Source: Candidatus Nanopelagicus limnes
GTDB lineage: Bacteria; Actinomycetota; Actinomycetes; Nanopelagicales; Nanopelagicaceae
NCBI RefSeq assembly: GCF_002287885.2
Contig: NZ_CP016768.2
Span: forward strand, 868,001 to 932,000
DNA length: 64,000 nt
Reading direction: 5' to 3'
The translations under genes and the position numbers were made by a program. Numbering within the stretch: the first letter of the stretch is position 1; every line of letters starts with the position of its first letter. Below are positions 1-64,000 of the stretch, piece after piece. The notes beneath the pieces are model-generated. The model saw only the letters and a program-made list of their open reading frames with translations. It did no database searches and was not told where the DNA came from.

Positions 1-2731
1 CATGAAGTAAATCAAAGGCGCCGATCTCAACTAAAATTTGGGTAGTTGGCCAATGAGCACCTGATCGATAGGTGAAATCCGCTAGATCGGTATAGGGCCG
101 GTTTTTGATAATTGATTTGATCTCAAGTACAGATATTCCTGCAATATCTGCCAGAGATACTCTGATTCCATAACCGCTAGCATTTGGCAGAGTTAATTTC
201 TCACCACTACTTTTTGTATTTAGCGCGGTATAGAGGTACTTATCTTTTTCACTTACTACCTTCTCCACCCGATAAGTAGCATCTGATTTATTTATATCAA
301 CTGGCAAGATTTTAATTCCCCACTGCCTTGCCTCATCAATTATTAATCGCTTTGGATACATCCCAGGTTCATGAGTTAAAACTGCAGCTAAAAATGCTGC
401 GGTGTGATGAGTTTTTAAATAAGCAGATTGATAGGTAGTCATTGCAAAGGCGCAGGCGTGTGCTTTACAAAATCCAAAGGAGGCAAAATCTCGCAAGATC
501 TGCCAGGTGTAATCAACAACTGATTTTGAGTAACCACGTTTTGCTGCTCTTTGATAAAACCAATCACAAACCTCTTGGGCCCCTTCTTTGCTTCCCATAT
601 TTCGGCGCATCTGATCGGCGGCGCCAAAGGTTGCCCCAGTCATCTTGGAAATGATTTCAATTACCTGCTCATGAAAGACCACTACTCCTTTAGTTTGCTC
701 AAGGATCGGTGCTAAATCATCATGAATTAAGTTCGCACTTACCGCGCCAGTTCTAGCATTTAAAAAGGGTGTGATCATCTCAGATTTAATTGGACCTGGC
801 CGAAAGAGTGAGATGCCAATTACTAAATCATTAAATTGATCAGGAACTAACTTGCCAACTAACTCCCGCTGTCCTGGACTTTCCACCTGAAATAAACCTA
901 AAGTTCTAGTTGATTTAATTAAATCAAAGGTTAGCTTGTCATCTAAGGCGATTTTATTTATATCTAAGCTCTCATCCTCACTCTGACTTATCTCTTTGAT
1001 TGTGTAAGCGATGGCAGATTGCATTCGAACCCCCAATACATCTAGCTTTAAAAAGCCAAGTGATTCCACATCATCCTTATCAAAGGAGAGCATTGGGTAA
1101 TTGCTTTGATTAATTGAAACGGGTGAAAAATCTAACAATCTGTTATCTGAGATCACTACCGCGCATGGATGCATCGATAGATGACGAGGCAGCTTATCTA
1201 GCCGCATTGCTAAGTTAATAGTTGCCTTAATTAATGGGGATGAAAGATCTAGCCTTCTTAACTCTGGTAATTGATTTATTGCATTGCCAATATTTCTAGC
1301 ACTGACATGTGGCATAGATTTTGCCAATAGATCAATCTGGGTTCGATCAGCCCCCAGAGCGTTTCCGGCATCTCTAATTGCATGGCGAGCGCGGTATCGC
1401 TCCACCATCGAAACTGTGGCGCACCGACTTTGATTATTAACCTTTGCCCAATCACTTTCGCCATATCTTTTAAAGATTAAGTCATAGATTTCATACCTTC
1501 GATCTGACTCCACATCAATATCAATATCAGGTAATTCATTTCGCTCTAGCGAACAAAACCGCTCCATCAGTAAGCCATTACTAATTGGATCAACCTCAGA
1601 GATACCAAGTAGGTGACAGGTAAGGGAACCGGCGGCGCTTCCCCTAGCTGCAACTCTGATGCCAAGTGATCTTGCTGAATCAACAATGCCAGCGACGGTT
1701 AGAAAGTAGGAGGTAAAACCTAATTGGCCAATTGTGTTTATCTCTTGTTCTAACCTGCTGGCTGCAACCTTCTTTAAATCATTTGGATAGTAGTAATCAA
1801 TCTTTGCTGCCGCCTTTTGTTCTAGTTGAGTCAATAACTGCGCCTGATTACTTGCGTTAAACAAGGTTGGCTCTGGCAGGTGCACGCCGCCAAGGCCTAT
1901 CTCACCTCGTGGCTTTAATTCACAGCTTTGCGCAATATCTAAGGTGGTTTTTATCAATTGATGACCACCGGAAAGTCCTGCCTGAATTGATATCTGATCA
2001 GCTAATTCAAACATCTGCTCGCTATCTTTTAAATAAGCCTCGCCATTGCTTCGCTCAATACTGGCATCACTAATTAGCGATAGCTTTCGACTGGCATCTA
2101 GTAGATCTGCCACCGGTCCATCTGATCGATCTAAAAACCTAACTGAGTTGGTAATTACTGCCGGTATTTGGTGCTTATTTGCAAAGGTTAAGGATTTAGC
2201 TGCATTTGAGGTTGATCTTAAATTTCCCACCCGCTCCTGATGGCTAACACACTCAATTACTACCTGATCAAAATGACTCTTTGCTAGCTGGTAGATACTT
2301 AATGCTGAACCTTCCTTTCTTGCGATTAGATTATTGATTAATTGAGATTGTGGTCCTATTAATGCGATTAGATCAGATGAGTACTGATTAAACCTTTCTA
2401 GTAGCTCAACAGTTAATACTCCATCACTAGTATTGGTATTTATGGCGGTTACTAATCGATATAAAGAGGATAATTTGCCACTTCTTGCTAGCAGGGTTAG
2501 CCGTGATTGTTTTTGAATAAAACCAATATTGATTCCAAGAATTGGGGTAATGCCATAGCTCTCACAACTTTGGGCAAATCTAACTGCGCCAGCTAGATTA
2601 TCAATATCAGTTAATGCCAGGCTACTCATATTTAATTGCGCAGCTCTTGCCACTAATTGATCTGGATGATTAACCCCATACTTAAAGGAGTAGTTAGAGC
2701 AGGCAGATAGATGAGTAAATGCTTTAACCAT
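1..2731 (-). CDS. dnaE2: Error-prone DNA polymerase DnaE2 (ImuC), C-terminal end cut by window edge
   Basis: About 910 codons read without a stop from the ATG at 2731 to the left edge; the family is usually 1,050-1,100 residues, so the end is missing. The order is an N-terminal PHP domain whose first metal motif is degenerate (HLSACSNYSF rather than HxH), a catalytic palm with the Asp pair in PDIDIDVESDRR and the third Asp in KLDVLGVR, then a helix-hairpin-helix segment ending in EIGAFDLL at the edge. Degenerate PHP and this length point to the damage-tolerant DnaE2 rather than replicative DnaE1. It lies 2 bp after the DUF6504 gene, which starts under a LexA box, so SOS induction as a bicistron is inferred. 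The partner ImuB is not visible. Confidence 0.9.
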   Translation of the reverse strand, partial: MVKAFTHLSACSNYSFKYGVNHPDQLVARAAQLNMSSLALTDIDNLAGAVRFAQSCESYGITPILGINIGFIQKQSRLTLLARSGKLSSLYRLVTAINTNTSDGVLTVELLERFNQYSSDLIALIGPQSQLINNLIARKEGSALSIYQLAKSHFDQVVIECVSHQERVGNLRSTSNAAKSLTFANKHQIPAVITNSVRFLDRSDGPVADLLDASRKLSLISDASIERSNGEAYLKDSEQMFELADQISIQAGLSGGHQLIKTTLDIAQSCELKPRGEIGLGGVHLPEPTLFNASNQAQLLTQLEQKAAAKIDYYYPNDLKKVAASRLEQEINTIGQLGFTSYFLTVAGIVDSARSLGIRVAARGSAAGSLTCHLLGISEVDPISNGLLMERFCSLERNELPDIDIDVESDRRYEIYDLIFKRYGESDWAKVNNQSRCATVSMVERYRARHAIRDAGNALGADRTQIDLLAKSMPHVSARNIGNAINQLPELRRLDLSSPLIKATINLAMRLDKLPRHLSMHPCAVVISDNRLLDFSPVSINQSNYPMLSFDKDDVESLGFLKLDVLGVRMQSAIAYTIKEISQSEDESLDINKIALDDKLTFDLIKSTRTLGLFQVESPGQRELVGKLVPDQFNDLVIGISLFRPGPIKSEMITPFLNARTGAVSANLIHDDLAPILEQTKGVVVFHEQVIEIISKMTGATFGAADQMRRNMGSKEGAQEVCDWFYQRAAKRGYSKSVVDYTWQILRDFASFGFCKAHACAFAMTTYQSAYLKTHHTAAFLAAVLTHEPGMYPKRLIIDEARQWGIKILPVDINKSDATYRVEKVVSEKDKYLYTALNTKSSGEKLTLPNASGYGIRVSLADIAGISVLEIKSIIKNRPYTDLADFTYRSGAHWPTTQILVEIGAFDLLH

Positions 2732-2733
2732 TT

Positions 2734-3042
2734 TTATTTGCTTCTAGAGCTTGGCCTGATCTGCCAAGAGTTATTACCTTGATTAAACTCGATCTCAAAG
2801 GTGGTAAGTGCGCCAATTGGCGCAGCCTCCACCTGCCAATACTTACTTACCTCTTCCTTAATTTGATCTGAGTTAATTTCCTGCCACCAAGAGCTACTTT
2901 GTAGCCAGCTATTTAATACCTCACTGATATGAAAGCGTACGCCTTGATAAATAAACTCAACAGGTTGCCCACTTTGAGTAGTCAGGCAGATTTTCACCCC
3001 CTGGTTTTGGCTTGGATTACCCCTTGATTTGTGTTCGAACAT
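2734..3042 (-). CDS. DUF6504-like small protein, first gene of the SOS mutagenesis operon
   Basis: A 102-residue protein; residues 20-100 match the pattern I know from the actinobacterial DUF6504 family: a GQPVEFIYQG segment, a hydrophobic stretch, paired Trp (SSWW), YWQVEA and a closing aromatic strand. This family normally sits beside imuB/dnaE2 and resembles the ImuB tail; its biochemical role is unknown to me. The ATG at 3042 lies inside the LexA box, and a TATCTT -10 ends 10 nt before it, so a leaderless mRNA starting at this ATG fits. An internal GTG at 2997 is the alternative start. It precedes dnaE2 by 2 bp. Confidence 0.65.
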   Translation of the reverse strand: MFEHKSRGNPSQNQGVKICLTTQSGQPVEFIYQGVRFHISEVLNSWLQSSSWWQEINSDQIKEEVSKYWQVEAAPIGALTTFEIEFNQGNNSWQIRPSSRSK

Positions 3043-3050
3043 TTGTTCGA
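3035..3050. promoter_or_regulatory. LexA operator (SOS box)
   Basis: The 16-bp sequence TCGAACATTTGTTCGA is a perfect inverted repeat (TCGAAC-N4-GTTCGA), identical in form to the mycobacterial/actinobacterial SOS box. It overlaps the likely transcription start and the ATG of the DUF6504-dnaE2 unit, a position where LexA would block initiation. The LexA gene itself is not in the window. Confidence 0.9.
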
Positions 3051-3051
3051 T

Positions 3052-3057
3052 AAGATA
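3052..3057 (-). promoter_or_regulatory. Candidate -10 box of the SOS operon
   Basis: On the minus strand TATCTT is followed by 9 nt and then the ATG at 3042, the geometry expected of a leaderless transcript. An overlapping TAGTAT hexamer lies 3 nt further upstream. No convincing -35 was found. Confidence 0.4.
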
Positions 3058-3062
3058 CTAAA

Positions 3063-3086
3063 CCCCACCGACAGTGGCAAGTGGGG
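3063..3086 (-). terminator. Possible terminator hairpin after the SRAP gene
   Basis: CCCCAC and GTGGGG form a 6-bp GC-rich stem around a 12-nt loop between the SRAP stop and the SOS promoter. On the minus strand it is followed only by TTT, so it is a weak intrinsic terminator at best. It could insulate the SOS operon from readthrough. Confidence 0.35.
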
Positions 3087-3110
3087 CTACTTAGCGCAGA
3101 AGAGTTGAGG

Positions 3111-3839
3111 TTAAAAAAGAGTTTCCGAAGGCGCCAGCTCTATTTGTGCTGCCAATTGCGCGCCAGTATTTCTTGCATTATTAACCTCATCGGCAACTGG
3201 CCAAAAGGTTAAGCCAGCATCTGGAGTTTCTATCTCAATCATCTTTAAATACTCACCTATTTCTTGCGGTGATAGAGATTTATTGCTTAGCCAGGTGCTC
3301 CATAAACTCTTTGGCAAGATCACCGGCATCCGGTGGTGAATTGGTTTTAATATCCCAGCAACCTCTCTAGTAATAATGGCTGCGGTGGTAATGGGAGAAG
3401 ATGTTTGGGGATTAATCCACTCCTCATAAATTCCAGCGATTGCAATAGAGCTTTTATCTTTGTTTGAAATATAAAAAGGCTGCTTTGGTTTGTATGCACC
3501 AAGTTCAGTTGCCCATTCATAATATCCAGTTGCTGGGATTAAACATCTTCTAGATTTAAAGGCGCTCTTAAAGGTTGGCTTTTCGGCAATTGATTCCACT
3601 CTGGCGTTAATTGCATTTGATTGGCGAGAGGCATCTTTTGCCCAAGATGGGATTAATCCCCACCGGCCCATATGAATCTGCCGACTGTCCCCTGCTTGAT
3701 TATCGGATGCTATAAATGGAATTGGTGTGGTTGGTGAGATATTCCAGTTACTTGGGGTGAGCGCCACATTGGCATTACCAGCAGCGAACTCAAGTGCTAA
3801 ATCTTCCCCTGAAATATTTAAGGCATATCTTCCACACAT
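3111..3839 (-). CDS. SRAP / HMCES (YedK) family abasic-site DNA-crosslink protein
   Basis: 242 residues starting MCGRYA. Cys2, exposed after Met removal, is the conserved nucleophile that makes a stable crosslink to abasic sites in single-stranded DNA. Other family signatures are visible: NAR at 78-80, RCLIPATGYYEW around 98-109 with the catalytic Glu, and HHRMPVIL at 168-175 with the catalytic His. Length matches the family (about 220-240). It lies just upstream of the SOS-controlled dnaE2 unit on the same strand, a common pairing that suggests shared use during replication stress. No LexA box of its own was seen upstream. Confidence 0.92.
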   Translation of the reverse strand: MCGRYALNISGEDLALEFAAGNANVALTPSNWNISPTTPIPFIASDNQAGDSRQIHMGRWGLIPSWAKDASRQSNAINARVESIAEKPTFKSAFKSRRCLIPATGYYEWATELGAYKPKQPFYISNKDKSSIAIAGIYEEWINPQTSSPITTAAIITREVAGILKPIHHRMPVILPKSLWSTWLSNKSLSPQEIGEYLKMIEIETPDAGLTFWPVADEVNNARNTGAQLAAQIELAPSETLF

Positions 3840-3865
3840 GAGCTAATTCTATCTTCCTATTTAAT

Positions 3866-4663
3866 TTAAACTGAAATACTGCCAATCTGCGCCCCAGCTG
3901 CCTCAAGCAATAAAATTACATCAACAATTGCAGTAATCATTAAAACTTTAAAGATCCATTTTTTAGTCGATATTGAAGTCAAAACCGAGCCAAGCAGGCC
4001 AACTATAAGCAGAAGCTGATTGGGATTAGCATTGTTAAGAGTTAGGGTTAAAGTTATAAGTAAAACGCCACAAATAATCCTTGAATTTTTCTTTCCCAAA
4101 CGTTGCGGTAAACCCTTTATTCCTGAGGCCAAATCTTGGTCTAAATCCTTAAGCACATTAGCAAAGTGAGCCGCAACACCAAGTATTGCCCCGGCAGCAA
4201 TCAACCAGATAGGCACGGCTTGATCAGTCGCAATAACTATTGATGAAACTAGGGCTGCAAAAGCAAGCGCATATGGCAGTGGTGAAAGCAAAGTTGATTT
4301 GAAGTAGAAGTTATATGCCACACCCATGCCAACTCCAAATAGGTAAAGGCTGCCTCCCTTAAAACCAAGCGGGCCAAATAAATTAAAGACTAAAGCCATT
4401 GGGGCAACTATTTTGATTGCTAGTTTTAATTTTTTGGTACTTAATTGTCCACTTACTAATGGTTTATTTACCCGGTTATGTTTTAAATCATCTTGATAAT
4501 CATTTAAGTCATTAGACCAGCCGACAAGTAATTGACCTAGAAAGACGCCAAAAGCAATAACGTATGCTGGGCCTTCCCACCATAAGGAAACAGCGAGTAA
4601 GAATGAAACAAGTGTTACCGCGAAAGTTGGACCAAAATGGCTGGCTCGCAGCAAAGAAAGCAA
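3866..4663 (-). CDS. UbiA-family membrane prenyltransferase, substrate unknown
   Basis: A 265-residue, almost wholly hydrophobic protein with about eight membrane segments. The two Asp-rich Mg-diphosphate motifs of the UbiA superfamily are present: NDLNDYQDD at 51-59, followed by NRVNKPLVSG, and KDLDQD at 172-177. Such enzymes transfer a polyprenyl chain to an aromatic or other ring acceptor at the membrane. The acceptor cannot be read from sequence; a quinone (MenA-like) or lipid role is possible. It starts with TTG at 4663, 2 bp after the TPR gene, and so probably shares the leuS-TPR transcript. Confidence 0.75.
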   Translation of the reverse strand: MLSLLRASHFGPTFAVTLVSFLLAVSLWWEGPAYVIAFGVFLGQLLVGWSNDLNDYQDDLKHNRVNKPLVSGQLSTKKLKLAIKIVAPMALVFNLFGPLGFKGGSLYLFGVGMGVAYNFYFKSTLLSPLPYALAFAALVSSIVIATDQAVPIWLIAAGAILGVAAHFANVLKDLDQDLASGIKGLPQRLGKKNSRIICGVLLITLTLTLNNANPNQLLLIVGLLGSVLTSISTKKWIFKVLMITAIVDVILLLEAAGAQIGSISV

Positions 4664-4665
4664 GA

Positions 4666-5190
4666 TTACTTGTTACCAATCGCCTTCTTTAGGTCTATGT
4701 ACTCCTCACAATTAACTCCACACAAACTCTTTAACTTCGCTAGATTCTTCTTTGCATCACTTGTTTTTTTGGTCAGCATGAATAGTTCTCCTTGATACTC
4801 CAAGGCACCTAAATGTTTGGGATCAATCTTTAGCGCTTTTGCATAATAGGTAGCAGCGGGCTTGTATTGCTTTAAATTTCTCGCGCTATACCCAAGTAAG
4901 TTATTGATATCAGCGTTATTTGGGAAAGTTTTATCAGCTGCCTGCAGGGCAGTTAATGCTGCTGAAAAATTTTTCGCCTCAATTAAAGTCCTGACCTTGG
5001 TTAATTCTGTATTTACATTTTTAGCTGCCACCGATGGAGTTGGTGTTGCACTTGCTACTGGAGTTGGAGTTGTCTTTGCTGGAGTAGGCACTGCGCTCAC
5101 AACTGGCGCAGGAGTTGGATCACTACGATCTGCCGCATTGGCAGTTGGCATGCCCATTATTAAAATTGAGAGAATCGCTAATTTTTTCAT
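4666..5190 (-). CDS. Secreted TPR-repeat protein
   Basis: 174 residues. Residues 1-19 form a signal peptide ending in ANAA, followed by a low-complexity linker (about 25-55) rich in Pro, Thr, Ala and Val, then two or three tetratricopeptide helical pairs (about 60-150, including NNLLGYSARNLKQY and YYAKALKIDPKHLGAL). The tail has a CGVNCEEY motif seen in exported TPR proteins, whose two Cys could be oxidised outside the cell. A scaffolding role at the cell surface is likely, but the partner is unknown. It lies between leuS and the UbiA-like gene on one strand. Confidence 0.7.
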   Translation of the reverse strand: MKKLAILSILIMGMPTANAADRSDPTPAPVVSAVPTPAKTTPTPVASATPTPSVAAKNVNTELTKVRTLIEAKNFSAALTALQAADKTFPNNADINNLLGYSARNLKQYKPAATYYAKALKIDPKHLGALEYQGELFMLTKKTSDAKKNLAKLKSLCGVNCEEYIDLKKAIGNK

Positions 5191-5242
5191 AAGTGAATTT
5201 TAGCCAGTGGAAAGGTTAAAAGGATAGAAAAAGTAGTGTTAT

Positions 5243-7699
5243 TTAAACTACAAAATTGACTAGTTTAGGCGCAACAGTAATTACTTTACTTACTGTTAAC
5301 CCGGCGATAGCCGACTTTATCTCTGGGTTTTCTTTCGCCAATTTTTCTAACTCCTCTTTTGAAATATTAGGTGATACCTCAATTCGATCTTTGATTTTGC
5401 CATTAACTTGCAAGATCGCAATTACATTATCAACACCCAACAATGACTTATCAATTACTGGCCAGCCAGCATTTGCGATCGCTGGTTTATGGCCAAGTTT
5501 TTCCCACATATCTTCAGCGGTGTATGGGGCAACTAGTGAAAGAGCAATTGCAATTGTCTCAGCTGACTCACGCACTGCAGGATCTGCTGGACCGCACCCC
5601 GAATCAATCGCTTTTCTAGTGGCATTCACCAATTCCATGATTCTGGCAATTACAACATTGAATCTAAATGATTCAACTGCTAACTCAATTTCAGAAAGTG
5701 ATTTATGAATTGCTTTTCGAAGCTCAATATCACCACTCTTAAAATCAACACCTGGCTTGCTGCTTACATCCTGACTAATTCTCCAAGCACGATTTAAAAA
5801 CTTTAACGATCCAGCCGGTGACACATCAGACCAATCAATATCATCCTCAGGAGGTGCGGCAAATACCATCGATACTCTGATTGCATCCACGCCATGTTTA
5901 TCTAACTCATCTGATAATTTCACAAGGTTGCCCCGGCTCTTACTCATTGCCGAGCCATCCATCAATACCATTCCTTGATTTAAAAGACGAGTAAATGGTT
6001 CATTAAAGTTTAATAAGCCCATGTCATTTAAAACTTTGGTGAAAAAGCGTGAGTATAAAAGGTGCAAGATCGCATGGGTTACACCACCAACATATTGATC
6101 AACTGGCAGCCACGTTTCAACTGATTTCTTATCAAAAGCCTTCTCATGGTTATTTACTGAGGTGTAACGAAGGAAATACCAAGATGAATCAACAAATGTA
6201 TCCATTGTGTCCGCATCCCGTTTGGCAGGTGCGTTGCACTTAGGACAGGCAACATTTACCCAATCAGATGCTGCGCCCAATGGAGATGTTCCCTTTGGTT
6301 TTAAATCCAATCCTTTTGCGTCAGGTAATTCAACTGGTAATTGTGATTCTGGGACTGGCACTAAACCGCAACTATCACAGTGAATAATTGGAATAGGAGT
6401 TCCCCAGAAACGTTGGCGTGAAATTAACCAATCTCGAAGGCGATAATTCTTTGTAGCTTTACCAAGTTTTTTACCCTCAAGCTCAGTAATAATTTTACTT
6501 ATCGCCTCATCCTTTGCTAATCCTGAGATAGATCCTGAGTTGATAACCTTGCCATCACCATCGGTGGCAACGCCTGAGGTATTTGGATCTTCAAGTCCAG
6601 TATCAATAACTACTCGCACTGGTAGCTTCATTGCTTTAGCAAAATCTAAATCTCGTTGATCATGGGCTGGAACAGCCATGATTGCGCCAGTTCCATAATC
6701 AGCTAAGACATAATCAGATGCCCAAATTGGAATCTTCTCACCATTTACTGGATTAATTGCATAACTATTTAAGAAGACACCACTCTTCACCCGATCTGTT
6801 GCAAGGCGATCAATATCAGAGGCGGCTTTAACACTTTCAACATACTTCTTAAACTCTGCCTCAACAGAGCTACCGGCAACTAATTTCGCCGCTAACTCAG
6901 AATCTGCTGCCAACACCATAAAAGTTGCGCCATATAAAGTATCTGGTCTAGTTGTGTAAACAGTGATGCTTTGATCAGATCCATCAACTTCAAAATCGAC
7001 CTGCGCGCCCGTTGATCGTCCAATCCAATTGCGCTGCATTAACAAAACTTTCTCAGGCCACTTGCCTTCTAACTGCTGCATGTCATCAAGTAAGCGATCT
7101 GCATAATCTGTAATCTTTAAATACCACTGATTTAACTTCTTCTTTGTTACAGCGCTATCACACCGCTCGCAAAGACCGGCAACAACTTGTTCATTTGCTA
7201 ATACCGTTTGGCAATCAGGACACCAATTAACCGCTGAGTCTTTTCGGTATGCCAAGCCTTTTTCAAACATCTTAAGAAATAGCCATTGATTCCATTTGTA
7301 ATACTCAGGATCACAGGTGTGAAGGGTTCGATCCCAATCAAATGAGCAGGCATACCTACGCATTGAAGCTTTTTGAACATCAATATTTTCATAAGTCCAA
7401 GCTCTTGGATCTGCATCTCGTTTGATAGCAGCATTTTCCGCTGGTAATCCAAATGCATCCCAACCAATTGGGTGCATGACATTAAAACCTTTTTGAATCC
7501 AATACCTTGCGATTACATCACCTAACGCATAAGCCTCAGCATGTCCCATGTGTAAATCACCTGATGGGTAAGGAAACATATCCAATACATATTTCTTTGG
7601 ACGCTTGTCATCATCTTTGCCAGATTTAAATGGCGCTAATTTGTCCCAAATTGGCAGCCACTTATCCTGCACCGCCTTGAAGTCATACGCCTCATGCAT
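5243..7699 (-). CDS. leuS: Leucyl-tRNA synthetase
   Basis: 818 residues, class Ia synthetase that charges tRNA-Leu with leucine. The HIGH motif is HMGH at 50-53 and the KMSKS loop appears as AMSKS near 584-588. A zinc knuckle uses Cys at 160, 163, 177 and 180; the CP1 editing domain spans about 220-410 (TTRPDT and [15 protein letters not shown] visible); a second CDSCG/CPKC pair follows near 440-490; the C-terminal anticodon-binding and tail domains complete the family length. It begins 4 nt after the SDR gene, giving a compact minus-strand run. No T-box or other leader is visible upstream. Confidence 0.98.
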
Positions 7700-7702
7700 A
7701 AT

Positions 7703-8638
7703 TTAAGACCAACTAACCTTTGTTAACTCTTCACTAACCTGCCATAGATTCTTCGCCAATACTTGGTCGTAAGCAAGTGCTCTAGCACGAGTTAACTTCG
7801 GCGTGCCACGCATCTCTAAAAATCCATTAGGTCCAATGAAGCTTGCGCCAATCAGATCGGGGTAAACACATGCTGCAAGTGTTGGCAGGGCTCCTTGGGA
7901 GGCAGGTTGAGCTAATACTTTATTGATCATCATGGTGATTTTTTCTTCAGCAGCAGCGCCACGCATTTGAGAGGCAACCGCCTGCAAATTTGTGTCAGAG
8001 TAACCAGGATGAACTGCCAAGGGTATGAAGGACCAATTGTTTTGAATACGAAGCCGCTCAAGTTCTGAGACAAAAAGAAGGTTTGCTAATTTACTTGCGC
8101 CATATACCTGCCATTTTTGATACTTTCCAACACCAAGACAGATATTTTTAATTGAATCTAAGGTGTTATCGCCAAAGCTACCCATCTTATGAGCAAATGA
8201 TGAGACCACAACTAGGCGATCTTTTATCTGATTCTTAATTAATCCAGCAAAGGCAAAATGGCCTAGGTGGTTTGTGCCCATTTGTAGTTCAAAGCCATCT
8301 ACTGTTTTTGTGAATGGAGTTGCCATCACTCCAGCGTTTAAAACCACAACATCAAAAGGGCGATCAACTCGTGCTGCTGCCCGCTTAACTGACTCTAAAT
8401 CAGTTAGATCAAGGAGTATGTAATCAACTAAGCCTGGACCAATTTTCTTTAACGCATCCCGTGCCTTTTCAGCGCTCCTGGCTGTGATAACCACATGAGC
8501 ATTTCTTCTTGCTAATTCAGTCGCTGCTGCTAAGCCAATTCCTGAGGTTGCGCCAGTTATTAAGTATCGCTTGCCAGTTAAATCTGGAATATCAGATGCG
8601 TTCCAGTTGTCTGGAAAAGTTAATACTTTTGACACCAT
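7703..8638 (-). CDS. SDR-family oxidoreductase (retinol-dehydrogenase-like)
   Basis: About 311 residues. The Rossmann motif GATSGIG with YLIT before it, LNAGVMA, and the catalytic YGASK mark a classical/extended SDR using NAD(P). The substrate is unknown; relatives act on steroids, retinoids or lipids. The open frame extends upstream to 8704, but those codons are the tRNA-Ala gene read in reverse sense, so the start is the ATG at 8638 (or GTG at 8635), directly after an AAAGGAG ribosome site at 8647-8641. The GTG has the better spacing (5 nt). It is followed after 3 nt by leuS. Confidence 0.85.
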   Translation of the reverse strand: MVSKVLTFPDNWNASDIPDLTGKRYLITGATSGIGLAAATELARRNAHVVITARSAEKARDALKKIGPGLVDYILLDLTDLESVKRAAARVDRPFDVVVLNAGVMATPFTKTVDGFELQMGTNHLGHFAFAGLIKNQIKDRLVVVSSFAHKMGSFGDNTLDSIKNICLGVGKYQKWQVYGASKLANLLFVSELERLRIQNNWSFIPLAVHPGYSDTNLQAVASQMRGAAAEEKITMMINKVLAQPASQGALPTLAACVYPDLIGASFIGPNGFLEMRGTPKLTRARALAYDQVLAKNLWQVSEELTKVSWS

Positions 8639-8662
8639 TACTCCTTTATTTTTGTTTAAAAG

Positions 8663-8735
8663 TGGAGCTGAGGGGAGTCGAACCCCTGACCCCTTGCATG
8701 CCATGCAAGTGCGCTACCAGCTGCGCTACAGCCCC
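8663..8735 (-). tRNA. tRNA-Ala (anticodon GGC)
   Basis: A 73-nt cloverleaf on the minus strand: acceptor GGGGCTG pairing with CAGCTCC (one G-T), D arm GCGC, anticodon stem CTTGC/GCAAG around the loop ATGGCAT, and a T arm with GGTTCGACTCC. The discriminator is A and CCA is not encoded. The only SDR-leuS promoter signals would have to lie at or before this gene, so co-transcription with the SDR gene 24 nt downstream is possible. Confidence 0.95.
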
Positions 8736-8763
8736 GCTGTTTCAAGCAAGAGATAAACCTTAT

Positions 8764-9426
8764 CTAATTAACCGCATCATCTCCAAAGACAGGCTCAGGT
8801 AATGAGCCGGCATTGTGCTCTGCTAAATACCAACGTGATCCAGTGTGATGTTTAGTTAATTCCAATACCGACCAGCATGCATTTGATAAGCCACCAATTA
8901 CTCCCCATTGCGCAATTGGAAGTTTAAGAATTGAACCTAAAACACTTCGAACAGTTCCACCATGGGTTACAAAAACAATAGTTCCAGAAAAGTTTTCAGT
9001 CTCTTTTTCAATAACACTAACTGCGCGCTTTGCAACATCACTTCGTCTTTCACCAGTAACACCTGCTGGTTCATCACCACCTTCATACCAATTAGCAAAT
9101 AAATCACCATGTGTCGCCCTATTTTCTGGCGCAGTTTTACCTTCCCAAAGTCCACCATGAGTTTCCCGCAGCCCTGGATTAATCTCAACCTTTAAATTTG
9201 TTAAATCAGCTAACGCCGCAGCTGTTGATTGCGCACGAATTAAATCACTTGAAATTATTCGATTTGGTTTCAACCCTGCTAAAACAGAGGCAGCTTGGAC
9301 TACTTGATACTCCCCCACTTTATTTAATGGGATATCTGAGTGACCTTGAAAACGATTTTCAACATTCCAATCAGTTTGGCCATGGCGCCAAAGTACGACG
9401 CGAATTAATGAATTTGGATTACTCAT
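8764..9426 (-). CDS. Histidine phosphatase (phosphoglycerate-mutase-like)
   Basis: 220 residues. RHGQTDWN at 14-21 contains the phospho-accepting His, ETHGGLWEGK the acid region, and FVTHGGTVRS the second His, as in the histidine phosphatase superfamily (acid phosphatase/GpmB-like branch). The physiological substrate is not readable. Its start ATG overlaps the rsfS stop (TAATG), and the order nadD-rsfS-phosphatase is a conserved actinobacterial arrangement, so translational coupling within one operon is likely. Confidence 0.88.
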   Translation of the reverse strand: MSNPNSLIRVVLWRHGQTDWNVENRFQGHSDIPLNKVGEYQVVQAASVLAGLKPNRIISSDLIRAQSTAAALADLTNLKVEINPGLRETHGGLWEGKTAPENRATHGDLFANWYEGGDEPAGVTGERRSDVAKRAVSVIEKETENFSGTIVFVTHGGTVRSVLGSILKLPIAQWGVIGGLSNACWSVLELTKHHTGSRWYLAEHNAGSLPEPVFGDDAVN

Positions 9427-9791
9427 TACCGAGCGACTTTCGCTAGATCCAAATCAATTTTTGGACAATCATTCCAAAGGCGATCAAGCATGTAGTAATT
9501 ACGAAGCTCAGTACTTTGAATATGAACAACTAGATCGGTGTAATCAAGAAGAATCCAAGCCCCACTTCCCTCTTTGCGCGCAGGTTTCTCACCAGCCTCG
9601 GCAAGCTTTCGTTGCACCTCATCAGATAATGCTTGCAATTGTGGTTCATTATTTCCAGTGACGAGCAGGAATACCTGGTTTAAAACCAACTGCTCAGATA
9701 GATCAATTGCAACAATCTCACTGCCTAGTTTGTCTGCCAGGGCAGCTGCTGCGATCTTAGTTAACTCAATAGTGCGCTTACCGACTGCCAT
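9426..9791 (-). CDS. rsfS: Ribosomal silencing factor RsfS (Iojap family)
   Basis: About 121 residues. RsfS binds ribosomal protein L14 and blocks 30S-50S joining when nutrients are low. The family pattern is clear: LADKLGSEIVAIDLSE, VLVTGNNEPQLQALSDEV-like central strand, and the signature GAWILLDYTDLVVHIQ followed by RNYYMLDRLW. I choose ATG 9791 (MAVGKRT) over the upstream ATG 9800; both overlap the end of nadD, here by 14 nt. The neighbours nadD and the phosphatase are the usual partners. Confidence 0.95.
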   Translation of the reverse strand: MAVGKRTIELTKIAAAALADKLGSEIVAIDLSEQLVLNQVFLLVTGNNEPQLQALSDEVQRKLAEAGEKPARKEGSGAWILLDYTDLVVHIQSTELRNYYMLDRLWNDCPKIDLDLAKVAR

Positions 9792-10359
9792 ATAACCCAA
9801 ACTCTCTAATAAAGGTAACTACCTTTGCTGGCAGCAATGAGCTGACATTCTCTCGTTTTGAGATTGATTGTCTAACCATAGTTGATGAGATATCTAAAGC
9901 TTTAATTGATATTTCATCATAATCAGATGCAGTAGATCCTGGTCGCTTAACTACTAAAACCTTTACTGCAGCCAGTAAATCCTTTGATCTATGCCATTTA
10001 TCTAAATTTTTCGCAGCATCTGAACCTAAAACAAGAGTGAAGTTGGTATTTGGATAAATTACCTGCAGCTCCTTGACCGTATCAAGTGCGTAACTATTTC
10101 CAGCCCTTCTAACCTCTAGTGGAAGCACCTCAACTTTTTCACTTAATCCCATTGAGGTAATCGCTAGATCTGCCATTTGAAATCGTTGTTCAGCTGTTGC
10201 AACTGGTGGATTTTCTCTTAACCAAGGATTGCCTGATGGAATTACTAGAACCTTTTCATATCTATTTGAAATCTCTTTTATCAGATGTAAATGTCCTAGA
10301 TGGATTGGGTCAAAGGTGCCACCAACGATGGCAAACTCTTTGTTTACTGCAACAATAAT
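9778..10359 (-). CDS. nadD: Nicotinate-nucleotide adenylyltransferase, apparent ATT start
   Basis: About 193 residues; makes deamido-NAD from nicotinate mononucleotide and ATP. GGTFDPIHLGH (residues 13-23) is the nucleotidyltransferase HxGH motif, LVLGSDAAKNLDKW follows, and ISSTMVRQSI is the second ATP motif. The frame has no ATG, GTG or TTG between an upstream TGA (about 10455) and the HxGH motif. The best start is ATT at 10359, whose A is the last base of the preceding small gene's TAA (TAATT), mimicking the usual TAATG coupling. The next ATT is at 10356. An ATG-only gene caller would start at 10176 and lose the catalytic motif. A sequencing error is possible. Confidence 0.88.
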   Translation of the reverse strand: MIVAVNKEFAIVGGTFDPIHLGHLHLIKEISNRYEKVLVIPSGNPWLRENPPVATAEQRFQMADLAITSMGLSEKVEVLPLEVRRAGNSYALDTVKELQVIYPNTNFTLVLGSDAAKNLDKWHRSKDLLAAVKVLVVKRPGSTASDYDEISIKALDISSTMVRQSISKRENVSSLLPAKVVTFIREFGLYGSR

Positions 10360-10478
10360 TAATCCCGGTCGATACGAAGTGTTAAGTAAAGCAACAAGGA
10401 GAGAATTGCGAAGGTTACAACGCCAAAGGCAACAGGTGACATTGGAAGTTCACGTAGGTTCTCATTAAGCATTCTCAT
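10359..10478 (-). CDS. 39-residue single-pass membrane protein upstream of nadD
   Basis: Starts at ATG 10478 (a second ATG is at 10472) and reads 39 codons to TAA: a short polar N-terminus with NENLRELPMSP, one hydrophobic helix of about 20 residues (from VAFGVVTF to LLLYLTL), and a basic end, LRIDRD. Small one-helix proteins of this shape, with a LPM-P-like motif before the helix, are known to me next to nadD in other actinobacteria; the function is unknown. The stop overlaps the inferred nadD start, so translation of the two is probably coupled. Confidence 0.65.
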   Translation of the reverse strand: MRMLNENLRELPMSPVAFGVVTFAILSLLLYLTLRIDRD

Positions 10479-10482
10479 GTGC

Positions 10483-13602
<3,120 letters not shown>

Positions 13603-13606
<4 letters not shown>

Positions 13607-14760
13607 TTTTTCCCTGAGGCAGCCCTTGATCTAGCCACTACCGATGCAATTACTGCGCCAAGTTTTGCGATTTCAATAATTGTGTTTGAGTGGTTTAGTG
13701 AAAATCTTAAGGTAGAGGTGGTCTCATCCTCGGTTAATCCCATGGCAAGAAGTACATGGCTTGGTCGCTGCACACCTGCGCTGCAGGCAGAGCCGGTTGA
13801 ACAGGCAATTCCTTCAGAATCTAATAGCAAAAGTAATCCTTCTGAATCTGTTTTAGGAAAGGTGATTGAAATAATCCCTGGCAAAGATTTCACTTGATCT
13901 CCATTTACCCAGATATCAGGAACACTTTTTTTGATAGTACTTATCAATTCAGCTTTTAACTTCCTAATAATCTCAGAACGTTGTCCAGATTGGGCAACAC
14001 TTTCTTTCGCAGCAGCTGCAAATGAAACAATGCTGGGTGCGTTAAATGTGCCACTTCGAATATCTCGCTCCTGCCCACCGCCATGCAAAATAGGTTCAAT
14101 ATCCAAACCACGTTTTAAAATTAATGCAGCTACACCAAGTGGGCCACCAACTTTATGCGCACTGATTGTGGCAGCGGTTAATCCAAGATTCTTAAATGAG
14201 AGTGAAACCTTGCCAAAACTTTGTACACAATCTGAGTGCACTGGAATTTGGCCCGCAATTTTTACAACCTGAGCAATATCCTGCACTGTGCCAACCTCAT
14301 TATTTGAGGCCATGATTGAGATCAAAGCAATCTTGCCTTGATGATCAATTACTGCTTGTTTTAATTCATCTAGATTTAAAAAGCCATTTCGATCAACATT
14401 AATTCCAACAATCTGTGCGCCTTCATGTTCTGCTAGCCAGGCAATGGGATCCATCACCGCATGATGTTCAAAGGTGGAGGTGATGATTACTGTCTTATTC
14501 TCTTTAGCACCTTTCCAATACAAGCCCTTAATAGCTAAATTATTTGCCTCAGTTCCAGTGGCAGTGAAAATAACCTCACTTGCATCGCAATCAATTGCCT
14601 TTGCAATCTCCTCACGCGCGCCCTCTAAATCTTTACGAACTGATCTACCAGCTGAATGCAGGGATGAGGCGTTACCTAATTTTTTTAATTGAGTATTTAA
14701 GGCAGTAATTGCCACATCTGCCATTGGTGTTGTTGCGGCATGATCAAAGTAGATACTCAC
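13603..14760 (-). CDS. Cysteine desulfurase (IscS/NifS class)
   Basis: 385 residues; a PLP enzyme that takes sulfur from cysteine as a persulfide. FDHAATTP opens the protein, Lys203 in SAHKVGG is the PLP Schiff-base residue, HSDCVQ precedes it, and the mobile catalytic Cys lies in CSTGSACSAG near residue 325, typical of group I (IscS/NifS) enzymes. The start is GTG at 14760. Immediate overlap with mnmA suggests that tRNA thiolation is its main use; Fe-S assembly is possible too, though no iscU-like gene is nearby. Confidence 0.95.
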
Positions 14761-14797
14761 TTGCTAAGTCTAAAGGGGACAACCGATAGCGCTCTAA

Positions 14798-15742
14798 TTA
14801 CCCTTTGCGAGCAATAATTTGTGCGGTGGCTTGTGGCAAAACATTAAATAAATCACCAACTACTGCAAAATCTGCAATTTCAAGAATCGGTGCCTCTGGA
14901 TCCTTATTTATTGCCACAATTGTTTTACTAGTCTGCATGCCAGCACGATGTTGAATCGCACCTGAAATGCCAGCTGCTACATAGAGTTGTGGTGAAACTG
15001 TTTTACCAGTTTGGCCAACCTGATTTGAGTGTGGATACCAACCAGCATCAGTTGCAGCGCGGGATGCGCCAACAGCTGCGCCTAACGCGTCAGCTAATGC
15101 CTCAACTGGTTTGAAATCTCCATTAGTTCCCCGCCCACCTGAAACCACAATTGATGCTTCAGTTAAATCTGGTCGCCCGCCCTTAACAACTGGTGTTGCT
15201 GATGAGATCGGCGCTAATTTAGCTGCATCTGAAATTGTGGCAGCAAATGCTTCAATAACTGGTGTGGATGTTGCAGCTACTGCCTCAATTGAGTTTGCAC
15301 GCAAAGTTATAACTGGCACACCCTTTGTAACAGTTGAGTGAACTGTGGTTGAACCACCAAAGACAGATTGAGTAGTAATCAACTCCTTATCAACATTTAC
15401 AGCGTCGGTGATAATTCCACTGCCAGTAATTACAGATACCCTGGCTGCAATCTCTTTACCAGTTGCAGTTGAGGTAATTAATACTGCGGCAGGATTTTTA
15501 GCTGCCACTATTTGAGCTAAACCTTCAGCAATTGCAGGAGCGCCATACTTATCCCACTCACCTGTAACGGTAATTACCTTATCTACCTGGAATACATTTA
15601 ATTGTGAAGCGATTGAATCGGCGTTATCTGCAAAAATTACTGCAACTGATTCACCAATTGATTTGGCATAGGTTGCAAGCTCCCCAGCGGCTTTGCTGAT
15701 CTTGCCAGCTGTGTGATCTACTAAAAATATTACGCTGCTCAT
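14798..15742 (-). CDS. etfA: Electron transfer flavoprotein alpha subunit
   Basis: 314 residues. The C-terminal FAD domain is diagnostic: [12 protein letters not shown], then a segment with [30 protein letters not shown] and a closing [10 protein letters not shown]. With EtfB it forms a soluble heterodimer that carries electrons from flavin dehydrogenases (for example acyl-CoA dehydrogenases) to the quinone pool. It overlaps etfB by 4 nt. No acyl-CoA dehydrogenase or ETF-quinone oxidoreductase is in the window. Confidence 0.95.
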
Positions 15743-16548
15743 GCCAGTCTCTTTTCAACTAAAAACTCAACCAATTTATCTCCGCCGCTTCCTTCATCAG
15801 TTAACTTAACACCAGCTCCTCTTGGAGGACGAGGTAATGCATCCTTCACCGCACTCCATGCAGCAGATGCGCCGACATCAGATGGTGAAACTCCAGTATC
15901 AGATAAACTCATTGTGGTGATTGGCTTTTTCTTTGCCGCCATAATTCCCTTAAATGATGGATACCTTGGCTCATTTATCTTTTCAATTACAGAAAGTAAT
16001 GCTGGAAACTTAGCGCTCATTACTTGATTACCAAACTCAGTTACTCGCTCAATCTCAACTGTTGTGCTTGCTGGATTAGCCGCCACCTTGCCTGCAAAGG
16101 TTAATTGCGCCCAACCAAGACGTTGGGAGATCATCGCTGGGATAACACTCATTCTGGCATCTGTGCTCTCTGTGCCACACAAAACTAAATCGTAATTACC
16201 TTTTTTAATGACCTCAGATAGAACTAATGAGGTGGCGAGCGCGTCAGAGCCAGCTAAAGCTGGATCACTTATCAAAATTGCATCATCTGCGCCCATTGAA
16301 AGTGCTTTTCTAATTGCTTCAGTTGCCCGCTCAGGTCCCATTGAAATTAAGGTAATGCTGTGACCGCTTGCCTCACCTGCCTCTTTAGTTGGTGAGTTAG
16401 CCTCCACAATTCGCAGCGCCTCTTCAACTGCATACTCATCTAAATCATTTAATACCGCATCAACGCCGGCGCGATCTAAAACTCCACCAGCCATCTTTTT
16501 TTCAGCCCAAGAGTCTGGAACTTGTTTGATGCAGATGGCGATTTTCAT
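15739..16548 (-). CDS. etfB: Electron transfer flavoprotein beta subunit
   Basis: 269 residues. KIAICIKQVPDSW opens the protein, LNDLDEYAVEEALR and the family signature around 130-220 (LCGTESTDARMSVIPAMISQRLGW, with VIEKINEPRYPSFKGIMAAKKKP) bind AMP and contact EtfA. It is the first gene of the etfB-etfA pair, transcribed away from the glycosyltransferase genes across a 99-bp divergent promoter region (16549-16647) in which a TTATAC hexamer on the minus strand is the best -10 candidate. Confidence 0.95.
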   Translation of the reverse strand: MKIAICIKQVPDSWAEKKMAGGVLDRAGVDAVLNDLDEYAVEEALRIVEANSPTKEAGEASGHSITLISMGPERATEAIRKALSMGADDAILISDPALAGSDALATSLVLSEVIKKGNYDLVLCGTESTDARMSVIPAMISQRLGWAQLTFAGKVAANPASTTVEIERVTEFGNQVMSAKFPALLSVIEKINEPRYPSFKGIMAAKKKPITTMSLSDTGVSPSDVGASAAWSAVKDALPRPPRGAGVKLTDEGSGGDKLVEFLVEKRLA

Positions 16549-16647
16549 ATGCTCATGTTACTGGGAGGTATAAGGCTTAACCTACTCTTTACCAACACTT
16601 AACCTCAAGGGTTCCTTTAGGCTTTCTAAATTACGCACCCTACTCAT

Positions 16648-17796
16648 ATGAGAGTAGCCGTCGTCACTGAATCCTTCTTGCCAAATGTAAATGGGGTAAC
16701 GAATTCAGTACTTCGAATCCTTGAACACCTTAGCGCCAGTGGGAATCAAGCATTAGTTATTGCGCCAGCCTGTGAAAACATGCCAACTGAATATGCCGGC
16801 CATCCTGTGAAAAGCGTGCCGGTTATTCCAACTCAGAATTTTCTGCCAACCGGAATGCCGATGGGGTTACCACAAAAAAGAGTTCAACATTTAATCGATG
16901 GTTTTACACCAGATGTGATTCACCTCGCCTCACCATTTGCACTTGGATCATATGCAAATAAGGTAGCTAAACGATTAAACATTCCAACAGTTTCTATCTA
17001 CCAAACTGATTTAGGTGGATTTGCTAAGCAGTATGGCTTTGGGATCGCTCAAAACTCATTGCAAAAAATCTTATACAAAATTCACTCTCAAACAGATCGC
17101 ACTCTCGCGCCCTCAACGGCAGCTTGTCTTGACCTTCACATGGCTGGAGTCCCAGAAGTTTATTTATGGCGTCGTGGCGTAAATACTGAACTATTCGCAC
17201 CATCCAAAAGATCTGCAACCTTAAGAGATCTTTGGAAAAATGCAGATCAAAATAAAATTATTGTTGGTTTTGTTGGCAGACTTGCTCAAGAAAAGCGCGT
17301 GATAGATCTGAAAGCACTTGAATCTAACCCAAACATTCAACTAGTAATTGTTGGCGATGGACCGCACCGGCGCAAACTGGAGCAGCAATTACCAACTGCA
17401 CTATTTCTTGGGTTTAAATCTGGTGAAGAGTTGGCGCAGATTTATGCCAGCTTTGATTTATTCATACACCCAGGACCAAATGAAACTTTCTGCCAAGCAG
17501 TGCAAGAAGCACTTGCATCAGGCATTCCAGCAATTGTGCCGCACACAGGTGGTCCAGCAGATTTAGTCGCGCATGGACGAACAGGATATGTAATTGATAT
17601 AAGTGATGGCGAAGAACTAAATCGCATAGTAAATCATCACCACGCAAGAAGTGATCGCAAACAAATGAGAATTGCTGCTAGGGATAGTGTTTCAAAGAGA
17701 ACTTGGGGTCGAATAAATAATGAGTTAGAGGCCCATTATCAAGAGGTTATTAATCAAAAAAAGAGTATGGCCTTAACAGAAATGGGTGTGGCATGA
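16648..17796 (+). CDS. GT4 glycosyltransferase, MgtA/PimC-like
   Basis: 382 residues with two Rossmann domains (GT-B). RVAVVTESFLPNVNGV opens it, as in actinobacterial alpha-mannosyltransferases of the MgtA/PimC branch; GFVGRLAQEKR marks the nucleotide-sugar domain and ETFCQAVQEALASG is the EX7E motif. A GDP-mannose donor and a glycolipid or lipoglycan acceptor are inferences from the family. It overlaps the next glycosyltransferase by 4 nt (ATGA). No ribosome site is visible before ATG 16648, so leaderless translation is possible. Confidence 0.88.
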   Translation: MRVAVVTESFLPNVNGVTNSVLRILEHLSASGNQALVIAPACENMPTEYAGHPVKSVPVIPTQNFLPTGMPMGLPQKRVQHLIDGFTPDVIHLASPFALGSYANKVAKRLNIPTVSIYQTDLGGFAKQYGFGIAQNSLQKILYKIHSQTDRTLAPSTAACLDLHMAGVPEVYLWRRGVNTELFAPSKRSATLRDLWKNADQNKIIVGFVGRLAQEKRVIDLKALESNPNIQLVIVGDGPHRRKLEQQLPTALFLGFKSGEELAQIYASFDLFIHPGPNETFCQAVQEALASGIPAIVPHTGGPADLVAHGRTGYVIDISDGEELNRIVNHHHARSDRKQMRIAARDSVSKRTWGRINNELEAHYQEVINQKKSMALTEMGVA

Positions 17797-18953
17797 GAAT
17801 TGTGCATGTAGCTAACTTTTATGGTCCAAGTTCGGGTGGAATCAAAACCACTTTGCATGAATTAGGTCGTGGCTACCTCAAGTATGGGCATGAATTTATC
17901 TATATCGTGCCAGGACCACAGTACATAAAGGAACAAACGCCATTTGGTTTAAAGATAAGCCTGCCAAGCTTTACGTTGCCTGGCAGCGGGGGCTATCAAG
18001 TAATTCGAAGCAACAAACAACTGCTAAACCTACTTGAGTTTCTAAACCCTGATCGAATTGAGGTTTCTGACCGATTCACTCTGCTTAAGGTTGGTAGATG
18101 GGCAAAGAAGCAAAAGATTGCCAGCTTGGTTTTCTCTCATGAGACATTGAATGGCTTGATACAAAAGTTTGCGCCAATGATTCCTTCCTCCATTCGAACC
18201 CGGTTTGTTAATTGGCATAATGCCAAGTTAGCTGCCACCTTTGATGTTGTAATAGCCACTACTGATTTTGCTGCTGCTGAATTTGTTCGCATCAAAGCTA
18301 AAAATCTTAGAAAAGTAGCTCTCGGTGTTGATTTAGTTGGATTTAACCCTGGCAATCGAAATTTCAAATTACGTCGGGAACTGCTAAAGGACTCGCACTT
18401 TTTATTGGTGCATTGTGGCCGGATGTCACCGGAGAAAGAGCCACAGCGCAGTGTGCAGGCTATTGCTGAATTAGTAAATCGAGGCATTGATGCAAGATTA
18501 GTAATAATTGGTGGCGGGCCATTATGGAAGAAGTTAAGAAAACAGAGTGAGAATTTGCCAATAGAAATGGTTGGTTATGTTGCAAGCAGAGAAAAGGTAG
18601 CGTCATATTTAGCTGCGGCAGACATCACCCTTGCTCCTGGGCCACTTGAAACATTTTGCCTATCAGCACTTGAATCACTAGCAAGTGGAACCCCAGTTGT
18701 TGCATCTAGATCTAGCGCGGTTGGTGAAATTTTAAATATTAACTCAATCAAACCAGCGGGCGCGGTTGCAGCTGATACTGGAGTGGCATTTGCAGATGAA
18801 ATTGTTAAATTACTAAAGAAAGGAAATCTTCGTAAGGTTGCAAGATATCAGGCAGAACAATTCTCCTGGGCTAACACAATTGATGCCATGTTAGAAATTC
18901 ACCAAGCAAAGCAACCAATGATTACAACCAAACGCCGACTAAAGGCGGCTTAG
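17793..18953 (+). CDS. GT4 glycosyltransferase
   Basis: 386 residues, GT-B fold. HVANFYGPSSGGI opens the acceptor domain; HCGRMSPEKEPQRSV and ETFCLSALESLASG (EX7E) belong to the donor domain. It is a distant relative of the preceding gene and is coupled to it by an ATGA overlap. The set of two GT4 enzymes plus an SGNH hydrolase suggests a cell-envelope glycolipid that is glycosylated twice and then (de)acylated; the exact sugar and acceptor are unknown. Confidence 0.87.
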   Translation: MRIVHVANFYGPSSGGIKTTLHELGRGYLKYGHEFIYIVPGPQYIKEQTPFGLKISLPSFTLPGSGGYQVIRSNKQLLNLLEFLNPDRIEVSDRFTLLKVGRWAKKQKIASLVFSHETLNGLIQKFAPMIPSSIRTRFVNWHNAKLAATFDVVIATTDFAAAEFVRIKAKNLRKVALGVDLVGFNPGNRNFKLRRELLKDSHFLLVHCGRMSPEKEPQRSVQAIAELVNRGIDARLVIIGGGPLWKKLRKQSENLPIEMVGYVASREKVASYLAAADITLAPGPLETFCLSALESLASGTPVVASRSSAVGEILNINSIKPAGAVAADTGVAFADEIVKLLKKGNLRKVARYQAEQFSWANTIDAMLEIHQAKQPMITTKRRLKAA

Positions 18954-18954
18954 T

Positions 18955-19812
18955 ATGGATATTGTTAGATCACACCCAACTTTTGTTGTATTAGGAGATA
19001 GCGCTGCCTATGGCACAGGTGATGAAATCAAAGCTGGCCAGTTTCGCGGTTGGGCTGGATTTCTTGCAGATGCTTTTCAGGAAGGTTGTGATTACTTCAA
19101 TTACTCTCGTCCTGGTGCTAAATCTACTGAAGTAGTAGCCACCCAATTACCGAAAGCACTTAGACAAAACCCAGATATCTGTGCGGTGATAGTTGGTGGT
19201 AATGATTTATTACGAAATAACTTTGACCCAGTTTTGCTCTACAACAATTTGCGTAGCTGCTGTCAACAACTTCTTGCGATGGGAAGTGAAATAATCATGG
19301 TTGAACTCCATGATCCTAACCAGCTACTAAAACTTCCAAAGTTGATGCGTCAGGTACTAAGCCGGCGGGTTAATGCAGTAAATGCGGTATATCGAAAAGT
19401 TGCTCTGGAGTTTGAGATCGTTACAGTCAAAACTCGATCCATAAATAATGTCCATGACCGAAAGAATTGGCACATAGATCGCATGCACCCAGGCCCACAG
19501 GGTCACTTCATGCTGGCAAGAAACATTGCTGACCAATTGCGAAAACGAGGTTGGGCAATCTCAATGCCATACCAATTAACACTTACTCACCGAAGTCGAT
19601 CAGAGAAGATCACTTGGCTGCTAAGAAATGGAACTCCCTGGTTTTTCAAGCGCAGTTTTGATCTTTTGCCAGCCGCAATGATCTTAATGATATTTGAATT
19701 TTGTAAGTCAATTTTGGAAAAGATTTATCCGGCTCGAAAATCGGGTGATCTAGCATTTTTATCTAAAATTGAATCTGATCCAATAAAAATTGAACTGCTA
19801 AAAGCTAGTTGA
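18955..19812 (+). CDS. SGNH/GDSL-type hydrolase
   Basis: 285 residues. Block I is VLGDSAAYG (nucleophile Ser near 18), block III VGGNDLL, and block V DRMHPGPQGH with the catalytic Asp/His, so the esterase/acetyl-hydrolase triad is complete. There is no signal peptide. A hydrophobic segment near 240-255 (AAMILMIFEFC) may tether the C-terminal end to the membrane. It follows the second glycosyltransferase after 1 nt, so an acyl or acetyl group on the same glycan is the likely target. Its tail faces the SIMPL gene with a 2-bp gap. Confidence 0.82.
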   Translation: MDIVRSHPTFVVLGDSAAYGTGDEIKAGQFRGWAGFLADAFQEGCDYFNYSRPGAKSTEVVATQLPKALRQNPDICAVIVGGNDLLRNNFDPVLLYNNLRSCCQQLLAMGSEIIMVELHDPNQLLKLPKLMRQVLSRRVNAVNAVYRKVALEFEIVTVKTRSINNVHDRKNWHIDRMHPGPQGHFMLARNIADQLRKRGWAISMPYQLTLTHRSRSEKITWLLRNGTPWFFKRSFDLLPAAMILMIFEFCKSILEKIYPARKSGDLAFLSKIESDPIKIELLKAS

Positions 19813-19814
19813 AA

Positions 19815-20558
19815 TTAATTTGATTCAAAGCTAGCAGAGAGTGTGACATTGACCGTCTTTTCGATGGTTGATACATCATAGAAACCACCAGCAGCGCGAT
19901 CTAATGAATCCTTGGTTGTTACCTGCGTTGGTCCACTGCTTACAGACAATAATGATCCAACCTCACCGCCCACAGCTTCAGTAATAGCCTTTGCTCGCTC
20001 CTTGGCATCTTTCATGGCCGCAGCTAATAATTTAGCGCGCATTTGATCCAAGGTTGAAAGGTAGTAAGAAGGTCCATAATTGCCAACATTAACTCCAGTA
20101 GCAAGAAGTGTTCCGATGTTATTACTTAACTTTGCTACCAACGCAACATCTTTAGTTCTAACAGTTACGGTGCGATAAGCCTGATAGGAAAGAATTCGCC
20201 CCGTTGGATTGCCATTTATATACTCCATTACTGCGTTGGAGTTAATTGGGCCTAGTTCAATCTGATTCTCACTTACCCCACCACTTAATAGATACTTCTT
20301 TAACGCATCAGCTGAGGCGTCAATCTTTTTAACTGAGGAGGCTAGGGTTGCCTGTGATTCATTTAAATTTAAATTCCATACTGCATTATCAGCAGTTGCA
20401 TTTTCAGAGGCGGTTCCAGTAACAGTAATTGCATTGCCTGCCCGGGAGGCAAGCCCTGAGCCAACCTTATAAAGACCAAGGGTTAAACCTGAGGATAAAA
20501 TAGCCGCAGCTAAAATACCGGTAGCAAATTTAATCCGATCACTGGCTTCAAAGTTCAT
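19815..20558 (-). CDS. SIMPL (DUF541) domain protein, membrane anchored
   Basis: 247 residues. One N-terminal helix (about 11-33) followed by the SIMPL/DUF541 fold: ITVTGTASENATADNAVWNL, the repeat-like YRTVTVRTKDV and a conserved Ala/Lys-rich helix with MKDAKERAKAITEAVGG. Such proteins sit outside the cell and are linked to oxidative or envelope stress, with no agreed activity. It begins 10 nt after the DUF3145 gene ends, on the same strand. Confidence 0.8.
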   Translation of the reverse strand: MNFEASDRIKFATGILAAAILSSGLTLGLYKVGSGLASRAGNAITVTGTASENATADNAVWNLNLNESQATLASSVKKIDASADALKKYLLSGGVSENQIELGPINSNAVMEYINGNPTGRILSYQAYRTVTVRTKDVALVAKLSNNIGTLLATGVNVGNYGPSYYLSTLDQMRAKLLAAAMKDAKERAKAITEAVGGEVGSLLSVSSGPTQVTTKDSLDRAAGGFYDVSTIEKTVNVTLSASFESN

Positions 20559-20567
20559 ACCTTTATA

Positions 20568-21071
20568 TTACCCACTTTTGCTAACAATATCTTTCATCCC
20601 CAAAGCCAGAGATAAACGATATGGCTCAATCTCTGCCTCCCAAGTATTACCCAGTGCGTTCTCAAGATTATTTATTAATCGATCATGGGTAATAGAGTTT
20701 TTTAAGATGGTATTAACCTGGTTTTCATTTAAAACCACATCCCCATTAGATGAAAGGCTGGCTTGGTGTAAACCTAAATCTGGAGTGGCGCGGTATAAAA
20801 CTGCATCATTACTATTTTTATTTATCTGAGTAATTTCAAATCTAATGTAGTGCCAGCCCTTAAGCGCAGTTGCGATTTGATCAGCCACTGGGTTTTGATG
20901 TTGATACTCAAACTCCATCGCTAAGGTGGATGGATGTAATGGTTGATTGACCCATTTCAGAGTTATAACCTGACCAAGTTTTTGACTTATCGCCCACTCA
21001 ATATGTTGAGTTAGGGCAGCTGGGGTTGAATAAATAAGTATGCGCCCAGCGTAAGGAAGAGATTTACTCAC
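20568..21071 (-). CDS. DUF3145 family protein, actinobacteria-specific
   Basis: 167 residues. The family's order is recognisable: a beta strand then STPAALTQHIEWAI, a WVNQP motif, LKGWHYIRFEIT, TPDLGLHQASLSSNGDV and a C-terminal WEAEIEPYRL. DUF3145 proteins occur widely in Actinobacteria and have no known function; this one supports the taxonomic reading. The start is GTG at 21071 with GGCAGG upstream. It is divergent from the cold-shock gene over 238 bp. Confidence 0.8.
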   Translation of the reverse strand: MSKSLPYAGRILIYSTPAALTQHIEWAISQKLGQVITLKWVNQPLHPSTLAMEFEYQHQNPVADQIATALKGWHYIRFEITQINKNSNDAVLYRATPDLGLHQASLSSNGDVVLNENQVNTILKNSITHDRLINNLENALGNTWEAEIEPYRLSLALGMKDIVSKSG

Positions 21072-21134
21072 AAGTACCTGCCTTTAGGATCACTCGATGT
21101 GACCTTCCCCAGCCCACCAGTGCCTTAATGCAGT

Positions 21135-21154
21135 AAGAGATTTATACATCTCTT
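21135..21154. repeat. Small inverted repeat in the csp upstream region
   Basis: AAGAGAT-TTATAC-ATCTCTT is a perfect 7-bp stem with a 6-nt loop, followed on the plus strand by TT. It lies between the divergent DUF3145 and cold-shock genes. It could be a weak terminator for an upstream short transcript or an operator; nothing decides this. Confidence 0.35.
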
Positions 21155-21242
21155 TTCGCAATTAGCCAATAGCAGGGTAAACTTTGGAACAGTCCGACGC
21201 TTGGCAGTACCCGCTCTACGGTTTGTTGATTGGGTCTAGCTG

Positions 21243-21248
21243 TATAAG
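21243..21248 (+). promoter_or_regulatory. Candidate -10 box of the cold-shock gene
   Basis: TATAAG preceded by TG lies about 62 nt before the start codon, leaving a 5' leader of roughly 50-60 nt. That leader includes short complementary arms (GGCGCT and AGCGTC) and an AAAGGA ribosome site. A structured leader is common in csp mRNAs. No good -35 accompanies the hexamer. Confidence 0.35.
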
Positions 21249-21309
21249 AAGAAAGACCGGCGCTTGTTAAATTTACTAGCGTCCAACATAACCAAAGGAA
21301 AAAAGCTAA

Positions 21310-21513
21310 ATGGCAACAGGTACAGTTAAGTGGTTCAACTCTGAAAAGGGTTTCGGTTTCATTGCAGTTGATGGTGGCGGACAAGATGTTTTCGTTCACT
21401 ACTCAGCAATCCAAGGAAACGGTTACAAGTCCCTTGAAGAGGGTCAGGCAGTTACATTCGAAGTAGTCCAAGGTCCTAAGGGTCCTCAGGCTGACGCTGT
21501 AAACCCTGCATAA
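21310..21513 (+). CDS. Cold-shock protein, CspA family
   Basis: 67 residues, a single cold-shock domain that binds single-stranded RNA/DNA as a chaperone. RNP1 KGFGFI and RNP2 VFVHYSA are intact, with the usual [14 protein letters not shown]-terminus and a C-terminal GPKGPQA. The gene has a dense set of preferred codons, an AAAGGA ribosome site and its own terminator, all consistent with high expression. It is monocistronic. Confidence 0.97.
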
Positions 21514-21560
21514 ATAACCATTAACCTTCTTAAGTTTTAATACTTAAGATAAAAAAATTT

Positions 21561-21595
21561 AAGGCCTGCTAGAAATAGCAGGCCTTATTTTTATT
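21561..21595 (+). terminator. Intrinsic terminator of the cold-shock gene
   Basis: AAGGCCTGCT and AGCAGGCCTT form a perfect 10-bp stem with a 6-nt loop, followed by ATTTTTATTT. A run of seven A upstream also gives it a T-tract on the minus strand, so it may serve the convergent M23 gene too. A weaker AT-rich hairpin (TCTTAAG/CTTAAGA, 21528-21549) precedes it. Confidence 0.9.
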
Positions 21596-22185
21596 TACTT
21601 CTTAGGTTCTGCTGGAATAAGTGATGGCACAATTAACTTTGGTTTTAAATCTTTACCCACTTGCCAAGCTTGTAAGTATTTCCAAGGTGAGGTCTTACCT
21701 TTTTCTAAGCCAACTCCCCGCCTTACCCACCAAATACCTTTTTCGGTTGGATATGAGATTCCAAAGTGCAGATGCGGCTTTGTTCCCCGCGCACTTCCAG
21801 TAGATCCAATCTCACCTAATTTTTCACCAGTTGCCACTTTATAACCGGGGATAATATTGGCCTCAATTTTTGAAAGGTGACTGCCGTAATAACGAAGACC
21901 ATCATCACCAATTATTGAGATTGATAGTCCGCCACGGTCAGAACCTAAATTTGTTTTACCACTCCACTTATCAACACTGTTTACCTCATCAACAATACCT
22001 GCAACTGGGGATACAAATGCGCAACCTTTTTTACCAAAGATATCAGCAGCTGGATAATCATGGTGATACTTGGAGTAGGTAACTGCGCAGCCTGTGACTG
22101 GGAAGGTATAGATAGGTGCGGCGCTGGCAGGTGAAGTTATGCCAAGTGTGAGTGCTAGTGAAACAACAAGGACCTTAAATTTCAT
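21595..22185 (-). CDS. Secreted M23-family metallopeptidase
   Basis: About 196 residues with a signal peptide (MKFKVLVVSLALTLG to PASAA). The M23 metal site is complete: HHDYPAADIF supplies His and Asp and KPHLHFG the HxH pair. M23 enzymes cut peptidoglycan cross-bridges; lysostaphin-like activity is plausible. A frame extends to 22224, but ATG 22185 directly begins the signal peptide and is preferred. It is divergent from tRNA-Met. Confidence 0.88.
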   Translation of the reverse strand: MKFKVLVVSLALTLGITSPASAAPIYTFPVTGCAVTYSKYHHDYPAADIFGKKGCAFVSPVAGIVDEVNSVDKWSGKTNLGSDRGGLSISIIGDDGLRYYGSHLSKIEANIIPGYKVATGEKLGEIGSTGSARGTKPHLHFGISYPTEKGIWWVRRGVGLEKGKTSPWKYLQAWQVGKDLKPKLIVPSLIPAEPKK

Positions 22186-22276
22186 AAGTTTGATTATCCA
22201 TTGCGAGCATGTGAATACACCCAATTAATACTTAGTGTTGGGATAGATGTAAGGTATGACACTAACCTCTTAATTG

Positions 22277-22350
22277 GGGGCGGTAGCTCAGTTGGTTAGA
22301 GCCCCGGACTCATAATCCGGTCGTCGTAGGTTCGAGCCCTACCCGCCCCA
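22277..22350 (+). tRNA. tRNA-Met (anticodon CAT)
   Basis: A 74-nt cloverleaf: acceptor GGGGCGG/CCGCCCC, D arm GCTC with GTTGGTTAGAGC, anticodon stem CCGGA/TCCGG around the loop CTCATAA, and T arm GTAGG-TTCGAGC-CCTAC. The discriminator is A; CCA is not encoded. The perfect Watson-Crick acceptor pair G1-C72 argues against the initiator tRNA. CAT-anticodon tRNA-Ile (lysidine type) is the alternative; I favour elongator Met. The next coding sequence starts 1 nt after its end. Confidence 0.9.
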
Positions 22351-22351
22351 C

Positions 22352-23197
22352 ATGTTCAAATTAGATGGTGGTCTTTCCACCGCACTTGAAAATAATGGAA
22401 ACAAATTAACTACCTCACTTTGGACAGGTGAATTAATAAGAACAAATCCAGCGCAAATTATGAAAGCGCACTTAGATTTTATTAATGCTGGCGCGCAAAT
22501 CATTATTACCTCCTCCTACCAACTCTCCTACACAGGCGCTGGTGTGCGAGGCTGGAGTGAAGATGAAACTAATCAAGCTTTAATTGCCTCAACTGCGCTT
22601 GCAAAGAAAGCAGTTACTGATAGTGGCAAAGATGTGAAAGTGGCAGCATCAGTTGGTCCATATGGGGCATCCCTTGCTGATGGCTCTGAGTACAAAGGAA
22701 ACTATGGAGTCTCAAAGAAGGAGCTAAAAGATTTTCATGCAAGGCGCCTTGAAGTTTTAATCTCAACATCACCAGATTACTTAGCGTTAGAAACTATGCC
22801 AGATACCTTTGAGGTTGAGGTTTTATTAGAGCTACTTAGTGATTGCCCAATTCCATTTTGGGTCTCCTACTCTTGCAAAGAGGGTAATCAAACAAATGCT
22901 GGTCAAAGTTTTCAAAGCGCGGTTGATTTAGCCCAAAGCGCCATGGCGGTTGGTATTAATTGCACAAAGCCAGAGCTAATCACTGATTTATTGCGATCTG
23001 CTAAATCAAATAAACCCTACGTTGTTTACCCAAACTCAGGCCGAGTATGGGATGCTAAAAATAAGGTTTGGACAGGAAGTGCGGCAGTTGGTTTTAGCAA
23101 TGACTTAATAAGGCAATGGGTTGAAGCAGGGGCAGAAATTATTGGTGGCTGTTGCGGTATTGGCGCAACTGAGATTGCGCAGTTAAATCTTAAATAA
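22352..23197 (+). CDS. mmuM: Homocysteine S-methyltransferase
   Basis: 281 residues. It has the Pfam S-methyl_trans fold: LDGGLSTALENNG at the start, GPYGASLADGSEY, then the zinc ligands as Cys in VGINCTKPEL and the Cys pair in GGCCGIG near the end. It transfers a methyl group to homocysteine to make methionine, probably from S-methylmethionine or a similar donor. The ATG is only 1 nt past the tRNA-Met 3' end and there is no ribosome site, so expression likely depends on the tRNA transcript. A methionine gene behind a CAT-anticodon tRNA is notable. Confidence 0.9.
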   Translation: MFKLDGGLSTALENNGNKLTTSLWTGELIRTNPAQIMKAHLDFINAGAQIIITSSYQLSYTGAGVRGWSEDETNQALIASTALAKKAVTDSGKDVKVAASVGPYGASLADGSEYKGNYGVSKKELKDFHARRLEVLISTSPDYLALETMPDTFEVEVLLELLSDCPIPFWVSYSCKEGNQTNAGQSFQSAVDLAQSAMAVGINCTKPELITDLLRSAKSNKPYVVYPNSGRVWDAKNKVWTGSAAVGFSNDLIRQWVEAGAEIIGGCCGIGATEIAQLNLK

Positions 23198-23249
23198 ATA
23201 ATTAGTTATAAACCTAGTCTCCTATCTAGATTAGATCTATAGTTGTCTA

Positions 23250-23537
23250 ATGTATTTTCGCCTAAGCAGCTTCGCACTTATCGCATCCCTTGCACTATCT
23301 GGCTGCAGCGTTGTTGGTGGCGGAGCACCTAAATATGATGCGGTTGAATTAATTGAGTATGAAAATTGTTTAACCTCTGAAAGTCAGCAATGGAATTTAG
23401 CTTTGACTGAAGGAAAGATTCAAAGTGAATTAAGGCCTGGTGGCAAGTTTTGGATTGATAGTGAAAATAGACCTTATCAAGTTGAAGAGTTTGCATTAAG
23501 CATGTGTGAAAAATCTAGACCAAAACCAATTTCCTAA
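23250..23537 (+). CDS. Small lipoprotein of unknown function
   Basis: 95 residues. A hydrophobic signal with the lipobox LSGC (Cys19 region) directs it to the outer face of the membrane. The mature part is short and acidic, with Cys in YENCLTSES and MCEKSR that could form a disulfide, and FWIDSENRPYQVEEF between them. I do not recognise a family. A TCTATA-like -10 about 10 nt before the ATG fits a leaderless transcript. Its stop faces the FMN dehydrogenase gene with a 1-bp gap. Confidence 0.65.
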   Translation: MYFRLSSFALIASLALSGCSVVGGGAPKYDAVELIEYENCLTSESQQWNLALTEGKIQSELRPGGKFWIDSENRPYQVEEFALSMCEKSRPKPIS

Positions 23538-23538
23538 A

Positions 23539-24759
23539 TTAGCTACGTAATTTAGCGCCAATTTTTTGAACTTCAGCAATATTTCTAGCACCAGTTAATG
23601 CCATCGTATTTACGAAGTCACGCTTCATAATCTCAATAACTCTTTGAACGCCCCGCTCTCCCCCAGCCATAATTCCATAAAGGTATGCACGTCCAATAAA
23701 TACTCCCTTTGCTCCCATCGCAACTGCGGCATATGCATCTTGACCAGACATAACCGCGCCATCAATATAAACATCAACCTTCTTACCAACTGCTTTTACA
23801 ACCTCAGGCAGTAACTCAAGAGGAACAGGCCCCTTTTCTAATTGGCGGCCACCATGGTTTGAAAGAATAATTCCATCTACTCCCATTTTTGCTAACCGTT
23901 TTGCATCCTCTAAATTTTGAATTCCTTTAACAATTATTGGGCCACTCCACACAGATTGCAGCCATTTCACATCTTCAAACTTGGTTGCTGGATCAAATAT
24001 TGCAGCTGCTAACTCAACTAACGATTTATTCCATCCTCTAAATGCTGCAAACTCCAACTTCTTGGTGGTAAATAAATTCAGCCACCAAATAGGTTTTCTT
24101 GCAATTGCAAAGACGGTACTTAATCTGATTCGTGGTGGAATGGTTAAGCCATTCTTCATATCTCTGATTCGAAGTCCACTAACTGGAGTATCAACGGTGA
24201 GGATTAAGGCTTCAAAGCCAGAGTCCTTTGCCTGCTTAATAACTGACAAGCTATCTTTACGATTTTGCATTACATAAAGCTGAAACCACCTACGAGCCTT
24301 TGGTACTTGATCAGCCAACTCCTTTGGCGAGGTAGTTCCCATAGTTGATAGTGAATAAATCATGTTGTTACTTGCAGCTGTATTTGCAACCGCAGGCTCA
24401 CCAACGTGATACATAAATCTGGTGTAGCCGGTGGGTGAAAATAGAATTGGCAGATCTACTTTTTTGCCAAATATTTCAACTGAAGGATCAACCTTTGAAA
24501 CATCACGAAGGGTGTGAGCAGTAAATTCGACTCGATCAAATGTAGCTTTAGATCTGGCATAACTAACCTCATCTAATGCTGAGCCCTCTACATAATCAAA
24601 GACAACTTTGGGAACCTTCTTTTTAGCAATCTTTGCCAAATCATTAATTGTTAAAGCCCGAGCAAGTTTGGTTCTAGTTCTAAAGATTGAAGGTAGTTTC
24701 CACTCAATTAAGGATGCAAAATGTGGTAGATCTGGAAATTGACGCTTAGATTTAATCAT
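23539..24759 (-). CDS. lldD: FMN-dependent alpha-hydroxy-acid dehydrogenase, probably L-lactate dehydrogenase
   Basis: 406 residues of the glycolate oxidase/LldD family. TINDLAKIAKKKVPKVVFDY opens the barrel, LTVDTPVSGLR is an FMN region, and the catalytic His302 lies in LSNHGGRQ, followed by VYIDGAVMSGQDAYAAVAMGAKGV. The long N-terminus resembles actinobacterial LldD2 rather than mycofactocin MftD. It would oxidise L-lactate to pyruvate and pass electrons to quinone. It is the last gene of the ribose-type transporter operon, 2 nt after the ATPase. The gene symbol is an inference supported by the L-fucose pathway candidates nearby. Confidence 0.85.
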   Translation of the reverse strand: MIKSKRQFPDLPHFASLIEWKLPSIFRTRTKLARALTINDLAKIAKKKVPKVVFDYVEGSALDEVSYARSKATFDRVEFTAHTLRDVSKVDPSVEIFGKKVDLPILFSPTGYTRFMYHVGEPAVANTAASNNMIYSLSTMGTTSPKELADQVPKARRWFQLYVMQNRKDSLSVIKQAKDSGFEALILTVDTPVSGLRIRDMKNGLTIPPRIRLSTVFAIARKPIWWLNLFTTKKLEFAAFRGWNKSLVELAAAIFDPATKFEDVKWLQSVWSGPIIVKGIQNLEDAKRLAKMGVDGIILSNHGGRQLEKGPVPLELLPEVVKAVGKKVDVYIDGAVMSGQDAYAAVAMGAKGVFIGRAYLYGIMAGGERGVQRVIEIMKRDFVNTMALTGARNIAEVQKIGAKLRS

Positions 24760-24761
24760 TG

Positions 24762-26267
24762 TTAGCTACTTTGAATACTGTTCATAATCGATCTAGACAT
24801 ACTCTGATAATCCTTGCTGTTATCTAAATCTCCTACCAATTCATATCTGCGCATAACCAAAATTCGATCAGCAACTGCAACCATTTCAGCTAAGTCACTT
24901 GAGATCAGGATTATTGATAATCCTTCATCAGCTAATAGGGTAATGAGTTCATGGAATGAGGCTTTTGTTCTAACATCCACACCAACTGTTGGCTCATCAA
25001 TTACCAATATCTTTGTTTCAGCAGCTAACCACTTGGATACTGAAACCTTTTGCTGATTTCCACCAGAAAGGGTTAGAGCTAATTGATTGTTATCAACTAC
25101 CTTAATTCCAAGACGATCTACATATTTGCTGGCAACCTCATCCTCTTTTTTAGGATTAATCACTGAAAGTTTTTGTAGGATTTTAGAGAGAATCGTAACT
25201 GAAATATTCTTTCTGACGGGAAAATCTAGAAATAATCCCTCTTCTTTACGGTTCTCAGTTACATAACCAATTCTAAATTTATGAAGGGCATCTCTAAAGT
25301 TCTTAATCTTTACCTCATCGCCATTAAGCAAAATCTGACCATTAGTTACAGCGTGTAGTCCAAGAATGGATCTAGCCAACTCACTTCGACCAGCACCTAC
25401 TAAGCCATACATACCAAGCACTTCCCCTGGATAAAGACTTAGATTGATATTTCGATGACCAAGAGCGGTAGATAAATTCTTTAACTCAATTACTGGTTTT
25501 TTGCTTCGATCAATTTTACGAATTACATTCTTTCGCTCGGCTAAGTGTCGACCGACCATTAAATCTACAATCTCACCTTGCTTAAACTCTGAAAGAGATT
25601 TAGATTCTAAAACACTCACGCCATCTCGTAATACTGTAACTGTGTCACAGATTTCATATACCTCTTCAAGCTTATGGCTTACAAACAAGACCGCTGTGCC
25701 TTGATCTTTTAGCTTTCGAACTACATCAAATAGCTTCTTAGTTTCACTGCCGGTAATTGATGCAGTTGGCTCATCAAGCAAGATGATCTTGGCATTTGTT
25801 ACCAATGCCTTAGCAATTTCAACTAATTGCATCTGAGCAACTGAAAGATTCTTAACCCGCTCATTTAAATCAATCTCAAATCCAAGGGTTTGTAGTGCCT
25901 GTTTAGCCAGCCGGGTTCGCTCAGCCCTATCAATTATTCCAAACTTTAATGGTGGATTATGAAGAGTAATGTTTTCTTCAACTGAGAACTCAGGAATTAA
26001 ATTTCTTTCTTGGTGGACTACTGCGATTCCTGCCTCAGTAGATTCAATTGGATTATTAAAGCTTTTCTCTTGCCCATTTACTTTCATGGAACCAGAATCT
26101 GCTACATAAACTCCGGTAATGATTTTAATCAAAGTTGATTTACCAGCGCCGTTTTCACCAAGTAAGGCATGAACTGTGCCGCCAGTAAGAGTTAAGTTGA
26201 CCTCATTAAGTGCTAGTACGCCAGGAAACTCCTTGGATACTTTCTTAATTAATAATTCTGCGCTCAT
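24762..26267 (-). CDS. Sugar ABC transporter ATP-binding protein, RbsA type
   Basis: 501 residues with two fused ABC domains, as in RbsA/MglA/XylG. Domain 1 has Walker A GENGAGKST at 37-45, signature LSVAQMQ and Walker B ILLDEPTAS; domain 2 has the degenerate Walker A region YGLVGAGRSE, signature LSGGNQQK and ILVIDEPTVGVD. It powers import through the two permeases encoded directly upstream and overlaps the first of them by 4 nt. Confidence 0.95.
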   Translation of the reverse strand: MSAELLIKKVSKEFPGVLALNEVNLTLTGGTVHALLGENGAGKSTLIKIITGVYVADSGSMKVNGQEKSFNNPIESTEAGIAVVHQERNLIPEFSVEENITLHNPPLKFGIIDRAERTRLAKQALQTLGFEIDLNERVKNLSVAQMQLVEIAKALVTNAKIILLDEPTASITGSETKKLFDVVRKLKDQGTAVLFVSHKLEEVYEICDTVTVLRDGVSVLESKSLSEFKQGEIVDLMVGRHLAERKNVIRKIDRSKKPVIELKNLSTALGHRNINLSLYPGEVLGMYGLVGAGRSELARSILGLHAVTNGQILLNGDEVKIKNFRDALHKFRIGYVTENRKEEGLFLDFPVRKNISVTILSKILQKLSVINPKKEDEVASKYVDRLGIKVVDNNQLALTLSGGNQQKVSVSKWLAAETKILVIDEPTVGVDVRTKASFHELITLLADEGLSIILISSDLAEMVAVADRILVMRRYELVGDLDNSKDYQSMSRSIMNSIQSS

Positions 26268-27247
26268 TGCGTTGCCTTTATTCCCTCATTGGCTCGTTCT
26301 GTTCGACGACGTCGCCATTCACTTAATGCCACAGTAGAAAGTGTTACAACACCAACGCTTAATGACACGATGCTTGGATCAAGTGAGTACTGCGCTCTAG
26401 CAATATCAACTAGGCGAACTACTGCTGCTGCAATAACGGTGCCATAAATTGCAATGGTGCCACCAGACATTAAAACGCCACCAATAATTGGGGCGGCAAA
26501 GGATGCCAGTAACCAATCTCCACCAATTGAGCGGTTAATTCCAGGTAGTGATGCGATAGTAATTACTGATGCCACACCAATAAGTAAGCCAGATAAGGTG
26601 TGAGCTAGAAACACTGATTTGTTATTGGAAACTCCAGATAGTCGAGCTGCTAATGGATTTCCACCAGTTGCCAAAATTCTTCTTCCCATAATGGTTCGGC
26701 TGAAAAATAGTGAGAGCAAAATCGCGGTAATGATGGCGATAACTAAAATATAAGGAAAACCAACAAAGGCTTTCTTGCCAAACTCTGGCAGTGAAGATGG
26801 ATACTTATCAATGGTAAAGGTCTTTACTAATCGATACTGGAAGCCAAGCAAAATTGTGTAAGTACCTAAAGTGATAATAAATCCATTTAATTGAGTCAAA
26901 ACTACTAACGCACCATTTACTGCGCCCATTAAGGTTGCAGAGAGTAATCCGATTGGAATTGCAATTGCGATTGGCACATTGTGATCTGCCATTAACACCG
27001 CCATGATGGCGCAGGTAACCCCACCCATTGTGCCAACAGCAAGATTCATCTGACCAATACAGAGCACAACCATTTGGGCTAAACCAATTGTGATTGGCAC
27101 TGCAAGATATGTTAAGAATCCTTGAAGGGATGCTCTGCTTAAGAACACACCATTTGAGGTGGCAACTAAGGCTAAGAAGCCAAGGACAAATATTACGGTG
27201 AGTGAAACTTCTGTCATCCGGTTTCTAAAGAAGAAAGGTAGCTTCAT
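26264..27247 (-). CDS. Sugar ABC transporter permease, RbsC type
   Basis: 327 residues, 8-10 membrane helices. The permease loop that contacts the ATPase appears as GNPLAARLSGVSNNK and the central region as MNLAVGTMGGV, both typical of the RbsC/AraH/XylH family. Overlaps of 4 nt at both ends link it to the second permease and the ATPase. The sugar specificity is set by the binding protein encoded at the operon start. Confidence 0.94.
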   Translation of the reverse strand: MKLPFFFRNRMTEVSLTVIFVLGFLALVATSNGVFLSRASLQGFLTYLAVPITIGLAQMVVLCIGQMNLAVGTMGGVTCAIMAVLMADHNVPIAIAIPIGLLSATLMGAVNGALVVLTQLNGFIITLGTYTILLGFQYRLVKTFTIDKYPSSLPEFGKKAFVGFPYILVIAIITAILLSLFFSRTIMGRRILATGGNPLAARLSGVSNNKSVFLAHTLSGLLIGVASVITIASLPGINRSIGGDWLLASFAAPIIGGVLMSGGTIAIYGTVIAAAVVRLVDIARAQYSLDPSIVSLSVGVVTLSTVALSEWRRRRTERANEGIKATQ

Positions 27248-28260
27248 TTTTTCGCTCGCATCTTAAATGAGGCAAACATCTTTTGAATTTGGCCAACAGA
27301 TAACGCAGCTAATAGAACTAGCCCAAGTGCGATATTTAAAGTTTCCAATCCAATTCCCTGAACTGATAAACCTTGGCGAATTACTAAGGTCAACATAGTT
27401 CCGATGAAAGTTCCTAAGACTGCAACTGCGCCACCTGCTAACAAAGTTCCACCCAAAACTGGACCTAAGAAGGATGGCAACATAACTTGGCTGCCAATTG
27501 CTGCAGTAAATGAGCCATTTGTGTAGGCAAGCATTAGGCCACCAATTCCAGCCAATGCACCTGAAAAAATATGCGCAGTTAAAACACGATTTTCAGTTGG
27601 AATTCCAGATAATTTTGCAGCTCTTAAATTAGAGCCAGTTGAAAGTAATTCGCGACCCAATCTGGTTTTTGAATACATAAATCCAACTAATATCAAACAA
27701 ACTATCGCCGGCATCAACATCATTGGTATAGCGCTAGGTCCACAGATTGGACCTAAACAAATATCTCCTAGTGATTTACTTCGCCAAAAATCCATGCCAT
27801 CTGGCTTAGTAGTAAAGGCTGCAGTTGCGCCAGTAAAGGTGACGTAGATGAAGGTAACTAAACCAAGGAGAGCGAAATCCATAGCTAAGGTAACAATAAA
27901 AGCATTGACCTGAGATTTAACAATTATCCAACCAGTAATTGCGCCAAGTAACGCGCCAGCTAAAACACCAAGTACTGCTCCTTGCACCAAACTTAATCCC
28001 CAGTATTGATATGAAGCACCAGCTACTAATGCTGAGATTGCTGCCATTCGGCCAACTGCTAAATTCAAGTGACCAATGGAGAGCACGCAAAGTTGGGCCA
28101 GACCAATTACCGTTAAGGTCGCACCATCTCGAAGTAGTGGGTAGATAACAAAATCAACATTGAAAAAAGCAGGGTTCTGTAAGCCAAAAAATATAAACAA
28201 GGCAACAGTAAGTAGTGTTAATACCACTCGTTGATCATTTAATATTGACTTAATCTTCAA
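27244..28260 (-). CDS. Sugar ABC transporter permease, RbsC type (second copy)
   Basis: 338 residues; HLNLAVGRMAAISALVAG and GSNLRAAKLSGIPTENR are the same landmarks as in the neighbouring permease, and about 9 membrane helices are visible. The two permeases likely form a heterodimer. The start is TTG at 28260, overlapping the dehydratase stop as TTGA. A C-terminal basic tail (FKMRAKK) faces the cytoplasm. Confidence 0.92.
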   Translation of the reverse strand: MKIKSILNDQRVVLTLLTVALFIFFGLQNPAFFNVDFVIYPLLRDGATLTVIGLAQLCVLSIGHLNLAVGRMAAISALVAGASYQYWGLSLVQGAVLGVLAGALLGAITGWIIVKSQVNAFIVTLAMDFALLGLVTFIYVTFTGATAAFTTKPDGMDFWRSKSLGDICLGPICGPSAIPMMLMPAIVCLILVGFMYSKTRLGRELLSTGSNLRAAKLSGIPTENRVLTAHIFSGALAGIGGLMLAYTNGSFTAAIGSQVMLPSFLGPVLGGTLLAGGAVAVLGTFIGTMLTLVIRQGLSVQGIGLETLNIALGLVLLAALSVGQIQKMFASFKMRAKK

Positions 28261-29348
28261 ATCTTCACCCTCTTGTTATCAATTGCATCAAAGTCCCAAT
28301 CGATACCCAATCCTACGGAGGTTGGTGCCAATGCCATACCCTTTTCAATCTTTATCTCACTCTTTGTTACGCCACGAAGCTGTGGAATATGCTCAACATA
28401 TAAACCATTGGGAATAGCTGCTGCCAAACTGACATGAATCTCCATTAAAAAGTGTGGGCAAACTTTTACATTAAAACTCTCTGCCATATGTGCAACCTTT
28501 AGCCATGGCGTAATTCCACCAACGCGAGCAACATCAACTTGCACGATACCAACTGCATTTTGATGCAGGTATTGTTGAAATTGCATTGCAGAGTACATAG
28601 TTTCACCAACTGCAATTGGGATGCTGGTTGATTGCGCCAATCTGGCATGACCAGTTACATCATCAGCTGGCAAAGGCTCTTCTAGCCAAAATAAATCAAT
28701 AGGCTCAAATGCTTTGGCACGTTTAACTGCTTCGGCGACTGTAAATGATGTATTGGCATCAACCATGATATGCATATCTCTTCCAACAGTCTCTCTAACC
28801 GCCATCAATCTTTCAACATCTTCATGTGCCTTTGGTTTACCAACCTTTAGCTTTACGCCAGGCCAACCTTTTTTCTTAGATTCAACCGCTCCTGCTACCA
28901 ACTCCTCAGTTGTTAAATGAAGCCAACCGCCCTCTGTGTCATAAAGAGGAACTCGGTCTTTAAAACCACCTGCTGCAACCGCCAAGCTTTGGCCTTCGCG
29001 TTTGCACTTTAAATCCCAAATTGCAGTATCAATTGCAGCAACGGCAAGTGATGTAATCGCTCCAGTCTCAGTTGCTCTAGTGGAGTAGTAAATGTCATGC
29101 CAAACTTTTTCAACTCGAGCGCTATCCATTCCCTTTAACTTAGGTACTAAGTAATCGCGCAACATCGCAAGTACTGCTGTGCCACCTGTTCCGATTGTGT
29201 AGCTATAGCCAACGCCGGTATTTCCATCAGCGGTAGTGATTTTTACAAATAAAGTCTCTTGTTTTAAAAATGCTTGAACTGAATCAGTTCTTACTGTCTC
29301 AACAGGAATATCAATTAGAAAGGCTTCGGCGTTGGTAATTATGCTCAA
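28257..29348 (-). CDS. Mandelate racemase-type sugar-acid dehydratase (enolase superfamily)
   Basis: 363 residues. The catalytic set sits almost exactly at mandelate racemase numbering: KxK at 166-168, metal ligands Asp197, Glu223 and Glu249, and the Asp272-His299 dyad. It should therefore abstract the alpha-proton of a sugar acid (aldonate) and usually dehydrate it to a 2-keto-3-deoxy acid. The precise aldonate is not readable. The start is TTG at 29348 behind AAAGGAC. It lies inside the transporter operon, between the binding protein and the permeases, so it probably acts on the imported sugar or its acid. Confidence 0.86.
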   Translation of the reverse strand: MSIITNAEAFLIDIPVETVRTDSVQAFLKQETLFVKITTADGNTGVGYSYTIGTGGTAVLAMLRDYLVPKLKGMDSARVEKVWHDIYYSTRATETGAITSLAVAAIDTAIWDLKCKREGQSLAVAAGGFKDRVPLYDTEGGWLHLTTEELVAGAVESKKKGWPGVKLKVGKPKAHEDVERLMAVRETVGRDMHIMVDANTSFTVAEAVKRAKAFEPIDLFWLEEPLPADDVTGHARLAQSTSIPIAVGETMYSAMQFQQYLHQNAVGIVQVDVARVGGITPWLKVAHMAESFNVKVCPHFLMEIHVSLAAAIPNGLYVEHIPQLRGVTKSEIKIEKGMALAPTSVGLGIDWDFDAIDNKRVKI

Positions 29349-29398
29349 CTGAAAAAGTCCTTTCTCAAAAAAAGTTTAAAACTTACCTAATTGCGGAA

Positions 29399-29426
29399 GG
29401 GCGATCAGGAGTAAACCTGATCGCCC
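29399..29426 (-). terminator. Intercistronic stem-loop after the sugar-binding protein gene
   Basis: GGGCGATCAGG and CCTGATCGCCC form a perfect 11-bp stem with a 6-nt loop (AGTAAA on the plus strand). No U-tract follows on the minus strand, so it is probably a partial terminator or a 3' stabiliser that lets the binding-protein mRNA accumulate above the rest of the operon, as known for malE-type operons. Confidence 0.7.
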
Positions 29427-29442
29427 AACCTGAACTTACTTT

Positions 29443-30492
29443 TTACTTACAGGTCATGTACTCGTTCTGGAAAGCCGTAAGGATTTCCTTTGAAGTAGCT
29501 TGACGTGTGTCGTTGTAGGTATCAACGTTGTCCTTTGTTACCAAGAATGAACCGGAGTCTACGTATAGACCAGGTGTATTCATGGTGCACTTCTTAGTTC
29601 CAAGTGCTGAAAGAACCCATGATCCAACATAACCTTGTCCCCAAGGATTCTGAACAACTGTTCCAGAAATTACACCAGACTTAATTGCATCCAAGATCTT
29701 TTGGTCATCATCAATTGCAATAACCTTGATTGGAAGCTTAGTTGATGCAACTCCATCAGTTGCAGCAACAGCTGGGTTGTAAGCAGTTGTAACGATGCCG
29801 TTAATCTGCTTGCCCTTTGCTGCTAGAAGATCTGTTACAGCCTTTGTAGCTGACTGTAGATCTGAGTCAATGTCAGTGATTGTGGTTAGAAGTTTTACTT
29901 TTCCACCAGTCTCTGCGATTGCTTGCTTAACACCATCCATACGACGGATTGTGTTTGCATCTACTGCGTTACCAGTTAAGTGAACAAGATTTCCCTTGCC
30001 ACCCATCTCTTTAATAACTGCAGTTGCTGCAAGGTATGCAGCTTTGCCAGTATCAGTGCTCAAGCAGAAGTCTGCTGAGTTTTTCTGTGGCTCTTTAACA
30101 ATGTCATATCCACCTGGGCATGAAGCAAGGGAACCAACTGCGAATCCTTTTGCCTTTAGTCCAGCAAATGTGGTGTTGATATCTGTTGGTGAAACACCGA
30201 ATACACCAAATGCGTTATAGCCTTGAGCTGCCATCGCATCGATTGCTGCATTGTGCTTGGTTTGATCCCATTCACCAGTCTCGTTGAATTCTGTTCCGCC
30301 AATTCCGAATTCAGATACAGCGGCTGCTCCGCCATCTTTCCATGGTTGGAAGTAAGGGTGAGCTCCACCTGGCACAAGTGCTACCTTGATTGAACCAAAT
30401 TCTCCGTCTCCGCCTGCAGAGTCAGATGAACTTGAACAACCTGTTACAAGTAGCGCAACTGCTGCCAGTGACGCAAGTAATGATTTCTTCAT
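29443..30492 (-). CDS. Sugar-binding lipoprotein of the ribose-type ABC transporter
   Basis: 349 residues. Signal peptide with lipobox LVTGC (Cys19), a Ser-rich linker, then a type-I periplasmic binding fold (Peripla_BP_4): IKVALVPGGAHPYFQPW, a GYNAFGVFGVSPTDI segment, LTGNAVDANTIRRMDGVKQA and KVIAIDDDQKILDAIKSG. It captures the sugar outside the membrane and heads the operon with dehydratase, permeases, ATPase and lldD. The ligand is unknown; L-fucose or another deoxy or neutral sugar fits the surroundings. An AAAGGAA ribosome site precedes the ATG. Confidence 0.92.
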   Translation of the reverse strand: MKKSLLASLAAVALLVTGCSSSSDSAGGDGEFGSIKVALVPGGAHPYFQPWKDGGAAAVSEFGIGGTEFNETGEWDQTKHNAAIDAMAAQGYNAFGVFGVSPTDINTTFAGLKAKGFAVGSLASCPGGYDIVKEPQKNSADFCLSTDTGKAAYLAATAVIKEMGGKGNLVHLTGNAVDANTIRRMDGVKQAIAETGGKVKLLTTITDIDSDLQSATKAVTDLLAAKGKQINGIVTTAYNPAVAATDGVASTKLPIKVIAIDDDQKILDAIKSGVISGTVVQNPWGQGYVGSWVLSALGTKKCTMNTPGLYVDSGSFLVTKDNVDTYNDTRQATSKEILTAFQNEYMTCK

Positions 30493-30703
30493 TAATTTCC
30501 TTTCGGTTATTTGCTAAACCCCCATGAAGTTTTAATAAACCTATGGGAATACGGTTGGAGAGAGCATTCTCCTAAATTGGGATTAAATCAACGCTTAAGA
30601 GCGCTAGAAAGATAACGAATCTGTAATTTTCACGCTTATTTAAATGGCATTTTCTTCCAAACCTAAACCCTAACTTTAGCTTTCCAATATGTGGACAGAT
30701 TGT
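30493..30703 (-). promoter_or_regulatory. Promoter region of the ribose-type transporter operon
   Basis: A 211-bp gap without a gene between fucD and the binding-protein gene, both minus strand. It holds an AAAGGAA ribosome site near 30500, a dyad GGAGA-N6-TCTCC at 30557-30572, and spaced arms CCCAT/ATGGG near 30522-30546. A TTGATT hexamer near 30590 could be a -35. I see no clear terminator for fucD and no RNA gene. The dyads are operator candidates only. Confidence 0.4.
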
Positions 30704-32005
30704 CTAAATTTGGCCAATCCATTCTGGACCATTTGGGTAGGTAAAGTCTGAAACAGATTTATCAAACATCTGTGCGCCGGCTCCTGCCTTAAGTGGTGGC
30801 ATATATCTAGCATTTTCTATTTCAGTTGGCACAACAAAGTGCTCATGTAGGTGATCGACAAACTCAACTACTCGATCTGGATTCTCACCGCCAACTGCAA
30901 CATAATCAAACATTGCAAGGTGCTGAACCATTTCACACAAACCAACGCCGCCAGCATGTGGGCAAACTGGTAAGCCAAATTTTGCTGCCATCAAGATAAT
31001 GGCAATATTTTCATTTACGCCAGCAACTCTGGAAGCATCAATTTGTACAAAGGATAAGGATTTTGATTGCATCATCTGTTTAAAAATAATTCGATTTGTT
31101 ACATGCTCACCAGTTGCCACCTTGACGGGTGCGATCGCCTTTGCAATCGCTGCATGACCAACTGCATCATCTGGATTGGTTGGCTCCTCAACCCAATGAA
31201 GATTGACATCACCTAATGCATTAATCCAGTTAATTGCCTCATTAACATCCCAAACCTGATTTGCATCAATGGCTAACTTAACATCTGGCCCAATAGCCTC
31301 CCTTGCTAGCTTTAATCTTCGCTTATCATCTTCTAGCGATACACCACACTTTAATTTTATTAACTTAAATCCATCAGCAACTGCTTGTTTGGCTAATCGA
31401 ATCATTTTCTCATCTGCGTAACCAAGCCAACCTGGCGTTGTTGTATATGCAGGTAGGCCATTGGCAATTAAAGATGCTTCATTTTTGACTCGGTTTGCTT
31501 GAGCTTTGGTAAGAATCTCAAGTGCCTCACTTGGAGTTATTGCATCTGAGATGTATCTGAAATCTACTAAATCAACTAGTTCTTGTGGTGATAGATCTGA
31601 AAGATGCTTCCAAAGCGGCTTCCCACTTACTTTACAAACAAGATCCCAAGCAGCATTTATTACAGCCCCTGCTGCCATATGAGTTAAACCTTTTTCAGGT
31701 CCTAGCCAGCGCATCTGTGAATCCCGAACTAAAGATTTTGCAAAATCCCCCATTGATTTAGCTAAGTCTGAAACTTCCCGACCAACTGCATAAGTTGCCA
31801 ACAAATCTATTGCTGCGCATTGCAGATCATTACCTCGCCCAATTGTGAAAACTAAGCCATACCCTGACAAATTAGGATCATCTGTTTTAAGTTCTAAATA
31901 GGCAGCTGAGTAATCTGGATCTTGATTCATGGCATCTGAGCCATCTAAACCACGTGAGGTTGGAAAGCGCACATCGGTGGTCTTAAATCCGATTACCTTT
32001 GGCAT
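30704..32005 (-). CDS. fucD: L-fuconate dehydratase
   Basis: 433 residues, enolase superfamily. The N-terminus DVRFPTSRGLDGSDAM with DPDYSAAY is the hallmark of L-fuconate dehydratases (Xanthomonas FucD and human ENOSF1). Catalytic residues are in place: KLK at 217-219, Asp247, Glu273 and Glu300, and the Asp323-His350 dyad. It turns L-fuconate into 2-keto-3-deoxy-L-fuconate. AAGGGGAGC precedes the ATG. It is divergent from the mutarotase-lactonase pair over 80 bp, which supports a role in one pathway. Confidence 0.93.
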   Translation of the reverse strand: MPKVIGFKTTDVRFPTSRGLDGSDAMNQDPDYSAAYLELKTDDPNLSGYGLVFTIGRGNDLQCAAIDLLATYAVGREVSDLAKSMGDFAKSLVRDSQMRWLGPEKGLTHMAAGAVINAAWDLVCKVSGKPLWKHLSDLSPQELVDLVDFRYISDAITPSEALEILTKAQANRVKNEASLIANGLPAYTTTPGWLGYADEKMIRLAKQAVADGFKLIKLKCGVSLEDDKRRLKLAREAIGPDVKLAIDANQVWDVNEAINWINALGDVNLHWVEEPTNPDDAVGHAAIAKAIAPVKVATGEHVTNRIIFKQMMQSKSLSFVQIDASRVAGVNENIAIILMAAKFGLPVCPHAGGVGLCEMVQHLAMFDYVAVGGENPDRVVEFVDHLHEHFVVPTEIENARYMPPLKAGAGAQMFDKSVSDFTYPNGPEWIGQI

Positions 32006-32059
32006 TTGCTCCCCTTAAAAATTATCAGACCTATTCGTTTACTGCTTAAAATCCTATAC

Positions 32060-32065
32060 GATAAT
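32060..32065 (+). promoter_or_regulatory. Candidate -10 for the mutarotase-lactonase pair
   Basis: GATAAT (overlapping TATACG) lies about 20 nt before the TTG start in the 80-bp divergent region shared with fucD. A TTTACT hexamer is the possible -35. An ATTATC at 32021-32026 mirrors this GATAAT and could be a second half-site or the opposing -10. Confidence 0.3.
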
Positions 32066-32085
32066 CAAATAAGGAAAGGGATAAC

Positions 32086-32415
32086 TTGGAAATTAAAAGA
32101 ATTGGTTCAGTTATTGGGGTTAAGCCAGATCAGATTGCTGAGTATGAACGAATTCATGCCGAAGTTTGGCCAGGGGTTTTAGCAACACTTAAACGAGCTA
32201 ATGTCACAAAGTTTTCAATCTTTCGTCATGAGAATATGCTTTTTTCTTATATGGAGTACAGCGGCACAGATTATGAAGCCGACATGGCAATGATTGCAGC
32301 TGATCCAATTACCCAGGATTGGTGGAAAGTCACCGCCCCTATGCAAAATCCAGTGCCGCAAAAAAGTGAAAATGAATGGTGGCATGAAATTCCAGAGGTT
32401 TTTCATCTAACATAA
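32086..32415 (+). CDS. L-fucose/L-rhamnose mutarotase (RhaM family)
   Basis: 109 residues of COG3254. KRIGSVIGVKPDQIAEYERIHAEVWPGV-like N-terminus with the conserved His in the YxxxHxxVWP motif, then FSIFRHENMLFSYMEY and a C-terminal WWHEIPEVFHL. The family interconverts alpha and beta anomers of L-rhamnose, and some members act on L-fucose. The start is TTG at 32086 behind AAGGAAAGGG. Position beside fucD and the lactonase favours L-fucose here. Confidence 0.9.
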   Translation: MEIKRIGSVIGVKPDQIAEYERIHAEVWPGVLATLKRANVTKFSIFRHENMLFSYMEYSGTDYEADMAMIAADPITQDWWKVTAPMQNPVPQKSENEWWHEIPEVFHLT

Positions 32416-32446
32416 GTTATTGACCAAAATAGAGAGCGAGTCGGCA

Positions 32447-33295
32447 ATGAGAATTGATTCACACCATCACGTATGGGACCTATCAGTGCGCGAGCAAGGA
32501 TGGATGGTTGGTGAAGCATTAAACCCAATCAAGAAGAATTTCTCAATTAATGATTTACGCCAGGCAATTACCGGATGCGGTATTGATAAAACAGTGGTGG
32601 TTCAAACAGTTACAAATTATGATGAAACTCCAGAGTTACTTGAGCTTGCAGATACTGATGATTTAGTAGCAGGTGTAGTTGGATTCTTAAAAATTGATGC
32701 CGAGGATGCAATCGCCCATTTAGATTCATATCAACCTTTGCGCGGCTTTAAATACTTAGTCGGCATACGAGATATTGCCCATGATTATGAAGATGTTAAA
32801 TACCTTTCAAAGCCACAAGTAATTAAAAATGTACAAGAGCTTGGAAAACGTGGTTTGGTATATGACTTGTTAACAAAGACACCGCATATGAGAGCTGCAA
32901 TAGATCTAGTTAAAGCATGCCCAAATACAATGTTTGTTTTAGACCATATCTCTAAGCCATATATCGCAAAGGCAGATATGCAGCCTTGGACCGATCAAAT
33001 CACTGAGTTAGCAAGCTTTGAAAATGTAGTGGTCAAGGTTTCTGGTTTATTTACCGAAGCAGATTGGAAGAACTGGAAGAAGGAAGATTTCTGGCCATAC
33101 CTAGAACACATCACTAAGTCTTTTACGCCAAATCGAATGATGTTTGGTTCAGATTGGCCAGTTTGCTTACTTGCTGCCACCTATAAACAAAGTATTGATT
33201 TAGTTGAGGAGTTCACTAGCAAATTTTCAGAGAGTGAAAATAATGCTTTTTGGGCAGGTACTGCAAATAAGGCTTACGGTTTAAATCTTATTTAA
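32447..33295 (+). CDS. Amidohydrolase-type lactonase, probably L-fucono-1,5-lactonase
   Basis: About 282 residues of COG3618 (2-pyrone-4,6-dicarboxylate lactonase / L-fuconolactonase). The metal motif is RIDSHHHVWDL at 2-12, the barrel continues through GFKYLVGIRD and FVLDHISKPYI, and FGSDWPVC supplies the late catalytic Asp. It would open L-fucono-1,5-lactone to L-fuconate. A TTG at 32420 allows a 9-residue extension, but ATG 32447 fits the family N-terminus. It follows the mutarotase on the same transcript. Confidence 0.87.
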   Translation: MRIDSHHHVWDLSVREQGWMVGEALNPIKKNFSINDLRQAITGCGIDKTVVVQTVTNYDETPELLELADTDDLVAGVVGFLKIDAEDAIAHLDSYQPLRGFKYLVGIRDIAHDYEDVKYLSKPQVIKNVQELGKRGLVYDLLTKTPHMRAAIDLVKACPNTMFVLDHISKPYIAKADMQPWTDQITELASFENVVVKVSGLFTEADWKNWKKEDFWPYLEHITKSFTPNRMMFGSDWPVCLLAATYKQSIDLVEEFTSKFSESENNAFWAGTANKAYGLNLI

Positions 33296-34054
33296 CTAGG
33301 CATACCTGGCGTGAAGTGCGCCATCGACCATTAGATCAGCTCCACTTATAAAGGATGCGTCCTTTGATAGTGTAAATAAAATAACATTTGCAATCTCCTC
33401 AGGGGATCCAAATCTTGCATTTGGTGCAACCAATAAAGCATGTGCCTTTTCATCTGGAAACTTTTCCATATAGCTCTTCAGCAATGGTGTTGCAGTTGTG
33501 CCAGGAGAAACTGAGTTAACTCGAATTCCGTACTTGCCTTCATCAAGGGCTAAGTTTCTAGATAAACCAATAATTCCACCTTTAGCAGCAGAGTAAGGGA
33601 AAAAGTTTGGACGAGACATCCGGCCATGAATAGATGAGATGTTAACTATTGAGCCGTATTTTTTCTTTCGCATATCTGGCAAACATAATTTCGCTAGGTA
33701 CCAACTAGATTTTAAATCCAGGGCAAAGAAGTCATTCCACTCCTCCTCGGCATACTCAACTGCATCGGCGTAGGAGTTTCTTCCCGCATTTGATACTGCC
33801 ACTGTTACTGGGCCAAAGGCTGAAACTAATTTGTCATATCCTGCTTTAAAGGTTTCAAATTTTGAAACATCAGCCTTTTGGTACTGAACCTGATGTCCTT
33901 CACTGATTAGTTTTTCAACTAAGGCATTTGCTTTGGCATCATCAATATCTACAAATGAAATCTTGGCGCCCTCTTTAACCCCACCTAAAACAATTGCTTC
34001 ACCAATTCCAGCAGCCCCACCTGTTACAAATAAATGCTCACCTTTTAATATCAT
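33296..34054 (-). CDS. SDR-family sugar dehydrogenase
   Basis: 252 residues, classical SDR. GGAAGIG cofactor motif, VSNAG, IVNISSIHG and catalytic YSAAKGG. Asp in VDIDDA at the end of the second strand suggests NAD preference. The closest relative in the window is the 252-residue SDR upstream, with which it shares the ISSIHGRM/CSIHGRL region, so they look like a tandem duplication. It probably oxidises a sugar or a keto-deoxy acid. It closes the maltose-type transporter operon. Confidence 0.88.
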   Translation of the reverse strand: MILKGEHLFVTGGAAGIGEAIVLGGVKEGAKISFVDIDDAKANALVEKLISEGHQVQYQKADVSKFETFKAGYDKLVSAFGPVTVAVSNAGRNSYADAVEYAEEEWNDFFALDLKSSWYLAKLCLPDMRKKKYGSIVNISSIHGRMSRPNFFPYSAAKGGIIGLSRNLALDEGKYGIRVNSVSPGTTATPLLKSYMEKFPDEKAHALLVAPNARFGSPEEIANVILFTLSKDASFISGADLMVDGALHARYA

Positions 34055-34809
34055 GCGCTTCGCGCTCCCAATCCGCCATCAACTGCCCAATCTGAACCAC
34101 TTACATAAGTTGATTTGTCGGAGAGTAAAAATGTCACAACCTTTGCTACTTCATTAGGTTCACCCATACGACCTAATGGTTGGATTGAATTGGCTTTTTC
34201 AGTTCGTCCTGACTCTGCTGCCAGCCAGCCTTTAGTTAAATCTGTGAGAATGTAACCTGGCGAAACAGCGTTGACTCTAATCTCATGCTTGCCTTCATCT
34301 AAAGCTAAGTTTCTTGTTAAACCAAGAACTGCTGATTTTGCTGCGCCATATGGGAAAAAACCTGGATAAGTAAGTCGGCCATGAATTGAACAAATATTAA
34401 CAATTGAGCCACCTTTAGCTTTTCGCATGGCAGGTAAAGCTAACTTCGCGGTTAACCAAACTGGCTTCATATCTACTGCAAAAAAATCATCCCACTCTTT
34501 ATCAGTCATGGTTACAGGATCAGCGTGAGAGTTAACACCGGCATTATTAACAACGCCAGTAACATCCCCAAATTTACTAACTGCCTGATTAAACGCACTC
34601 TTTAACTCTTCAAAGTTGGCAACATTGGCCTTTGCAAAAAATGCTTTCTTTCCTGAATTATTTAATTGCGCTGCTAATTTTTCACCAGCTGCAACATCGA
34701 TATCAATAAATGAAACAGTGGCGCCTTCATCAGCTGCATCTTGAACAATTGCAGCGCCAATTCCTTTGGCACCGCCCGTTACGAAGATATGTTTATTGGC
34801 TAACTTCAT
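34051..34809 (-). CDS. SDR-family sugar dehydrogenase (tandem paralogue)
   Basis: 252 residues with GGAKGIG, VNNAGVN, VNICSIHGRL and YGAAKSA. FIDIDV ends strand two, again implying NAD. It overlaps the downstream paralogue by 4 nt and the upstream KDPG-type aldolase by 17 nt. One of the two copies could supply aldose 1-dehydrogenase activity to feed the SMP-30 lactonase in the same operon; which does what is not readable. Confidence 0.88.
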   Translation of the reverse strand: MKLANKHIFVTGGAKGIGAAIVQDAADEGATVSFIDIDVAAGEKLAAQLNNSGKKAFFAKANVANFEELKSAFNQAVSKFGDVTGVVNNAGVNSHADPVTMTDKEWDDFFAVDMKPVWLTAKLALPAMRKAKGGSIVNICSIHGRLTYPGFFPYGAAKSAVLGLTRNLALDEGKHEIRVNAVSPGYILTDLTKGWLAAESGRTEKANSIQPLGRMGEPNEVAKVVTFLLSDKSTYVSGSDWAVDGGLGARSA

Positions 34810-35431
34810 GTTGATAAACTACCTTACTAGCCTGGTCAATTGCACTTCTAAAAGCTAAAACGTTTTTCCGCACGCCAGCCGCACCATCTTTAGTTAGTGG
34901 GCCACCTAATCCAACTAAGTCTGCGCCAGCCTCAAACCACTTTGGAATTGACTCCAAGGTAACACCGGCAGTTGGACACCAGCGATTATTTGGAAATGGC
35001 TCCCTAATAGATTTTAAGTGGGCAGGTCCTAAAACTGATGCTGGAAATAATTTCAAAATATCTGCCCCTGCATCAACTGCTATGCCAACCTCTGTTGGGG
35101 TTGATACACCCGGCATTGAAACTAATTTCAACTTCTTAGTAGCTGTGATTACATCCTCATTGGTATCAGGTGAAACGATAAACCGAGCCCCGATTGCTTC
35201 AACTTTTTTAACATCTTTAACTGTTCTAACTGTGCCAGCGCCAACTAACAAATCCTTATTCTTTAAAAGCTTTTCAATAATTTTTAGTGCCCCTGGCGTC
35301 GTTAGAGTTATCTCAATAACTTTCACACCAGCATCAACTAACGCGTCCGCCATTTCTTGGCCTTGCGCTTGCGTATTACACCTAACCAAGGTCATCATCT
35401 TTTCAGCAAGTAATTTATCTACTGTTTTCAT
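34793..35431 (-). CDS. eda: KDPG/KHG-type aldolase
   Basis: 212 residues. The class I aldolase sites of the Eda family are present: Glu40 in VIEITL, the VGAGTV loop near 63-69, SPDTN, and the Schiff-base Lys127 in ILKLFPAS. It splits a 2-keto-3-deoxy-6-phospho sugar acid into pyruvate and glyceraldehyde 3-phosphate (gluco or galacto form). It directly follows the matching kinase; the kinase stop and this ATG share one base. Confidence 0.93.
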   Translation of the reverse strand: MKTVDKLLAEKMMTLVRCNTQAQGQEMADALVDAGVKVIEITLTTPGALKIIEKLLKNKDLLVGAGTVRTVKDVKKVEAIGARFIVSPDTNEDVITATKKLKLVSMPGVSTPTEVGIAVDAGADILKLFPASVLGPAHLKSIREPFPNNRWCPTAGVTLESIPKWFEAGADLVGLGGPLTKDGAAGVRKNVLAFRSAIDQASKVVYQHEVSQ

Positions 35432-36381
35432 TAATTACCCCTTACCTTTTGAATGATCTCTTTATCAATCACACCAGCAATTCCACTTGGTATGCCAGTC
35501 CAGTCCCCAAACATACTTGCAACTAACGCACCGCAGATACTTCCTTGCTCAAGTGCTTGCGTAGTGCTCATGCCACTAAGTAATCCAGCGATGACGCCAC
35601 CAGTGAAAGCATCTCCTGATCCAACGGGATCAACTGCAACCACCTTAGGAGGTGTAATCTCTTCATAATTTCCATCAATGCTAAAACGCATTTTTTGATC
35701 ACCTTTTGTCATTACTGCAATCTTGCAACCTCTTTTATTAACCTCTGCCAGAATTTGCCTAGGATCTACCTGTCCAAAAACTACCTGGTACTCATCCTCT
35801 CCCCAAATTAAAAGTTCAACATCACGGGCTAGAGGTTCTAAAACTTTTCTTGCCGCATCTTCACTCCAAAGCTTTCTTCTAATGTTTAAATCAAAGCTTG
35901 ATTTGATCTTTAATTGGGCTGCTTTTTCTAAAGCATGCTTCACCGTTTTAGCACCACTTTCAGATATGGCGCAGGTAATACCGGTGGCATGTAACCATCT
36001 GGTGGATGAAATATATGAATCTAAAATGTCAGATGGCTCAATTGTTGAGGCCGCTGATCCTTTTCTTAAATAACTTATTTCAACTGGTGCTGATTTACCA
36101 GGATTTCTAACCATTGCGCCAGTAAATGAATCAACTCTCTTTGCAAGGGAAACATCAACTCCTTCAGCTTCAATATCAGCCATCATTACTGAACCTAATT
36201 GATCATTACCAAATCTTGAGAAATATTGGGCCTTTAAACCAAGTCGAGAGAGTGCAACTGCCACATTAACCTCAGCACCTGCAGTTACTCGTTCAAATTT
36301 TGTTGCACTCATTACTGAGTCGGTATCACTTGAAATAAAGACAGATAGAGATTCACCAAATGTAAAAAGGTCTGTGCTCAA
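35431..36381 (-). CDS. kdgK: PfkB-family 2-keto-3-deoxy-sugar-acid kinase
   Basis: 316 residues of the ribokinase/PfkB family. TAGAEVNVAVALSRLG is the PfkB signature 1 region and DPVGSGDAFTGG near 255-266 holds the catalytic Asp and anion hole. With eda immediately downstream, phosphorylation of 2-keto-3-deoxygluconate (or the galactonate epimer) is the natural reading, as in the semi-phosphorylating Entner-Doudoroff route. The start is TTG at 36381, next to the SMP-30 stop. Confidence 0.87.
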   Translation of the reverse strand: MSTDLFTFGESLSVFISSDTDSVMSATKFERVTAGAEVNVAVALSRLGLKAQYFSRFGNDQLGSVMMADIEAEGVDVSLAKRVDSFTGAMVRNPGKSAPVEISYLRKGSAASTIEPSDILDSYISSTRWLHATGITCAISESGAKTVKHALEKAAQLKIKSSFDLNIRRKLWSEDAARKVLEPLARDVELLIWGEDEYQVVFGQVDPRQILAEVNKRGCKIAVMTKGDQKMRFSIDGNYEEITPPKVVAVDPVGSGDAFTGGVIAGLLSGMSTTQALEQGSICGALVASMFGDWTGIPSGIAGVIDKEIIQKVRGN

Positions 36382-37275
36382 TTAAGCACCGAAGAGATTT
36401 GTTTTTTTACCTACAACTCCTGGAGATGCAATAAAAATGTAGCCTGATTGAGGGTATTGATCTAAATCTATTTGCTCCCCAGGATTTCCAACTGCTGAGG
36501 TAATTACTAACTTATCTAACTTTTCACCTGCAAAGACGCAAGAGGTTATTTTCTGGGCTGGTAATTTGATCTCATCAAGTAGTTTGCCGGTTTTACCATC
36601 AAAGCATCTGACACAAGATCCAAGCCAAAAAGCTACCCAAAGATTGTCATTTGCATCAGAGCACATGCCATCTGGATACCCCATGCCATCTGTTATTTGA
36701 ACTAATGGTCTACGGTTTGAAATCTGTCCATTTTGATAATCAAATTGGTCTACTCGCATAGACAATGTGTCGATATAGAACATTCTAGATAGGTCCACCG
36801 ACCAATCCATTCCATTTGAAATACCAACTGAACCAAAAAGGTTTTCTAATTTCTTGCCATCTTTATTAAGTCGATATAAAGAACCTTGATCTGTTTGATT
36901 TTCATAAGCCATCGAACCTAAGAAAAGGTTTCCGTCTGGTGAAACCTTTGCATCATTCCAGCGCATCACACCAGATTGATTATCGCCATCAACATCTTTT
37001 CTGGTTGGCAAAGTGTGAAAAGTACCATCTGCATCTCTTAATACTGGGCCATCAGCTGTACCTAGAATTTCACCGCCAACAGTTCGTGGAATTTGAAATC
37101 CAATATTTTGATCTGCGTAGTACTCATCAATTTTTCCAGTTATAAGATCACGAGATCTAACAGCTTTACTATAAATATCACACCATTGAACATGGCTGTT
37201 CTTATCCCCAGTTGCAGTTGGACCTTCACCTAATTGATTTCGTCTTGAATCAAAAACCTCAACTGCAATTGTCAT
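36382..37275 (-). CDS. SMP-30/gluconolactonase family sugar lactonase
   Basis: 297 residues, six-bladed beta-propeller family. LGEGPTA near 16-22 holds the metal-binding Glu, MRWNDAKVSPDGNLFLGSM the Asn/Asp region, GISNGMDWS and YPDGMCSDANDNLWVAFW the later blades; all are standard SMP-30 landmarks. It opens a sugar lactone to its aldonic acid. It stands between the permease MalG-like gene and kdgK, linking uptake to the KDG branch. Confidence 0.9.
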   Translation of the reverse strand: MTIAVEVFDSRRNQLGEGPTATGDKNSHVQWCDIYSKAVRSRDLITGKIDEYYADQNIGFQIPRTVGGEILGTADGPVLRDADGTFHTLPTRKDVDGDNQSGVMRWNDAKVSPDGNLFLGSMAYENQTDQGSLYRLNKDGKKLENLFGSVGISNGMDWSVDLSRMFYIDTLSMRVDQFDYQNGQISNRRPLVQITDGMGYPDGMCSDANDNLWVAFWLGSCVRCFDGKTGKLLDEIKLPAQKITSCVFAGEKLDKLVITSAVGNPGEQIDLDQYPQSGYIFIASPGVVGKKTNLFGA

Positions 37276-37277
37276 GC

Positions 37278-38195
37278 TTAACCCTTTAGAGAACCGGAGA
37301 GCAATCCTCGTAGGAAGTAGCGACCTAGGAAGACATAAACAATTAATGTTGGTAGTGAAACTATTAATGAGGCGGTCATATTCACACCGTAGTACACCTG
37401 ATTTGATGAGCCGGTAATAAAGTTAAGCGCAGTTGTCGCAACTGATAACTTAGGTGAACCACCAGTTAAGAAGATCGCAAATAGGAAGTCATTCCAGGCT
37501 GAGGTGAATTGCCAGATTAAAACCACCACAAATGCTGGCACAGATAGCGGCAGAATTATTGATCGATAAATTCTTACCATTGATGCCTTATCCACTCGGC
37601 CAGCTTCAATTAACTCATTTGGAATTGCTTCATAGTAATTTCGGAAAATTAAGGTACAGATAGGAATACCGTAGATAACGTGAGCAAAGACCAGCACATA
37701 GATTGATTTATTTATTTCTAAAGTAGTTGCAATTCTCACCAATGGAATCATGATTGCTTGGTATGGAATAAACATTCCAAATAAAAACATGGTGAAGACA
37801 AAGTTTGAGCCTCTAAACTTCCATTTAGCAAAAACATATCCATTAATTGAGCCGATAACAGCTGAGATTATTGATGCTTGGACAACAAATAAGAGGGTTC
37901 GAACCATTGATTCAGAGATTGATTGTGGGAAGTAATCAGTTCCACTCCATGCCACCGACCAGGCTGAGAAATCTATCTTCTCTGGAAGTTTAAAAGCGTT
38001 TATGAGGTAAACATTTTTAACACCTTTAAGTGAGTTAATTACCATCACATAAATTGGCATAACCACTAAGAACCAGATAAATGTCAAAGAAACATAACGG
38101 AAGATCAGCCAGAATTTCTCCTTGCCGTTTAATTTGCGCTTCTTATTGCGCACATCATGCTTTGTTGTAATTAAATCGACTATGTCTTTGCTCAT
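37278..38195 (-). CDS. Carbohydrate ABC transporter permease, MalG type
   Basis: 305 residues with six membrane helices and the MalG/UgpE coupling motif EAGRVDKASMVRIYRSIILPLS. A charged, cytoplasmic N-terminus (residues 1-27) precedes the first helix. Start overlaps the MalF-type stop (TGATG). No ATPase gene is in this operon, so it must share an MsmK/UgpC-type ATPase encoded elsewhere. Confidence 0.94.
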   Translation of the reverse strand: MSKDIVDLITTKHDVRNKKRKLNGKEKFWLIFRYVSLTFIWFLVVMPIYVMVINSLKGVKNVYLINAFKLPEKIDFSAWSVAWSGTDYFPQSISESMVRTLLFVVQASIISAVIGSINGYVFAKWKFRGSNFVFTMFLFGMFIPYQAIMIPLVRIATTLEINKSIYVLVFAHVIYGIPICTLIFRNYYEAIPNELIEAGRVDKASMVRIYRSIILPLSVPAFVVVLIWQFTSAWNDFLFAIFLTGGSPKLSVATTALNFITGSSNQVYYGVNMTASLIVSLPTLIVYVFLGRYFLRGLLSGSLKG

Positions 38196-39106
38196 CAGCG
38201 GTACGCCTGTTGTTTGTTGTTATATCGAAGGTATGGCACAACCACAATTGCAATCATAATTAATAGGACAATGGCAATTGATGTTCCCTTTGCATAATCT
38301 CTAGCATCAAAGGTTGCCTCCCACATATAAACAGCTACTACCTGAGTTACATAGGATTTTCCATTAATACCAATAATTAGATCAAAGGCCTTCATAGATA
38401 TATGGCCCAAAATAATTAAAATTGTAAGAAGTGTTGGCGTCAGCTGTGGAAAGAGAACATGGCGATAAATTTGAGATTCACTAGCACCATCAACTCGTGC
38501 AGCTTCTCGCAGATCATCTGGAATACCGCGAAAGCCCGCTAGGAAGAGAGCTAATACATAACCTGACATCTGCCAGATCGCCGGCAGCGCCATTGCATAC
38601 ATCGCACCTTTTTCGGAGACATACCAATCATTTTGTAAGAAACCTAAACCTATTTTTTGCAGAGCAAGATTTAACCCACCCGCCTCTTCATCTCTGGCTG
38701 AGTTAAGAATCCAGTTAAATACAGTTCCCATTGCAATAAATGAGATCGCCATTGGATATAAATAAAATGAACGGAAAAATCCCTCACCCTTAATACCTTT
38801 TTCAAGCAGTAATGCCATGATAAATCCAGTTACTAACGCGCCTAAAATAAATACGATTGTAAATTTAACTAAATTTGATAGTGAGTGTGTAAAGCGCTCA
38901 TCTTTGATTAGATCGGTGTAATTCTTTAGCCCAACATACTCAATGGCTTTTTTGCTGCCAGAGTTTTGGTTAGTTAGAGAGACATTTACTGACCACAGGA
39001 TTAAGCCATAAACAAAGATAACTACGGTAATTATTGAAGGTAATACGAAAAATAAGCCACCAACGCGAGTGCTAAAAGATCGTTTATTCTTGGTTGTTTT
39101 ACTCAC
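38195..39106 (-). CDS. Carbohydrate ABC transporter permease, MalF type
   Basis: 303 residues, six membrane helices. REAARVDGASESQIYRHVLFPQLTP is the EAA coupling loop of the MalF/UgpA branch. The start is GTG at 39106. It is paired with the MalG-type permease downstream and the binding protein upstream, from which it is separated by a 121-bp gap holding a stable stem-loop. Confidence 0.94.
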   Translation of the reverse strand: MSKTTKNKRSFSTRVGGLFFVLPSIITVVIFVYGLILWSVNVSLTNQNSGSKKAIEYVGLKNYTDLIKDERFTHSLSNLVKFTIVFILGALVTGFIMALLLEKGIKGEGFFRSFYLYPMAISFIAMGTVFNWILNSARDEEAGGLNLALQKIGLGFLQNDWYVSEKGAMYAMALPAIWQMSGYVLALFLAGFRGIPDDLREAARVDGASESQIYRHVLFPQLTPTLLTILIILGHISMKAFDLIIGINGKSYVTQVVAVYMWEATFDARDYAKGTSIAIVLLIMIAIVVVPYLRYNNKQQAYR

Positions 39107-39173
39107 CGAAGCGATCCCCTCATCTTTATAAGTAGCAGGTGGTGGAGCCTAGCGATTGGTTATCTAATTAGAA

Positions 39174-39207
39174 AACTTTGGTGGGCAATTAATTGCCCAC
39201 CAAAGTT
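39174..39207 (-). terminator. Perfect palindromic stem-loop after the second sugar-binding protein gene
   Basis: A 34-nt perfect palindrome, with arms of 17 nt (AACTTTGGTGGGCAATT), lies 20 nt after the binding-protein stop. No long U-tract follows on the minus strand. As with the hairpin at 29399-29426, it is best read as a 3' stabiliser or partial terminator that raises binding-protein mRNA relative to the permeases. Confidence 0.7.
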
Positions 39208-39227
39208 CTTGTACTACTTTGTTGCTA

Positions 39228-40505
39228 TTAAGCCTTGCCTGCTTCGTAAGCTGCAGCAAGATCCTTAGCAAGTCCGGCGTTATCTTTGAATCCGCCTGAG
39301 AAATACTTACCAACGGCTGCGTTGTACTTAGCCATCAGTGCGTTATTTCCATTTACTCCATGAACTGTTGAACCGACTAAGCGATCCTTTGACCAGTCAG
39401 AAGAAGCTGATTTTAGATAATCATCGTATAGGGATAGATCAGCATCTGTACGAGCTGAAATTGATCCCTTCTTTGGATTAAATGCATCCTGTCCTGCTTG
39501 TGATCCACAAACCTTCAACCATGCAATTGCAGCGTTGCGGTGTGGAGCACCAACTGGAAGTGTGAATGAATCTGATAGCCATTGGTATGTACCAACAGTT
39601 CCTGGAGCTGCTGCGAATGTGTAGTCAGTTCCAAGCTTTAGACCATCTGATTGCCACTGAGCAGAAGCCCAGTCACCCATAATGAAGAATCCTGCTTTAC
39701 CAGAAGTTACTAACTTACCTGCATCTGGCCAATCAAGATTTCCTGCACCCTTATTTCCATAAGAAAGTGCCTTCTGGAAGTTCTTAAGACCGGCAGCAAC
39801 TTCTGGACCTGTCCATGAAGTTGAACCGTTGTATAGACCTTCGAACTTATCTGCACCCATTGATGCTAGAAGCATCCAGTCAAGAAGGTGAGCAATCGCC
39901 CAGTCTCCCTTTCCTGCAAGGGCTAGACCAGTTACGCCAGCCTTCTTAAACTTCTCAAGATCTGCAAAGAATTCATCAAGAGTTGCAGGAGCCTTGGTTA
40001 CGCCAGCCTTTGTTGCAGTTGCTGGATTCCACCAAAGTACATTTGCTCTGTGAATGTTTACAGGTACTGAGTAAATTTTTCCATCTACAGTAAGAGTCTT
40101 AATTAAGTCAGCTGGGAATATCTTGTCCCAACCTTCAGATGCGTACAAAGAAGTTAAATCTTCTAGTTGTCCGCCCTTTACATAACCATCAAGCTCCATA
40201 CCAGCGTGTGCTTGGAATGAATCAGGTGGCTCGTTAGCATCTAAACGGCTCTGTAGTACAGCCTTTGCGTTTACACCAGCACCACCGGCAACAGCAGCGT
40301 TAATAAACTCTGTGTTTGGGTTTTGTGCTGCGTAAACATCGATCATTCCTTGTAGGCCAGCAGCTTCGCCACCAGATGCCCACCAGGTAAAGATTTCAAA
40401 CTCTGTGTCTTCGTTCGCTGCTTCATCAGATGATGATGAACAACCAGTTACCGCAAGGGCAATAGCTGCTGCAGCTGCAACAAGACGAAATGAACTTCTA
40501 CGCAT
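39228..40505 (-). CDS. Sugar-binding lipoprotein of the maltose-type ABC transporter
   Basis: 425 residues, SBP_bac_1 fold. A signal peptide with lipobox AVTGC (Cys22) and acidic/Ser linker is followed by FEIFTWWASGGEAAGLQGM, NPNTEFINAAVAGG, IYSVPVNIHRANVLWWNP and KAGFFIMGDWASAQW, as in glucose/mannose-type binding proteins. It should capture a mono- or short oligosaccharide outside the cell. TGGAGA precedes the ATG. It heads an eight-gene operon running to 33296. Confidence 0.93.
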   Translation of the reverse strand: MRRSSFRLVAAAAAIALAVTGCSSSSDEAANEDTEFEIFTWWASGGEAAGLQGMIDVYAAQNPNTEFINAAVAGGAGVNAKAVLQSRLDANEPPDSFQAHAGMELDGYVKGGQLEDLTSLYASEGWDKIFPADLIKTLTVDGKIYSVPVNIHRANVLWWNPATATKAGVTKAPATLDEFFADLEKFKKAGVTGLALAGKGDWAIAHLLDWMLLASMGADKFEGLYNGSTSWTGPEVAAGLKNFQKALSYGNKGAGNLDWPDAGKLVTSGKAGFFIMGDWASAQWQSDGLKLGTDYTFAAAPGTVGTYQWLSDSFTLPVGAPHRNAAIAWLKVCGSQAGQDAFNPKKGSISARTDADLSLYDDYLKSASSDWSKDRLVGSTVHGVNGNNALMAKYNAAVGKYFSGGFKDNAGLAKDLAAAYEAGKA

Positions 40506-40732
40506 TCATTTCTCCATTTCTTCTCTATAGGAAGTGGTACAACGAGGATCGTCGAACCTGAATGAATCTTTGTACTCACCAGTTAGGTAGTCAATCAAGG
40601 CGGGCTAATATTTAGTTAATAATCACTTGTTTATCTAAAATTTATCTAAAAGTTATAAAGACTCACGCCCAATGCCTCAAGTAGTACTTAAGGGTCTATA
40701 AGTAAGAAGAAAAAGCCCCTAATCTTTAGGCC
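40506..40732. promoter_or_regulatory. Divergent promoter region of the two central sugar operons
   Basis: A 227-bp gap without a gene between the binding-protein gene (minus) and the RraA-like gene (plus). On the plus strand TATAAG at 40697-40702 is a likely -10. Operator-like dyads are AAGTAGTACTT at 40679-40689 upstream of it and CCTAA-TCT-TTAGG at 40718-40730 between it and the start codon, ending 2 nt before the ATG. A direct repeat TTTATCTAAAA occurs near 40629-40652. The cognate regulator is not in the window. Confidence 0.45.
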
Positions 40733-41404
40733 ATGGCCAATAAAGATTACGATTTAGCAAAACTGTCCACCATATTTACCGCAGCCTTAGCCTCTGATTG
40801 TTTAGATCATATGGATTTGCGTAATCAAGTTTTAAAACCAGATATCCAAATGCTTTCAGGTGATGGCGTGATGATGGGATACGCATTTCCCGTAAGAGTT
40901 GAAGCAGTTTTCACAGCTCCTGATGTGCCATACGTTGGATTACTTAAAGCATTGGACGCAGTTGGCAAAGATCAAGTTTATGTAACACCATCTAATCGAA
41001 ATAATGGCGGTAATCATCCAGCAGCATTTTGGGGAGAATTACTTTCAACTGCTTGCAAACACAAAGGTGTGGCAGGTGCGTTAACTGATGGACCAGTAAG
41101 GGATACCACCAGAATGCAAGCGTTAGGATTTAAAGTTTTTGGTGTGCAAACCTCACCCCTTGATATTAATTCAAGGTATGAAGTGGTTGAACATAATGTG
41201 GCAGCCGAGATTGATGGCGTAATGATTAATCCAGGAGATTTAATTGTTGGCGATATTGATGGTGTGGTAATTGTGCCAAAGGCTGCGATCGATGAGGTAA
41301 TTGCCAGAGTGGAAGAGAAAAACTCTGGGGAGAACTTGTTTAGAAAAGCTGTTAAAGATGGCATGGCTCCAAGTGAGGCATTTGCAAAGTATGGAGTCTT
41401 ATAA
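40733..41404 (+). CDS. RraA-like protein (aldolase/decarboxylase-type fold)
   Basis: 223 residues. The RraA fold signature is GGNHPAAFWGELLSTACKHK, then GVAGALTDGPVRDT with the substrate/metal-binding Asp-Gly and Arg-Asp, then FGVQTSPLD and GDLIVGDIDGVVIVP. Relatives include 4-hydroxy-4-methyl-2-oxoglutarate aldolases and RNase E inhibitors; the latter role is unlikely in a sugar operon. It abuts an OMPDC/HPS-like gene with zero spacing, which mirrors archaeal HPS-RraA fusion proteins. A sugar-derived keto acid or phosphate is the likely substrate. Confidence 0.8.
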   Translation: MANKDYDLAKLSTIFTAALASDCLDHMDLRNQVLKPDIQMLSGDGVMMGYAFPVRVEAVFTAPDVPYVGLLKALDAVGKDQVYVTPSNRNNGGNHPAAFWGELLSTACKHKGVAGALTDGPVRDTTRMQALGFKVFGVQTSPLDINSRYEVVEHNVAAEIDGVMINPGDLIVGDIDGVVIVPKAAIDEVIARVEEKNSGENLFRKAVKDGMAPSEAFAKYGVL

Positions 41405-42118
41405 GTGAAACCGATTGTGCAAGTTTCCTTAGATCTAACCGATATTAAAGAGGCGATGGAGATGGCTCACACCGCTATGCGGGCCGGTGTTGATTGGTTA
41501 GAGGCTGGTACGCCATTTATTTTGGCTGAAGGATTACATGGCGTGCGCGCCCTTAGAAAAGAGTTTCCTCATATTCCAGTGGTAGCAGATTTAAAAACTA
41601 TGGATGGTGGATATTTAGAGGCGCAGATGATGGCAAAAGCTGGCGCCACTCATGTTGTTGTAATGGCAAGAGCGCATCCAGAGACAATTAAAGTTGTTGT
41701 GCAAGCTGGTAAGGATTACGGCATCACAGTTATGGGAGATAACTTAGGTTGTGAAGATATGGTTGATGGTGCACGTGTGCTTGAAGATTTAGGTTGTGAC
41801 ATGATTATTCATCACATTGGTTATGACGAACGACGTGGCATTGCAGCTAGGGGTGAGGTTGCACCAAATCCACTTGATCAATTAAAAGCAGTTGTTGATG
41901 CAGTTGGTATTCCAGTGCAAGCTGTTGGTGGTTTATCACTGGAGCAAGCAATAGCTTGCCCCTCATATGGTGCACCTTTGGTAGTAATTGGCGCCCCTCT
42001 TGCTATTGATGCTGATTCATTTTCAAAGGGTGCTGGAAATGTTGAAGAAGTTCTTAGAAAAATTTGTGAAAAGGTTCATGCATATGGTGATATTCCAATT
42101 ACGCCAAGGGTTAGGTGA
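41405..42118 (+). CDS. OMPDC-superfamily enzyme: hexulose-6-phosphate synthase or 3-keto-gulonate-6-P decarboxylase-like
   Basis: 237 residues, a (beta/alpha)8 barrel. The superfamily DxKxxD motif is ADLKTMD (Asp62, Lys64, Asp67) followed by GG and GATHVVVMARAHPETI. The HPS/KGPDC branch is indicated by these and by VQAVGGLSLEQA and VVIGAPLAIDAD at the phosphate site. Whether it releases formaldehyde or CO2, or does neither, is not readable. The start is GTG at 41405, immediately after the RraA-like stop; it is followed 7 nt later by an alcohol dehydrogenase. Confidence 0.82.
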   Translation: MKPIVQVSLDLTDIKEAMEMAHTAMRAGVDWLEAGTPFILAEGLHGVRALRKEFPHIPVVADLKTMDGGYLEAQMMAKAGATHVVVMARAHPETIKVVVQAGKDYGITVMGDNLGCEDMVDGARVLEDLGCDMIIHHIGYDERRGIAARGEVAPNPLDQLKAVVDAVGIPVQAVGGLSLEQAIACPSYGAPLVVIGAPLAIDADSFSKGAGNVEEVLRKICEKVHAYGDIPITPRVR

Positions 42119-42125
42119 TTAAAAA

Positions 42126-43160
42126 ATGAAATCTCTAGCAGTTGTTAACTTCTCATCAAAGCCAGGCAGTGTTGAATTACAAGAGATTGAGTATCCACTC
42201 TTTGGTGATGATGATGTCATTATGCAGGTGGAGGCGGTAAGTGTTTGTGGCTCAGATCTACATCAATGGCATGGCACAAACTCTTGGGAGGTTAATTACC
42301 CAGTTGTCTTAGGACATGAGTTTTGTGGCGTTATAAAAGAGCTAGGTAAAAATGTTAAATCTGCTGGCAAATGGCAGGTTGGTGATCGAGTAGTAACTGA
42401 GACTGCTGCGGTAATTGATACCGATTCACCATTATCTAGACAGGGTAAGTACAACTTAGATCCATCTCGTAAAGGATTTGGTTATGGTGTTAATGGCGGC
42501 ATGACTAGATATGCCAAGGTCGCAGCCCGCTTACTTCACAAAATTCCAACCAACATCTCATTTGATTATGCAGCAATGACTGAGCCATGCGCTGTCGCCT
42601 ATAGCGCAACCATTGCTCCTGGCTTTGTTCGACCAGGAGATCGAATTGTGGTTTATGGACCTGGTCCAATCGGTGTTTTATGCGCAGCAATGGCGAAATT
42701 AGCAGGAGCTGAGGTTGCATTAGTTGGCTTAGAAAAAGATAAAACTAGATTAGAGATTGCAAAATCTTATGGCTGTGAAGTAATTATTGGCGATGCAAGT
42801 GAATGGGCAAAAAGTGTTGATGGGTTAGGCGCCGATGGCGTGGTTGATGCGGCTGGTGTTAGTGCTTCATTAAAAAATGCCTTAGCTGTTATCAGGCCAA
42901 ATGGTTGGATATCAAAGGTTGGCTGGGGACCACAACCATTAGATTTTTCACTTGATCCATTGGTAGCAAAAAATGTCACCTTGCGTGGAAGTTTTTCTCA
43001 CAACTGGCCAATGTGGGAGCGGGTCTTAAGATTATTAGAAAGTGGAAAATTAGATTTAAAACCAGTTTTAGGTGGAGTATTCCCAATTAAAGATTGGCAG
43101 GTTGCATTTGAGAAGATGCAATCTGGTGAGATTTTAAAATCTGTAATTAGGCCTGAGTAA
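42126..43160 (+). CDS. Zinc-dependent medium-chain alcohol/polyol dehydrogenase
   Basis: 344 residues. VSVCGSDLHQWHG carries the catalytic-zinc Cys, GHEFCGVI the His/Glu, and VYGPGPIGVLCAAMAKLAGA the Rossmann motif of threonine/sorbitol dehydrogenase-type MDRs. The structural-zinc four-Cys lobe is replaced by a loop without Cys (about 95-125), as in some sugar dehydrogenases. It would oxidise a secondary hydroxyl of a sugar acid or polyol using NAD. It lies between the OMPDC-like and SDR genes in one operon. Confidence 0.9.
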   Translation: MKSLAVVNFSSKPGSVELQEIEYPLFGDDDVIMQVEAVSVCGSDLHQWHGTNSWEVNYPVVLGHEFCGVIKELGKNVKSAGKWQVGDRVVTETAAVIDTDSPLSRQGKYNLDPSRKGFGYGVNGGMTRYAKVAARLLHKIPTNISFDYAAMTEPCAVAYSATIAPGFVRPGDRIVVYGPGPIGVLCAAMAKLAGAEVALVGLEKDKTRLEIAKSYGCEVIIGDASEWAKSVDGLGADGVVDAAGVSASLKNALAVIRPNGWISKVGWGPQPLDFSLDPLVAKNVTLRGSFSHNWPMWERVLRLLESGKLDLKPVLGGVFPIKDWQVAFEKMQSGEILKSVIRPE

Positions 43161-43161
43161 A

Positions 43162-43929
43162 ATGAGATTAAAAGATAAGGTAATAATCATTACCGGTGCA
43201 ACCTCTGGTATTGGTAGCGCAATTGCAATTAAAGCCGTCAGTGAGGGAGCTAAGGTATTAATCCACGGCATTGATCAGGCTGGTGGGCAAAAGATTGTTG
43301 ATCAATTAGGAGAAAGCGCCGCCCTTTGTATTGCAGATTTAGCAGATCAATCTGCACCAAAAAAGATTGCAGATGCTGCGATCTCAGCCTTTGGCAAGAT
43401 TGATGGATTAGTTAATAACGCTGCAATTATTGAGCGAAATAATCTTTTGCAGTTAACGCCTGAGGCCTTTGCAAAAACTATTACAGTTAATTTGCAATCA
43501 GCGCTTTTTCTAATTCAAGCTTGCTTTGAACACCTTAAGAAAAGCAAGGGCGCTGTTTTAAATATTGGTTCAATTAATGCCTACAGTGGTGAGTCATCAC
43601 TTCTGGCATACAGTATTGGCAAAGCGGGCCTGCAAACAATGACTAGAAATTTAGCTAATGCTCATGGCATAGATCAGGTTAGATTTAATTTAATTAATCC
43701 TGGCTGGATATTGACGCAGCGTGAGTATGTTGATCAAATTAAAAAAGGAATGCCAGATAAGTGGCCAGAGAAGTTAGGTAAAGAGAATATTCCTTTTGGC
43801 GTTATGAGCACACCAGAGCAATTAGCTGCTGCTTGTATTTACTGGTTAGGTGATGAGTCCCGGCCATTTACAGGTTCAGTTGTTGAGTTAGAGCAGTTCT
43901 CAATTATTGGCAGAAATCCTGAGAAGTAA
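43162..43929 (+). CDS. SDR-family dehydrogenase
   Basis: 255 residues. GATSGIG cofactor motif, VNNAAII, LNIGSINAYSG and the catalytic YSIGKAG. HGID at the end of strand two suggests NAD. The C-terminal part (SRPFTGSVVELEQ) deviates from the usual GxxVxVDGG ending. A partner of the preceding Zn-dehydrogenase in interconverting a sugar acid seems likely; the substrate is unknown. One nucleotide separates it from each neighbour or less. Confidence 0.88.
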   Translation: MRLKDKVIIITGATSGIGSAIAIKAVSEGAKVLIHGIDQAGGQKIVDQLGESAALCIADLADQSAPKKIADAAISAFGKIDGLVNNAAIIERNNLLQLTPEAFAKTITVNLQSALFLIQACFEHLKKSKGAVLNIGSINAYSGESSLLAYSIGKAGLQTMTRNLANAHGIDQVRFNLINPGWILTQREYVDQIKKGMPDKWPEKLGKENIPFGVMSTPEQLAAACIYWLGDESRPFTGSVVELEQFSIIGRNPEK

Positions 43930-44826
43930 ATGCCTAAGTTAGCCGCCTTTCCAAAAGGTTTTATCAAGCAATTAGTTTCTGGGCAAATGAGTATTTATGA
44001 GTGGATTAAATTAGGCGATGAATTAAATGTTGATGGCCTGGAGTTTTATAACAACTTTGCTGATGTGAAAGATCCATCAAATTGGCCAAAGGTTCGAAAG
44101 GCTGTTGAAGATACCGGCATGGTTATTCCAATGATGTGCGCCTCCCCTGATTTCACAATCCCAGATGAGGCTTTGCGAAATAAGGAGATAGAGAAAGAAA
44201 TTTTTGCAATCGAAATGAGTGCAGCACTCGGTGCTAAATACTGCCGTGTCTTATCTGGGCAGAGGAGAAAAGATATTACTCGGGATGAGGGAATGAAATA
44301 TGTTGTTGATGCAATTAATGCATGTATTCCAGCAGCCATAGAACATGGCGTGACTTTGATAATTGAAAATCATTACAAAGATGATTTCTGGACCGAGCCA
44401 GAGTTTGCGCAAATGATGGATGTCTTTGTTGACTTAGTTTCTCGGATTGATTCACCACATTTTGGAGTTAATTTTGATCCATCAAATGCAATTGCAGCAG
44501 GTGAAGAGCCACTTGAGCTATTAGAGAAAGTAAAGCATCGAGTTTTAACTATGCACGCCTCTGATCGCTACCTTGCTAATGGCACCATTGAAGATTTACG
44601 CAAAGCAGAGGGCGGGAGTGCTGGTTATGTTTCATTCTTTAAACATGGCGTTATTGGTAAAGGGCTAAATGATTATGATGCGATTTTTAAAACATTAAAA
44701 GATGTCGGCTTTGATAGTTGGATCTCAATTGAAGATGGCGTGGATGGCATGGAGCAGATGCACGAAAGCGCAGATTTCTTACGCGAAAAGATTAAAAAGT
44801 ATTGGCCTAATTACCAGCCACGATAA
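43930..44826 (+). CDS. Sugar phosphate isomerase/epimerase (AP-endonuclease 2 fold)
   Basis: 298 residues, xylose isomerase-like TIM barrel. Metal ligands are expected in the conserved IIENHYKDD (Glu), VNFDPSNAI (Asp), TMHASDRY (His) and SIEDGVDG (Glu) segments, all visible. Family members epimerise keto sugars or their phosphates (for example L-xylulose-5-P or D-tagatose 3-epimerases). It is the last gene of the plus-strand operon, and its final 20 nt overlap the tail of the convergent dehydrogenase gene. Confidence 0.87.
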   Translation: MPKLAAFPKGFIKQLVSGQMSIYEWIKLGDELNVDGLEFYNNFADVKDPSNWPKVRKAVEDTGMVIPMMCASPDFTIPDEALRNKEIEKEIFAIEMSAALGAKYCRVLSGQRRKDITRDEGMKYVVDAINACIPAAIEHGVTLIIENHYKDDFWTEPEFAQMMDVFVDLVSRIDSPHFGVNFDPSNAIAAGEEPLELLEKVKHRVLTMHASDRYLANGTIEDLRKAEGGSAGYVSFFKHGVIGKGLNDYDAIFKTLKDVGFDSWISIEDGVDGMEQMHESADFLREKIKKYWPNYQPR

Positions 44827-45712
44827 TATTATTTAGCGGCTTACCCTCTGCTAATAAATTTAGCTGTGATTCAAATAAACTTCTTGCCCGTTTATCAAAA
44901 GCTGATGAATTGCCACCAACATGTGGTGAAATCAGAACTCCCTTTGCAGACCAAAGTGGATGATCCTTTGGCAGTGGCTCTGGGTCAGTAACATCTAAAG
45001 CAGCAGTAATACGACCAGAGTTAAGCTCTTTTAATAACGCATCTGTGTCAACAATGGGCCCGCGAGCAACATTTACCAATAGCGCGCCATCCTTCATTAA
45101 GGCTAGGCGTCGAGCATCAAATAAATGTTTACTCTCTTTAGTTAATGGCAAAATCAAAAAAATCACATCAAGAGTTGGTAGGTGTTTATCTAAATCAGAA
45201 ATTGCAATGGTGTTATCCCGACCGCTTTGCGTGAAGGCAACAATTTCAACTGAAAAACCAGAGAGCATTCTGGCAATGGTTGAACCAATTGAGCCGTAAC
45301 CAATAATTCCAACTTTGCGATCATTAATTGAGTTATAGGTTTTATTGACCCATTCACCCTGATCTTGATCTCTAATAAATGTAACAAAGCCGCGCAAGGA
45401 GGCGATTGCAAGAGCAACTGCTAATTCAGCAGTTGAATCATCATGAATGCCACGGCCATTACACAAAGTAATTCCTGGCCTAAGAAACTCAAGTGCGTCC
45501 TCATAACCAGCATTTGGAACTTGTAATACTTTTAAGTTTGGCATTTTCTTAGTTAATTCAAGGGCTGGCCGGCCACCCATATAGGTTGGAACATAAAAGG
45601 TAACCTCAGACATATCCCCGGTTGCAGCAGGAGTAGTTGCAGGTGATAGGCGCTTGAAATTACTTGGAACTTTTAAATCATCCCATTGCGTCCAAACTAC
45701 ATGTTCACTCAT
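44807..45712 (-). CDS. D-isomer 2-hydroxyacid dehydrogenase
   Basis: 301 residues. The NAD Rossmann motif is VGIIGYGSIGSTIA, the substrate Arg lies in VNVARGPIVD, the catalytic Glu region in DVTDPEPLPKDHPLW and the His in ISPHVGGNS, so the active site is complete. Such enzymes reduce 2-keto acids to D-2-hydroxy acids or the reverse. In this operon, after the FAH-type hydrolase, a short keto acid from sugar cleavage is a reasonable substrate. The start overlaps the hydrolase stop (TAATG). Confidence 0.9.
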   Translation of the reverse strand: MSEHVVWTQWDDLKVPSNFKRLSPATTPAATGDMSEVTFYVPTYMGGRPALELTKKMPNLKVLQVPNAGYEDALEFLRPGITLCNGRGIHDDSTAELAVALAIASLRGFVTFIRDQDQGEWVNKTYNSINDRKVGIIGYGSIGSTIARMLSGFSVEIVAFTQSGRDNTIAISDLDKHLPTLDVIFLILPLTKESKHLFDARRLALMKDGALLVNVARGPIVDTDALLKELNSGRITAALDVTDPEPLPKDHPLWSAKGVLISPHVGGNSSAFDKRARSLFESQLNLLAEGKPLNNIIVAGN

Positions 45713-46578
45713 TATTTAATCCGATCGTTAATATCTTCAGGTGTTAATGCAACTTTGTTAACTAAAGTTCCAATTTGATCAACGATAATGGTAACTACAT
45801 CCCCTGCCATTAGAGAAATATCAAGAGGTGGCACAATTCCTGTTCCAGTAGAAAGGACTACGCCCACTGGAAAGTGTTGGCATTTAAACAAGTAATCAAT
45901 TAAGTCATCAAAGCTTCGGTTTAGAGATTTAAGTGAGGTCTCTGCCTGCCAAACAATTGAGCCAGCTCTTTCAATCTTGGCATATATATCTAACTTGTCA
46001 TGATCAACAATTTCCCAAATCGGTCTAATCATTGGTCCTAATGCATTTGATCCGTAGTAAATCTTTGCTTGCGAAAGATAAAGTGGATTCTCTCCTTCAA
46101 TGTTTCTTGAAGTCATATCATTACAAATACTCATGCCAATTAGCTCACCAAATTTATTCATCACAATTGCTACCTCAGGCTCTGGCACGGAGGTTTGAGC
46201 ATCGGCTCGAATTCCAACCTCACCCTCATGACCAACAGTTCTGCGAGCAGTTGCTTTAAAAAATAACTCTGGTCTATCTGCTTCATAAACTAATTGGTAA
46301 ACATCCGGAATATCACTCTCTTCTTTTCGAGCATCCCTTGAGCGTTGATAGGTAACGCCTGCTCCCCAAACCTCAGTATCGATTGCAACTGGTGCTACTA
46401 ATTTACCTTTTACTTCAGTGCTGCCTGCTGCATCGTAGGCTTTTCTAAAATCAGCCATATGTAATGAAAGCGCGTCAGATAAATTTTTAATCTTCTCTAT
46501 TTCAAAGTACTTGCCATTTATCTCTTTGACTAAGTGATAAGGATTAGATGGAGTTTGAATTACCGCTAAATGGCTCAT
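45712..46578 (-). CDS. Fumarylacetoacetate hydrolase family, probable 2,4-diketo-3-deoxy-L-fuconate hydrolase
   Basis: 288 residues. The FAH fold signatures are [14 protein letters not shown], the metal ligands in [34 protein letters not shown] and the C-terminal [10 protein letters not shown] with [11 protein letters not shown]. Family members hydrolyse C-C bonds of diketo acids. With fuconate pathway candidates in the same island, cleavage of 2,4-diketo-3-deoxy-L-fuconate to pyruvate and L-lactate is the best specific guess. It sits 3 nt after the aldo-keto reductase gene. Confidence 0.85.
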
Positions 46579-46581
46579 CTA

Positions 46582-47574
46582 TTAGAGTTCAATTCGATTC
46601 ACTAAGCCAGACTCCTCAAGTGCGTCCCACACAGCAGCTGGAATATCACGATCAAAGTCGGCAATATTTGAAGTTAACTCTTTAACTGTTCTAGATCCAG
46701 TTAGCACTGAGGTGACAGCAGGATGGCGAAGTGGGAATTGAATAGCTGCTGCAGTAAGTGGAATGTGAAAATCACCAAGCAGTTGCTTGATTTGTTGCGC
46801 GCGTTTAATTAATTCATCACTTGCAGGTGCATAATCAAATGTTGCACCGGCAACTGGGTTTGCCAAAATTCCTGAGTTATAAACACCACCAATTACTACT
46901 GCGGTATTTTTCTTTTTACACTCTTTAAATAAGTGTTCTTGGGCTGATTGATCAAGGAGTGAGAATCTGCCAGCAATTAAAATAATATCTAGATCCATCT
47001 CTTTAACTGCCTTAATAGATGGTGCGCAGTAATTCATACCGACACCAATTCCTTTTAAAACACCCTGGGAGCGAAGTTCATCTAGAACTCCATAAGACTT
47101 CTCGATTGCTTCACCAATTCGATCATCAGCATCATGAATATAGGCAATGTCAAAGGAAGAAACATTTAAACGCTTTAGGCTATCTTCGATTGAGCGAAGA
47201 ATTCCATCCCGTGAAAAGTCAAAAACTGGAATTACATTTGGATCAATATCGGCAAAGCTACCTAGTGAATCATCAATTACTTTTTTGTTTGGATCAATTT
47301 TTTCAAGTACGCGCCCAACCTTGGTTGAGAGCACAAATGGTTTTCCTGATTTATTTAAGGCAGCGCCTAATCTTTTTTCAGCAATTCCATAGCCATATAA
47401 AGGTGCGGTATCGAAGTAATTAATTCCGGCATCTACTGCTGCCAAAATTGTTGACTCCGCTTCAGAGTCGGCAACAGAAGTAAATAAGCCACCAAGGGGC
47501 GCGGTTCCTAGCGCAAGCTTTGTTACGTAACGATCTATGCGTGAAATTTTTACTAATTCGCTATGACGGGCCAT
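46582..47574 (-). CDS. Aldo-keto reductase, probable L-fucose (D-threo-aldose) 1-dehydrogenase
   Basis: About 330 residues. The AKR catalytic residues are Asp55 and Tyr60 in YFDTAPLYGYG with Lys in STKVGR and His in IHDADDR. Sequence order TKLALGTAPLGGLF, GIGVGMNY and TAAAIQFPLRHPAV matches D-threo-aldose 1-dehydrogenases, which oxidise L-fucose to L-fuconolactone. ATG 47574 is preferred to GTG 47580 because TATACT (47589-47584) ends 10 nt before it, as for a leaderless mRNA. It heads the operon with the FAH-type hydrolase and the hydroxyacid dehydrogenase. Confidence 0.87.
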   Translation of the reverse strand: MARHSELVKISRIDRYVTKLALGTAPLGGLFTSVADSEAESTILAAVDAGINYFDTAPLYGYGIAEKRLGAALNKSGKPFVLSTKVGRVLEKIDPNKKVIDDSLGSFADIDPNVIPVFDFSRDGILRSIEDSLKRLNVSSFDIAYIHDADDRIGEAIEKSYGVLDELRSQGVLKGIGVGMNYCAPSIKAVKEMDLDIILIAGRFSLLDQSAQEHLFKECKKKNTAVVIGGVYNSGILANPVAGATFDYAPASDELIKRAQQIKQLLGDFHIPLTAAAIQFPLRHPAVTSVLTGSRTVKELTSNIADFDRDIPAAVWDALEESGLVNRIEL

Positions 47575-47600
47575 ATTCACAATAGTATAGGAGCGTGTTG

Positions 47601-47618
47601 GAATAGTGAATACTGTTC
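47601..47618. promoter_or_regulatory. Candidate operator between the AKR and SDR operons
   Basis: GAATAGT-GAAT-ACTGTTC is an inverted repeat with 7-bp arms and one mismatch, placed in the 78-bp divergent region. A third AATAGT half-site occurs at 47581-47586 over the AKR -10. This is the size and placement of a GntR- or LacI-type operator controlling both directions, but no regulator gene is nearby. Confidence 0.4.
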
Positions 47619-47652
47619 GCCTACTGAGATAGCAGATCGGAAGATAAAGATT

Positions 47653-48405
47653 ATGGAAAAAGAGTTTGCAGGCTTAACCGCAATTATCACCGGAGCCGGC
47701 TCTGGTATTGGCCTTGAGGTTGCAAAGGGACTTAAAGAGCGAGGCGCAACTGTATTTGGTTTTGATATTAATCCAGGTGAAATGGCAGCCTATGCAACAT
47801 ATGTAAAGTGCGATATTGGTGATGCCACCTCAGTTGAATCAGCTTTTAATGAGTTTAAGAAATCAAGTAAAGGTTTAGATATCTTAATTAACAATGCTGG
47901 AATTGGTTCGCTAACAACAGTTGAGCATGAAACAGATGAGATTTGGCATAAAGTTTTAAACATCAATGTGGTGGGAACAGCTCGAGTATCCAAGCAAGCG
48001 ATTCCGCTACTTCGTGCCAGTAAGCATGCAGCCATTGTTAATACCGCATCAATTGCTGCCACAGATGGAATTCCAAATCGCGCAGCTTATAGTGCGTCAA
48101 AGGGTGCGGTTATGACTTTAACTCTTGCAATGGCAACTGATCACTTAGCCGATGGCATTCGGGTTAACGCCGTAAACCCAGCAACAACTGATACACCTTG
48201 GGTTAAGCGATTGTTAGATCAATCAGAGGATGCGCAAGCTGCTCGAGTTGCACTAGAGGCGCGGCAGCCAATGGGACGACTTGTCTCCCCTACTGAAATT
48301 GCTAGCGCGATTATATTTTTAGCGAGCCCCTTGCAAGCATCAGTTACTGGCACCGCAATCAGTATTGATGGCGGTATGCACTCATTGAGAATTCCTAAAA
48401 AATGA
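47653..48405 (+). CDS. SDR dehydrogenase, probable 2-keto-3-deoxy-L-fuconate 4-dehydrogenase
   Basis: About 250 residues. GAGSGIG, INNAGIG, VNTASIAA and YSASKGA are the SDR motifs; FDIN ends strand two (NAD). The C-terminal end with VTGTAISIDGG is classical. The frame reaches back to 47563, but ATG 47653 begins at the first strand. Divergent pairing with the L-fucose dehydrogenase candidate makes it the best of four SDRs in the island for oxidising 2-keto-3-deoxy-L-fuconate at C4; this is inference. It overlaps the next gene by 4 nt. Confidence 0.85.
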   Translation: MEKEFAGLTAIITGAGSGIGLEVAKGLKERGATVFGFDINPGEMAAYATYVKCDIGDATSVESAFNEFKKSSKGLDILINNAGIGSLTTVEHETDEIWHKVLNINVVGTARVSKQAIPLLRASKHAAIVNTASIAATDGIPNRAAYSASKGAVMTLTLAMATDHLADGIRVNAVNPATTDTPWVKRLLDQSEDAQAARVALEARQPMGRLVSPTEIASAIIFLASPLQASVTGTAISIDGGMHSLRIPKK

Positions 48406-48647
48406 ATCCATTAAACAATTATCGGTTTGGCTCTTATGCAATCTTGGCGATGGGCTTGATTAATCTGCGATATCAAACTGGAAATGATTCAAATCTTTCT
48501 AAAAGTTTAGTTTTAATAATCCTTGGCGCAGTGGCATTTATTGCAACATTTATCCCAGCACTTAAAGCACTTTTGCTCAAGCGAGTGAGCAAAATGCTCG
48601 CACTTATCATTCTCGTCTTGGCAATTGCATATGGATTTCTAATCTAA
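48402..48647 (+). CDS. Small membrane protein of unknown function
   Basis: 81 residues with two clear hydrophobic helices (about 34-54 and 62-80) and a weaker one near 11-25, joined by short basic loops (LLLKRVSK). No family recognised. The start overlaps the SDR stop as ATGA, so it is translated from the same mRNA; the gene after it begins 4 nt downstream. Confidence 0.6.
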   Translation: MNPLNNYRFGSYAILAMGLINLRYQTGNDSNLSKSLVLIILGAVAFIATFIPALKALLLKRVSKMLALIILVLAIAYGFLI

Positions 48648-48651
48648 TTAA

Positions 48652-48912
48652 ATGCAACTTGAGGATATTAAAAACCGCTGGAATGAGGTCTTAGATCTCC
48701 TTTTGGAGATGGATCGAGTTACCTGGCTTTCATTCTTTGATGCCAGATTGGTTTCATTTGAAAACAACCAATTAACCTTAGATTTTGCTGATAGTCAAAA
48801 GTTTGCAAACCCCCATGATTTTAAGAAAACTCGTAATCCATCCCACACTAAATCTTTAATTGAAGCGATTGAAAGGGTTTTTGGCTTTACACCCACAATA
48901 ATAGAGCGGTGA
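48652..48912 (+). CDS. Free-standing domain resembling the DnaX (gamma/tau) C-terminal domain
   Basis: 86 residues. The pattern RWNEVLDLLLEMDRVTWLSFF, then a strand with ARLVSF, NNQLTLDF and FANPHDF, and a final helix with SLIEAIERVFG, is the order found after the AAA+ module of actinobacterial DNA polymerase III gamma/tau. I see no ATPase part here. A role in DNA replication is only a suggestion; the domain may have been reused. It lies between a membrane protein and a secreted muramidase and overlaps the latter by 4 nt. Confidence 0.5.
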   Translation: MQLEDIKNRWNEVLDLLLEMDRVTWLSFFDARLVSFENNQLTLDFADSQKFANPHDFKKTRNPSHTKSLIEAIERVFGFTPTIIER

Positions 48913-50531
48913 AAAGAGTTGCATTCTTCCTAGCTCTAGTCGTAATTGCTACTGGCTTTAATCCGGCTGCAAACAGTGCAACTGCAAAAACATCTCTAAC
49001 ATTAAAAGTTGAGAGCACGCCAAATGCTGGTGAATCTTTAGTTACCTTTTATGGTCAGGTGAAGCCGGCGGCAAAAGGTGCAATCACTATTGATACCTTT
49101 GATGGTGTGGCGTGGAAGGCGACGCCATTAAAAACTACATCAGCAGCAAGTGGAGCTTGGCGAATTACAACAGTTGCCACTGCGATTAAGGCAGAAGGTC
49201 AATACCGTGCTCAAGTAGTCATCGGTAAAAAGAAAACACTTTCTAAGAATGCAAACTTTAAAGTTGATTTAACAAAAACCTTTGCCACAACGGATGATTT
49301 ATTTATTCCAACTGAGACTGGCAAATTAACTGGCGGGCGTATTCAAGGATCAGATATCAGCCGCTGGCAGCACCCAAATGATCAACCAATTGATTTTAAG
49401 CAGATGTTTGATGCTGGGATGCGATTTGTATTAATTAAAGGATCAGACGCCCAAGAAAAGGCAGATCTTGAAACCATGCGATGGTTGGTTGGAGATCGAA
49501 GTGCGGCACAAGCTGCGGGACTTTATACCGGTATGTATCACTTTGCTTACATGCCAAATAGCACCGATGAGGCATATGTGATTCGCGATGCTAAAGCACA
49601 AGCCCAAAAAGTTTTATGGCGCCTTGCCTCCCTTGGTGGTTATAACGAACGTGATCTACCAGTTGCACTCGATTTAGAAAATAGTTGTGTTAAGAAAAAC
49701 TCTTCAGGTGATTGTATTAAAACTTTGCCAAGGAGCTTGGTCACTTTATGGGCTGAAACTTGGTTAGAAACTGTTGAAGAAAAAACAGGTAGAAAACCAT
49801 TTTTATACTCCTACGCACAATTCTTAGAGGGTGCAATGGAGCGCAGTGAAAAACTTAGGCAGTACCCACTTTGGTTAGCCCATTATGGAATTCATCCAGC
49901 AGATCCAATTTCAAAACCAGGGCAGCGAGCAACAATCGGTTGCTTTGTGCACTCATGGAGTACAGCCAACTGCTCATCCCAGTGGCAAATCTGGCAGTAC
50001 TCATCTTGTGGAATTGGTAAAAAATACGGCGTACCAAGTGCTCGTCTTGATTTAAATGTTTTTAGAGGCACACCAGAAACTTTCCTTTCCTTAATAAAGG
50101 GTAAGTGGCAGCCAGAGCAGGTTGATCTCATGCCAGTTAATGAGCCGACTAAGTTGAATTTAATCTCAGTTACAACAACTGATACCAATAAGCCTGTATT
50201 TATAAATGTTGAGGTTTTCAGGTCAATTGGCACACCAGTTGTAACCGGTACGGTTGTATTTAGACCAACTGATCCTAAAATTAAAATCAAAAAACAAACC
50301 CCAGAGCGAAATGCCAGCGGCCGGTGGGAAATAAAGATTGAAGGTCTGCCCGCAGGTGCTACCGCTGGAACTTTGAATTATGTAGATATCTCAAAAACTC
50401 ATGCTGATAATGAGATGCCATTAATTATCAATTTAGCGCAGGGACCGGATTTACCTACGGTAACTCCAACACCTAAGCCAACAATCACAAAAAAACCAAC
50501 AGATGGCTGCGCTAAACAAATAAAGCACTAA
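48909..50531 (+). CDS. Secreted GH25 muramidase (lysozyme)
   Basis: 540 residues. A signal peptide (about 1-24) leads to an Ig-like beta domain (about 28-115), the GH25 barrel (about 145-395) and a second beta domain ending in a Pro/Thr-rich tail. GH25 landmarks are GSDISRWQHP with the first catalytic Asp, FVLIKGSD, and LPVALDLENSC with the Asp-x-Glu pair; WQIWQYSSCG closes the barrel. It cleaves the glycan strands of peptidoglycan outside the cell. The start is GTG at 48909, overlapping the preceding stop (GTGA). Confidence 0.9.
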   Translation: MKRVAFFLALVVIATGFNPAANSATAKTSLTLKVESTPNAGESLVTFYGQVKPAAKGAITIDTFDGVAWKATPLKTTSAASGAWRITTVATAIKAEGQYRAQVVIGKKKTLSKNANFKVDLTKTFATTDDLFIPTETGKLTGGRIQGSDISRWQHPNDQPIDFKQMFDAGMRFVLIKGSDAQEKADLETMRWLVGDRSAAQAAGLYTGMYHFAYMPNSTDEAYVIRDAKAQAQKVLWRLASLGGYNERDLPVALDLENSCVKKNSSGDCIKTLPRSLVTLWAETWLETVEEKTGRKPFLYSYAQFLEGAMERSEKLRQYPLWLAHYGIHPADPISKPGQRATIGCFVHSWSTANCSSQWQIWQYSSCGIGKKYGVPSARLDLNVFRGTPETFLSLIKGKWQPEQVDLMPVNEPTKLNLISVTTTDTNKPVFINVEVFRSIGTPVVTGTVVFRPTDPKIKIKKQTPERNASGRWEIKIEGLPAGATAGTLNYVDISKTHADNEMPLIINLAQGPDLPTVTPTPKPTITKKPTDGCAKQIKH

Positions 50532-50555
50532 TTTTTTGCACTACCCTTAACCATT

Positions 50556-51662
50556 ATGGCCAAAGGATTATCGGGTGGAGTATTCCGATCTGATTTGCAA
50601 TTAGCAGATGGCCGGCAAATCTCTTACTACGATAGCAAAGAAGTAACACGTACTGCAGTAGACAAAAGAGATGATAAAGCTCAACCTGGCATTGGACACT
50701 TACGTCTTGATCCACTGGTAAATGAGTGGATTGCAGTTGCCTCTCATCGCCAACACCGAGTTTTTCTGCCACCAAAAGAATTATGCCCACTTTGCCCAAC
50801 TGTTGATAGTAAATTAACTGAGGTTCCAGATAAGGATTATGAGGTTGTTGTCTTCACCAATCGTTCACCAGCGCTAACCACCCCAAGTAGTAATTGGAAA
50901 CTTCCGCAAATTTCTGGTCTTGATACCCCAAACGCTGATGCAGCAGGTGCTTGTGAAGTTGTTTGCTACACCCAAGATCATGGATCTAGCTTTGCAAAAT
51001 TAAGTACAAAACAAATTAGAACTGTGTTGGAAGCCTGGAAAGATCGTGATTCAGCCCTTTCTAAACTTTCATTCGTTGAGCATGTATTTCCCTTTGAAAA
51101 TCGCGGCGAAGAGGTTGGCGTAACCCTGTCTCACCCACATGGACAGATTTATGCTTACTCATTCCTGCCACCACGAATTGAAAAGATGTTAGAAGCTGCA
51201 AAATCACACCTAGCTAAAACTGGCAGAGTATTACTTGATGATGTGATTGCCCGTGAGGTTAAGGACAAAAAGCGAATCATTTGTGAGAATCCTGAGTGGA
51301 TTGCATTTGTGCCATATGCGGCTAGATATCCATTTGAAATTCACATTGCCCCTAAGCGCACAGTTGCTGCCATGGCGGATTTAGATGAAAAACAATCTGA
51401 TTTATTTGCACCAATCGCTAAAGAGGCTTTAACTAGATTAGATGGCGTGTTTGGAATTGAAATGGCATATATCGCCTCTTGGTATCAAGCCCCAGTAAAT
51501 ATTGGTCGAGATTGCATGCGTTTGCACTGGCAGATAGTTTCTGTAAGACGCCAACCTGGAAAGTTAAAGTATTTATCTGGTTCAGAATCTGCAATGGGTG
51601 CTTTTATAATGGATTTAGAGCCTGAACAATCTGCAAAACAATTACAAGAAGTTAAGTATTAA
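50556..51662 (+). CDS. galT: Galactose-1-phosphate uridylyltransferase
   Basis: 368 residues. The HPHGQ motif is at 193-197 with nucleophile His195, preceded by VEHVFPFENRGEEVGV; zinc ligands are Cys77 and Cys80 in CPLCP plus a later His. It exchanges galactose 1-phosphate for glucose 1-phosphate on UDP (Leloir pathway). No galK or galE lies in the window. Its last 4 bases overlap the stop of the convergent ACT gene. Confidence 0.95.
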   Translation: MAKGLSGGVFRSDLQLADGRQISYYDSKEVTRTAVDKRDDKAQPGIGHLRLDPLVNEWIAVASHRQHRVFLPPKELCPLCPTVDSKLTEVPDKDYEVVVFTNRSPALTTPSSNWKLPQISGLDTPNADAAGACEVVCYTQDHGSSFAKLSTKQIRTVLEAWKDRDSALSKLSFVEHVFPFENRGEEVGVTLSHPHGQIYAYSFLPPRIEKMLEAAKSHLAKTGRVLLDDVIAREVKDKKRIICENPEWIAFVPYAARYPFEIHIAPKRTVAAMADLDEKQSDLFAPIAKEALTRLDGVFGIEMAYIASWYQAPVNIGRDCMRLHWQIVSVRRQPGKLKYLSGSESAMGAFIMDLEPEQSAKQLQEVKY

Positions 51663-51898
51663 TCCACTGGGGTAATTGAAATTACCTCAACCCCACCGAT
51701 TGAAGTTAAGACATTTACTAAATCTGTTGGATCACTGCCTGGAACTGCAATTGTGATGTCATCAATTCCTCGGCCATTTTCACTTCGGAGCACAACTAAT
51801 CCACGAATATCTCCACCTGCAAATCCAATTGCAGATGCCACCGCACCAAGTGAACCTGGACGGTCAGGTAATGAGACCTGTACTCGATATAGCGCCAT
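51659..51898 (-). CDS. Single ACT-domain protein
   Basis: 79 residues that are one ACT fold: YRVQVSLPDRPGSLGAVASAI with the ligand-site RPGSLG, GGDIRGLVVLR, IDDITIAV and a final VEVISI strand. ACT domains bind amino acids and regulate metabolic enzymes; the free-standing form's partner is unknown. The ATG is 1 nt after the 3' end of tRNA-Asn and has no ribosome site, so it probably depends on the tRNA transcript. Confidence 0.82.
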   Translation of the reverse strand: MALYRVQVSLPDRPGSLGAVASAIGFAGGDIRGLVVLRSENGRGIDDITIAVPGSDPTDLVNVLTSIGGVEVISITPVD

Positions 51899-51899
51899 G

Positions 51900-51972
51900 C
51901 TCCCTGACTTGGACTCGAACCAAGAACCTGCCGGTTAACAGCCGGCTGCTCTGCCAATTGAGCTATCAGGGA
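51900..51972 (-). tRNA. tRNA-Asn (anticodon GTT)
   Basis: A 73-nt minus-strand cloverleaf: acceptor TCCCTGA/TCAGGGA, D arm GCTC with AATTGGCAGAGC, anticodon stem GCCGG/CCGGC around CTGTTAA, T arm CTTGG-TTCGAGT-CCAAG. Discriminator G is correct for Asn; CCA is not encoded. The ACT gene starts directly after it. Confidence 0.95.
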
Positions 51973-52058
51973 ATACATCAATCTAATTAAAGATTGGTGA
52001 GGGCAAATAGTATCGAAAAAATTAAGCCACTCAAACCTACGCCTAATTTATTCGCTTT

Positions 52059-53867
52059 TTAACTCTCCCCTAATGCTAATTCTTTTTGCACCCGGCGGGC
52101 TGCCTCCATGCCAACTAATTGACCAAAGATCTCTTGATACTGCGCATCATTTTCCACCGGATTTAATCTTTGCAAAGTTGATTTAATCTCAGCGATTGAT
52201 CTGCTTAATGCAACCTCGCGCAAGCGAGCAAAGATACTGGTGATGTAGCGATCTGAAACCTCACCATCAGTTCGGATTGGTTCAACTGTTAACTCAGTAA
52301 TCAAAGATTTAAGCTCTTCACTTTCAGCCTTATCAATTAACTCTTGAATATTAAACTCTGCTTGATTATCAATACCAGCGCGTAATTGATTATAAAGAGG
52401 GAATGAGAAGGCGGTTGGCTCAAGATCTACCCAGCTATGAGAAAGTGTTGGCAGTTGCAGGCGAACCTTTAGAACTTCACGCTCTAATACTAAAACTGGA
52501 TCTGTTAAATTGATTCGTTTATCACTTGTTGCTGAATTAGCACCACCGCTTCGCTTTACTGCAGTTGAAACAATATCTACCTCCATGCCAAGCCAGCCGG
52601 CAAGTAAGCGAACATACTCTGGGCGAAGGGATGCGTCTCGAATTTTTCCAATTAATGGCGCAACCAGATTTAACGCATTAACTCTGCCTTCAGCAGCTGT
52701 GATGTCATAGTTTGCAATCACGGATTTAATTGCGAACTCAAATAAAGGAACTCGCCTTGCAACTAAATTACGAACGGCGTCATCGCCATGGGCTTGGCGT
52801 AACTCGCAAGGATCCATACCATTTGGTTCAACTGCCACAAATGTTTGGGCAACAAACTTTTGATCATCTTCAAATGCACGAAGCGCTGCTTTTTGCCCCG
52901 CAGCATCACCATCAAAGGTAAAGATAACCTCACCTCTAAATGCGTCGGCGTCCATTAATAATCTTCTAATTATTCTTATGTGCTCATCACCAAAGGCGGT
53001 GCCACAGGTTGCAACTGCAGTTGTTACCCCAGCTAAATGGGCAGCCATTACATCGGTATAGCCTTCAACAATTACAACTTGTCGATTTTTTGCAATTTCT
53101 TTCTTAGCCATATCTAAGCCGTACAAAATCTGATTCTTTTTATAAACTGGAGTTTCAGGTGAGTTTAAGTACTTTGGCCCAGTATCTACCTCATCACTTG
53201 CTAACTTTCTTGCACCAAATCCGACCACATCACCAGAAATATCTTTAACTGGCCAAATTAATCGATTTCGATATCGATCAATCATTCCCTTGGTGCCTTC
53301 TTTAACTAAACCAGCCAGATTTAACTCTTCATCAGTAAAACCTTTTCCTTTAAGGTTTTTATAAAGCCCATCCCATTCATCCGGTGCGTAACCAACATTA
53401 AAGTTTTTTGCCGCATCTCGATCAAAGCCACGTTTAGTTAAGAAATCTCGGCCATGTTGAGCTGCTGGAAGTTGTAATTGTTCCTGATAAAAAAGTGAGG
53501 CTGCTGTGTTTGCAGCAACTAATCGTGAGCGATTAATTGATGGACCAGTACTAACTCCACCTGATTCATAACGAAGTGTGTAGCCAATTCGATCAGCTAA
53601 GCGCTCTACCGTCTCCATAAATGTTAAATGCTCTAACTTCATAATAAATGCAATTACATCCCCACCAACTTGGCAACCAAAGCAGTGAAAAAATCCTTTG
53701 CTAGGTGTCACATGAAAGGAGGGACTCTTCTCATCATGAAATGGACACAGACCTTTTTTCTGACCACCACCAGCATTTTTTAGCTGCACATAATCACCAA
53801 CTACATCATCTATCGGTGAGTGATCGCGGATGTATGTAACATCCTCATCTTTAATACGTCCGGCCAT
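52059..53867 (-). CDS. dnaG: DNA primase
   Basis: 602 residues. The zinc ribbon is Cys41, His44, Cys62, Cys65 (CPFH and CFGC); the RNA polymerase domain shows GYAPDEWDGLYK and GFGARKL; the Toprim part has VIVEGYTDVMAAHLAG and FTFDGDAAGQKAA; a DnaB-interaction domain closes the chain (about 450-600). It makes RNA primers at the replication fork. dgt lies 35 nt upstream on the same strand, the usual actinobacterial dgt-dnaG order. Confidence 0.97.
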   Translation of the reverse strand: MAGRIKDEDVTYIRDHSPIDDVVGDYVQLKNAGGGQKKGLCPFHDEKSPSFHVTPSKGFFHCFGCQVGGDVIAFIMKLEHLTFMETVERLADRIGYTLRYESGGVSTGPSINRSRLVAANTAASLFYQEQLQLPAAQHGRDFLTKRGFDRDAAKNFNVGYAPDEWDGLYKNLKGKGFTDEELNLAGLVKEGTKGMIDRYRNRLIWPVKDISGDVVGFGARKLASDEVDTGPKYLNSPETPVYKKNQILYGLDMAKKEIAKNRQVVIVEGYTDVMAAHLAGVTTAVATCGTAFGDEHIRIIRRLLMDADAFRGEVIFTFDGDAAGQKAALRAFEDDQKFVAQTFVAVEPNGMDPCELRQAHGDDAVRNLVARRVPLFEFAIKSVIANYDITAAEGRVNALNLVAPLIGKIRDASLRPEYVRLLAGWLGMEVDIVSTAVKRSGGANSATSDKRINLTDPVLVLEREVLKVRLQLPTLSHSWVDLEPTAFSFPLYNQLRAGIDNQAEFNIQELIDKAESEELKSLITELTVEPIRTDGEVSDRYITSIFARLREVALSRSIAEIKSTLQRLNPVENDAQYQEIFGQLVGMEAARRVQKELALGES

Positions 53868-53902
53868 ACTTCCTATCCTAGTTTCAAAGTGGACAACTTA
53901 AA

Positions 53903-55147
53903 TTATCCCTTGTTAATAAGGCGATTATGCAGTGCAACTGCGCCCGGATCAGTTAAAGATGCCACCTGATCAATTACTACGCGAAGGCGAGCTTGATCAG
54001 TTTGAGCATTTTGCCAATCCTGTAGGAAGAAACTTTCTAAGGTATTTGGGGCGCTCTCAAGTATTGCCTGCACCAATTCAGTTAGCAGTCTTTGTTGCTC
54101 GGCATATCTAATCTGAGAATCACTGGCGTTTATTACATAATGCCCAGCCATTGATTTAAGTAATGCCACCTCAACTCGTTGCGCCCTAGGCACAACTAAA
54201 TTTGCGTTATATCTAGTTAAATCACCATCGCCATACTTCTCTTGAGTTGCAACCTCAGCAGCCTGGGCAAAGCGGCCAATTAACTGGCTGGCTAAATCCT
54301 TTAATCTAGCTAGTGAGCGATGAGTACCATCGTAATATCGAGGCCAGCAAGATAGCTTCTGCAAAGCATCCAATGCTGATTGCATTTCACTTTCAGTGAT
54401 ATCAGCTAAATACATCTCTTGAGCAACTTTGAATAACTTAGGCAGATCACTACTTAATTGATCTAATTTAACTTGACCAGAAACTAATGAATCCTCTAAA
54501 TCATGAACGCTGTAGGCAACATCATCAGACCAATCCATAATCTGCGCCTCCATGGAGGTCTTGCCAGATTCCACGCCACTTCGATACCAATTAAAAATCT
54601 CTAGATCATCCTCATAGACGCCAAACTTTCTAGCATTCACCGCCCGACTCCATGGATATTTTGTGGCAGCATCAAGGGAGGCTCTAGTTAAATTCAAACC
54701 AATTGATTTGCCGTCAGGTAATACTGTTTTTGCCTCTAATCTAATTAATAATCTAATACTTTGCGCATTTCCTTCAAAGCCACCGCAGGATGAAGCAATT
54801 TGATTTAACGCCTCCTCCCCATTGTGACCAAATGGTGGATGACCAATGTCATGAGCAAGACAAGCACCCTCCATTAAATCTGGATCCGCACCGAGGGCAG
54901 CTCCTAATTCTCGACCAACTTGCGCGCACTCAAGTGAATGTGAAAGTCGAGTTCTTGGAAAATCTGTTGCCCAAGGAACTGCTACTTGAGTTTTAGCAGC
55001 TAAGCGGCGAAGTGCGAAGGAGTGAATAATTCTTGCGCGATCTCTTGCAAACTCAGTACGACCACCACGTTTTGCAGGTTCATCTAAAAATCTTGCGCGA
55101 TCAAACTCAGAGTATCCGGGATGCTCATTAGCTGCTCTGATAACCAT
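53903..55147 (-). CDS. dgt: Deoxyguanosinetriphosphate triphosphohydrolase-like HD protein
   Basis: 414 residues. The HD metal site is complete: RTRLSHSLE (His70), HDIGHPPFGH (His99, Asp100) and WSDDVAYSVHD later. Members remove triphosphate from dNTPs and so tune nucleotide pools. The N-terminal RTEFARDRARIIHSFALRRL is typical of the bacterial branch. It precedes dnaG, consistent with a joint role in DNA synthesis and repair. Confidence 0.92.
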   Translation of the reverse strand: MVIRAANEHPGYSEFDRARFLDEPAKRGGRTEFARDRARIIHSFALRRLAAKTQVAVPWATDFPRTRLSHSLECAQVGRELGAALGADPDLMEGACLAHDIGHPPFGHNGEEALNQIASSCGGFEGNAQSIRLLIRLEAKTVLPDGKSIGLNLTRASLDAATKYPWSRAVNARKFGVYEDDLEIFNWYRSGVESGKTSMEAQIMDWSDDVAYSVHDLEDSLVSGQVKLDQLSSDLPKLFKVAQEMYLADITESEMQSALDALQKLSCWPRYYDGTHRSLARLKDLASQLIGRFAQAAEVATQEKYGDGDLTRYNANLVVPRAQRVEVALLKSMAGHYVINASDSQIRYAEQQRLLTELVQAILESAPNTLESFFLQDWQNAQTDQARLRVVIDQVASLTDPGAVALHNRLINKG

Positions 55148-55193
55148 TTGGGAATCCTACCTGCCAACTGTTGTGTTGGTAATTTTGCTTATT

Positions 55194-55805
55194 TTAAGCC
55201 TTTTTCTTTGAGTTAAATTTAGGCAGATGCAGATCAAAATAAATTGAGATGATTCTGGTAATTACTACCACTGCTGCTCCAATTACTGCAGATAGAGTTA
55301 AATCAACCTCCACCTGCTGTAACCAAACAAAAGTTATTGCCCCAACCAATGAAGATGTGCCAATTGTTTCACGGTGTAAAAGCACTGGCTCAACCTGACA
55401 TAAAACATCACGAAGTAGGCCACCAGTTACAGCAGTAATAAGACCTAAAATAATTGCAGCGAGCCAAGAAACTCCCTGTTGAAGAGCAAGATGTGAGCCT
55501 GAGATTGTGGCAATTGCTAACCCAAAGGTGTCCATTACCAGAAGTGTTTTACCAATTCTGGTTACTCTTCTAAAGACCAAAGTAGTAAGCACCGCACTTA
55601 AAACTGCAATAGTTATCCAGGGATCACTGATCCATACTGGTTTTAATCCAAGAAAAACATTTCTTAATGTGCCGCCAGAGACTGACGCGATCGCTGCGAT
55701 AAATGCGATGCCGCCATAATCTAAGCCTTTATCTGCAGCAATTCTTGCGCCAACTAGTGCAAAAACTAAGGTTGATAAAAGATCTAGAAAAGGTAGTAAC
55801 TCCAT
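55194..55805 (-). CDS. TRIC/UPF0126-type cation channel
   Basis: 203 residues, six or seven membrane helices arranged as two repeats. Each repeat carries a Gly-rich/Arg signature: GGIAFIAAIASVSGGTLRN and ILGLITAVTGGLLRDVL. The family forms trimeric monovalent cation channels. The C-terminal tail is basic (FNSKKKA). It begins 3 nt after the SanA-like gene ends, in the same direction. Confidence 0.85.
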   Translation of the reverse strand: MELLPFLDLLSTLVFALVGARIAADKGLDYGGIAFIAAIASVSGGTLRNVFLGLKPVWISDPWITIAVLSAVLTTLVFRRVTRIGKTLLVMDTFGLAIATISGSHLALQQGVSWLAAIILGLITAVTGGLLRDVLCQVEPVLLHRETIGTSSLVGAITFVWLQQVEVDLTLSAVIGAAVVVITRIISIYFDLHLPKFNSKKKA

Positions 55806-55808
55806 GGC

Positions 55809-56450
55809 TTAAGAGTATAGATCTCTTGCAATTAATCGATCACTTAACTTAATACCAAGCCGGCCAACTGTTATATAGGCCAGATATGCCCCAGTTTCTC
55901 TTGCTAAATACTTATACCCTGAGTTTGTAACTGAAGCTGGACCAGTTTTAACTGGATCACAGCTAGCAATTAATCCTAAGTCAGTAGCTATTTTTACTGA
56001 TCGATAGCAGTGATAAGGATCTGTCACAATAATTACCGATGTATGTTTTGCCTTTTTCATTGCCGCTGCATATGCCTGAGTGCTACTTAAAGTATCTCTG
56101 CCTTTCGTGATGGATAAAATATTTGATTTTTTAACGCCATTATTAATCAACCAATTCTTACTGGCTGCCGCCTCAGTAGTTCTATCTCCTGGAGCGCCAG
56201 AGCCGATTGTGTAAATTCTTGGCGCAAGCCCTGATTTAAATATTTGTAAACTCTCCTTCAATCTTGATTGCAAAATATCACTTGGCCGGCCATCAAATTG
56301 AGCCGCTCCCATCACAAGAATTACATCAGATTTTACTGCTTCTGAATTTCTAGCTGAGTACCAAATACTGCCAGCGAAATAAAGTGGCACAACAATTATT
56401 AATAGCAATATGAATGAGATTACTCTTCTAATAAATCTAAAAATGAACAA
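55809..56450 (-). CDS. SanA/YdcF-like (DUF218) membrane-anchored protein
   Basis: 213 residues. One N-terminal membrane helix (about 10-30) and a DUF218 domain: DVILVMGAAQFDGRPS, RLKESLQIFKSGLAPRIYTIGS, TLSSTQAYAAAMK and VIIVTDPYHCYRS. Relatives (SanA, ElyC) affect cell-wall permeability; activity is unproven. The start is TTG at 56450. It lies 5 nt after the dus stop. Confidence 0.82.
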   Translation of the reverse strand: MFIFRFIRRVISFILLLIIVVPLYFAGSIWYSARNSEAVKSDVILVMGAAQFDGRPSDILQSRLKESLQIFKSGLAPRIYTIGSGAPGDRTTEAAASKNWLINNGVKKSNILSITKGRDTLSSTQAYAAAMKKAKHTSVIIVTDPYHCYRSVKIATDLGLIASCDPVKTGPASVTNSGYKYLARETGAYLAYITVGRLGIKLSDRLIARDLYS

Positions 56451-56455
56451 TTACT

Positions 56456-57622
56456 TTAGCCACCTGAAATAGCGTCATCAATTGAAATTGTTGCTAACTC
56501 ATCTGGATCATTTAGCCATCCATCTGGAAGTTTTACCTCACGGCCATGGCTGGTTCGACCCCGCGGTCCATCGCCTACTTCTTGTGGATATGGTTGATCT
56601 TCTAATCCTGACAACAACTCCTGCATATGACTTAGTGATTCAACCATTCCAAGAGAGGATCTAATCTCACGTGGTACTGAAAAGCCCTTTAAATACCAAG
56701 CCATATGCTTTCTAATATCGCGCATCGCTCGGTCCTCATTTTCAAAGTATTCAACTAGCAATTGACCATGACGTAACATAATTTGTCGAACTTCAAACAA
56801 ATTTGGATTAACGCGTTTATTTTCACCATTTATTGAGTTAACTAAATCTGCAAATAACCAAGGTCTGCCTAGACAACCCCTGCCTACCACTACGCCAGCA
56901 CAACCTGTTTGGCTAATCATTCTTACTGCATCCTCACCTGACCAAATATCACCATTGCCGAGTACGGGCACATCGCTGCCAGAAAGATGTTCAACTAAAT
57001 CCGTAATTTTATTCCAATCAGCTCTGCCTTCATATAACTGCGCTGCAGTTCTAGCATGAAGTGCCACCCAAGTAACTCCAAGATCTGCTGCTGACTTTGC
57101 TGACTCTAAAAAGGTGTGATGATCTGAATTAATTCCAACTCGCATCTTTACCGTTACTGGAATTCCATACTTGCTCGCACTCTTAACCGCTGCTTCAACA
57201 ATTGCTGAAAACAATCTTCGCTTAAATGGCAATGCTGCGCCACCACCACGGCGAGTTACCTTCGGAACTGGACAGCCAAAATTTAAATCAATGTGATCTG
57301 CAAGATCTTCACTACCTAACAAATCAACCGCTTTACCTAACACAATTGGATCAACGGCGTAGAGTTGGACTGATCTTGGCGACTCACCAACTCCTGGCTT
57401 AATTAATCTAAAGGTTTCCTCACGTCGCTCAATTAATGCTCGAGCAGTAACCATCTCAGAAACAAAGAGGCCAGCGCCTTGCTCCCGGCATAATCTTCGA
57501 AAGGCGGCATTTGTTATACCTGCCATTGGAGCTAAAACAACTGGAGTGCTTAATACAAACTCATTATTTTCAAATCTGCCATTAGAAATTGGCAGACGAA
57601 GTGGTTTAACCTGCGTAAGCAA
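56456..57622 (-). CDS. dusB: tRNA-dihydrouridine synthase (DusB type)
   Basis: 388 residues. An FMN barrel with VLAPMAGITNAAFRRL, the catalytic Cys117 in NFGCPVPK, RRGGGAALPFK, KMRVGINSDH and VLGNGDIWSGEDA. It reduces uridines in the tRNA D-loop. The C-terminal helical domain is slightly longer than usual and ends in an acidic tail. The start is TTG at 57622, directly after the glyS stop, so the two are co-transcribed. Confidence 0.93.
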   Translation of the reverse strand: MLTQVKPLRLPISNGRFENNEFVLSTPVVLAPMAGITNAAFRRLCREQGAGLFVSEMVTARALIERREETFRLIKPGVGESPRSVQLYAVDPIVLGKAVDLLGSEDLADHIDLNFGCPVPKVTRRGGGAALPFKRRLFSAIVEAAVKSASKYGIPVTVKMRVGINSDHHTFLESAKSAADLGVTWVALHARTAAQLYEGRADWNKITDLVEHLSGSDVPVLGNGDIWSGEDAVRMISQTGCAGVVVGRGCLGRPWLFADLVNSINGENKRVNPNLFEVRQIMLRHGQLLVEYFENEDRAMRDIRKHMAWYLKGFSVPREIRSSLGMVESLSHMQELLSGLEDQPYPQEVGDGPRGRTSHGREVKLPDGWLNDPDELATISIDDAISGG

Positions 57623-59002
57623 TTAGCAACCTAATAATTTGGGAGCTAAGTAATTTTGAACCTGATCAATTGCAATTCGAGATTGTGCCATGCTGTCACG
57701 CTCTCTAATTGTTACTGCTTGATCATCTAAGCTCTCAAAATCAATTGTGATACAAAATGGGGTACCAATTTCATCTTGACGGCGATAACGTCTGCCAATC
57801 GCGCCAGCATCATCAAAATCCACATTCCAATGCTTACGCAAAGAATCAGCTAAATCCTTAGCTTTTGGCGATAGATCAGCATTTCTAGATAGCGGCAGCA
57901 CACCAATCTTTACTGGGGCTAATCGATAATCTAATTTCATTAACGCCCGCTTTTCCATTTCACCCTTTGAGTTTGGTGCTTCATCTTCTGTATAAGAATC
58001 CAACATAAATGTAAGTGCGCATCGATCAACACCAGCTGCTGGCTCAATTACATAAGGTGTCCATCGCTCATTTTTTTCTTGATCAAACCAGGTTAAGTTT
58101 TCACCAGATGCTCTGGAGTGTGATTTCAAGTCAAAATCAGTTCGATTAGCAATTCCCTCTAACTCACCCCACTCAGTTCCAGAAAACTCAAACTTATACT
58201 CAATATCTGCTGTTCGCTTTGAGTAATGAGAAAGCTTTTCCTTTGGATGTTCAAAAATTCTAAGTCGTTCTGAATTAATTCCAAGATCTTTATACCAAGC
58301 TAATCTGGTATCAATCCAGTATTGATGCCACTCTTCATCAGTTCCTGGGACTACAAAAAACTCCATCTCCATCTGTTCAAACTCGCGAGTTCTAAATATA
58401 AAGTTTCCAGGTGTAATTTCATTTCTAAATGATTTACCAATCTGGCCAATACCAAATGGTGGCTTCTTGCGAGAAGTTGATGCCACATTATCAAAGTTAA
58501 TGAAAATTCCTTGCGCAGTCTCTGGCCGTAAATATGCCAAACCAGATTCATCTTCTACTGGACCAAGATAGGTTTTAAGCAATCCAGAAAATTGTTTAGG
58601 TGAAGTGAACTTTCCTTTAGTGCCACAATTTGGGCAGTTTATTTCTTCAAGTGAGGCAGCTTTTTTCTTATGCTTATTTTCATAAGCCTCTTCTAAATGA
58701 TCAGCGCGATATCGCTTATGACAACTTGTGCACTCAGTTAATGGATCAGAGAAGGTTTCAACATGGCCTGATGCCTGCCAAACCTCGCGAGCTAAAATCA
58801 CGCAAGAATCTAAACCGACCACATCATCACGGCCTTGCACCATGGATTTCCACCATTGGCGTTTAATGTTATTTTTTAATTCAACTCCCAATGGACCGTA
58901 ATCCCAGGATGCGCGAAGTCCGCCATAAATTTCAGATGATGGGTAAACAAAACCACGTCGTTTGGCTAAGGAAACGATTGTCTCTAAACGATCTTGGGCC
59001 AT
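57623..59002 (-). CDS. glyS: Glycyl-tRNA synthetase (dimeric, class II)
   Basis: 459 residues of the alpha2 type. [18 protein letters not shown], motif 1 near 30-60, motif 2 [23 protein letters not shown], motif 3 in [11 protein letters not shown], and the anticodon-binding domain at about 355-459. A Cys4 zinc site (CTSCH and CPNC) is inserted near 87-125. It charges tRNA-Gly. It is divergent from the ZIP gene over 67 bp. Confidence 0.97.
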
Positions 59003-59069
59003 TTGATCTCCATCCGGCTGGCTGTCGGCGGCTTGCGTTGATGTGATTACTTTACGCTAGATTTAGCAA

Positions 59070-59804
59070 ATGTTAGTTATTGGATTGGCTGCCATTACCG
59101 TTATTGCCACTTTCATGGGTGGATTATTGGCGCTTAGGGCAAAAGATCGATTTCATCTTGTTTTAGGACTATCAGCAGGCTTACTACTTGGACTGGTTGG
59201 CTTTGACTTACTGCCGGAGATTTTTGAGATGAATTCATCAAATCTAGGTGGAGTTAAAACGATATCCATAGCTTTGATTTCCGGTTTTCTATTTCTACAT
59301 TTTTTAGAGCAATTTGTTGGTTCCCATGAACCGGCTGAATCAGATTATGGTCATGACCATAAACATGCCGTTGAAATTGCTGGTGTGGTTGGCGCCGTTG
59401 CAATGGCGGGTCACATATTTTTAGATGGTGTTGCATTAGCACTTGCATTTAAAGTTAGTACCGAATTAGGAATAGCAGTTTTCATTGCAATGATTGTTCA
59501 TGCTTTTAGTGATGGCCTCAATACAGTTGCGTTATTGATTAAAACTAACCAATGGCGTGAAAAAGGTAAGTACCTATTGGGCTTAGATGCAGTGGCTCGA
59601 ATTGGTGGCGCGGCACTTGGAAGTTCATTAACCATTAGTGATGCTAATTTAGCTATCTACTTAGCAGCATTTTCTGGAATTGTTATTTACCTTGCCACTT
59701 CTCATATTTTGCCAGAGGCGCATTCAAAACATCCATCACGGGTGACAATGGTTGCTACCTTAGCCGGCGTCGTAATAATGTGGTTGTTAGTCGCAAACCT
59801 TTAA
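59070..59804 (+). CDS. ZIP-family divalent metal transporter
   Basis: 244 residues, eight membrane helices. A His-rich loop (DYGHDHKH near 92-99) precedes the metal path residues: GHIFLDGVALALAF in helix IV and VHAFSDGLNTVALL in helix V; SHILPEAHSKH lies near the end. The motifs keep His and Asp typical for zinc or iron. No metalloregulator box could be confirmed upstream. Its stop faces uppS with a 1-bp gap. Confidence 0.88.
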   Translation: MLVIGLAAITVIATFMGGLLALRAKDRFHLVLGLSAGLLLGLVGFDLLPEIFEMNSSNLGGVKTISIALISGFLFLHFLEQFVGSHEPAESDYGHDHKHAVEIAGVVGAVAMAGHIFLDGVALALAFKVSTELGIAVFIAMIVHAFSDGLNTVALLIKTNQWREKGKYLLGLDAVARIGGAALGSSLTISDANLAIYLAAFSGIVIYLATSHILPEAHSKHPSRVTMVATLAGVVIMWLLVANL

Positions 59805-59805
59805 T

Positions 59806-60597
59806 TTAAGCCTTTCCAAACCGTCTTTCGCGTTCGGCATATATCTCTATCGCCTTCCAAAGAGTTCGTCGGTCTGCATCTGGCCAAAGCACATCGAGGA
59901 AAACCATTTCAGCATAAGCTGATTGCCACATTAAAAAATTACTTGTTCTCTGCTCACCGGATGATCTTAAAAATAGATCCACGTCCCTCATCTGTGGGGC
60001 GTAAAGATACTTATTTAATGATTTTTCAGATAGTGAATCAGGTTTGATCTTCTTTTTGAGTGCATCCTTTGCAATTGCAACCGCGGCATCTAACATCTCA
60101 GCCCGACCGCCATAATTAACACACATGTTCAAAGTTAATACTTTATTATTTTTAGTTAACTCCTGCGCCTCTTTTAACTCTTTTAAAACTCCACTCCATA
60201 ATCTTTTTTCTCTGCCAACCCAGCGAATCTTTACACCCAAATCATTCATCTCATCGCGTCGCTTGCGCAAAACTTGGCGATTAAACTCCATTAGGAATTT
60301 CACTTCTTCTGGCGAGCGCCGCCAGTTTTCAGTTGAGAAGGCGTAAGCACTTAACTCTTTAACACCAATTTCAATTGCGCCATGGACCATATCAAGTAAT
60401 GAAGCCTCACCTGCTTCATGTCCTGCTGTCCTTGCTAATCCTCGTTGCTTTGCCCATCTGCCATTGCCATCCATTACTAAGGCAACATGGTTTGGAATTT
60501 GTTTTGCATCTAATTTAGGTGGAGTAACACCGGTGCGATGAGGAGTTGGCGGCGTATTTTTTTTGCGCCCGCCTACCTTGCTCTTCTTTTTAACCAC
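59806..60597 (-). CDS. uppS: Isoprenyl transferase (cis-prenyl diphosphate synthase)
   Basis: 263 residues. LVMDGNGRWAK with catalytic Asp43, GHEAGEASL, AFSTENW, and RSSGEQRTSNFLMWQSAYAE match the cis-prenyltransferase family, which makes the undecaprenyl/decaprenyl carrier lipid. A basic N-terminal extension of about 35 residues (KKKSKVGGRKK) precedes the domain. The start is GTG at 60597 and overlaps the recO stop by 8 nt, the usual actinobacterial recO-uppS pairing. Confidence 0.96.
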   Translation of the reverse strand: MVKKKSKVGGRKKNTPPTPHRTGVTPPKLDAKQIPNHVALVMDGNGRWAKQRGLARTAGHEAGEASLLDMVHGAIEIGVKELSAYAFSTENWRRSPEEVKFLMEFNRQVLRKRRDEMNDLGVKIRWVGREKRLWSGVLKELKEAQELTKNNKVLTLNMCVNYGGRAEMLDAAVAIAKDALKKKIKPDSLSEKSLNKYLYAPQMRDVDLFLRSSGEQRTSNFLMWQSAYAEMVFLDVLWPDADRRTLWKAIEIYAERERRFGKA

Positions 60598-61330
60598 GAC
60601 TTATTCTCTCAACTAATGGCAGGGAACGTAAGCCTCGCTCTAAGTGCCACTGCAGGTAGGCGGCAATTAAACCTGATGCCTCATTTCTATTCTTACTCTC
60701 ACTTCTTACCGCTTGCTCCCAATCCCCCGTTAATAAATGCGCCATTAAATCTAGAGTTGCCTGGGATGGGGCGGCCGAGGCTGATGGTTTACAGGTTGGA
60801 CATACTGAGCCACCACCTTGCAGTGAGAAAAATTTATGTGGACCAGGTGCGTCACATCTTGAGCAAAGAGTTAAAGAGGGTGCATATCCTGCCACTGCTA
60901 ATGATCTAAGAAGGTAGGCATCTAATATCAAAGATGCATCATACTTTTTTTCAGCTAAAGCTTTTAGTGATCCACTAACTAATATAAATTGCTGTAGCGC
61001 TGGTTCATGCTCAGCTAAGGTAAAGCGCTCAGCAGCTTCTAAAATTGCGCTAGCAACAGTCCAACTTTGGTAATCACTAGATAAGACATCACCGTAATTT
61101 TCAATACTTACAACCTGAGTTATGGTGTCAAAGGTGCGGCCGGTATATAACTGAAGATCAACATAACTAGCTGGCTCAAGCCTGGCACCAAATCTAGATT
61201 TAGTTCTGCGAACTCCCTTTGCTACCGCTTTAATTCGGCCATGTTCTTTAGTGAACAAGGTGATAATGCGATCTGCCTCCCCTAACTTTTGGGTGCGCAG
61301 CACAATCGCATGATCGCGGTATAAAGGCAT
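60590..61330 (-). CDS. recO: DNA repair protein RecO
   Basis: 246 residues. An OB fold at the N-terminus (YRDHAIVLRTQKLGEADRIITL, then RFGARLEPASYVDLQLYTGR) is followed by a helical part and a four-Cys zinc site (CSRC and CPTC around 150-180). RecO loads RecA on SSB-coated DNA with RecR. Length equals the actinobacterial norm (about 245-270). It is 35 nt after the leuA stop on the same strand. Confidence 0.95.
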   Translation of the reverse strand: MPLYRDHAIVLRTQKLGEADRIITLFTKEHGRIKAVAKGVRRTKSRFGARLEPASYVDLQLYTGRTFDTITQVVSIENYGDVLSSDYQSWTVASAILEAAERFTLAEHEPALQQFILVSGSLKALAEKKYDASLILDAYLLRSLAVAGYAPSLTLCSRCDAPGPHKFFSLQGGGSVCPTCKPSASAAPSQATLDLMAHLLTGDWEQAVRSESKNRNEASGLIAAYLQWHLERGLRSLPLVERISRG

Positions 61331-61365
61331 GCCCCTAAGTTACTAGAGGAGTAAGACAGAGGCAG

Positions 61366-63165
<1,800 letters not shown>

Positions 63166-63172
63166 GGACCGG

Positions 63173-63259
63173 TTACTTGGCCCCGCCGCGGCAGATAAGA
63201 AGCAGTGATGACAGGCGCAATGAAGAGTTAAGTAAAGAGGTAGCACCTGTGATTAACAT
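63173..63259 (-). CDS. Leucine-rich leader peptide of leuA
   Basis: 28 codons from ATG 63259 to TAA: MLITGATSLLNSSLRLSSLL then LICRGGAK. Eight residues are Leu, including the run CTG CTT CTT just before the end, and the C-terminal CRGGA resembles leader peptides I know upstream of actinobacterial genes. Slow leucyl-tRNA supply would stall the ribosome there and shift the downstream RNA pairing. It is too short for ordinary gene callers. The call rests on codon content, position and the inverted repeat that follows. Confidence 0.75.
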   Translation of the reverse strand: MLITGATSLLNSSLRLSSLLLICRGGAK

Positions 63260-63348
63260 GGCTAAAGGTTAACTCACTCGTAAGAAATTAACCAAATTAG
63301 ATCAAATGGGCCATTCATTTTCAGGTGCAAAGTGCCTATCGTTTAGCC

Positions 63349-64000
63349 ATGGCGTTTGCGACTTCCAAGCCTTATCTAGCCCCAAGGCCAAATGAGTACG
63401 CACAAATTCCAGATCCAATTTTTCGTAAAAACTGGTTTGGCGATATAAATCTGCCAGGACCAAATCCAAAATTTTCAGATTTAATAACTGCCACCTTCAT
63501 GATTAATACGCCAAAGTTTTTACTTGGCATGCAAAGAAAATTTGGTGATAACTGCTCATTTTTTCTATCTAGAAGATTATTTATTGGTTTGTTCTCCCCC
63601 AGCGCAGTTCATGAGGTAACAGTTGCCCAACAACATAATTTTGTTAAGGGTGTGGGCTTTGCCAGAATGCGAAAAGTATTAGGTGAGGGCTTATTAACTA
63701 ATGAGGAGCCAATTCATCTAGCTCACCGAAGAATGATGCAACCACCATTTCATCATGGAAATCTAGATTCCTACGTTGCCATTATGCACAACCTAGTTAG
63801 TGAACACACTAAAGATTGGGAGAGCAAAAAAAGTATTGAGTTAGCCCCGGAGATGATGGCGCTAACTTTAGAGATCGTCTCTCGATGTTTATTTGGCCTA
63901 GATTCTCATAAATACACCCAAGCGATTGCGGAGTCGATGGAGGTGGCAATTGATCGAATTGAACGAACCATGCTGCCTGGCCTAGACCGCTTTGATAAAT
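63349..64000 (+). CDS. Cytochrome P450, N-terminal part, cut by window edge
   Basis: About 217 codons from ATG 63349 to the right edge without a stop. NLPGPNP near residue 34-40, FGDNCSFFLSR, the helix C region GEEPIHLAHRRMMQPPFH (as NEEPIHLAHRR) that contacts haem propionates, and ALTLEIVSRCLFGLD match bacterial P450s. The I-helix, ExxR and haem Cys lie outside the window. There is no signal peptide or membrane anchor, so a soluble enzyme is expected. Substrate unknown. CCTATC 8 nt before the ATG could be the -10 of a leaderless transcript. Confidence 0.88.
   Translation, partial: MAFATSKPYLAPRPNEYAQIPDPIFRKNWFGDINLPGPNPKFSDLITATFMINTPKFLLGMQRKFGDNCSFFLSRRLFIGLFSPSAVHEVTVAQQHNFVKGVGFARMRKVLGEGLLTNEEPIHLAHRRMMQPPFHHGNLDSYVAIMHNLVSEHTKDWESKKSIELAPEMMALTLEIVSRCLFGLDSHKYTQAIAESMEVAIDRIERTMLPGLDRFDK

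Follow-up and report, generated by a model that had tools for sequence, protein, structure and literature searches.

The window, the whole 64,000-nucleotide stretch of DNA analysed here, comes from the genome of Candidatus Nanopelagicus limnes, which is a single contig of 1,238,108 bases. The genes and features of interest are the following:

47653..48405, + strand: short-chain dehydrogenase (SDR), the likely operon head; Pfam adh_short_C2, E 4.7e-55
48402..48647, + strand: TM81, a small membrane protein of 81 amino acids; no Pfam family above cut-off
48652..48912, + strand: SOLO, a stand-alone DnaX_C-like protein of 86 amino acids; open reading frame from ATG to TGA, with family and profile searches and purifying selection as evidence
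48909..48912, + strand: GTGA, the 4-nt overlap of the SOLO stop codon and the GTG start of the GH25 gene, read from the sequence
48909..50531, + strand: GH25 muramidase-like protein with a signal-like N-terminus; Pfam PF01183, E 2.5e-25, signal read by eye
50556..51662, + strand: galactose-1-phosphate uridylyltransferase (galT); Pfam GalP_UDP_transf, E 4.6e-28

The SDR start at 47653 is our choice; the open reading frame as listed starts at 47563. The sequence places a 4-nt overlap between SDR and TM81 (48402-48405), a 4-nt gap between TM81 and SOLO (48648-48651) and 24 nt between GH25 and galT. The GH25 neighbour scores 90.3 bits against the Pfam family Glyco_hydro_25 (cut-off 27), and the open reading frames and Pfam confirm the gene order given in a preliminary description of this DNA, which had SOLO between a membrane protein and a GH25 enzyme. 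These genes, SDR, TM81, SOLO, GH25 and galT, all on the + strand, likely form one operon. The preliminary description had also called SOLO and its two neighbours translationally coupled; the 4-nt overlaps and gap make this plausible, and the SOLO/GH25 overlap is seen in relatives too. A promoter and terminator scan found no more sites than in shuffled sequences.

We searched 37 genomes of its family and found SOLO in 33 of them, each time as a single match. Its median dN/dS is 0.16, with a maximum of 0.30 (computed over the genus pairs with dS < 1.5, 166 of 190). Because dN/dS is low and relatives occur throughout most of the family, we conclude that SOLO is a real gene under purifying selection.

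When searched alone, the SOLO protein of the window matched nothing in Pfam, DnaX_C included, and gave weak matches to NCBIfam gamma/tau models (E 0.019), located behind the ATPase part. Its relatives gave clearer results. At a limit of E 0.1, NF005848 was matched by 76 of 80 aligned SOLO proteins (best E 3.8e-8) and Pfam DnaX_C (PF20964) by 47 of the 80 (best E 5.6e-4); at the same loose limit, unrelated families matched at most 8 of the 80. These 80 named loci are the best 80 of 154 found by a pattern spanning residues 22-30 and therefore lean to near relatives. The profile comparison that the preliminary description had proposed, made with hhalign against 30 DnaX C-terminal domains, gave a probability of 99.0% (E 2.7e-18, 76 columns). 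As a control, a profile of 17 DnaA domain I sequences of relatives gave a probability of 0.9%. By computation, these comparisons show SOLO to be homologous to the globular domain at the C-terminus of DnaX (tau), Pfam DnaX_C, in agreement with the preliminary description. The homology to this domain (PF20964, and the part of the NCBIfam PRK07764 models that follows the ATPase) covers almost all of SOLO. The protein consists of this domain only, with neither AAA+ ATPase nor domain III ahead of it, which agrees with the earlier statement that it has no ATPase. One apparent fusion of SOLO to another protein (a 536-aa frame in G319) was rejected, as by eye SOLO lies there at the end of a stop-poor, GC-rich frame.

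The same profile finds its counterpart in DnaX itself. We collected 73 dnaX regions, which represent 72 distinct genes (L055 and L201 are one gene) and take in all 42 non-SOLO matches of a class-wide search. All of them hold a dnaX open reading frame. The best SOLO-profile match, even if weak, lies C-terminal to the ATPase in 72 of the 73, and 67 reach a score of at least 8 bits; the one that does not fit, L199, is truncated. The C-terminus of DnaX in this class carries a short motif around LG[AG]..I, present in 63 of the 72 distinct proteins according to our own pattern for the last 45 residues. This end motif was found in 0 of 107 SOLO open reading frames, each read to its stop (these are distinct loci; L171 was left out, its SOLO DNA being identical to that of L125). 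In E. coli tau, the end binds the tail of the polymerase III alpha subunit, and without DNA the globule is in contact with the fingers, as described in passages of PMC4703070, which also state that the C-terminal domains of E. coli and Taq tau are not homologous. We infer that the actinobacterial end motif corresponds to the E. coli tail that holds the polymerase. The last stretch of E. coli tau is one that attaches to the polymerase tail (same passages of PMC4703070); SOLO stops at the globule.

Where did SOLO come from? The preliminary description had offered a split or duplicated tau domain and suggested asking whether dnaX of this genome lacks the domain. It does not. The host dnaX (G000:C1:72582-74261) encodes 560 amino acids and is complete, from the ATPase and domain III to the C-terminal domain with its end motif; the Pfam scan did not report DnaX_C there, and the region is covered by an NF005848 stretch (E 2e-5). 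As the host gene retains its C-terminal domain, SOLO is not a split-off piece of dnaX. A tree built from 68 SOLO proteins and 58 DnaX domains separates the two groups by a single branch (support 100/100, and 99% of 200 bootstrap trees), though the small number of columns and a bootstrap that had not settled limit what its inner order can tell. Additionally, the host DnaX domain scores 12.6 bits against the SOLO profile, and DnaX domains of other families score up to 35.8 bits. A recent copy is unlikely, since the host DnaX scores below those of other families and the SOLO proteins group apart. We take the computed tree and scores to show that SOLO is an old paralogue of the DnaX C-terminal domain. 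The duplicated tau domain of the preliminary description therefore stands as an old paralogue and falls as a recent copy, which the tree does not support. That SOLO was split off or recently copied from the host dnaX accounts for the DnaX_C homology, but the whole gene, with its domain and end motif, and the fully supported branch leave it next to no credence.

Comparison of the two groups suggests what SOLO has kept and what it has gained. Across the 80 SOLO proteins, 24 columns reach a conservation of at least 85%. W10, R22 and W25 are common to SOLO and to 87-100% of the 58 DnaX domains. Sites N11, D15, F29, D30, A31, R32, D47, K50, H55 and R61 are 95-100% conserved in the 80 SOLO proteins and found in at most 32% of the 58 DnaX domains; H55 lies beside an insertion, and its DnaX counterpart depends on the alignment. 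Because the search pattern covers R22, W25, F29 and D30, part of the agreement at these sites in the 80 proteins stems from the selection itself. Among 27 SOLO proteins that were found without the pattern, W25, F29, D30 and D47 are present in 27 of 27, R22 and R32 in 26, K50 in 25, H55 and R61 in 24, N11 in 22, and D15 and A31 in 21. On these alignments, SOLO is a protein that retains the DnaX core and adds conserved residues of its own. It differs from DnaX in these residues, in extra residues ahead of the last helix, and in having neither ATPase nor end motif.

A search of 296 genomes of the class (E 1e-3) gave 73 matches, and SOLO was confined to three families: outside its own, it was present in four genomes of family f38 and two of family f34, and the remaining genomes of these families had dnaX matches only, or none. 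A search of 396 genomes of the phylum at E 1e-5 returned the host genome and three matches, all three of which were dnaX. The closest named record in the best 80 of 154 was Candidatus Planktophila sp. BS7, with 95% SOLO identity; further records bear the names Nanopelagicus, Nanopelagicaceae or Nanopelagicales. MAG records titled Bifidobacterium breve (L063, L067, L070, L112 and L130) carry SOLO loci with 48-77% SOLO identity; GH25 adjoins SOLO in each of them except L112, where the contig ends, and the titles look wrong. We found no relatives of SOLO in viral contigs, and phage records gave matches at E 0.9 only; a phage origin of SOLO was rejected on these grounds. The GH25 protein matches 14 phage records, many of them endolysins (24.5-29.1% identity in the ten listed), and these matches do not show descent.

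We propose, tentatively and at somewhat less than even chances, that SOLO is an old DnaX-tail paralogue that serves as a protein-binding adaptor in replication, acting in trans, and that is made together with GH25 by coupled translation. SOLO would dock on a replisome or initiation protein and modulate that partner without tethering a polymerase. We favour modulation over tethering because SOLO has no end motif, which we take to be the counterpart of the E. coli tau tail. The conserved polar residues of its own suggest that the partner or surface used may no longer be that of DnaX. The same residues also speak against a role in replication, as sites that DnaX does not keep point to a loss of the former DnaX contact.

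One reason to look beyond replication is the neighbouring gene. GH25 lies within 2.4 kb downstream of SOLO in 91 of the 107 distinct loci, and in 82 of these 91 an in-frame start codon overlaps the SOLO stop by 4 nt (we counted any in-frame ATG, GTG or TTG at that place, so the GH25 start is a possible one). Of the 37 family genomes, 33 have SOLO, and 30 of these have GH25 as well; a GH25 match was found in 31 genomes, all but one of which have SOLO. Family genomes in which SOLO was not found are G004, G015 and G021, which have no GH25 either, and G036, the only one with GH25 and no SOLO; its GH25 is an end piece, cut by the contig end on the SOLO side. Upstream of SOLO, clustering of the 107 loci gave TM81-related genes in 32, genes for LuxR-type HTH proteins in 27, permease-like genes in 8 and a divergent catalase-peroxidase-like gene in 7, and 33 fell outside the 14 largest groups; these names were assigned by eye. 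As the upstream genes are of unrelated kinds, the SOLO-GH25 pair appears to be kept while its surroundings change. This lasting association with a wall hydrolase is the one observation that bears on the cell-division-linked reuse offered as a possibility in the preliminary description. These observations are what would be expected if SOLO had left replication and served GH25 as a cytoplasmic regulator, an export helper or a translation-coupling leader. This is the main rival to an adaptor role in replication, which does not predict pairing with a hydrolase, and we consider it possible though unlikely. It must contend with SOLO genes that have no GH25. G028, G032 and G035 have SOLO and no GH25 match at E <= 1e-15. 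Additionally, 14 loci with room downstream lack GH25, six of them in the two other families; of the 16 loci without GH25, L060 and L112 end within 100 nt past SOLO, and L046 has 1180 nt of room. In f34 a gene resembling exonuclease III follows SOLO by 7 nt, in f38 a pgsA-like gene is near SOLO in 3 of 4 loci, and in one group among the loci listed SOLO is preceded by a CDGSH-type protein (all three by eye). We conclude from these other contexts that SOLO has a use of its own, and the contexts of the 14 loci likewise count against a role in replication. Conservation at the protein level also exceeds the needs of a mere leader. On the adaptor reading, too, translation of SOLO is probably coupled to that of GH25 in most of the family loci examined, such that both are made together, and this coupling may link turnover of the wall with growth or replication.

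Two details of the upstream genes deserve mention. A TM81-like protein (by eye) also stands ahead of SOLO in G032 (locus L045), a genome with no GH25 match. The LuxR-type HTH proteins (by eye, frames of about 125-260 aa) that precede SOLO in 27 loci, including L047, L050, L102 and L135, are possible regulators of the SOLO-GH25 unit.

A sequence search of solved structures with SOLO gave two chance-level matches (E 0.7 and 0.78), and its fold was approached through prediction. AlphaFold2 models were made of SOLO (pLDDT 78.7) and of a relative sharing 49% identity with it (pLDDT 81.9). Both show the same main elements, two helices followed by two strands, then a stretch of uncertain structure, a long helix and a final strand, with residues of about 51-61 poorly modelled in both. 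The helix-strand-helix pattern of the preliminary description is thus about right. For both models the closest solved structure was DnaA domain I (4TPS), with Z 8.3 (76 aligned, 2.5 Å) and Z 8.8 (78 aligned, 2.7 Å) and TM 0.66-0.70. These Z scores barely exceed the 7 to 8 that models without a true match usually reach at best. By computation, then, the predicted fold of SOLO is nearest to DnaA domain I, and a Z near 8 may reflect merely a common arrangement. We rejected descent from DnaA domain I because this top structure match has no profile similarity to SOLO (the 0.9% given above), and every SOLO-profile score shown for DnaA open reading frames is below 0 bits. Chains of the E. coli tau domain (2AYA, 5FKU and 5FKV) gave Z 4.6-5.3 and Foldseek probabilities of 0.21-0.77, in the range of other similarly arranged proteins; for the two models the domain came after DnaA at Z 4.8 (67 aligned) and Z 5.3 (68 aligned). 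A profile comparison of DnaX C-terminal domains with DnaA domain I of relatives gave a weak link (71.8%, E 3.5e-5), a hint in the sequences that the two domains may have a common origin.

Among the next structure matches were RbfA-type and ribosomal proteins (Z up to 6.6), and Foldseek gave no E-value below 0.001 for either model. These results weaken the case for a predicted adaptor in replication, and the RbfA-type and ribosomal matches would fit an RNA- or ribosome-binding protein of the arrangement that we label KH-like. We regard this as distinctly unlikely. SOLO has sequence kinship with DnaX, KH and RbfA models are absent from the NCBIfam and Pfam matches of the 80 relatives, and the protein is acidic, with a median pI of 5.2. 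Moreover, the G..G pattern, which marks RNA-binding KH loops, occurs in 4 of the 107 proteins.

A further proposal is that SOLO reads the state of the replication machinery, and that coupled translation of GH25 together with contact to the replisome would tie wall opening to chromosome replication. We hold this to be improbable. If true, it would mean a replication-to-wall link made from a recycled clamp-loader domain in small-genomed freshwater actinobacteria.

The helicase loader DciA (DUF721) invites comparison. It is a small replication protein with a part like DnaA domain I; the mycobacterial protein, a helicase partner, was modelled on the same DnaA chain, 4TPS, and DnaA domain I is responsible for many protein contacts, according to section 16 of PMC5720831. 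DciA chains matched both SOLO models at Z 4.2-5.5. The Pfam family DciA/DUF721 was matched neither by the SOLO of the window (E to 10) nor by the 80 relatives (E to 0.1). That SOLO substitutes for DciA, as the similar fold and small size might suggest, is barely credible and was ruled out, since DciA is present in the host genome (E 3.2e-21) and, among the 30 genomes searched with a completeness of 90% or more, in 29. An additional role of SOLO alongside DciA would be conceivable.

To our knowledge, the tau C-terminal domain has been described solely within the clamp loader, which holds the polymerases (PMC4703070 for E. coli). Searches of the mostly open-access literature on DnaX_C/PF20964, on stand-alone tau paralogues and on DnaX, DnaA domain I and the KH fold found no description of SOLO, and neither did those on Planktophila and Nanopelagicus dnaX and on Nanopelagicales lysozyme. 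A free-standing tau domain that lacks the end motif, is under purifying selection, occurs in most of the genomes examined from a family of lake bacteria and is usually paired with a wall hydrolase was unexpected. With SOLO, the activity of the globular half of the tau domain on its own can be tested directly, and it may be a lead on how small-genomed bacteria link growth, replication and wall.

Other replication-related genes lie in the window. Genes like dnaG and dGTPase (by eye) are found at 52059-55147 on the - strand, 1.5-4.6 kb beyond GH25, and this neighbourhood is found again in a number of relatives. At 2-2731, also on the - strand, there is a second DNA polymerase III alpha homologue, cut at the window edge (PF07733, E 1.4e-73), which we take to be probably of the DnaE2 kind; the other such homologue of the genome is at G000:C1:533410.
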